Positions 1 to 32,942 of a DNA stretch of 32,942 nt are shown piece after piece. The DNA lies in assembly GCA_018400015.1 (NCBI GenBank), contig JAGYNB010000010.1, positions 1 to 32,942 on the forward strand, in the 5' to 3' direction. A model generated the notes under the pieces. That model worked only from the letters and a program-made list of their open reading frames with translations, made no database searches and was not told the DNA's origin. A program made the position numbers and the translations under genes. The stretch is from Candidatus Omnitrophota bacterium (GTDB lineage Bacteria; Omnitrophota; Gorgyraeia; Gygaellales; Gygaellaceae). Every line of letters starts with the position of its first letter. The stretch's first letter is position 1.

Positions 1-460
1 AAAAGGCATTCTTTTCCAAAAGCGGCATCAGATATGGCCTTGCTCCTGTGAGAATGGTACAGTTCCTATACGGAGGATAACAGGGATCAGGCACAAGATT
101 ATAATCGCCTTTATTGTTTAGTATAAAAGGCAAATGTGAAATCCCGTCCTTTGAACCTAAAAGCGGCTGAATTTCAGTACTAAAATCAAGGCTAACCGAA
201 AATCTTCTTTTATACCAGTTAGCGATTTCTTTTCTTAAAGCCGGCATGCCGTTATCTAAAGCATATCTGTGGTTCTGCGGATCATTAGCTGCCTTACAAA
301 GAGAATCTATTATATGTTTTGGTGTTGGTAAATCAGGATCTCCAATACCTAAATCGATAATCGGCCTACCCTCGGAACGCGCCTGTCTTTTTGCTTTATC
401 TATCTCAAGAAACAAATATGGCGGCAGTTTTAAAAGATTAACATTGGTTGTTAGATTCAT
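1..460 (-). CDS. dapL: LL-diaminopimelate aminotransferase, N-terminal part (gene runs off the left edge)
   Basis: PLP enzyme that transaminates tetrahydrodipicolinate directly to LL-diaminopimelate with glutamate, replacing the DapD/DapC/DapE steps. About 153 codons are present. My translation reads MNLTTNVNLLKLPPYLFLEI at the start, then IDLGIGDPDLPTPKHII, NHRYALDNGMPALRKEIANW, GSKDGISHLP and LVPDPCYPPYR; these are the usual N-terminal blocks of the DapL branch of class I/II aminotransferases. The ATG (458-460) overlaps the dapB stop as ATGA, with a GGAGG ribosome site inside the end of dapB. The active-site lysine and C-terminal half lie outside the window. It follows dapF, dapA and dapB, which supports DapL over a general aspartate aminotransferase. 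Confidence 0.9.
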   Translation of the reverse strand, partial: MNLTTNVNLLKLPPYLFLEIDKAKRQARSEGRPIIDLGIGDPDLPTPKHIIDSLCKAANDPQNHRYALDNGMPALRKEIANWYKRRFSVSLDFSTEIQPLLGSKDGISHLPFILNNKGDYNLVPDPCYPPYRNCTILTGARPYLMPLLEKNAF

Positions 461-1170
461 TTTTCCTCCAAAATATCAAGCATATTATAAACTCCTGCAT
501 TCTTACCAATAATCCATTTTGCTGCCAATAAAGCGCCTTCGGCAAATATATCACGTGTCTTGGCGCTATGAGATAACTCAATCTTATCAAATTCACCATC
601 GAATATGATTTTATGATCTCCTATAATTTCATCCTCTCTGATGGATTCAATATTCTCTACTTTTAACAAACCGGATTCAATTATTTGTTTAAGCTTCTTC
701 GCCGTTCCAGAAGGCGCATCTTTTTTATGCACATGATGCGCTTCAACTATATTAACCTTGTATCCAGAAAGCTTGCTTGAAGCTTCTTTAACCAATTTAA
801 ACACCATATTAACCCCGTAAGACATATTGGGAGAAAATACTACCGGTATTTTATCTGAAGCTTGTTTTATTTTCTCTATTTGCTCGGCATCAAAACCAGT
901 TGTTCCTATAACCATAGCTTTTCTATATTCAACCGCCTTATCTAAATTTTGAAGTGTAGCTAACGTAGAACTAAAATCAATCAAGCAATCTGCATTCTGT
1001 AAATCAGAAATAGCCGCAGAAACTTTCACTCCTTCGATATCTTTACCTAAATCAGGACGATCACTTCTTTCCAATAAACAAATAAGCTTAAAAGAATTGT
1101 CTTTTAAGGCTAAGGCGGTAATACGCCTTCCCATTTTCCCCAATGCTCCGCCAATTGCAAGTTTTACCAT
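457..1170 (-). CDS. dapB: 4-hydroxy-tetrahydrodipicolinate reductase
   Basis: Reduces the DapA product to tetrahydrodipicolinate with NAD(P)H in the cytosol. The dinucleotide-binding loop GGALGKMGRR is at residues 7-16, the GTTGF block at about 89-93, SPNMSYGVN at about 113-121, and the catalytic signature EAHHVHKKDAPSGTA at about 143-157, with the His pair and the Lys-Asp. At 237 residues it is somewhat shorter than the usual ~265, mostly from shorter loops, and no key motif is missing. The ATG lies 9 bases after dapA and the stop overlaps the dapL start by 4 bases. Arg/lys operon member. Confidence 0.95.
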   Translation of the reverse strand: MVKLAIGGALGKMGRRITALALKDNSFKLICLLERSDRPDLGKDIEGVKVSAAISDLQNADCLIDFSSTLATLQNLDKAVEYRKAMVIGTTGFDAEQIEKIKQASDKIPVVFSPNMSYGVNMVFKLVKEASSKLSGYKVNIVEAHHVHKKDAPSGTAKKLKQIIESGLLKVENIESIREDEIIGDHKIIFDGEFDKIELSHSAKTRDIFAEGALLAAKWIIGKNAGVYNMLDILEEK

Positions 1171-1179
1171 ATCTTCAGC

Positions 1180-2058
1180 CTATTTTAATAAACCGTGCTC
1201 TTTTAAAGCTTTTTTTAATTTAGCTTCGTTTTCCTCAAGCATGTGACACATAGGAAGCCTTAAATCAGGATTACACATGTTTAACAACCCCATTGCGGTC
1301 TTAACCGGAATTGGGTTAGTTTCTATAAACATGCTCTTTACAAGCGGCAAAAGCCTATAATGAATTTGTTGTGCTATTTCAATTTCACCTTTTTCAAAAG
1401 CACTTATCATATCTGCAACATCTTTTGGAACGAGATTGGCAACAACCGAAATCACCCCCACCCCGCCAATACTTAATACCGGAAGGGTTAAAGTATCATC
1501 TCCTGAAATTAAAGCAAAATCTTTACTACAAAGATTTTTTATCTGAGACATCTGTTCAAGGCTACCTGAAGCTTCCTTAACACCTGCAATATTTTTGCAA
1601 TCACGCTCTAATCTTGCAATTGTTTCAGGAAGTATATTTATCCCAGTACGCGATGCTATATTATAAAGTATAATTGGAATATCAACAGAATCTGCAATTG
1701 CCTTAAAATGCTCATATAGGCCTTTTTGTGTTGGCTTATTATAATATGGGGCAACCTGTAATGATGCGCTGGCACCAAGCCTAGCTGCGTCTTTAGTCAA
1801 AACAATTGCTTCTTTTGTGGAGTTAGAGCCTGTTCCGGCAATAACCGGAATTCTTTTATTGGACTGTTCTATGGCAATCTTAATTGCCTGTTCGTGTTCT
1901 TCTAAGCTTAAAGTAGCCGATTCTCCTGTTGTACCACAGGAAAGAATTGAAGAAGTACCGTTTTCAACATGGAAATCAACTAATTTGCGCAAACACACTT
2001 CATCAATCTTATCATCTTTAAAAGGTGTTACTATTGCAACGGACGAACCCTTGAACAT
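1180..2058 (-). CDS. dapA: 4-hydroxy-tetrahydrodipicolinate synthase
   Basis: Class I aldolase that condenses pyruvate with aspartate semialdehyde, the committed step of lysine synthesis. The Thr-Thr motif CGTTGESATLSLEEH starts at residue 41, Tyr106 lies in APYYNKP, Tyr132 in LYNIASRTG, and the Schiff-base Lys161 in AGVKEASG. The family usually reads YNVPxRTG at the third site, so the Ala in place of Pro is a small deviation. At 292 residues it is full length. A strong ribosome site (GAGGAGG) precedes the ATG, and dapF ends 2 bases upstream. Feedback inhibition by lysine is common in the family, but I cannot judge it from this sequence. Confidence 0.96.
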   Translation of the reverse strand: MFKGSSVAIVTPFKDDKIDEVCLRKLVDFHVENGTSSILSCGTTGESATLSLEEHEQAIKIAIEQSNKRIPVIAGTGSNSTKEAIVLTKDAARLGASASLQVAPYYNKPTQKGLYEHFKAIADSVDIPIILYNIASRTGINILPETIARLERDCKNIAGVKEASGSLEQMSQIKNLCSKDFALISGDDTLTLPVLSIGGVGVISVVANLVPKDVADMISAFEKGEIEIAQQIHYRLLPLVKSMFIETNPIPVKTAMGLLNMCNPDLRLPMCHMLEENEAKLKKALKEHGLLK

Positions 2059-2060
2059 TT

Positions 2061-2909
2061 TTATTTCCTCCTCGAATTCTCGCTAATCAAACTTTTTGAA
2101 ACCTCACCTTTATAAACTATACTTGCCTTACCTTCCATCCAGACATAAGCAACTTGTTTTTTTTCTCCAATTTTATAATAAATAAACAAATTCTCTTTTG
2201 ATGCAGGCTTTACTTTTATACTTAAATTACCTTTACGGTTAAACAAAACTCCGGTTATTATTGCTGCCGCAGTTGAACCTGTACCGCAAGCTAAGGTCTC
2301 CGCCTCAACCCCGCGCTCATAAGTCCGGATTCTGATATTATTATTGTTTTCTATTGTGACAAAGTTTACATTGGTTCCATTGGGTTTAAATCTCTTATGG
2401 AAACGAATCTCCCTTGCAATAGGAACAATATCAAGCTGGGATAATTTATCACAAAATAAAACCACATGCGGGACGCCTGTATTAACAAAATGCACGTTGT
2501 ATTTTTTACCCAAAATATTTAAAGGAATATCTAGTTTTAAACCTACGGGATTTCGCATGTTGACTTTTACCAAATCCTTATCTAACGCAACATAAAAAAT
2601 TCCCGCCTTAGTGGAAACCGTATACATTTTCTTTCTTTTATGTTCTTTAGCAAAATAGACTGCAGCGCACCTGATACCATTACCGCACATCTCAGCCTCA
2701 GAACCATCAGGATTAAATATCCTCATTACAAAATCTACATTTGGCTTTTTCTCCAAAAGCAAAATTCCATCTGAACCAATACCAAACTTCCTGTAGCACA
2801 ACCTTTGAATTATCTTCTTATTTAATTTAATTCGGGAAGACTTTTTGAAGTTATCGAAAACAATAAAATCATTACCGGAGGCTACGGTTTTTGTAAATGA
2901 AACACTCAT
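2061..2909 (-). CDS. dapF: Diaminopimelate epimerase
   Basis: Cofactor-independent epimerase that converts LL- to meso-diaminopimelate, the substrate of LysA and a building block of peptidoglycan. Both catalytic cysteines are present: one in EMCGNGIRCAA (about residue 75) and one in ACGTGSTAAA (about residue 208). GNDFIVFDN near the N-terminus is the usual start of the fold. I take the ATG at 2907-2909, which shares one base with the lysA stop (TGATG), rather than the TTG two codons upstream at 2915. The product is 282 residues, normal for the family. Confidence 0.95.
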   Translation of the reverse strand: MSVSFTKTVASGNDFIVFDNFKKSSRIKLNKKIIQRLCYRKFGIGSDGILLLEKKPNVDFVMRIFNPDGSEAEMCGNGIRCAAVYFAKEHKRKKMYTVSTKAGIFYVALDKDLVKVNMRNPVGLKLDIPLNILGKKYNVHFVNTGVPHVVLFCDKLSQLDIVPIAREIRFHKRFKPNGTNVNFVTIENNNNIRIRTYERGVEAETLACGTGSTAAAIITGVLFNRKGNLSIKVKPASKENLFIYYKIGEKKQVAYVWMEGKASIVYKGEVSKSLISENSRRK

Positions 2910-4153
2910 CAACAAATAATCTCCTGTCGTATTAAATCCTCGTATTTGTCTCTTTTTCTTATTAAGCGGTATTTATTTTTCTTTACTAACACCTCTGCAG
3001 GGCGCAGTCTTGAGTTATAATTACTGGCCATGCTGAACCCATAGGCGCCCGCACTCATAACCGCCAAAAGGTCGCCTTCTTTTACTTTTGGCATCATGCG
3101 TTCTTTAGCAAGGAAATCCCCGCTTTCACATATCGGCCCAACTATATCTGCTTTCATTCTGCCTTTGGCGATTTTATGAACCTGTTCTATCTTATGATAC
3201 GCCCCGTATAAAGCAGGCCTGATAAGATCATTCATCCCTGCATCAACAATAACAAAATTCTTTAAAGGTGTTTTCTTAACATAAAGCACCTTTGTAATCA
3301 TTATTCCGCTGTTGCCGGCAATAAACCTGCCCGGCTCCATGATTATCTTCAACCCTGAACCTTTTAGCAAAGGCACAATTTTTTTTGCATAATCTGCTGC
3401 TGTTTGAGGAGTTTCATTATCATATATAATACCTAGGCCTCCGCCAATATTTAAATACTCTATTTCACTATTTCTAGAATTAATTCTTTTAATAAACTTC
3501 AAGACTTTTTTAATCGCTTCTACAAATGGCTTTGACTGTGCAATCTGGGAACCGATATGGATATGAATTCCTTTAATTAAAATATTGGAAAAAACAGAAC
3601 CTAGATTGATAATTTTCTCTGCGTTATCAAAATCTATGCCGAATTTATTGGTTAATTTACCTGTTGTAATAAAATGGTGCGTTTTGGGCTCGACATCAGG
3701 ATTAATCCTTAAAGCTACATTTACCTTTTTCTTTAGTTTTCTGGCAATACGGTTTATATTGGCTAATTCCGGCAAAGATTCAACGTTAAAAAACAGTATT
3801 TTCTTCTTTATGGCAAGCTCTATCTCGCTATCAGTTTTACCAACGGAAGCGTAAACTATTTTTTCTGCCGGGCAACCTGCTTTTAATGCACGAAACAACT
3901 CTCCGCCTGAGACAATATCCAAACCTGAACCTTTATCGATCAACACCTTTAAAATAGACAGGTTCGAATTGGCCTTAACCGAATAACATATTAAAGGATT
4001 AAGCTGTTTAAAAGCATTCTTTATCTTAAGAAGATGCCCCACTAGTGTATTATAGCTATATACATAAAGAGGGGTATTGATTTTTTTAACTAAATCCTCA
4101 ATTCTAACATCCTCACAAAAAAGCCGTTTGTTTTTAAACTTAAATTCGTGCAT
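2909..4153 (-). CDS. lysA: Diaminopimelate decarboxylase
   Basis: PLP enzyme of the alanine-racemase fold that decarboxylates meso-diaminopimelate to L-lysine. The PLP lysine is Lys60 in CYSVKANSN; HIHIGSQ is at about 197-203, the phosphate-binding GGGLG at about 237-241, EPGRFIAGNSG at about 273-283, CESGDFLA with the cross-subunit Cys342, and GAYGFSMASNYNSRLRPAEV near the C-terminus. The DAP-specific CESxD and the genomic setting distinguish it from ornithine or carboxynorspermidine decarboxylases. At 414 residues it is full length. It starts 18 bases after the secreted-protein gene, with an AAGGAAG ribosome site, and its stop overlaps the dapF ATG. Confidence 0.96.
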   Translation of the reverse strand: MHEFKFKNKRLFCEDVRIEDLVKKINTPLYVYSYNTLVGHLLKIKNAFKQLNPLICYSVKANSNLSILKVLIDKGSGLDIVSGGELFRALKAGCPAEKIVYASVGKTDSEIELAIKKKILFFNVESLPELANINRIARKLKKKVNVALRINPDVEPKTHHFITTGKLTNKFGIDFDNAEKIINLGSVFSNILIKGIHIHIGSQIAQSKPFVEAIKKVLKFIKRINSRNSEIEYLNIGGGLGIIYDNETPQTAADYAKKIVPLLKGSGLKIIMEPGRFIAGNSGIMITKVLYVKKTPLKNFVIVDAGMNDLIRPALYGAYHKIEQVHKIAKGRMKADIVGPICESGDFLAKERMMPKVKEGDLLAVMSAGAYGFSMASNYNSRLRPAEVLVKKNKYRLIRKRDKYEDLIRQEIIC

Positions 4154-4171
4154 ATTTTTTCTTCCTTAATC

Positions 4172-4786
4172 TTACATTACTCCGCCACCAGACATATCAG
4201 TACAAACAGCTTCTAGGCGATATGTGCTATGGTTATGGCCATCATCATAAGACATACATCCATACACACCAGCTAAAGAATCTTTTACTCTTTCTGTATA
4301 AATAAAATCTGCTCCTAAACCACCCCTTATAGCTTTACCATTCGAATCCAATACGCCCTCAGCTACCGAAAACTGTGGTGCTTCGTCATCGATCGCCATA
4401 CAGCTTATAACATTAGGGTGTGTTGAAGGACACCAAATAATTTTATCTTTTTTGTGTGCGACTGAACGCTTATAATACAATGTCCCCCCAAAACCCTTCC
4501 AACTGCTGTTATCTCTATAACGAAACTGCCTAGAACTACTATTATAATAAATACTGCCCTCGCCAGCTGTAGGATTAGCAGTGAGTGATTCAAACTGCAC
4601 AACACCTTGGTCTAAATCATCTCCTGTGCTCTCACCAACCCTAAGCTTATTCGTCTGAAGCTCGTTATACGCTCCGTATGGTGCAGGATAATAAGTTGTT
4701 ATATTCACTTTATGTTCAATCGCAAAACACACCAGAGGCAAACAAGATAGTAAACTTAAAATGAAGGTTATTTTATTAAATCGCAT
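4172..4786 (-). CDS. Secreted protein with a TTYYPAPYG-type N-terminal block, function unknown
   Basis: I do not know the function. The 204-residue product starts with a signal peptide (residues 1-22, likely cleavage after CFA; an LLSC at 12-15 could alternatively be a lipobox). The mature N-terminus carries ITTYYPAPYGAYNELQ and then TNKLRVG. From memory I link this block to many exported proteins of Omnitrophota-like genomes. Next comes GSIYYNSSSRQFRYRDNSSW (about 77-96), resembling the short Tyr/Trp-rich repeats of tail-fibre or adhesin proteins. Four cysteines in the mature part (119, 129, 177, 195) could form disulfides. A near-ideal ribosome site (AAGGAGGT) precedes the ATG, which lies one base after argH. 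Its place between argH and lysA has no obvious metabolic reason. Confidence 0.85.
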   Translation of the reverse strand: MRFNKITFILSLLSCLPLVCFAIEHKVNITTYYPAPYGAYNELQTNKLRVGESTGDDLDQGVVQFESLTANPTAGEGSIYYNSSSRQFRYRDNSSWKGFGGTLYYKRSVAHKKDKIIWCPSTHPNVISCMAIDDEAPQFSVAEGVLDSNGKAIRGGLGADFIYTERVKDSLAGVYGCMSYDDGHNHSTYRLEAVCTDMSGGGVM

Positions 4787-4787
4787 A

Positions 4788-6155
4788 TTACCTCCTTCTT
4801 TTTATAGAAATCTTTGACTTAACCGAACCTAAAGGATCAAAAATTTTAACAATTTCTTTTTTTATAAGTTTTGTCGAAAATTTATTCAATACTGACTGAG
4901 GCATATCTTTTATCGATAAATTATTCTCAATTGAATAACAAATGAGCTTACCGATAGTTTCATGCGCATAAGTAAAAGGTATTCCTTTTTTAACAAGGAA
5001 ATAAACTAAATCCGTAGCATACAAAGACTCGTCATTTAAATGCTCTTGAATTTTATCTTTATTAAACTTTACGCTCTTTATAACACCAGTAATAATTTTA
5101 ATTTCATCCGTTATAACCTCAAAAGAATTAAAAAGCGGCTGTTTATCCAGCTGCATATCCCGGTTATAAGTTAAAGGTAAACCTTTCATCATCACCAAAA
5201 CATTAACTAAATTACCGTAAATTTTAGCGCAACTGCCGCGGATAAGCTCTAAGCTGTCAGGGTTTTTCTTCTGGGGCATTAAAGAACTGCCTGTGGCAAA
5301 AGCGTCATCTAAATCAATAAACCCGAATTCCTTGGTTGACCAGATAATAAAATCTTCTGCAATTCTGGATAGATGCATGGCCACAATTGATAATGCGCTT
5401 ATTATCTCAATAACAAAATCACGGTCACTTACTGCATCAAGTGAATTGCTTACATTACTAACCGCCTTCATGTTAAAATTAACATCAAATTTAGCTTTTT
5501 TTATAACCTCTTCTAGCTTTGTTTTATAGATACTGGCATCTATGGGTGTACCGGCTAAAGCTCCGGCACCCAGACAAATTGCAATATTCGCTTCAATATT
5601 CTTTAATCGCTTTACGTCACGCGTGAACATTTCACCATAGGCACCTAAATAGTCTTTTAAATAAACAGGCTGGGCATGCTGCATATGGGTAAAACCGGGT
5701 ATAACCACACTACTATTTTTAATACCTGTTTTTATTAACTGATTAACCAGCTTTTGTAAATCTACAAGCAGTTTTAAAATCTCGATTTTAGAATACATCT
5801 TGGTAGCAAACACTACCTGGTCGTTGCGCGAGCGCGCAGCATGTAGCTTTAAAACTAACTTACCGACTTTTTTCTCTAACAGATTATGGATATTAGTATG
5901 GATATCTTCACAAGTTTTATCAAACTTGAATTTATTATCTTCTATTGATTTGTATATTCCATCAAACGCACTATGCAGCTTTTTCGCTTCTTCTTTAGAT
6001 AAAAAACCGGCCTTAGACAAGACCTCAACGTGTATCATAGAACCTAATACATCGTAAGAACCTAACTTATAATCATAACCAATAGATTTGGAAAACTCCG
6101 CAAACAATTTATCCGTCTGCTTTTTGAATCTCCCTCCCCAGAGTTTTTTATTCAT
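4788..6155 (-). CDS. argH: Argininosuccinate lyase
   Basis: Last step of arginine synthesis: splits argininosuccinate into arginine and fumarate (aspartase/fumarase superfamily). WGGRF opens the protein, ARSRNDQV is at about 107-114, the catalytic Thr-His is in GFTHMQHAQP (about 154-163), and the signature GSSLMPQKKNPD, with the flexible-loop serine, is at about 289-300. At 455 residues it is the usual length, with a basic C-terminus (KRRR). The ATG comes 4 bases after the argG stop. Its 3' end contains the ribosome site of the following secreted-protein gene, which suggests coupled translation. Confidence 0.96.
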   Translation of the reverse strand: MNKKLWGGRFKKQTDKLFAEFSKSIGYDYKLGSYDVLGSMIHVEVLSKAGFLSKEEAKKLHSAFDGIYKSIEDNKFKFDKTCEDIHTNIHNLLEKKVGKLVLKLHAARSRNDQVVFATKMYSKIEILKLLVDLQKLVNQLIKTGIKNSSVVIPGFTHMQHAQPVYLKDYLGAYGEMFTRDVKRLKNIEANIAICLGAGALAGTPIDASIYKTKLEEVIKKAKFDVNFNMKAVSNVSNSLDAVSDRDFVIEIISALSIVAMHLSRIAEDFIIWSTKEFGFIDLDDAFATGSSLMPQKKNPDSLELIRGSCAKIYGNLVNVLVMMKGLPLTYNRDMQLDKQPLFNSFEVITDEIKIITGVIKSVKFNKDKIQEHLNDESLYATDLVYFLVKKGIPFTYAHETIGKLICYSIENNLSIKDMPQSVLNKFSTKLIKKEIVKIFDPLGSVKSKISIKRRR

Positions 6156-6159
6156 CCAA

Positions 6160-7332
6160 CTATCCTTCCATATAAGGCATTGAAAAAATATTTATAAACC
6201 CAACGGAATCCTCTTTCTTGAATGCATCGTGCTCAGAATACGTTGCCAGTTCTTTTTTATACAAAGAATTGCTTGAAATTCGCTTATTAACAATAACATT
6301 ACCTTTAAAAAGTTTTAGTTTAATACTTCCTGAGACTTTTTCCTGAGTTACGTTAATAAAGGCATCCAAAGACTTCTTAAGGCGTGTAAACCACAGACCC
6401 TGATAAATAAGCTGGGCGTATTTTAAAGAAACCAGACTTTTAAAATAACGGGTTTCTTTATCTAATACCAGGCTCTGTAGCTCTTGATGCGCCTTTAATA
6501 GTATCCATGCCGCAGGCGCTTCATACACCTCGCGTGACTTTATGCCTATGGTTCTGTCCTCAACCAAATCACTGCGGCCGATACAATGCTTGCCTCCAAG
6601 TGTATTAAGATACTTAATGATATCAACAAGGCATTTTTGCTTATTGTTGATCTTTATCGGTACACCTTTTTTAAATTCGATATTTACAAAGTCAGCTTTA
6701 TTAGGAGTCTTTTCAAGACTCTTAGTGAACATATAAGCATCTTCGGCTGGTACATTTTTCAAATCCTCTAAAATTCCTGCTTCAATACTCACACCCCAAA
6801 TATTTTTATCTATGCTATAGATTTTTTTCTTTGTTGACTTTATGGGTAGATTATACTTTTTTGCATAAGCAATTTCCGATTCGCGGCTGGTAAGATGCCA
6901 TTCGCGCAAAGGAGCGATGATTTTAAGTTTTGAATCCAATATCTTTATACTTACATCAATACGCACCTGGTCATTGCCTTTACCGGTGCAGCCATGAGCA
7001 ACAAACTGCGCATTTTCTTTATGGGCGATATCTACCAAATATTTGGCAATCAAAGGCCGTCCCATTGCAGTCGATAAAACATATTTTTGCTGGTAAACTG
7101 CATCTGCTTTTAAACACGACAAAATATATTCGCTGGCAAATTCACTGGACAGATCTTTTATATAAATTCTAGACGCACCGCTTTTCATAGCCCGCTTTTT
7201 TAAGTCCTGAGGTGAAAATTCACTCCCTAAGCTAGCGGAAAAACAAATAACCTCAAAACCCTTATCCTTAAGCCATTTTACAGCACAGGTTGTATCTAAT
7301 CCTCCTGAATAAGCTAAAATTACTTTTTTCAT
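6160..7332 (-). CDS. argG: Argininosuccinate synthase
   Basis: ATP-dependent ligation of citrulline and aspartate to argininosuccinate. The N-type PP-loop AYSGGLDTTCAVKWL is at residues 7-21 and the synthase signature AHGCTGKGNDQVR at about 112-124. SIEAGILED, and the region around GGKHCIGRSDLVEDRTIGIK, also fit the family's substrate-binding half. The length is 390 residues against about 400 usually. Spacing is 10 bases from argF and 4 bases to argH. Confidence 0.96.
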   Translation of the reverse strand: MKKVILAYSGGLDTTCAVKWLKDKGFEVICFSASLGSEFSPQDLKKRAMKSGASRIYIKDLSSEFASEYILSCLKADAVYQQKYVLSTAMGRPLIAKYLVDIAHKENAQFVAHGCTGKGNDQVRIDVSIKILDSKLKIIAPLREWHLTSRESEIAYAKKYNLPIKSTKKKIYSIDKNIWGVSIEAGILEDLKNVPAEDAYMFTKSLEKTPNKADFVNIEFKKGVPIKINNKQKCLVDIIKYLNTLGGKHCIGRSDLVEDRTIGIKSREVYEAPAAWILLKAHQELQSLVLDKETRYFKSLVSLKYAQLIYQGLWFTRLKKSLDAFINVTQEKVSGSIKLKLFKGNVIVNKRISSNSLYKKELATYSEHDAFKKEDSVGFINIFSMPYMEG

Positions 7333-7342
7333 TTTTCCCTTC

Positions 7343-8263
7343 CTATAAAAAGAATTTCGATAACTTTATCAATACTGCCTTTTGAACATGCATTCTGTTC
7401 TCAGCCTGGTCAAAAACTATTGAGTGTTTACTATCTACAACACTATCGGTTATCTCTTCACCGCGATGAGCTGGCAAACAATGCATGATAAAAACATTCT
7501 TCTTTGCAAAATTGATAAGTTCGTCATTTATCTGAAAACTTTTAAAATCCTGTTTTCTTTTTTCCTGTTCTGCTTCTTGCCCCATAGAAGCCCAAACATC
7601 AGTATAAATAACATCAGCCCCTTTAACTGCTAATTTTGGATCATTTACAACAAGCAGTTTTGCTTTATTCTTTTTAAAGATTTCAAATGCTTCTTTAAGT
7701 ACAAAACCAGCTGGCTCATAACCTGCAGGAGTTGCAATGTTTAAATTCAACCCGACTTTTGCACAAACATAGATAAGTGAATTACAAACATTATTACCAT
7801 CTCCGATATAAGCAAGAGTCTTATTTTTGAAACATTTTAACTTTTCCTTAATCGTAAAAATATCCGCCAACGCCTGGCAAGGATGAAACATATCACTTAA
7901 GCCATTAATAACCGGTATGCTTGAATATTTAGTATATTCCAGTATATCGTTATGCGAATATGTTCTTAACACAACCGCGTGCAGATACCGAGAAAGCGTC
8001 TTGGCCACATCGCCAACTGCCTCTCTTACGCCAAGCTTGATTTCATCAGGGCTTAAATAAATACTGTTTCCGCCAAGCTCATACATACCTACCTCAAAAG
8101 ATACACGTGTACGGTTCGACGGCTTTTGGAAAATAAGCCCGAGAGTTTTCCCTTTTAAGATATTCTTAACTTTAGACTTACAACGTTTAACTCTTTTAGC
8201 AAGGCGCAAGATTCCATCAATATCTTTTTTAGTTAAATCTTTTATAGTTATAAGATGTTTCAT
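7343..8263 (-). CDS. argF: Ornithine carbamoyltransferase
   Basis: Transfers the carbamoyl group from carbamoyl phosphate to ornithine, giving citrulline. The carbamoyl-phosphate loop reads QKPSNRTRVSFE (about 46-57): the second residue of the usual S-T-R-T-R is Asn, but Ser49, Arg51, Thr52 and Arg53 are kept. HPCQALADI (127-135), DVWASMGQE (the ornithine 'SMG' loop) and HCLPAHRGEE (261-270, with Cys262) point to ornithine as substrate rather than N-acetyl- or N-succinylornithine. 306 residues, full length. The ATG overlaps the argD stop as ATGA. Carbamoyl-phosphate synthase genes are not in the window. Confidence 0.95.
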   Translation of the reverse strand: MKHLITIKDLTKKDIDGILRLAKRVKRCKSKVKNILKGKTLGLIFQKPSNRTRVSFEVGMYELGGNSIYLSPDEIKLGVREAVGDVAKTLSRYLHAVVLRTYSHNDILEYTKYSSIPVINGLSDMFHPCQALADIFTIKEKLKCFKNKTLAYIGDGNNVCNSLIYVCAKVGLNLNIATPAGYEPAGFVLKEAFEIFKKNKAKLLVVNDPKLAVKGADVIYTDVWASMGQEAEQEKRKQDFKSFQINDELINFAKKNVFIMHCLPAHRGEEITDSVVDSKHSIVFDQAENRMHVQKAVLIKLSKFFL

Positions 8264-9441
8264 AGGTTTTCCTCAAAAGCTTTATTTAATACCCGTATTG
8301 CGCTCTTAATTTGAGACTGTGTAATATTTAAAGCAGGCATAAGCCGTAACACGTTTTCATGCGTACAGTTAATAAGCAACTTATTCTTAAGACACGCCTG
8401 AACAATCTTTTCTCCGGGGCAATTTAACTCAATTCCAACCATAAGCCCCAGAGAACGTATCTCTTTTATTATAGGGTATTTTTTCTTGAATTCTAACAAT
8501 TTCTCAAATAAATATTTTCCTTGAATTTTCACATTATGAAGCATCTTTTCCTTGCTGATTGCCTTAAACACACCCAGCGCTGCCTTACACACAACAGGCC
8601 CGCCTCCGAAAGTAGATGCATGCATTCCCTTAGTAAATATATCGGCAATAGAATCCTTTACTAACATAACTCCCATAGGAAGACCGCCGGCAATCGATTT
8701 TGCCAACGTCATCACATCAGGAACAACTTGGTAATTTTTATAACAAAACATTTCACCCGTTCTGCCCATTCCAGTCTGCACTTCATCAAAAATCAAAAGA
8801 ATATTCTTTTCATCGCATATTTTACGCAAATCTTGAACAAAACTTTTCTCAGCAATATTAACACCGCCTTCGCCCTGAACAAGCTCTAAAATTATAGCAA
8901 CGGTGTTATCGGTTATCGCTTTTTTTACAGCATCAATATCGTTGAACTTTATAGTTTTAAACCCTTCAAGGAGAGGTTTAAACGGCCGCTTATACTTTTC
9001 TTGACCTGTTGCGCTTAACGCACCAAACGTGCGACCATGGAAAGAATTCTCAAAAGTTATAATCTCATGGCGATTACCTTGGCCAAAAACACGCGAAAAC
9101 TTAATTGCTGCCTCATTTGCCTCTGCTCCGGAATTACAGAAAAACGCTTTTGAAGGAAAACTCCAATAGATAATTTCCTTTGCAAGCTTTGCCTGAGGCA
9201 TATTGTAATAGTTATTAGGAATAAAAACTAACTTTGATATCTGATCGCGCACAGCACTCATAACAAAAGAATTACAATGCCCAACATTACAAACACCCCA
9301 ACCAGGGAAAAAATCCAAATATTTATTATTATGCATATCCCAGAGATAGCTTCCTTTACCTTTAACAAAAACTAAAGGCGTCTTACCATATGTAGCTAAA
9401 ACTTTAGACTTATAGACTTCAAATAATTCTTCTTTTTTCAT
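8260..9441 (-). CDS. argD: Acetylornithine aminotransferase
   Basis: PLP-dependent class III aminotransferase that makes N-acetylornithine from N-acetylglutamate semialdehyde and glutamate. NSGAEANEAAIKF is at about 103-115, the PLP-binding FDEVQTGMGRTG at about 218-229, and the Schiff-base Lys248 in TLAKSIAGGLPMG. At 393 residues it is normal for ArgD. The family is often promiscuous toward succinyl-diaminopimelate, but DapL makes that role unnecessary here. It starts 3 bases after argB and ends overlapping argF. Confidence 0.94.
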   Translation of the reverse strand: MKKEELFEVYKSKVLATYGKTPLVFVKGKGSYLWDMHNNKYLDFFPGWGVCNVGHCNSFVMSAVRDQISKLVFIPNNYYNMPQAKLAKEIIYWSFPSKAFFCNSGAEANEAAIKFSRVFGQGNRHEIITFENSFHGRTFGALSATGQEKYKRPFKPLLEGFKTIKFNDIDAVKKAITDNTVAIILELVQGEGGVNIAEKSFVQDLRKICDEKNILLIFDEVQTGMGRTGEMFCYKNYQVVPDVMTLAKSIAGGLPMGVMLVKDSIADIFTKGMHASTFGGGPVVCKAALGVFKAISKEKMLHNVKIQGKYLFEKLLEFKKKYPIIKEIRSLGLMVGIELNCPGEKIVQACLKNKLLINCTHENVLRLMPALNITQSQIKSAIRVLNKAFEENL

Positions 9442-9444
9442 AAT

Positions 9445-10299
9445 CTATTTAGTAATCTCCGTTCCGATTCCTGTATCGGTAAAAATCTCAAGCAAAAGCC
9501 CTCGCTGAATACGTGCATCAACAATATGGGTTTTTTTAACTCCCCCCCTTAAAGCTTCAATGCAAGCTTTTACTTTTGGTATCATACCCTGCTGAATAAT
9601 ACCTTCTTTAATTAAAGATTCAGCTTCCTGCATGGTCAAAGTAGATATAAAAGAATTTCTATCTTCAGGATTGCGCATAATTCCTTGAACGTTGGTTAGT
9701 AAAACCAACTTCTCTGCATTTAAACTTATAGCGATTTTCTCAGCAGCCTCATCGGCATTAACATTATAGGCATGAGATTTCTCACCTTTGCCCATGGGCA
9801 TAACCACAGCGATTATATCTTTTTTTAAAGCCATTTTTAGACTGTCGTTATTTACCTGAATAATTTCACCGACAAAACCAAGATCAACTTTTGCTTTTTT
9901 CTTTTTTGTTTTTATTAATGACTTTTCTTTACCGCTTAACCCGACCGCCTCAGCACCCAATTCATTAAGTTCGTCAATTATCAATTTGTTCAATTTTTTA
10001 AGTTCATCCTCTACCAGCTTTAAAGTAGATTTATTAGTAACACGCATCCCATCAACAAAATCGGTTTTCTTGCCTACCGATTTCATGCGCTCGCTGATAT
10101 TTGGTCCTCCTCCATGCACTAAAACTGGACGAAGCCCCATAAAATTCAAAAACACTATGTCTTCTAAAACAGTCTTTCTTATTTTCTCCTCACCCAGAAT
10201 GCTTCCGCCATATTTTATAACAATGGTTTTTTTATGGAATTTCTTTATATAAGGAAGCGCTTCTATTAACACTTCGGCTTTTTTTATAGCTTCTTGCAT
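9445..10299 (-). CDS. argB: Acetylglutamate kinase
   Basis: Phosphorylates N-acetylglutamate, the usual control point of arginine synthesis when ArgJ recycles acetyl groups. IVIKYGGS (about 26-33, Lys29), VHGGGPNIS (about 61-69) and NVNADEAAEKIA are the conserved blocks. An N-terminal helix (AEVLIEALPYIKKFHKK) precedes the kinase core. Such a segment marks the hexameric, arginine-inhibited branch of the family, so arginine feedback is a reasonable inference. 284 residues, full length. The ATG has an AAAGGA site and follows argJ by 20 bases. Confidence 0.95.
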   Translation of the reverse strand: MQEAIKKAEVLIEALPYIKKFHKKTIVIKYGGSILGEEKIRKTVLEDIVFLNFMGLRPVLVHGGGPNISERMKSVGKKTDFVDGMRVTNKSTLKLVEDELKKLNKLIIDELNELGAEAVGLSGKEKSLIKTKKKKAKVDLGFVGEIIQVNNDSLKMALKKDIIAVVMPMGKGEKSHAYNVNADEAAEKIAISLNAEKLVLLTNVQGIMRNPEDRNSFISTLTMQEAESLIKEGIIQQGMIPKVKACIEALRGGVKKTHIVDARIQRGLLLEIFTDTGIGTEITK

Positions 10300-10319
10300 A
10301 ATAAAAATCCTTTCTGGAA

Positions 10320-11450
10320 TTAATTATATGCTGCGTTTATGTCTATATATTTTTTTGACAAATCGCAAGTATAAACCACAGCAGAATATTTACCTAACCC
10401 TAAACTAACGGTTACGTAAATATTTTTTTTCTTTAACGAACTCAGGGTTAACTTTATCTTTTTCTCATCCAAAACTATTCCTGTCTGTCCCAGGGCCTGA
10501 ATTATCCTTCCCAGATTATTACTCCCGCCGTGAATAGCAGTCTTAAACAAAACTGAATCCGCAACGGATTTTGCTAATACTTTAGCTTCTTTCTTTGATT
10601 TAGCTTGCTTCACAGTTAACTGGACAAATTTAGTGGCGCCTTCACCATCAGCGACAATCTGTTTAGCAAGGTCTAAACATACCTCGCTTAAAACTTTCTC
10701 GAATTTCTTACAAGCATTACCTTTACTTTTTATAATTTTATTAAAAGCAAGGCCGTTAGCTAACGCAAAAACACTATCATTAGTGCTCATTTGAGCGTCA
10801 ATAGTGATACAGTTAAATGACATATCCACAGCATTTTTCAAAGCATTGTCCAAGACTTTTTTTTCAATCGCAGCATCGGTTGTTATAAAGCAAAGCATAG
10901 TTGCCATATCAGGGTTTATCATACCTGAGCCTTTTGCACAACCGGCAATAGTAACTTTCTTACCGGATAAATTAAAACTGCGAACCACCTGCTTAATTTT
11001 CGTATCAGTTGTCAATATTGCCTTGGCAAAAATATTTCCTTTTTCTTTAGATAAACCTTTCACAAGCTCTTTTTTTGCAAAATTAATCTTTTCTATAGGA
11101 AGCCGCCGACCGATTATACCGGTTGAAGCCACTAAAACATTATGCTTTTTTATCTGCAGTTCATTCGCTGCTAGAAAAGCCATATCATCAGCTAACTTAT
11201 CCGATTGTTTGGTAAAACAATTAGCGTTACCGCTATTTACTATTATTGCCTGTAGAGACTTGCCTTTTATATGTTTCTGACTTATCTTAACAGGAGCAGC
11301 CTTAAAGGTATTTTTGGTAAATACGGCAGCTGCATTACACTCAACCACAGAATATAAAAGCGCCAGGTCAAGTTTACCTTTTTTCTTTATGCCGCAATTT
11401 AAGGCATTGGTTAAAAAACCCACAGGTCTAGTTATGCTATTATTTCTCAT
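10320..11450 (-). CDS. argJ: Bifunctional glutamate N-acetyltransferase / ornithine acetyltransferase
   Basis: Moves the acetyl group from N-acetylornithine to glutamate, making the pathway cyclic; bifunctional forms also use acetyl-CoA. The self-cleavage site is Ala183-Thr184 in AKGSGMINPDMATMLCFITT, and Thr184 becomes the nucleophile of the beta chain. The oxyanion region ASTGIIGRRLP is at about 108-118. The family usually reads IAPNMATML; the INPD variant keeps the cleaved pair. The C-terminus ends in INAAYN, close to the usual INA(D/E)Y. Mono- or bifunctionality cannot be told from sequence alone, though no argA is in the window. The ATG shares one base with the argC stop (TAATG). Confidence 0.95.
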   Translation of the reverse strand: MRNNSITRPVGFLTNALNCGIKKKGKLDLALLYSVVECNAAAVFTKNTFKAAPVKISQKHIKGKSLQAIIVNSGNANCFTKQSDKLADDMAFLAANELQIKKHNVLVASTGIIGRRLPIEKINFAKKELVKGLSKEKGNIFAKAILTTDTKIKQVVRSFNLSGKKVTIAGCAKGSGMINPDMATMLCFITTDAAIEKKVLDNALKNAVDMSFNCITIDAQMSTNDSVFALANGLAFNKIIKSKGNACKKFEKVLSEVCLDLAKQIVADGEGATKFVQLTVKQAKSKKEAKVLAKSVADSVLFKTAIHGGSNNLGRIIQALGQTGIVLDEKKIKLTLSSLKKKNIYVTVSLGLGKYSAVVYTCDLSKKYIDINAAYN

Positions 11451-12481
11451 TATTTAAACTTTAAATTCTTTAAACCTAAAGACTGTTTGAACCCGAACAT
11501 AATATTCATATTCTCTACGGCATTACCAGAAGCCCCCTTAAGAAGATTGTCTATACAAGAAACTACCGCTATTGTATCGCCAAGTTGCTTAAATCCTATA
11601 TAACAAAAATTCGTGCCAACAACATGTTTTAATTCGGGCAATTCTCCTTCAGGCAAAACCTTTACAAAAGTTGCAGATTTATAGAATTTTTTATAAATAT
11701 CATTTAAGTCTATTTTTTTATTATCTTTGAGCTTAACGTAACTTGTAACAAGCATGCCGCGCTCTAAAGGTAACAAATAAGCAACAAAATAAACTTTTAT
11801 TCTCTTTTTAATAAGCTTACCGAGGGCAATTTCAATCTCGGGAACATGACGATGGTTACCGACTGCGTAAACTTTAAAATTATTTTTTATCTTTAACAAC
11901 TTGTTCTTATCTTTGATTCTCCCTGCTCCGGAATAACCTGATTTAGCGTCAATATAAATTTCCGGTTTTATCAAACATTCTTTTACTAACGGTGCCAAGC
12001 CAAGTATTGAAGCTACAGGATAACAACCTGGATTAGCCAGAATATCGGTTTTTTTAATAAAATCTTTATTTAATTCTACAAGACCATAAACTCTCTTTTT
12101 TAAAGAATCTCTATCTATATGCGGCACCTTATATACTTTCTCATATAGATTGGGATCTTGGAAGCGGTAATCCGCACTCAAATCAATTACTTTTACTCCC
12201 CGCTTTATAACCTCTGAAGCGAACTCCATAGAAACTTTATGCGGTAGAGCCAAAAAAACGATATCGCTAATCTTAGCAATATAATCAACATCAAACCCAA
12301 CACACTCTAAATTACCAAACTTTTTTATACCAGGATAAATATCGCTTAATTTCTTTCCAATCTGGCTTCTTGCAGCGACACAAGCTATTTTAACCATAGG
12401 ATGATTGGAAAGAATTCTTAATAACTCTTCACCTGTATAACCTGTTATACCGATAATCGATACGTTTATTTTCTTCTTCAT
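11450..12481 (-). CDS. argC: N-acetyl-gamma-glutamyl-phosphate reductase
   Basis: NADPH-dependent reduction of N-acetylglutamyl phosphate to the semialdehyde. The Rossmann motif GITGYTGEELLRIL is at residues 11-24 and catalytic Cys153 lies in NPGCYPVASIL. SGYSGAGR (about 191-198) and GNHRHVPEIE with a conserved His follow. 343 residues, full length. It is the first gene of the arg/lys operon. The ATG has no purine-rich ribosome site: the bases just upstream are TATAAACTTTTTATCTT. The predicted transcript start lies about 16-19 bases before it. All six following arg genes continue in pathway blocks. Confidence 0.95.
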   Translation of the reverse strand: MKKKINVSIIGITGYTGEELLRILSNHPMVKIACVAARSQIGKKLSDIYPGIKKFGNLECVGFDVDYIAKISDIVFLALPHKVSMEFASEVIKRGVKVIDLSADYRFQDPNLYEKVYKVPHIDRDSLKKRVYGLVELNKDFIKKTDILANPGCYPVASILGLAPLVKECLIKPEIYIDAKSGYSGAGRIKDKNKLLKIKNNFKVYAVGNHRHVPEIEIALGKLIKKRIKVYFVAYLLPLERGMLVTSYVKLKDNKKIDLNDIYKKFYKSATFVKVLPEGELPELKHVVGTNFCYIGFKQLGDTIAVVSCIDNLLKGASGNAVENMNIMFGFKQSLGLKNLKFK

Positions 12482-12497
12482 AAGATAAAAAGTTTAT

Positions 12498-12522
12498 AGT
12501 ATTTAATATATCATAAAATACT
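12498..12522. promoter_or_regulatory. Near-palindrome overlapping the arg promoter, candidate operator
   Basis: A 25-base interrupted palindrome with outer arms AGTATTT / AAATACT; 10 of 12 base pairs match around the centre at 12510. It covers the -10 hexamer, part of the spacer and the predicted transcript start, which is where a repressor would act. It does not read like the classic ArgR box (TGAAT..ATTCA). The region is AT-rich, so chance symmetry is possible. No regulator gene is in the window. Confidence 0.35.
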
Positions 12523-12532
12523 CTTGGGTCAA
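12505..12532 (-). promoter_or_regulatory. Sigma70-type promoter for the argC-dapL operon
   Basis: On the minus strand, TTGACC (12527-12532) is followed after 16 bases by TATATT (12505-12510). Each hexamer matches the consensus at five of six positions. It lies between the rpsI terminator and argC, the only sizeable gap near the operon. The transcript start should be near 12497-12500, giving a leader of fewer than 20 bases without a ribosome site. Confidence 0.7.
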
Positions 12533-12550
12533 CATATTTTCGTCGAGAAA

Positions 12551-12582
12551 TAAAAAAAATCCCGCTTTAAAAAAGCGGGATT
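12551..12582 (-). terminator. Rho-independent terminator of rplM-rpsI
   Basis: An 11-bp perfect stem (arms 12558-12568 and 12572-12582, core CCCGC/GCGGG) with a 3-base loop. On the minus strand it is followed by a run of eight T, which partly overlaps the stem. It lies 30 bases after the rpsI stop and separates the ribosomal genes from the arg operon. It is the clearest terminator in the window. Confidence 0.9.
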
Positions 12583-12612
12583 AGAATACCTAGATTTTCT
12601 AGAAATAAACGA

Positions 12613-13020
12613 TTAACGTTTAGTCCACTGGAATCGCTTCCGCGCCCCTTTCTGTCCATACTTCTTACGCTCTTTTGCCCTAGGATCTCTGGTTAAAAAT
12701 CCGGCTTTTCTCAAAGCAAATTTCAAACTTACGTCAAAACTTACAAGGGCTCTAGATATGCCGTGCCTTATTGCTCCGGCCTGACCAGCTGTTCCACCAC
12801 CATTAACATTGGCAAAAATATCGAATTTATCCATTGTTTTAGTAAGTTCTAACGGCTGCTTAATAATCAGAATTTCAGTTTCGCGCTTAAAGTAATCGTT
12901 GCTTTTTCTTTTGTTAACTGTAATATTGCCTTTACCGGGCAAAAGCCTTACTCGAGCTACAGATTCTTTCCTTTTTCCTGTTGCGCAAAACTTTTCTTTA
13001 TTTGAATTTTCCTTATTCAT
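12613..13020 (-). CDS. rpsI: 30S ribosomal protein S9
   Basis: Small-subunit protein whose C-terminal tail reaches the P-site t[20 protein letters not shown] begins at about residue 15, [19 protein letters not shown] and [20 protein letters not shown] follow, and the tail ends KRFQWTKR with the conserved terminal Lys-Arg. 135 residues. The ATG shares one base with the rplM stop (TAATG) and has a GGAGG site. rplM-rpsI is the standard bacterial pair. A strong terminator follows. Confidence 0.97.
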
Positions 13021-13448
13021 TATACCTCCAAAACCTCAGGCTTCTGAGAAGCATGTGGATATTTTTCATCTGCATAAACTTTTAGTTTCTTTAACATCTT
13101 TATTCCTAGGCTACCTTTAGGCAACATTCTTCTAACTGCTAAATAAACTACTTCTGCTGGCTTTTTCTCAAGCATTTCCTTTAAAGGAACTTCTTTTCTG
13201 CCGCCAACATAGCCAGAATACCTGGCATATGTTTTTTGATCTAACTTCCTTCCGGTAAACTTTACCTTCCTGGCGTTAATAACAACCACATAGTCACCGG
13301 TATCGACATTAGGCGTAAAAATTGCTTTATGTTTACCTCTTAAAATTGTAGCGATCCTTACGGCTAATTTACCCATGGTTTTACCAGCGGCATCTACCAA
13401 GAACCACTTTTTTATCACATCTTTTTGTTTAGCATAGTATGTTTTCAT
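13020..13448 (-). CDS. rplM: 50S ribosomal protein L13
   Basis: Early-assembly large-subunit protein. [18 protein letters not shown] is at about residues 19-36, followed by [30 protein letters not shown] and [12 protein letters not shown], all typical of L13. 142 residues, full length. A promoter (13458-13486) sits so close that the transcript should begin only about 3-6 bases before the ATG, and no ribosome site is present; translation may be essentially leaderless. In many bacteria rplM is autoregulated with rpsI, but nothing here shows that. Confidence 0.97.
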
Positions 13449-13457
13449 AGACTGAAT

Positions 13458-13486
13458 TTTATAACATATTTTTTGTAAACTGTCAA
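13458..13486 (-). promoter_or_regulatory. Sigma70-type promoter for rplM-rpsI
   Basis: On the minus strand, a perfect TTGACA (13481-13486), a 17-base spacer, then TATAAA (13458-13463; five of six consensus bases). The TGA stop of the upstream membrane-protein gene lies inside the -35 hexamer. Only nine bases separate the -10 hexamer from the rplM ATG. Confidence 0.85.
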
Positions 13487-15000
13487 TTATTTTTTACTAT
13501 AAGATTATCTACAGCTAATAAAGACAAAGCCGATAAAAGAACTATAAATACTAACCAATTAGGCATAACCCTTTCACTTACAACCACTTGTGACTTAAAA
13601 TCAGGATTACTATATATATAAACTAAGTCAGTTTCGGTAACTCTTTCTAATCTGTATTTTTTTATTATCCTGCTTAGACCCGCTGGAAACTCGCCATCCA
13701 GCTCTTTAAGCCATATGATAAGCTTTGAATTATTAATCTGATCAAATTCTCTATACGCAGCGACTTCCTGCAACATTGCAGTTGAAGTTGCACGATCAGA
13801 AAAAGTTGCAAACATTCCGGCAATATAACTAAAGTTTGAATATATAATCTCATCTTCTCCAGAATTTTCTTTTATGATCTCTACGATCGGATCAATAAAT
13901 TTAGGATTATAAATCGGTCTTGCGTTATGCTGAATAGAACTAGTAAACTCAGGAAGCATATTAACAAACAATGAATTCATGCTTTTAAAAGAAACATCTT
14001 TTTTATAAACATTAACCGCGGGAAGGAAAAAATAGAACAAAACAAAAATCATTAAAGCAACCCAGCCTTTTTCCTTTAAAAACTTAAATGACTTATCTAA
14101 ACCAAACCCGGCAAATAAAATTATTGCAATAAACCCCTGCCCAGATAAAAATCTCTGGGGATAAATAAAGCTTAAAGGAATAAAACCTAAAAGAATAGCC
14201 AAATAAATCTTATTATGCTGCTTTATTCTGGACATATAAACAAAATATCCAAAAATAGCTAATAGGTATACTAAGACATTAAACTCCAGATAATGCATTG
14301 CCTTTACATTCACTAAATGAAAATAATGCCTGTTGATTATTTGATGGATTATAAACGGTGAATACAAAACGATAGCTGCAATAATAACTTTAAATGAAGA
14401 ACGTAACGATTTATCTAGAAAACCATAACAAACAATCGTTAACAATATCAACCATCCGGCAGTAGCATGACTATATAACGAAAACAACAAAAGTATGGCC
14501 ATGCTCAAACTCTTTCCTTTTTTCATAAAAAATAAAGCCCAAACACCAAAACAGAGCCCAAGAGAAAAAGCCAGTATATTGCACGTTTCAAGATAAAAAT
14601 AGTAGCTTGATGAAAGCATCAAAAGAACAAAAAAAGCTATTCTTTTATGCGTAACATAACGGATAAAATACCATATGGAAAATAAAAGTGCCGGGTAGAT
14701 AAAAACGCTGAAGGCCCGCGCAATAAAAAGCTTTGATAAACCAATTTTATAAAAACCAAGCATAAGAAAATGTAGTAACGGCGGGTAAACATGAGCTCTA
14801 CCAATAGGTGCAAATTCCCAAAATGCATGTGTAACGTAACCTCCGGCCTTACTAAAACCAAGCATTACATTCAAGTGATAATAAATATCGATAAACATAG
14901 GAAATATCGGCCAGCGGATCAATTGAAACGTAAGCGCCCAACCAATAATCAAAACTGAATACAGATCCCAAGATTGGCTATTTTCATTAACCTTTCGCAT
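13483..15000 (-). CDS. Polytopic membrane protein, GT-C glycosyltransferase-like
   Basis: A 505-residue integral membrane protein with roughly ten to twelve hydrophobic segments over residues 12-335, an extended soluble region (about 335-475) and a final membrane helix (about 477-497). The first extracytoplasmic loop carries FIDIYYHLNVML (Asp38) and later HVYPPLLHFL. An acidic residue before a YxH in the first loop is typical of GT-C enzymes that use lipid-linked sugars (PMT/STT3-like). That architecture, not recognisable identity, is the basis of the call, and donor and acceptor are unknown. The ATG overlaps the truA end by 14 bases, and the stop lies within the rplM promoter. Confidence 0.7.
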   Translation of the reverse strand: MRKVNENSQSWDLYSVLIIGWALTFQLIRWPIFPMFIDIYYHLNVMLGFSKAGGYVTHAFWEFAPIGRAHVYPPLLHFLMLGFYKIGLSKLFIARAFSVFIYPALLFSIWYFIRYVTHKRIAFFVLLMLSSSYYFYLETCNILAFSLGLCFGVWALFFMKKGKSLSMAILLLFSLYSHATAGWLILLTIVCYGFLDKSLRSSFKVIIAAIVLYSPFIIHQIINRHYFHLVNVKAMHYLEFNVLVYLLAIFGYFVYMSRIKQHNKIYLAILLGFIPLSFIYPQRFLSGQGFIAIILFAGFGLDKSFKFLKEKGWVALMIFVLFYFFLPAVNVYKKDVSFKSMNSLFVNMLPEFTSSIQHNARPIYNPKFIDPIVEIIKENSGEDEIIYSNFSYIAGMFATFSDRATSTAMLQEVAAYREFDQINNSKLIIWLKELDGEFPAGLSRIIKKYRLERVTETDLVYIYSNPDFKSQVVVSERVMPNWLVFIVLLSALSLLAVDNLIVKNN

Positions 15001-15751
15001 AGTTCACTTTCCAAAGCATTAAACCGCAAGCTGGAGCTGTAGGACCAGCTAGATTCCTGTTTTTTTCACTCAATAACATTCTAACAAAACCTTTTTGAAA
15101 GCGCCCTCTTCCTATTTCAATCAGGGTTCCCACTATATTACGTACCATATTATACACGAATCCGTCGGCAATCACATCTATAAGAATAAAATCATTACTT
15201 CTTTTTACGAGAACCTTTTTTATCTCACGCACAGCATTTTTTTTAATCTTGTCGCTTGCCTGAAAACAACTAAAATCATGCCTGCCCACTAAGCACTTTG
15301 CTTCTTTCTTCATTGTAGAAACATCTAAGAAAAAGGGATAAAAATAAACATATTTTCTCAAGAATGGATCGCTGTAAGTTCTATTTAAAATAGCGTAACG
15401 GTAATGTTTACTAATACAATTAAACCTAGCATGAAAATCAGTTCTTATTGATGCAATACTCTTAACTACGATATCCTCAGGTAAAAGTCCGTTTAAAGCC
15501 TTTTTTAATTTTTTCAAACTGATCGAATTATGTGTTTTAAAGTTAGCTGTTTGGGCGTGAGCATGCACCCCCGCATCGGTTCTGCCTGAAGCAATCAAAA
15601 CAACTTTTTCTTGCAAAACTCTGGAAAGAATAGATTCTATCGTCTTTTGGATTGTCTTTGTTTTTGAAGAGTTTTTTCTACTGATTGGCTGAGACTGCCA
15701 TCCGGCATAATTAGTACCGTCGTAAGCGATTATCAGCTTGATATTACGCAT
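14987..15751 (-). CDS. truA: tRNA pseudouridine synthase A
   Basis: Makes pseudouridine at positions 38-40 in the tRNA anticodon stem. Catalytic Asp59 lies in SGRTDAGVHAHAQTANF; DGTNYAGWQSQP opens the protein, HARFNCISKHYRY and the C-terminal FVYNMVRNIVGTLIEIGRG fit TruA. 254 residues, usual length. It starts 19 bases inside the end of asd and ends 14 bases inside the following membrane-protein gene, so it is tightly packed in the transcript. Confidence 0.95.
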   Translation of the reverse strand: MRNIKLIIAYDGTNYAGWQSQPISRKNSSKTKTIQKTIESILSRVLQEKVVLIASGRTDAGVHAHAQTANFKTHNSISLKKLKKALNGLLPEDIVVKSIASIRTDFHARFNCISKHYRYAILNRTYSDPFLRKYVYFYPFFLDVSTMKKEAKCLVGRHDFSCFQASDKIKKNAVREIKKVLVKRSNDFILIDVIADGFVYNMVRNIVGTLIEIGRGRFQKGFVRMLLSEKNRNLAGPTAPACGLMLWKVNYAKG

Positions 15752-16719
15752 TCGGCTATCTGAATTGCATTGGTTGCTGCACCTTTACGTAAATTATCGG
15801 CAACAACCCAAAGCCATAGGCCGTTTTTGACAAACGGATCTTTCCTGACGCGGCCAACGAACACTTCATCTTTACCCTGGCAATCAGCAGGAATTGGGAA
15901 ATTCCTCTCAGGCATATCTATAAACTTAATGCCGTCGCTTTTAGATAAAATATCTTTAACTTTCTCGCAGGTAATGTTTTCTTTAGTCTCAATATATACT
16001 GCTTCGCTATGACCAGTAACAACCGGCACCCTTACACAGGTCGCTGAGATCAATATACTGTCATCATGTAAAATCTTATGAGTCTCTTTAACCATTTTCC
16101 ACTCTTCAGAAGTATAATCATCTTGTGCAAATCCACCTATCTGAGGAATAACGTTTCTGGCAATATTCGCTACAAACGCTTTTTCTTTTACTTGTTCATT
16201 CTTTAATTCACTTTCCAATTGCCTAACACCGCCTCGACCAGCCCCGGAAACAGCCTGATAGCTAGCGACTACAATTCTTTTTAATCCAGCTGCTTTATAT
16301 ATGGGAGCTAAAGCTACAACCATCTGTATAGTAGAACAATTCGGATTCGAAATTATCCCCTTATGATTTTTGATATCTTCTGGATTAACCTCAGGCACAA
16401 CTAAAGGCACATCGGATTTCATTCTAAAATCAGCACCGTTATCAATCACTACAGCACCTTTAGAAACAGCACTGGGAGCAAAAGTTACCGCAGCACCTTT
16501 TTCGCCTTCAGTACCGGCAAAAAGAGCGATATCGATCTCTTTAAAAGATTCTTCGGAAACTACTTCCACCTGATAAGTTTTATTATCAACTTTTATCTCA
16601 CGGGCGCTTCTTGCTAAAACACGTAAATTACCAATCGGAAAATTACGCTCATTTAAAACTCGAAGCATCTCCTCACCAACTGCACCCACGCCTACAACGG
16701 CAATATTTACTTTTTTCAT
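15733..16719 (-). CDS. asd: Aspartate-semialdehyde dehydrogenase
   Basis: Reduces aspartyl phosphate to aspartate semialdehyde, the branch point to lysine, threonine and methionine. The NADP-binding VGVGAVGEEMLRVL is at residues 9-22, catalytic Cys128 lies in SNPNCSTIQMV, SYQAVSGAGRGG follows, and the conserved His is in VTGHSEAV. 328 residues, typical. It supplies DapA in the next operon but is cotranscribed with leuB: its ATG overlaps the leuB stop by 4 bases (ATGA). Aspartokinase is not in the window. Confidence 0.95.
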   Translation of the reverse strand: MKKVNIAVVGVGAVGEEMLRVLNERNFPIGNLRVLARSAREIKVDNKTYQVEVVSEESFKEIDIALFAGTEGEKGAAVTFAPSAVSKGAVVIDNGADFRMKSDVPLVVPEVNPEDIKNHKGIISNPNCSTIQMVVALAPIYKAAGLKRIVVASYQAVSGAGRGGVRQLESELKNEQVKEKAFVANIARNVIPQIGGFAQDDYTSEEWKMVKETHKILHDDSILISATCVRVPVVTGHSEAVYIETKENITCEKVKDILSKSDGIKFIDMPERNFPIPADCQGKDEVFVGRVRKDPFVKNGLWLWVVADNLRKGAATNAIQIAECVISS

Positions 16720-17765
16720 AAACTCCTCGCTACCAAATCCCCTACTTCCTCGGTCGAATATCCCATTTTACCTGCACCTAAAGTCTTTAAATTTTCTCTA
16801 ACTACTTTTATGACTGAATTCTCAACACTCTCGGCAGCTTTTGCTTCACCCAACTGCGCCAACATCATAGACACAGCACATATTGCTGCCAAAGGATTTA
16901 TTACATTTTTCCCCGTATATTTTGGCGCGCTGCCTCCAATGGGCTCAAACATAGAAACCCCTTTTGGATTAATATTACCACCAGCGGCAATTCCCATACC
17001 GCCTTGGATCATCGCACCTAAATCAGTAATAATATCGCCAAACATATTATCGGTGACGATTACATCAAACCACTCGGGATTTTTAACAAACCACATTGTT
17101 GTTGCATCTACATGAGCATATTCTGTTTTTATATCCGTGTATTCTTTTGCAACTTCATTAAATGTTCTTTCCCACAAATCCCAAGCATAAGTTAACACAT
17201 TGGTCTTTCCGCAAAGAGCAAGAGTTTTTCTTTTGTTTCTTGCGCGGCAATAATCAAAGGCATAACGAATACAGCGTTCAACACCAATTCTGGTATTGTA
17301 GGAAATTTGCAAAGCCACTTCATCCTTAGTACCCTTATCTTTAAATTCGCCCATTCCTTTATAAAGCCCTTCGGAATTCTCTCTTACCACCACAAAATCA
17401 ACATCTTTAGGAAGCTTATCCTTTACCGGACAAAACCTTTCATCATATAGCCTTACCGGGCGTAAGTTTATATATTGGTCCAAAGCAAACCTAAGTTTTA
17501 AAAGAATTCCGGTTTCTAATATTCCTGGCTTTACATCAGGATGACCGATTGCACCAAGATAAATTGCAGAATATTTTTTTAATTCTTCAATATCCGCATC
17601 TTCAAGAGTTTTTCCAGTCTTTAAATATCTTTCGCCGCCAAAATCAAAAGCTTTAGTCTCAAATTTGAAATTGAATTTTTCACTTGCTGCTTTTAACACT
17701 TTCAAGCCTTCTGCTACCACTTCAGGCCCTGTACCATCTCCGGGAATAACTGCTATTTTATACAT
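16716..17765 (-). CDS. leuB: 3-isopropylmalate dehydrogenase
   Basis: Oxidative decarboxylation of 3-isopropylmalate with NAD in leucine synthesis. [17 protein letters not shown] is at residues 4-20, the substrate-binding [16 protein letters not shown] region at about 88-103, and the metal/NAD signature [20 protein letters not shown] at about 240-259. [14 protein letters not shown] follows. It belongs to the broad beta-decarboxylating dehydrogenase family, so homoisocitrate or tartrate specificity cannot be excluded by motif, but its place after leuC and leuD decides the call. 349 residues. The ATG overlaps leuD by 13 bases. Confidence 0.92.
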
Positions 17766-18274
17766 TTTCTGCCTTTCTTAACATTTCTTAAAACTGTCTT
17801 ACTTATCCAATCCATAAGACCTCCAGTATCAATTACTTCCTGCATAAAGCCAGGAAATCTCTGAGAATGATAAGTTTTATTTTTCTTTATATTTTTTACT
17901 ATTCCTTTTGCTAAATCTATCTCTAATAAATCGTTTTCACTTATTTCATCAGCCTGTTCAAGTTCTAAGATAGGAAGACCGATATTAATAGAATTACGGT
18001 AAAATATTCTAGCAAAACTTTCTGCAATCACACAACTTATTCCCGCTCCTTTGATCGCAATTGGAGCATGTTCACGAGAAGAACCGCAACCAAAGTTTTT
18101 CCCAGCAACAATTATATCTCCAACGCTTATCTTGCTAACAAAATCTTTATCGGCATCCTCCATGCAATGTCTGCCTAGCTCTTTTGCGTCAATGGTATTA
18201 AGGTAACGAGCCGGAATTATCTCATCAGTGTTAATATCATTACCAAATCTATGCACACTTCCTTTTAACGCCAT
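17753..18274 (-). CDS. leuD: 3-isopropylmalate dehydratase, small subunit
   Basis: Swivel-domain subunit that pairs with LeuC to isomerise 2- to 3-isopropylmalate. [13 protein letters not shown] is at about 14-26 and the substrate-gating [20 protein letters not shown] at about 58-77. The substrate-specificity loop reads YLNT. At 173 residues it belongs to the short separate-subunit type. leuC ends 3 bases before it and leuB starts 13 bases inside it. Confidence 0.93.
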
Positions 18275-18277
18275 AGC

Positions 18278-19564
18278 CTACACTACCTCCTCGGGATGCG
18301 AGATTGTACCTCTCACGCTTGATGCGGCAGCTACTGCAGGGTTTGATAAATAAACTTCACTTTTAGGATGCCCCATCCTTCCTACAAAATTCCTGTTTGT
18401 AGTTGCAATTGAACGTTCACCTTCGGCTAAAATACCTAGATGTCCGCCTAAACACGGACCACAGCTAGGAGTCGTTACAACTGCACCGCTTTTTACAAAA
18501 ACATCGATTAATCCTTCTTTAATCGCCTGTAAATAAACTTTCTGCGTTGCCGGCAAAACAATTAAACGCACATTCCTATGTTTGGTTTTACCTTTTAAAA
18601 CCTTAGCGGCAATCCTTAAATCACTGATCCGGCCATTAGTGCAAGAACCGATAACAACCTGATCTATTCTTGTTCCTTTAAATTTACTTACTGCTTTTGC
18701 ATTACTCGGTAAATGCGGAGCAGAAACCTGAGGTTCAATATTTTTTACGTTGTACTTTCTTTCAAAAGCATACGTAGCATCTTTATCACTTTCTAATTCT
18801 TCCCAGGCGTCAATTTGCTTTTTGGTTATCTTGTTTTTAGAAACTTCTTTTATATAATCAAAGGTGGTCTTATCAGGTGCGACAATGCCGGATTTACCAC
18901 CTGCTTCAATGGCCATATTACACATTGTAAGCCTCTCGTCCATGCTTAAAGAATCAATTATACTCCCAGTAAATTCCATTGCCTTATAAAGTGCGCCATC
19001 AACACCAATATCGCCAATAGTATAAAGAATTAAATCTTTACCCGTTACCCATTTATTAAGTTTTCCTTCGTAAATAAATCTTATTGATTCAGGAACCCTT
19101 AGCCATACTTTACCTGTAATCCAACTAGCCGCAAGATCAGTTGAACCAACTCCGGTTGAAAAAGCTCCAAGCGCACCGTATGTACAGGTGTGAGAATCAG
19201 CCCCAATCACAAGAAAACCCGGTTTAATTAGCCCTTTTTCCGGCAAAAGTGCATGCTCAACCCCCATACAGCCAAGTTCAAAATAATTTTCTATTTTAAA
19301 CTTTGCTGCAAAATCTTTAAGGTTTCTTGCCTGGTTAGCGCTTTTTAAATCCTTTGCTGGTACAAAATGATCCGGTACCAATACTATTTTCTTCTTATTG
19401 AACACTTTCTTTACTTTAAGTTTGTTGAATTCCTGAATTGCTAACGGAGCGGTAATATCATTACCTAAAGCCAAATCAACATTAGCCCAAATAAACTCAT
19501 TCGGCCTAATTGATTTATTATCCGTATGGGAAAGTATGATCTTCTCAGTTATTGTATAACCCAT
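18278..19564 (-). CDS. leuC: 3-isopropylmalate dehydratase, large subunit
   Basis: Aconitase-family subunit carrying the [4Fe-4S] cluster. The three cluster ligands are Cys308 in GSCTNGRISDL and Cys368/Cys371 in TPSCGPCLGGH. HTCTYGALGAFSTGVGSTD is at about 125-143. 428 residues, the usual size for the form with a separate LeuD. It follows fabF by 17 bases with no terminator between, so the leu genes may be read from the fatty-acid transcript; no obvious leucine leader peptide or T-box fits in this gap. Confidence 0.94.
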   Translation of the reverse strand: MGYTITEKIILSHTDNKSIRPNEFIWANVDLALGNDITAPLAIQEFNKLKVKKVFNKKKIVLVPDHFVPAKDLKSANQARNLKDFAAKFKIENYFELGCMGVEHALLPEKGLIKPGFLVIGADSHTCTYGALGAFSTGVGSTDLAASWITGKVWLRVPESIRFIYEGKLNKWVTGKDLILYTIGDIGVDGALYKAMEFTGSIIDSLSMDERLTMCNMAIEAGGKSGIVAPDKTTFDYIKEVSKNKITKKQIDAWEELESDKDATYAFERKYNVKNIEPQVSAPHLPSNAKAVSKFKGTRIDQVVIGSCTNGRISDLRIAAKVLKGKTKHRNVRLIVLPATQKVYLQAIKEGLIDVFVKSGAVVTTPSCGPCLGGHLGILAEGERSIATTNRNFVGRMGHPKSEVYLSNPAVAAASSVRGTISHPEEVV

Positions 19565-19581
19565 ATTAAAAGAATTTAAAA

Positions 19582-20823
19582 TTATCCCTGAAATTTCTTA
19601 ATTACCAAACTTGCATTATGTCCACCAAAACCCAAAGAATTCGATAAAACAGCACTCAATTCTGCCTGCCTCGCTTCGTTAGGAACATAATCAAGGTCAC
19701 ATAAGGAATCAGGATACTTATAATTTATTGTAGGCGGGATAATACTATTACCAATCGCAAGACAACATACAATAAACTCAACCGCACCTGCTGCCCCCAG
19801 AAGATGTCCGGTCATTGATTTAGTTGAGCTTACGGCAAGTTTTTTTGCATGGCCGTTAAAAACCTTTTTTATCGCTAGCGTTTCAATCTTATCATTTAAC
19901 GTAGTTGATGTGCCATGGGCATTGATATAAGCTATGTCTTCTGGCATTAGCCCTGCATCTTTTACTGCTGCGGCCATTGATCTGGCTGCGCCATCACCTT
20001 CCGGATCAGGTGCTGTGGAATGATACGCATCAGAACTCATACCAAAACCTGCGGCTTCAGCATAAATCTTTGCACCGCGTCTTTTAGCATGCTCATATTC
20101 CTCTAAAATAACAATTCCGCAACCTTCAGCTATAACAAAACCGTTTCTTTTGGCATCAAACGGACGACTCGCTTTTGTCGGATCATCATTTGTTGTTGAT
20201 AAAGCTTTTAAAGCGCAAAACCCACCAACCCCTAAATAAGTAATGCAACTTTCTGTTCCTCCGGCAAACATAATATCAGCATCGCCATATTGAATAATCC
20301 GTACCGCTTCACCAATAGAATGACTTCCGGAAGCACAGGCTGTAGTAGTACAAAGGTTTGGTCCTTTTAACCCAAAATTAATAGAAACCTGCCCCGCTGC
20401 TTCATTGACAATCAAAGCCGGGATCAAGAAAGGACTTAGCCTAGAAGGCCCCCTTTTTAAAAACTGTTCATACTGTCTTTCAATTATTCCAAGGCTACCA
20501 ATACCAGAACCAATTAAAACACCGATTCTGTCTCTGTCGGTTTTATCTAACTCTAAAGCTGAATCAGCTAAAGCTTCTTTTGCAGCTACAGAAGCAAAAT
20601 GAACAAACGGTTCAGTTCTTTTTACTTCTTTACTAGAAAGGGCTAACGAAGGGTCAAAATCTTTAACTTCACCGGCAATCCTAGAATCAAAATTAACAGC
20701 ATCAAACCTAGTGATTGGCCCTACGCCGCTTTTTCCTTCAATACAAGATTGCCAAAAACTCCTTACAGTATTTCCAATAGGGCTAACTACACCTAAACCT
20801 GTAACAACTACTTTTCTTTTCAT
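19582..20823 (-). CDS. fabF: 3-oxoacyl-ACP synthase II
   Basis: Condensing enzyme that elongates acyl-ACP with malonyl-ACP. The Cys-His-His triad is complete: Cys163 in TTACASGSHSIGEA, His303 in NAHGTSTTLND and His340 in KSMTGHLLGAAGAVE. RRGAKIYAEAAGFGMSSDAYH and the C-terminal NSLGFGGHNASLV are typical. 413 residues, full length. It follows acpP across a 63-base gap that contains a hairpin. Confidence 0.96.
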   Translation of the reverse strand: MKRKVVVTGLGVVSPIGNTVRSFWQSCIEGKSGVGPITRFDAVNFDSRIAGEVKDFDPSLALSSKEVKRTEPFVHFASVAAKEALADSALELDKTDRDRIGVLIGSGIGSLGIIERQYEQFLKRGPSRLSPFLIPALIVNEAAGQVSINFGLKGPNLCTTTACASGSHSIGEAVRIIQYGDADIMFAGGTESCITYLGVGGFCALKALSTTNDDPTKASRPFDAKRNGFVIAEGCGIVILEEYEHAKRRGAKIYAEAAGFGMSSDAYHSTAPDPEGDGAARSMAAAVKDAGLMPEDIAYINAHGTSTTLNDKIETLAIKKVFNGHAKKLAVSSTKSMTGHLLGAAGAVEFIVCCLAIGNSIIPPTINYKYPDSLCDLDYVPNEARQAELSAVLSNSLGFGGHNASLVIKKFQG

Positions 20824-20836
20824 AATTTACGAAATA

Positions 20837-20865
20837 ATACCCCGGCTTAGTAAAAGACGGGGTAT
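20837..20865 (-). promoter_or_regulatory. Hairpin between acpP and fabF, candidate attenuator or processing site
   Basis: An 8-bp perfect stem (arms 20837-20844 and 20858-20865; ATACCCCG/CGGGGTAT) with a 13-base loop that allows three further pairs. On the minus strand it is followed by ATTATTTCG, which is T-rich but lacks a proper T run, so it is a weak terminator at best. It could lower fabF expression relative to acpP, or protect an acpP transcript end. Confidence 0.45.
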
Positions 20866-20886
20866 ATGTATTTAAAAAACAATTAT

Positions 20887-21126
20887 TTATTTGTTAGCGG
20901 TTTTTTCTTCAATATACTTAATGGCGTCTCCGACTTTAACCATCTTCTCTGCATCTTCATCGGGAATCTCGATTCCAAACTCTTCCTCTAACGCCATGAC
21001 CAACTCAACTGTATCCAAAGAATCTGCGCCTAAATCATCAATAAAAGAAGCTTGCTCTGTAACCTCTTCGGCTTTTACGCCTAACTGCTCAGCTATTATT
21101 GACTTTACTTTTTCTACTGCTGCCAT
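20887..21126 (-). CDS. acpP: Acyl carrier protein
   Basis: Small acidic carrier whose Ser36, in [20 protein letters not shown], takes the 4'-phosphopantetheine. With the ATG at 21124-21126 the product is 79 residues, the normal size. A GTG 24 bases upstream is in frame but would place the strong ribosome site inside the gene, so I reject it. The gene lies between fabG and fabF as usual, with 56 bases after fabG and a hairpin behind it. Confidence 0.97.
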
Positions 21127-21132
21127 TTTCTT

Positions 21133-21142
21133 CTCCTCCTTT
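21133..21142 (-). promoter_or_regulatory. Strong ribosome binding site that fixes the acpP start
   Basis: The minus strand reads AAAGGAGGAG, six bases before the ATG at 21126. The optimal spacing excludes the in-frame GTG at 21150 and fits the high expression expected of acyl carrier protein. Confidence 0.85.
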
Positions 21143-21182
21143 GTAACCACATAAGAAAAAATGAATAATTAGTTAATATTCT

Positions 21183-21926
21183 CTAACACATTACCATGCC
21201 GCCATCGATAACCAGCGTCTGACCGGTTATAAAATCCGCATCACTGCTTGCTAAAAATAAACACAGCTGCGCTACTTCAGCCGGTTTTCCAAATCTTCCC
21301 AGGGGAATATTTTTAAGCATCTGTTCTTTAACGTTCTCTGGTAATTTATCCGTCATAACTGTCTGAATAAAACCAGGGGCAACCGCGTTAACACATATAC
21401 CTCTTGAGCCAAGTTCCTTGGCGGTTGTTTTAGTCAAAGCTATTATCCCGGCTTTTGATGCAGAATAATTTGCCTGTCCTGCATTACCGATAATCCCAAT
21501 GATCGAAGCAACATTTACTATCTTACCGCTTTTTTGCTTCAGCATTACTCTTGATGCCGCTTTTGTAAAATTAAAAGTACCTTTTAAGTTAACGTTTATT
21601 ACCGCATCCCAATCGCTTTCTGTCATTCTTAAGAGCAATCCATCCTTAGTAATGCCAGCGTTGTTAATTAATATATCAATCTTAGAAAATTTGTCAAGAA
21701 TTTTGTTTGTAACATCTTCTGCGTCAGTAAATTTCGTAACATCTGCCTTTAAGGCCATGGATTTTCTCCCTAAGGATTCGATTTCTTTCTGGGTATTCTG
21801 GGCAAGTTCTATATTCACATCGCAGACAGCAACGTCAGCTCCCTCTGATGCTAAAGCCAAAGCAATTTCCCTTCCAATGCCTCTTGCACCACCTGTTACT
21901 AAAGCAACTTTACTTTCTAACTTCAT
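21183..21926 (-). CDS. fabG: 3-oxoacyl-ACP reductase
   Basis: NADPH-dependent short-chain dehydrogenase for the first reduction of the fatty-acid cycle. The cofactor loop TGGARGIGRE is at residues 11-20, NNAG at 88-91, and the catalytic Ser141, Tyr154 and Lys158 lie in ASIIGIIGNAGQANYSASKAG. The start is the ATG at 21924-21926, four bases after an AGGAGGAC site, not the in-frame TTG at 21947. The product is 247 residues, the classic FabG length. It overlaps the end of fabD by 17 bases. Confidence 0.95.
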   Translation of the reverse strand: MKLESKVALVTGGARGIGREIALALASEGADVAVCDVNIELAQNTQKEIESLGRKSMALKADVTKFTDAEDVTNKILDKFSKIDILINNAGITKDGLLLRMTESDWDAVINVNLKGTFNFTKAASRVMLKQKSGKIVNVASIIGIIGNAGQANYSASKAGIIALTKTTAKELGSRGICVNAVAPGFIQTVMTDKLPENVKEQMLKNIPLGRFGKPAEVAQLCLFLASSDADFITGQTLVIDGGMVMC

Positions 21927-22845
21927 TAAAGTCCTCCTGTTTTTCAATATTTAAAACAGTTAAACTACTATCAATTCTGCGGGCTAAACCTTTCAATACG
22001 CGCCCTGGACCAACTTCAAAAAATCTACTAACATTTTTTTGCTTCATATAACCCATGCAAGACTGCCAGAACACAGGAGAATACATTTGCTTTATAAGAT
22101 TATCCTTTATCTTAAATTTATCTTTTGTGCCAAGTGCATCAACGTTACTGACTATTTCAAATGCCGCATCGTTAAAAACAATACCGTCGATAAATTGCTT
22201 AAGCTCACTGGCAGCTTCTTTCATTAAAGAGCTGTGGAAACCGGCGCTTACATCTAAGCGAATAGCACGCTTAGCTCCCTTTTCTTTGGCAACTCGTTCT
22301 AATTCCGGTAATTTATCCAGTGTTGCGCTGACTACAACTTGACCTGGTGAGTTTAGATTCGCAACCTCAGTTTTAGTCTGTTCACAAATTGCTTTTACCT
22401 GCTCTAAATCTAAACCAATTATTGAAACCATGCCGCTAGGGAATTTGCTAGCAGCTTCCTGCATCAAGTCCCCACGTCTTTTCACTAACCTCAAACCATC
22501 TTCAAAATTTAATACACCAGTACACACTAAAGATGTATATTCACCTAAACTTAAACCGCCCGTACAAATAATATCCTTAAAATCTATTAATTTAGCAGCT
22601 CTTAAGGCCTCTAAAATAGCGATGCTACAAGTAAAAATGGCAGCTTGGCAATTTTTTGTTTGGCTAAGCTCTTCTTGGGGGCCTTCAAAACATAATTTTG
22701 ATAATGAAAACCCTAAAACCTCATCAGATTTATCAAATATCGCTTTGCTTTTATTGTTAGCATGGTAAAAATCCTTACCCATTCCTACATACTGAGAACC
22801 CTGACCGGGAAAAATTAAGGCTATTTTATTGTTAGCTTCTACCAT
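21910..22845 (-). CDS. fabD: Malonyl-CoA:ACP transacylase
   Basis: Loads malonyl groups onto acyl carrier protein. With the ATG at 22843-22845, FPGQGSQYVGMG is at about residues 12-23, the nucleophile Ser99 lies in GGLSLGEYTSLV and the catalytic His204 in SAGFHSSLM. The usual GHSxGE motif has Leu instead of His before the serine; the serine-histidine pair itself is intact. An in-frame TTG at 22866 would add seven residues and lies deeper in fabH, so the ATG is preferred. 311 residues. It overlaps the end of fabH by 7 bases. Confidence 0.94.
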   Translation of the reverse strand: MVEANNKIALIFPGQGSQYVGMGKDFYHANNKSKAIFDKSDEVLGFSLSKLCFEGPQEELSQTKNCQAAIFTCSIAILEALRAAKLIDFKDIICTGGLSLGEYTSLVCTGVLNFEDGLRLVKRRGDLMQEAASKFPSGMVSIIGLDLEQVKAICEQTKTEVANLNSPGQVVVSATLDKLPELERVAKEKGAKRAIRLDVSAGFHSSLMKEAASELKQFIDGIVFNDAAFEIVSNVDALGTKDKFKIKDNLIKQMYSPVFWQSCMGYMKQKNVSRFFEVGPGRVLKGLARRIDSSLTVLNIEKQEDFNEVRK

Positions 22846-23816
22846 TTTATTACCGTTGCCCCCCAAACCAAACCTCCGCCAAAAGCATCCAAAACTACAA
22901 TATCATCTTTTTTAAATTTACCTGACTCAACCGCTTCACATAAGGCAACTGCTGTGGAAGCGGCAGACATATTGCCGTATTTGGCGATATTAAAAAATAT
23001 TTTATCTTCCGACAGCTCTAAACGTTTTGCTACGGCCTTAAGAATTCTTATATTAGCCTGATGGGGTATAAGCCAATCTATGTCAGAACATTTTAAGTTA
23101 CACTTTTCCAACGCCTTATTAGCTGAATCTACCATTAACCTAACTGCCAGTTTGAAAACTTCATTACCCTCCATTTTAATAAAATGCATTCTTTTTTCTA
23201 CTGTTTCTTTGCTTGCCGGAAACTTAGATCCTCCACCAGGCATATAAAGTAAATCCGACAGGGATCCATCTCCGCCTAAATAACTGGAAAGCACTCCTCC
23301 AGAATCAACCTCCTTTAAAACACAGGCACCTGCGCCATCACCAAAAAGAACGCATGTGCCTCTATCCTGCCAATCTGTAATCGTAGTTAATGTTTCCGCA
23401 CCGATAATAAGTGCATTTTTTACAAAACCAGTTTTAATAAACTGTTCGGCGCACACTAAAGCATAAATAAAACCTGCACAAGCTGCACTTATATCAAAAC
23501 AAATCGCCTTGTTTGCTTTAATTTCCCTTTGCACAAAACATGCAGTTGAAGGAAAACGCATATCTGGCGTAATCGTAGCTACAATCAATAAATCTAAATC
23601 CTCTGGCTTTAATTTTGCCGAATTTAAAGCTTTTCTAGAGGCTTCTGTCGCTAGAATACTGGTATATTGACCTTTTTCAATTATATGCCTTTCTTTAATG
23701 CCTGAACGGGTGGTAATCCATTCATCAGATGTATCCACCATCTTCTCAAGATCTTTATTGGTTAGGATATTCTTTGGAATGGATATGCCTGTACCGGTAA
23801 TGCCTACTTTTTTCAT
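22839..23816 (-). CDS. fabH: 3-oxoacyl-ACP synthase III
   Basis: Starts fatty-acid synthesis by condensing an acyl-CoA primer with malonyl-ACP. The Cys-His-Asn triad is Cys113 in SAACAGFIYAL, His252 in PHQANIRIL and Asn282 in YGNMSAASTAVAL. 325 residues, full length. The ATG overlaps the plsX stop by 4 bases (ATGA). The plsX-fabH-fabD order is the standard bacterial arrangement. Confidence 0.96.
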   Translation of the reverse strand: MKKVGITGTGISIPKNILTNKDLEKMVDTSDEWITTRSGIKERHIIEKGQYTSILATEASRKALNSAKLKPEDLDLLIVATITPDMRFPSTACFVQREIKANKAICFDISAACAGFIYALVCAEQFIKTGFVKNALIIGAETLTTITDWQDRGTCVLFGDGAGACVLKEVDSGGVLSSYLGGDGSLSDLLYMPGGGSKFPASKETVEKRMHFIKMEGNEVFKLAVRLMVDSANKALEKCNLKCSDIDWLIPHQANIRILKAVAKRLELSEDKIFFNIAKYGNMSAASTAVALCEAVESGKFKKDDIVVLDAFGGGLVWGATVIKW

Positions 23817-24808
23817 TTGATCTTCCTTATTGATTCTACGATATGTTCATTGACAGAACGCTCAACTTCTTCTTTTGCAACCCGAATACCGTTTTTTACT
23901 GCTTTTGCTGATGAACGGCCGTGTCCGATTATAACTGCACCATTAACTCCCAATAACGGTGCACCGCCATATTCGGAATAATCAACATTGCGTTTAAATC
24001 TTTTCAAAGAAGATTTTAACATTAAAACCGCCAATTTATTAAACCAGTTGGACATCAATTCTCTTTTTAGAAATACAAAAAGCATTTCCGCTAGACTTTC
24101 GGATACCTTTAAGGCAACATTACCCACAAAACCGTCGCAAACAATAATATCTGTATTACCGCTGAAAATATCTTTTCCTTCAACATTGCCGATAAAATTC
24201 AATCCGCTTTTTTCTAGCAATAAAAAACTTTCCTTTATAAAATCAGTTCCTTTGGAACTTTCCGTACCTATGTTCAAAATGCCAATAGTTGGGCTTTTTT
24301 TATTAAACACATATTCAAGATATGAATTTGCCATTACTGCATATTGCAGGATATGAACAGGCTTAGGATCAATATTTGCACCAACATCAATAACAAGAGA
24401 AAAATCTTTTAAGGTAGGGGTCAAAACAGATATACCGGGGCGTTCAATTCCTTCCAAAAGACCCAATTTTAAAGTAGCGGCACAAACAACAGCTCCGGTA
24501 TTACCAGCACTAAAGAAAGCCTGGGCCTTATTTTCTTTTAATAAATTTATGCCGACACTTATAGAAGAATCTTTCTTCTTTCTTACGCTAGTTGCGGCAG
24601 GTTCATCCATCGCGACAATTTCAGAGGCCTCAACTATAGTGATCTTACCAGAACCAAAACTGTATCTTTTTAACTCGGATTCAATTGTTTGTTTTTGCCC
24701 TGTAAGAATTACGCGTATCCCAAAATCCTTAACCGCAGATACAGCACCTTTGACTATTTCCCGTGGGGCAAAATCACCGCCCATCGCATCAACAACAATT
24801 GTAGTCAT
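23813..24808 (-). CDS. plsX: Phosphate acyltransferase
   Basis: Converts acyl-ACP to acyl phosphate for PlsY-dependent phospholipid synthesis; soluble but membrane-associated. DAMGGDFAPREIVKGA opens the protein, followed by ASEIVAMDEPAATSVRKKKDSSI, AFFSAGNTGAVVCAA, DVGANIDPKP and FVGNVALKVSE, all family blocks. 331 residues, full length. It lies 6 bases after rpmF. The rpmF-plsX-fab order is widely conserved. Confidence 0.95.
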   Translation of the reverse strand: MTTIVVDAMGGDFAPREIVKGAVSAVKDFGIRVILTGQKQTIESELKRYSFGSGKITIVEASEIVAMDEPAATSVRKKKDSSISVGINLLKENKAQAFFSAGNTGAVVCAATLKLGLLEGIERPGISVLTPTLKDFSLVIDVGANIDPKPVHILQYAVMANSYLEYVFNKKSPTIGILNIGTESSKGTDFIKESFLLLEKSGLNFIGNVEGKDIFSGNTDIIVCDGFVGNVALKVSESLAEMLFVFLKRELMSNWFNKLAVLMLKSSLKRFKRNVDYSEYGGAPLLGVNGAVIIGHGRSSAKAVKNGIRVAKEEVERSVNEHIVESIRKIK

Positions 24809-24814
24809 TGTCTA

Positions 24815-25018
24815 TTATTCTTTCGGCTTCTTTTTGTCTTTAACTTTTATTTCAATAACTTTTTTACCCTTGTACGTACCGCATACAGGACAAATTATAT
24901 GGGCTGGTTTTGGTGTTTTACACTCTGGACATAAAGATAAATTAGGTAGCTCAACTTTCCAATGGGTTCTTCTTTTTCTACCGCGCGTTGTCGAATGTCT
25001 TCTTTTTGGTAATGCCAT
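24815..25018 (-). CDS. rpmF: 50S ribosomal protein L32, zinc-binding form
   Basis: Small basic large-subunit protein. MALPKRRHSTTRGRKRRTHW is the usual N-terminus, and four cysteines (30, 33, 43, 46; CPEC and CPVC) form a zinc ribbon, so this is the zinc-containing rather than the Cys-less paralogue. 67 residues, with a charged tail rich in lysine. Ribosome site CGGAGAG. It sits between the YceD-like gene and plsX, as in many bacteria. Confidence 0.96.
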   Translation of the reverse strand: MALPKRRHSTTRGRKRRTHWKVELPNLSLCPECKTPKPAHIICPVCGTYKGKKVIEIKVKDKKKPKE

Positions 25019-25039
25019 TTTTCTCTCCGTATTATTAGT

Positions 25040-25453
25040 TTATTTATTACAAATACATTTTTCCTTATTTAAATTTCTACCACATCCTATACACAATCCC
25101 TTGCAGCCGCTACTACATAAAGGCTTAACCGGAAGACAAAGTATTATTTCCTCTCGTATATCACTGTCCGGTTGTAAAAAAATCTGATTTCTTTCAATAG
25201 TATAATAAAACTTAAGGTTTTTATCTACTGAAAGTATATAATTTTCCAAACATCTGCTACAGGATAACTCAATACAAGCTATAATATTAACAGATAAAGT
25301 GAGGTTATTATACCCTTTCTCTGCGTATGCTGCAATATTTATTGCTCCTTTAAACCTTAACCTATCTACATTAAGATCTAAAGTTTTAGCATCCCAAGAC
25401 TCTTCTATTTTTAAACCGCCAGATTGAGGGATTCTATTTATTTGTATTCTCAT
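25040..25453 (-). CDS. YceD/DUF177 family protein, large ribosomal RNA accumulation protein
   Basis: Family members are encoded next to rpmF and are needed for normal 23S rRNA levels; the molecular role is not settled. A first Cys pair is at 65 and 68 (CSRC). The C-terminus holds the family's Cys-rich tail PLCSSGCKGLCIGCGRNLNK (Cys113, 117, 121, 124), then KEKCIC. 137 residues, on the short side. The start has no clear ribosome site, and 27 bases including a nine-T run separate it from coaD. Confidence 0.88.
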   Translation of the reverse strand: MRIQINRIPQSGGLKIEESWDAKTLDLNVDRLRFKGAINIAAYAEKGYNNLTLSVNIIACIELSCSRCLENYILSVDKNLKFYYTIERNQIFLQPDSDIREEIILCLPVKPLCSSGCKGLCIGCGRNLNKEKCICNK

Positions 25454-25480
25454 AAAATAACCATAAAGAACAAAAAAAAA

Positions 25481-25978
25481 CTAAATAACAAACTTCTTTC
25501 TTCTGAGTTTAACCTTTAGCTTACGCTCAATATAACCCGGAACAAAATCACGAATATCTGCTCCCAAAAACGACGCTTCTTTTAAAAGTTTGCTGGAAAC
25601 ATAACTAAATTCTTCCGATGGCATCAAAAATACAGTTTCGATATCAGTTGCAAGTTTTCTATTTGTCAAAGCCATCTGAAACTCATAGTCAAAATCCGAA
25701 ACCATCCTTATCCCGCGCATAATTACATTAATGCGTTTTTTACGGGCATAGTTAATAACAAGACCTTCGAAAGAATCAACCATTACTTTTTTCAAAGATT
25801 TTGTCGCTTTTTTAACCATATCCATGCGTTCCTGTAAGGAAAATAAAGGCTCCTTCTGAGGATTATGGGCAACAGCAACAATTATCTCATCGAATATTTT
25901 AAGACCCCTTTTGATGATATCTAAATGACCGTAAGTTAAAGGGTCGAACGTTCCTGGATATATCGCTTTTTTACTCAT
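25481..25978 (-). CDS. coaD: Phosphopantetheine adenylyltransferase
   Basis: Transfers AMP to 4'-phosphopantetheine in coenzyme A synthesis. The nucleotidyltransferase motif YPGTFDPLTYGHLDII is at residues 7-22 (His18), MRGIRMVSDFDYEFQMALTN at about 86-105, and SYVSSKLLKE near 125. 165 residues, full length. It overlaps the end of rsmD by 8 bases; the rsmD-coaD pair is common in bacteria. Confidence 0.96.
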   Translation of the reverse strand: MSKKAIYPGTFDPLTYGHLDIIKRGLKIFDEIIVAVAHNPQKEPLFSLQERMDMVKKATKSLKKVMVDSFEGLVINYARKKRINVIMRGIRMVSDFDYEFQMALTNRKLATDIETVFLMPSEEFSYVSSKLLKEASFLGADIRDFVPGYIERKLKVKLRRKKFVI

Positions 25979-26543
25979 CTTTATTCGTATAAAAGTAAAC
26001 AGCCGTATCAGAGTAAATTTTTGAACGATACGGCCTTATATTGGATAATTCTGTTGTTACCGGATCTTTCTTATAGGCCTGGACAACCAAAATTCCATCG
26101 GGCGCTAATATATCATAGCTATCCAGCGTTTGCAAGGTTTTTTTTGTCAATTCCTTATAATAAGGGGCGTCACAAAAAATTATATCAAATTTTAAGCTTT
26201 TTCCATCTAAAAAAACTGCTGCCTTAAGCGCATCTAAACGCAATAATTCAATTAAACAACCCTTATCTTCATTTACCAATGCTTGTTTTACTTTTTTAAT
26301 ATTAGCCTTCAATGCTTTTATGCTTTGAAAACTGTTTTCAACAAAAGTTACGCTTTTAGCTGCACGCGATATAGCCTCCAAACCTACGCTGCCTGTACCG
26401 GCAAATAAATCCAAAAAGCTTTTCCCTTGAACAAAATCCCCTAACGAATCAAAAACTGCCTTACGCAGCTTCTCTTCTGTGGGGCGAATATTCTTCGCGG
26501 AAGATAAAACCAGTCCTTTTAATCTACCTGACGTAATACGCAT
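25971..26543 (-). CDS. rsmD: 16S rRNA (guanine-966-N2)-methyltransferase
   Basis: SAM-dependent methylation of small-subunit rRNA. MRITSGRLKG and RPTEEKLRKAVFDSLG form the N-terminal part, the SAM loop LDLFAGTGSVGLEAISR is at about 44-60, and the catalytic motif IV reads DIIFCDAPYYK (Asp125-Tyr128). Most family members have (N/D)PPY there; Ala126 replaces the first proline. 190 residues, usual length. The ATG is 25 bases inside recG, after an AGGAG site. Confidence 0.93.
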   Translation of the reverse strand: MRITSGRLKGLVLSSAKNIRPTEEKLRKAVFDSLGDFVQGKSFLDLFAGTGSVGLEAISRAAKSVTFVENSFQSIKALKANIKKVKQALVNEDKGCLIELLRLDALKAAVFLDGKSLKFDIIFCDAPYYKELTKKTLQTLDSYDILAPDGILVVQAYKKDPVTTELSNIRPYRSKIYSDTAVYFYTNKDE

Positions 26544-28594
26544 TCTGAATATCTCCTGATTATAGCGTTTTTTATTATATGATTTTCTTTCTTTTCTAAT
26601 TGAGGGTCTATTTCCAGCAATTTAACTGCTTCTTGCCTAGCCATACGCAATAAATCTATTTGTTTTGATGGATCGCTCATCTTAAACTGCAAAATTCCAT
26701 GCTGGTCTAAACCAAATATATCTCCCTGGCCGCGGATTTCAAGATCGATCTGAGCAATTTTAAAACCATCCTGATTTTCTAAAAAAGCTTTTATCCTTTG
26801 TTTGGAGATCGGAGAATCAAATTTACCCATAACTAAACAATGTGAATCATAAACACCTCTTCCAATACGACCCCTTAACTGATGTAATTGCGACAAACCA
26901 AACCTATGAGCATCTTCAATAAACATAACACTTGCATTTTTTACATCTATGCCAACCTCTAATATAGTAGTTGATACTAAAATATCGATCTTGTGATTAT
27001 GAAACTTTTTCATAATCAATGTCTGCTCTTTATTATTCAGTCTTCCATGTAAAAGAGCTAATCGATATCCATTAAAAACATTCTTTTTTAATTCCCCAAA
27101 CATACTTTTTGCAGACATAATCTGCATGCTAGAAGTATCTTCTATGGCTGGAAAAACTATATAGGCCTGCCTTCCTTTATCAAGCTCTTTTTTTATAAAA
27201 ACATAGGCATCATTTTGTTGATCTTGGTTAAAAAGCTTAGTCGATACTGGCCTTCTTCCAGGAGGAAAACCTTCAATAGCAGAAATATCCATATCGGCAT
27301 ACAAAGTCAATGCCATGGTTCTAGGAATTGGCGTAGCTGACATTACCAACACATCGGGATTCAAAGCTTTTTTAGCCAAAAAGGCTCTTTGCCCTACTCC
27401 AAACTTATGTTGCTCATCAATAACCACCAAACCAAGACTTTTAAAAACTGCATCATCGCTTAGTAAAGCATGTGTACCGATAATAATATCTATTTTACCA
27501 GCGCTAAGTTTCTTTAATATCATAGCTTTATTACTGACGCTGGAAGTTAAAATTGAGATCTTTACTTTCTTTTTGTTAAACAACATTCCTTTAATAAAAT
27601 TATTGAACTTATCATAATGCTGCCTGGCAAGGATCTCCGTAGGGACCAAAAAAGCGACCTGACTGCCGGAATTAACCGCCACTAAAGCCGCGATAAACGC
27701 AACTATTGTCTTACCTGAACCGACATCGCCCTGTAAAAGCCTGTACATCGCAGAATTTCTCCTTAAATCACCGGTAATCTGCCCTAAAACTTGCTTTTGT
27801 GACTGAGTTAAATCAAAAGGCAAAAACCTTAGAATCTTCTTAATTAGATCTCTATCCACCACATGAGGCTTTGCTTTAATTAATTTCTTATTTATTTTAC
27901 GCAATAGCAAAACAACCTGAAAGATGAAAAACTCCTCAAAACTTAAACGGCGCTTTGCCTGTTCAAGAGAAACAAAATCCTTAGGATAATGTAGGTTTAA
28001 TAATGAAGATACCGAATTGTAAAGATTGTATTTAGATCTAAGGCTATAAGGAAGAGATTCTCTAAACTGAAAACTACATTTATCCAGTGTATGCTTTATT
28101 GTTCTTCTTAAAAAACGCTGTGTTAAGCCTTGGGTTAATGAATAAATTGGCACGATACGACCAGCGCTTAAGCTATCATCATTACCATTATCTATTAATT
28201 CGAATTCAGGATTGCTAAATTGTAATTTCCCTTTAAAAATTGTTAATTTACCATATGTTATTATACGTTGACCAATCTTAAAACTTTTTTTCAAATAAGA
28301 TTGGTTAAACCATACACAATCAATGCGACCAGTACCGTCATCTACAACAATAGTGACTATATCGAATCTTTTCTTAAAGGAATACCTGCTTCCCAAAGCA
28401 ATAATATCAGCCTTGATTAAATAAATACCATCTTCTTTTAAATCTTTTATTTTGGATATTTCACGGCGGTCTTCATAACGATAAGGAAAATAAAAAAGTA
28501 TATCTTCTGCTGTCTTAATATCTAAACGCTCAAAGAGAATTGCTTTTTTTGGGCCTATCCCTTTTAAATAACGTATAGAATCTGTTAATTTCAT
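26519..28594 (-). CDS. recG: ATP-dependent DNA helicase RecG
   Basis: Branch-migration helicase that remodels stalled forks and Holliday junctions. The N-terminal wedge/OB domain covers roughly residues 1-170. The helicase core has LLQGDVGSGKTIVAF (Walker A near 293), VVIDEQHKFGVGQRA (DEQH near 391), MSATPIPRTMAL and, in the second RecA domain, EDAHRFGLSQLHQLRGRIGRG. 691 residues, complete. It starts 18 bases after the thioredoxin-like gene and overlaps rsmD. Confidence 0.95.
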   Translation of the reverse strand: MKLTDSIRYLKGIGPKKAILFERLDIKTAEDILFYFPYRYEDRREISKIKDLKEDGIYLIKADIIALGSRYSFKKRFDIVTIVVDDGTGRIDCVWFNQSYLKKSFKIGQRIITYGKLTIFKGKLQFSNPEFELIDNGNDDSLSAGRIVPIYSLTQGLTQRFLRRTIKHTLDKCSFQFRESLPYSLRSKYNLYNSVSSLLNLHYPKDFVSLEQAKRRLSFEEFFIFQVVLLLRKINKKLIKAKPHVVDRDLIKKILRFLPFDLTQSQKQVLGQITGDLRRNSAMYRLLQGDVGSGKTIVAFIAALVAVNSGSQVAFLVPTEILARQHYDKFNNFIKGMLFNKKKVKISILTSSVSNKAMILKKLSAGKIDIIIGTHALLSDDAVFKSLGLVVIDEQHKFGVGQRAFLAKKALNPDVLVMSATPIPRTMALTLYADMDISAIEGFPPGRRPVSTKLFNQDQQNDAYVFIKKELDKGRQAYIVFPAIEDTSSMQIMSAKSMFGELKKNVFNGYRLALLHGRLNNKEQTLIMKKFHNHKIDILVSTTILEVGIDVKNASVMFIEDAHRFGLSQLHQLRGRIGRGVYDSHCLVMGKFDSPISKQRIKAFLENQDGFKIAQIDLEIRGQGDIFGLDQHGILQFKMSDPSKQIDLLRMARQEAVKLLEIDPQLEKKENHIIKNAIIRRYSECVLRQVD

Positions 28595-28612
28595 AAATTA
28601 CAACTCTAAACT

Positions 28613-30148
28613 CTACTTACAACTCCCTGTGTTGCCATCAAATGATAATTTCTCTAACCCCTTAATTTTTCTTAGTTCGCTTCTATCACTTAAACTGTAA
28701 TTATTCTGCCAAAATATAGTAGGACTTGCTGTTATGCCAAGCTCCCTACAAAGTCGTTCGCTTTCTTCAACCAAAGCCTTGCTTTCTTCAAAAGCCTTCA
28801 CTTCAATATCTTTGGGGTCTAAACCTAATGAAATTGCGCATTCGCGCCAAGAGTCTCTGTTTTTAATATCTTTATTGCGGCACAAGATATAATCAAAAAA
28901 CTTTTCAGGATAATATTTCTGCACAATCATCTGTTCTATGTCTTCATGCATCTCATCTTTGCCATGTAAAGATACAATATTATTCTCTTTGTCTTTAGAA
29001 AATATATATTTAAATTCAAGCTCTATATCCAGATTATCTTTTTTTATCTTATCTATCAAAGCATTCTCTAAAGACACGCTAAAAGGACAATAGCTCATCA
29101 CAAAAAGAGTTATTGTATTTTCTTTAATTTCTTTATCTAAAAACAACCTTCCTTTTAATAACAAGCTGGATGCAAGATAATAATCGCTCATATCAGACTT
29201 TTTAATCATTCCCGAAGCTGATGCACGATTATAATTCATAGCTGCCTCAATACCCTTATCAAACACTATCGCCGGCAATTTAGTCAAACCCGCTTCTTTT
29301 GATATTTTCTTTCCTAAATCAGTTTTGTAATCTAATCTTTTTAACAACATGCCGCGGAACATCTTCTCAAATGTACCCAAAGCGAATGTATAATCCGAAC
29401 AATCCAAACAATCCTCTGATTCGATTAAATAGGCTTTGAATTTAACAGCATCATTAAATTCACAAAATCCTTTTAAATCTTCAGTATTTACACATCTGCC
29501 GTTTTTAAAAGGCTGAATACAATCAGAATCGCTAAAACACTCTGGGAGCTTTTTACATACAGGCGGTTTAGCTATCCCCAATTCTTTACCAATAGCTATT
29601 GCCAAAGAAACAGCATCATTTTTACCTTCGTAAAGTTTATCATTAATGTATATTGTCGGACTGGCTATAATAGATAAACTATCAGTTTTCTTTATGCTCT
29701 TCAACAACAAAGCCTTGCCTACAGAATCAACCTTTTTCTTGATATCCTGCGGATCTAAACCAACCAATAACAAACTGCCCTGCCAATTATCCGACTGAAT
29801 TAAAGAATTCCTCACATCTAAATAATCCCAAAACTTTTCTCGATAATACGCTGCAATAACAAGCTGCCTCATATCTTCTTCAATTTCGCTGCTTCCGTGC
29901 ATAGAAACAAAAGTACTTCCTTCTATTTCAACGATATAATTAATTTCTACGTTGATTTGATCGCCAAAAATATCTTTTAATATCCTAAATGAATTCTCTG
30001 CTAAAACAGAGTAAGGACAATAACTCATTACATATAAATCAATTTTTGTTTTTTCTTGATTATTATTGGATACTTTAATAACTATTAATACTAATACAAA
30101 AACAATAGCTGCCGCAAAAGTAAATCTAACAAGAATCCTTTTCATCAT
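28613..30148 (-). CDS. Exported or membrane-anchored protein with three thioredoxin-like domains
   Basis: 511 residues with an N-terminal membrane segment (about 8-25) that can act as signal anchor. Domain 1 (about 35-195) has MSYCPYS (Cys44, Ser47) and a cis-proline motif ASPT (Pro164). Domain 3 (about 343-485) repeats the plan: MSYCPFS (Cys354, Ser357) and ASPT (Pro476); both also share a (M/L)HG block, YYxEKFxDY and GLDPxDI, so they look like an internal duplication. Between them is a Cys-rich stretch (Cys198, 204, 210, 219, 229) and a middle domain with CLDC (Cys247, Cys250) and LPAIVF (Pro292). This suggests extracytoplasmic disulfide exchange, with two single-Cys sites and one CxxC. Substrate unknown. 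Spacing is 12 bases after the kinase and 18 before recG. Confidence 0.8.
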   Translation of the reverse strand: MMKRILVRFTFAAAIVFVLVLIVIKVSNNNQEKTKIDLYVMSYCPYSVLAENSFRILKDIFGDQINVEINYIVEIEGSTFVSMHGSSEIEEDMRQLVIAAYYREKFWDYLDVRNSLIQSDNWQGSLLLVGLDPQDIKKKVDSVGKALLLKSIKKTDSLSIIASPTIYINDKLYEGKNDAVSLAIAIGKELGIAKPPVCKKLPECFSDSDCIQPFKNGRCVNTEDLKGFCEFNDAVKFKAYLIESEDCLDCSDYTFALGTFEKMFRGMLLKRLDYKTDLGKKISKEAGLTKLPAIVFDKGIEAAMNYNRASASGMIKKSDMSDYYLASSLLLKGRLFLDKEIKENTITLFVMSYCPFSVSLENALIDKIKKDNLDIELEFKYIFSKDKENNIVSLHGKDEMHEDIEQMIVQKYYPEKFFDYILCRNKDIKNRDSWRECAISLGLDPKDIEVKAFEESKALVEESERLCRELGITASPTIFWQNNYSLSDRSELRKIKGLEKLSFDGNTGSCK

Positions 30149-30160
30149 TTTCTCTTCCCT

Positions 30161-31060
30161 TTATAAAACAAATAATCTTTTATATTTATTCATTCGCTTT
30201 AGAATCATTATTTTATTAAGCTTGGAGGTTTCCTCTAAACCAAAACCTTCGACATTAAAAGAAGCAATTACAGTCCCCTTTATAATTGCATTAAAAATAG
30301 CCAACCTTGAAATATCTTTTTCTAAAGTAAGTGCTCCCATAAAACCTCCGGCAAAGGTATCTCCGGCACCGGTCGCATCAACTATATTATCGATTGGAAA
30401 CGCTGGAAGAGACACCATAAAACTACCTGCATTAAGCAATACCCCATGCTCTCCTTTTTTAATCAAAACAATTTTTGGTCCCATCCTCAACAGAATTTTT
30501 GAAGCCTTGATAATATTGTATTCTCCGGAAAGCTGCCTTGCCTCCTGGTCATTACAGAAAAAAATCTGCACCTTTTTTAACACTCGCAGAAGATCCTTTT
30601 TGCTGTTTTCAATCCAATAGTTCATGCTATCACAGGCCACAAGCCTGGGAGATGTAAACTTTTTTAAAAGCGACAATTGCAGCTTAGGATCAACATTAGC
30701 CAAAAAAATATTTTTGATTTTGCGTTGGTCATTTGTAATATCGGGCTTAAAACTGCCAAGTACGCCAATTACTGTTTTTTTAGTTATCGCGCAATTAAAA
30801 TCTTTAGTATACTCACCGGTCCAACGGAAATTTTCACCTTTAATAACTGATACTGAACGTAAATCAATGCCTTTATTTTTCAAGAAAATTTTATATTTCC
30901 GCGGAAAATCACTGCCAATACACGATACCAAATTAACTTTGGTAAAAATCTTTGCCGCCATAGAAAAATGAACTGCTGAACCGCCTAAAATATCCTTTTT
31001 TAGATTAACTGGTGTTTTAACAGTATCTAGCCCTATCGTACCTAATACAATTATACTCAT
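30161..31060 (-). CDS. PfkB-family carbohydrate kinase, substrate unknown
   Basis: Ribokinase-fold kinase of 299 residues. The N-terminal GGSAVHFSMAAKIF (about 26-39) forms the substrate-side motif, and VDATGAGDTFAGGF (about 227-240) is the C-terminal signature with catalytic Asp234 and the anion hole. Most of the substrate lid is short, as in the nucleoside/sugar kinase branch. I cannot assign ribose, fructose, adenosine or another substrate. The ATG overlaps the stop of the upstream fusion protein by 4 bases (ATGA), so the two are translationally coupled, and a thioredoxin-like protein follows 12 bases later. Confidence 0.85.
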   Translation of the reverse strand: MSIIVLGTIGLDTVKTPVNLKKDILGGSAVHFSMAAKIFTKVNLVSCIGSDFPRKYKIFLKNKGIDLRSVSVIKGENFRWTGEYTKDFNCAITKKTVIGVLGSFKPDITNDQRKIKNIFLANVDPKLQLSLLKKFTSPRLVACDSMNYWIENSKKDLLRVLKKVQIFFCNDQEARQLSGEYNIIKASKILLRMGPKIVLIKKGEHGVLLNAGSFMVSLPAFPIDNIVDATGAGDTFAGGFMGALTLEKDISRLAIFNAIIKGTVIASFNVEGFGLEETSKLNKIMILKRMNKYKRLFVL

Positions 31061-32942
31061 TCTGTATACTCCACTATTATTGGGTCTTCTTCTAATACCA
31101 ATTTTAAAATATTATTTCTTACCGGTTTCAAAATACTCACGGCTTCCGATTGTTTCGTTCTTGTAAAATTCAATGTTACCCTTGCTGATTCGGCAGGAAT
31201 CTCTAAAATAACCTTTTGTCTAGGATAATTCTCCCATGGCAAAAAGAATTCTTTTGCATCGTTCCATAAAGCATAAATAACCGTATTATCTTTCATGAAT
31301 TTAAAACCGTATATACCAGGACCTAAACTGAGCCTTTCTAAAAACACAGCTTCTCCTAATTTATCGTTAACCAACCTTAAAGCATAAAAAGAAGGCCTCT
31401 GCTTTCCTTTGGTGTCAATTAAACCTGAAGTATAGTTGCCATCTTTTGAATTCTCCAATGACTGAAAATTAACCTTATCAACTCCAAACGCTTTCAGAAT
31501 AACCGCTTTTTTAAATAAGTTATTGGATTGCTGCCGGATAATCCATTCATGTGTAATATCATACCTTTTATGGCGCTTATCTTGAAGAATTCTTTTTAAT
31601 AACCTTGCTCTTTTAAAGTAATGGTTTGAATATTTCTCTTGCTCGGTTAAAAAGATAGAATCTATTAAGTTAACGCTCGCCCAAACGGGAACATGAATAT
31701 TATAAACGCTTAATTGATCTGTTATATAATTGACTAAATCGGGAATGCCAGTGTAATCATAGTCACAGCATAATTCAATTGCATCGCAGAAAGAAACAAG
31801 CTTAATAAATCTTTTTGCACAAAAAAGCACTTCGGTAAGTTCTCCCTGATAGTTATGAAATGGTCTTCTCTTTACGCGCTCATCAAAAATACTACCCATA
31901 TCCACACCACTAAGAACCACCTTTACCTTAGAATTGGCCTCTTTCAAAGTCTTACTAGTAAGCTTTAAAAACTCCGCAAAGCTCCTATAATCATCTTTAC
32001 AAAAATTGCGAAAGATATCCTTAGAACCGACTGAATAATAAAGAACCGGCTTTTGTATATTAGGCATATCCGAAGAACCATTCCCGTCATACCGGCCGAC
32101 CAAAGCAAAAATAAACTCTTGAAAATGTTTTCTATACTCTTGTTTTACCCATAAAAAACTTGGGGTTTCTTCGCTTTCAGCACGCTCTTTTGCCGCCCAG
32201 GACGAATAGGGATCAATGGCAAGCTGGATGTTAAAACCGGCATTTTGCCACTCGTTAATAAGAAAATCCAACTTTTCCCACTCATAGGAATGCGCACCAT
32301 CACCAGATGGCGCAGAAGGTTCTATTTCATTCCATGTTATATCGATAAATTTTACCCAATTACTACCTGTATCTTTATAAAAACTTGCCTGCTGTCTTAA
32401 AATCCTTCCATCAAAATCCCTGTTACCATAACCAATACCGAAATAAGATAATTCATTATCTTGACAAAATCCCGCTAAAGGATTTAATAATAGAATAATT
32501 AACGCCATTAGTAAAAAACGTATCTTGGGAAAAAACGCTCCGGTCTTCTGCTTATACTCAATAAATTCTTTATTATATTTTAATTTCAATGTACCATCCT
32601 CTTTTTTCGCTAAAAGTATATATGCCGGAACTAACACTAAAAACATAATCATTGATGGCAAAGTCGGTGACTTGATAAAATAAATAAAACAAATCAAAAA
32701 TAACCCTGTATACTGTGGATGCCTTATATACCTATATATACCTGAAGTCACAAGATGCTGATTGGCTTTATGGTAAATACTCTTCCATCCTAGCACCAAT
32801 AAAGTAAAACCGATCAATAGCCCAGAATGAAAAATAAAAAGAAGAAGCCTCCTTGCAAATTCATTATTGTCTAAACCTAAATATACCAGTAAAAGATGGA
32901 TCCTATGCAAATCAAAAACAGGCAATATATTGCTCTGCTTGA
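31057..32942 (-). CDS. Fusion protein: ICMT-like membrane methyltransferase plus glycosidase-like domain (5' end outside window)
   Basis: The frame stays open to the right edge; the first possible start inside is a TTG at 32925, so the true start is probably outside. Numbering from that TTG, residues 25-135 form an isoprenylcysteine/phospholipid methyltransferase-like domain: two to three membrane helices, GIYRYIRHPQYTGLFL (62-77) and the acidic KKEDGTLKLKYNKEFIEY block. A hydrophobic segment (138-153) resembling a signal peptide follows. Residues 158-622 look like a GH39-type TIM-barrel glycosidase with a beta-sandwich tail, but where relatives usually have a (G/L)NE acid/base motif this protein has YYSVGSKD (296-303). 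The domain may bind rather than cut sugars. No ribosome site precedes the internal Met140, so a single fused product is likely. Confidence 0.75.
   Translation of the reverse strand, partial: KQSNILPVFDLHRIHLLLVYLGLDNNEFARRLLLFIFHSGLLIGFTLLVLGWKSIYHKANQHLVTSGIYRYIRHPQYTGLFLICFIYFIKSPTLPSMIMFLVLVPAYILLAKKEDGTLKLKYNKEFIEYKQKTGAFFPKIRFLLMALIILLLNPLAGFCQDNELSYFGIGYGNRDFDGRILRQQASFYKDTGSNWVKFIDITWNEIEPSAPSGDGAHSYEWEKLDFLINEWQNAGFNIQLAIDPYSSWAAKERAESEETPSFLWVKQEYRKHFQEFIFALVGRYDGNGSSDMPNIQKPVLYYSVGSKDIFRNFCKDDYRSFAEFLKLTSKTLKEANSKVKVVLSGVDMGSIFDERVKRRPFHNYQGELTEVLFCAKRFIKLVSFCDAIELCCDYDYTGIPDLVNYITDQLSVYNIHVPVWASVNLIDSIFLTEQEKYSNHYFKRARLLKRILQDKRHKRYDITHEWIIRQQSNNLFKKAVILKAFGVDKVNFQSLENSKDGNYTSGLIDTKGKQRPSFYALRLVNDKLGEAVFLERLSLGPGIYGFKFMKDNTVIYALWNDAKEFFLPWENYPRQKVILEIPAESARVTLNFTRTKQSEAVSILKPVRNNILKLVLEEDPIIVEYTE

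Follow-up and report, generated by a model that had tools for sequence, protein, structure and literature searches.

We propose, with a probability of roughly 0.4, that P0001, a protein of an Omnitrophota bacterium with three thioredoxin-like domains, is a membrane-anchored extracytoplasmic mixed-disulfide reductase or isomerase working in a CcdA-fed reductive pathway, with its penultimate residue Cys510 acting as the resolving thiol and with the central domain, D2, perhaps re-reducing the enzyme in the source genus. The thiol chemistry and its direction, the roles of Cys510 and D2 and the nature of the clients are what we infer here, and the electron donor of P0001 is tentatively assigned by analogy with its relatives. 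The features of the gene are collected in Table 1, with positions referring to the window, i.e. the whole analyzed stretch of 32 942 nucleotides.

Table 1. Features of P0001 in the window
Feature	Position	Strand	Remarks
Triple-thioredoxin protein gene P0001	28613..30148	-	511 aa; full-length ortholog 67% identical in Ca. Gygaella obscura
N-terminal hydrophobic membrane anchor/signal (predicted), residues 5–26	30071..30136	-	Lipobox Cys absent
D1, monothiol GILT/DsbA-like domain, residues 34–192	29573..30049	-	42% identity to D3; D1 tree grouping
CPYS active-site motif of D1, residues 44–47, Cys44	30008..30019	-	Cys invariant in four orthologs; fourth position S/A
Cys-rich linker, residues 198–231	29456..29557	-	Cys 198, 204, 210, 219, 229
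D2, thioredoxin-like domain, residues 232–338, LPA cis-Pro motif	29135..29455	-	PDB profile matches; weak model
CLDC of D2, Cys247/Cys250	29399..29410	-	Missing from orthologs G061 and G074
D3, monothiol GILT/DsbA-like domain, residues 344–498	28655..29119	-	PF01323 and PF03227 above gathering score
CPFS active-site motif of D3, residues 354–357, Cys354	29078..29089	-	Cys invariant in four orthologs; fourth position S/G
Cys423 and Cys437, putative structural disulfide of D3	28838..28882	-	Positions gained/lost jointly
C-terminal tail ending in GSCK, penultimate Cys510 (codon 28619–28621)	28616..28654	-	Invariant in four orthologs

Domain architecture and fold

The CxxS–CxxC–CxxS pattern that an initial annotation of this DNA had noted was found at residues 44–47 (CPYS), 247–250 (CLDC) and 354–357 (CPFS), and each of the three domains also has a cis-Pro-type motif, as described there (ASPT at 162–165 in D1, LPA at 291–293 in D2 and ASPT at 474–477 in D3). 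The outer domains, D1 and D3, are indeed duplicates and DsbA-like, with 42% identity across 136 aa (E 2e-31) and with scores above the curated cut-offs for both PF01323 (DSBA; residues 409–485, 36.4 bits against a cut-off of 25.6) and PF03227 (GILT; residues 346–438, 31.3 bits against 22.4), and by Pfam they are thus classified as DSBA/GILT-like. For D2, we found no curated Pfam match of its own. A D2 profile built from 37 family members, when searched against the PDB, matched almost exclusively thioredoxin-fold chains (best match 1a8l, E 2.6e-4). A model of D2 alone, made from two sequences and of low confidence (pLDDT 40), was used for topology only and had the order beta-alpha-beta-alpha-beta, in which the CxxC lies at helix 1 and the cis-Pro motif ahead of strand 3, and Foldseek with this low-confidence model gave thioredoxin and PDI structures as top matches (1a8l, probability 0.98). 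Judged from the profile and from this low-confidence model, D2 is a thioredoxin-fold domain with a CxxC and a cis-Pro motif, and the region of residues 240–330 is hence thioredoxin-like, as had been claimed. The full-length AlphaFold2 model, also made from two sequences, was of low confidence (pLDDT 41).

The hydropathy of the N-terminal anchor peaked at 2.87 (residues 5–24), and in one ortholog, that of genome G061, the signal looks cleavable, with AYA at its end. The source genome comprises 1.41 Mb and is 93.5% complete, and the PfkB kinase and PEMT-like fusion genes that neighbor P0001 are conserved also in Ca. Gygaella obscura. At 31057–32925 of the window (minus strand), a phospholipid/isoprenylcysteine methyltransferase-like membrane part is fused to a glycosidase-like C-terminal part, an unusual combination, with a weak GH42 match.

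Conservation of the monothiol sites in orthologs and relatives

Orthologs of P0001 were found in Ca. Gygaella obscura, its nearest named relative (dN 0.21 and dS 2.07, with dS being saturated), and at 32–33% identity in G061 and G074, two genomes of another class, and the protein is, from this conservation, not a product of chance. The D1–linker–D2–D3 architecture was seen only in the source genus and in G061/G074, giving four orthologs from two lineages, while matches to a D1/D3 profile were obtained in 127 of the 384 Omnitrophota genomes of a sample drawn from a larger group; near relatives were identified by scanning genome contigs with six peptide patterns. The D1 domains of the source genus and of G061/G074 formed one group in the tree (support 100/99), which implies either that the D1/D3 duplication is older than the split or that the gene has been exchanged.

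Both outer domains proved truly monothiol, having one redox Cys each as first proposed. No Cys was found at the positions equivalent to 47 and 357 in the four orthologs (0/8 sites), and 19 of the 21 Cys-bearing D1/D3-type sites in Omnitrophota had Ser, Gly, Ala or Val instead of a second Cys (CPYG four times, CPYS and CPFG three times each, CPFS and CPFA twice each and others once), with CPAC and CSAC being the two exceptions. A Cys at positions 47 and 357 is accordingly not routine, and single-Cys outer domains are, on the basis of these alignments, a rule of the family and not a local mutation. The possibility that CxxS reflected a sequencing error or a recent mutation was ruled out, with the motif kept in Gygaella and the orthologs being monothiol too. 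In G061 and G074, the D1 and D3 sites read CPFA and CPFG and D2 lacks any Cys; as Ala or Gly here takes the fourth position, Ser is not special at these sites.

Most of the relatives within the same taxonomic order are proteins of 580–630 aa, in which a different N-terminal module is followed by the linker, D2 and a D3 without active-site Cys (LFISLFDKDA type). This module was judged by eye, unscored, to be a UshA-like metallophosphatase. The combination of such a UshA-like part with a four-Cys linker, a thioredoxin-like domain and a Cys-less GILT-like domain is found at L004:634-2385, L011:658-2388, L014:805-2616 and many other loci, usually with CxxC in the thioredoxin-like domain and in some lineages with an adjacent CcdA, and it is apparently a widespread and undescribed protein of Omnitrophota. 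A search for the UshA-like domain elsewhere in the source genome, run without a positive control, gave no match. In family f6 (L008, L014, L016, L023, L025 and L045), neither the CxxC of D2 nor the Cys of D3 remains, with the four linker Cys kept, and several of these genes adjoin CcdA.

Structural and candidate redox cysteines

Exactly seven Cys residues are invariant in the four orthologs, at 32–33% identity across classes, namely Cys44, 204, 210, 219, 229, 354 and 510. Those at 204, 210, 219 and 229 are family-wide. The linker does contain five Cys as originally noted, Cys198 being specific to the source genus. A redox relay role for them was considered and rejected: the quartet persists in relatives without redox Cys in D2 or D3 (e.g. 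L014), and is thus probably structural. As the presence of this quartet does not depend on redox Cys in other parts, Cys44, Cys354 and Cys510 are left as the candidate redox thiols.

Within D3, further Cys are located at positions 423, 437 and 467; neither these nor Cys510, the link to CcdA or the D2/D3 exclusion described below were mentioned in the initial annotation. Cys at 423 and 437 co-occur (both present in 64 cases, neither in 30 and only one in 1), as do those equivalent to residues 408 and 451 (both in 66, neither in 29), with the source genus having the former pair and G061/G074 the latter. Such joint gain and loss is as expected of two structural disulfides, and from the alignment both pairs look structural. 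The tails of the four orthologs end in GSCK, GSCR, GRCR and GRCQ, and the last dozen or so residues are unconserved except for Gly508 and Cys510. A Cys within the last six residues is found in 4/4 orthologs compared to 1/78 other family proteins (Fisher p 3e-6, with the sequences being related and the real weight that of about two lineages).

Dithiol D2 and Cys-bearing D3 seldom occur together

Among 86 D2–D3 units, 2 had a CxxC in D2 as well as a Cys in D3, 64 only the former, 12 only the latter and 8 neither. The Fisher p value of 6e-8 for this exclusion takes no account of phylogeny, with the D3 split being essentially one deep division. Both of the two units having both features belong to the source genus, and the combination of a dithiol D2 with a Cys-bearing D3 is, as read from these sequences, exceptional in the family. 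The D2 tree has long branches, and neither places the source genus nor tells a kept CLDC from a regained one. As orthologs of the same architecture lack D2 Cys, a D2 relay would be at most a genus-level addition.

CcdA links and the redox setting of the source genome

Directly upstream of the ortholog in both G061 and G074 lies a gene for a thioredoxin (CGHC) fused to CcdA, and six relatives within the Cys-bearing D3 clade are themselves fused to CcdA, with L067 having a D2-like domain, a CPYS domain, a CSSC thioredoxin and CcdA in a single chain. Very large CcdA fusions are encoded at L065:1889-5230 (-), L066:4135-6981 (+) and L067:4273-6210 (-), where one chain combines further thioredoxin domains with one GILT-like domain or two, each having only one active-site Cys. 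A separate CcdA gene was present in the locus of fifteen family genes, including those of G061 and G074 and the gene of the 304-aa paralog described below, while CcdA is not adjacent at the P0001 locus (L001 and L077). No relevant literature was found on CcdA together with GILT.

The source genome also encodes a 304-aa paralog (CSSC, CKTC and a D3 without Cys; L002:1336-2250, G000 C1:351-352 kb, and L129), whose gene immediately follows that of a CcdA protein carrying a DUF1573-like (OS_HP2-like) region at its N-terminus; the two lie between serA-like and purA-like genes in a neighborhood that recurs in other Omnitrophota (L080 and L082). Unlike the CcdA of the sister class, this CcdA homolog (C1:351 kb) has no thioredoxin fused to it, and three further CcdA-type proteins are encoded in the genome. 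At L128:222-3542 (G000 C12:242.7-246.0 kb), an apparent operon encodes a permease, an arsenite-methyltransferase-like protein whose N-terminus is rich in Cys, a secreted thioredoxin with a CPSC motif and a CcdA-type protein. Neither DsbB (PF02600) nor VKOR (PF07884) was matched in the 93.5% complete source genome using profiles that do match control genomes, and P0001 is its sole PF01323 match.

Discussion

Monothiol sites alone can make, but cannot resolve, mixed disulfides. In the reaction that we propose, Cys44 of D1 and Cys354 of D3 would attack client disulfides, and since neither domain has a resolving Cys of its own, resolution of the resulting mixed disulfides would fall to another thiol, for which Cys510 of the tail is the likeliest candidate, or to the client in an isomerization. 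The oxidized enzyme would then be re-reduced by a dithiol thioredoxin, which in the sister class would be the CGHC thioredoxin fused to the neighboring CcdA and in the source genus possibly the CLDC domain D2 of P0001 itself, charged from a CcdA. The adjacency to CcdA in G061/G074 together with the six fusions points to such a CcdA-fed reductive pathway. Mouse GILT mutated to CxxS was still able to reduce a disulfide substrate, although more weakly; the undetectable reductase activity of mosGILT, a natural CxxS GILT, counts against our proposal (PMC6060088). CxxS PDIs are both holdases and isomerases, with release through another Cys of the protein or through the client (PMC12384036). It seems unlikely to us that P0001 has a split active site in which Cys510, on a swinging tail, supplies the missing resolving thiol to two monothiol domains, the enzyme being recharged, uniquely in the source genus, by a dithiol thioredoxin domain in the same chain.

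The main rival to a CcdA-fed reductase or isomerase, possible though somewhat unlikely, is an ERp44-like holdase, in which the monothiol domains would hold clients or partners through long-lived mixed disulfides or by a hydrophobic groove alone, with the tail Cys and the client governing release and with no net redox catalysis. ERp44-type CxxS PDIs act in that manner, and it has been proposed that their clients are released through a second Cys located outside the motif (PMC12384036); binding without chemistry is made plausible by the many family members, indeed the majority, that have lost all D3-site Cys yet keep the fold. The retention of Cys44, Cys354 and Cys510 across 32% identity, however, and the CcdA fusions in the Cys-bearing clade, favor electron flow. 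It is rather unlikely that the protein is driven mainly by D2, whose CLDC pair would reduce or resolve mixed disulfides at Cys44 and Cys354. Such an internal relay would agree with a dithiol D2 and a Cys-bearing D3 meeting only in the source genus (2/86 units of the sample), and D2 could take the part of the thioredoxin that the CcdA homolog at C1:351 kb lacks; orthologs of the same architecture nonetheless keep both monothiol Cys with a D2 devoid of Cys, and the D2 tree leaves it undecided whether CLDC was kept or regained. The relay from D2 to the outer domains suggested in the initial annotation thus fails as a core mechanism, and may at most operate in the source genus. Finally, P0001 could be an oxidizing DsbA-like thiol protein or a general isomerase working without CcdA, which we find quite improbable. 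D1 and D3 do score in the DSBA family and a CxxS PDI keeps isomerase, but not oxidase, activity (PMC12384036), but an intradomain disulfide for transfer cannot form at a monothiol site and the DsbB and VKOR matches are absent from the 93.5% complete genome.

P0001 resembles several known systems without coinciding with any of them. It shares with GILT the PF03227 match of D3 and, by reading of the sequence, an HG-x2-E in D1 (MHGSSE) and D3 (LHGKDE); all Cys of the GILT signature, CQHGx2ECx2Nx4C, are absent from P0001, with the last one present in G061/G074 and most relatives. Unlike GILT, it is bacterial and membrane-anchored, with CPYS and CPFS in place of CxxC and with two copies per chain plus the linker and D2. 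The DsbA family (PF01323, e.g. BdbD, for which the sequence match was weak, E 0.015) has in common with P0001 the DSBA match, a thioredoxin domain with inserted helices and the cis-Pro loop, whereas P0001 lacks the second active-site Cys, is duplicated and has no DsbB or VKOR partner found in its genome. Relatives of P0001 share with the DsbD/CcdA-linked periplasmic thioredoxins of CcmG and TlpA type a link, through fusion or gene adjacency, to CcdA together with a CxxC thioredoxin, but P0001 is not beside CcdA, and monothiol outer domains and a tail Cys are not known as features of those proteins. As for the CxxS PDIs ERp44 and AGR2, neither is known to have a tail Cys. They are likened to P0001 by their site, ERp44 being a multi-thioredoxin protein with a CxxS site and with an additional Cys that is proposed to release the client (PMC12384036). 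They are, however, eukaryotic ER proteins, and ERp44 has one CxxS site where P0001 has two.

Bacterial monothiol thioredoxin-fold enzymes other than glutaredoxins are little studied, and the present family, with CcdA fusions among its members, provides a natural series of two-domain units showing reciprocal loss of the dithiol and the monothiol site. If the monothiol sites are indeed resolved by the tail Cys, the problem of the resolving cysteine would here have a new solution, and one found in a phylum with no DsbB or VKOR match, at least in the source genome. The conservation of these Cys residues in distant relatives, including that of the tail, suggests an unusual handling of disulfide bonds outside the cell membrane.
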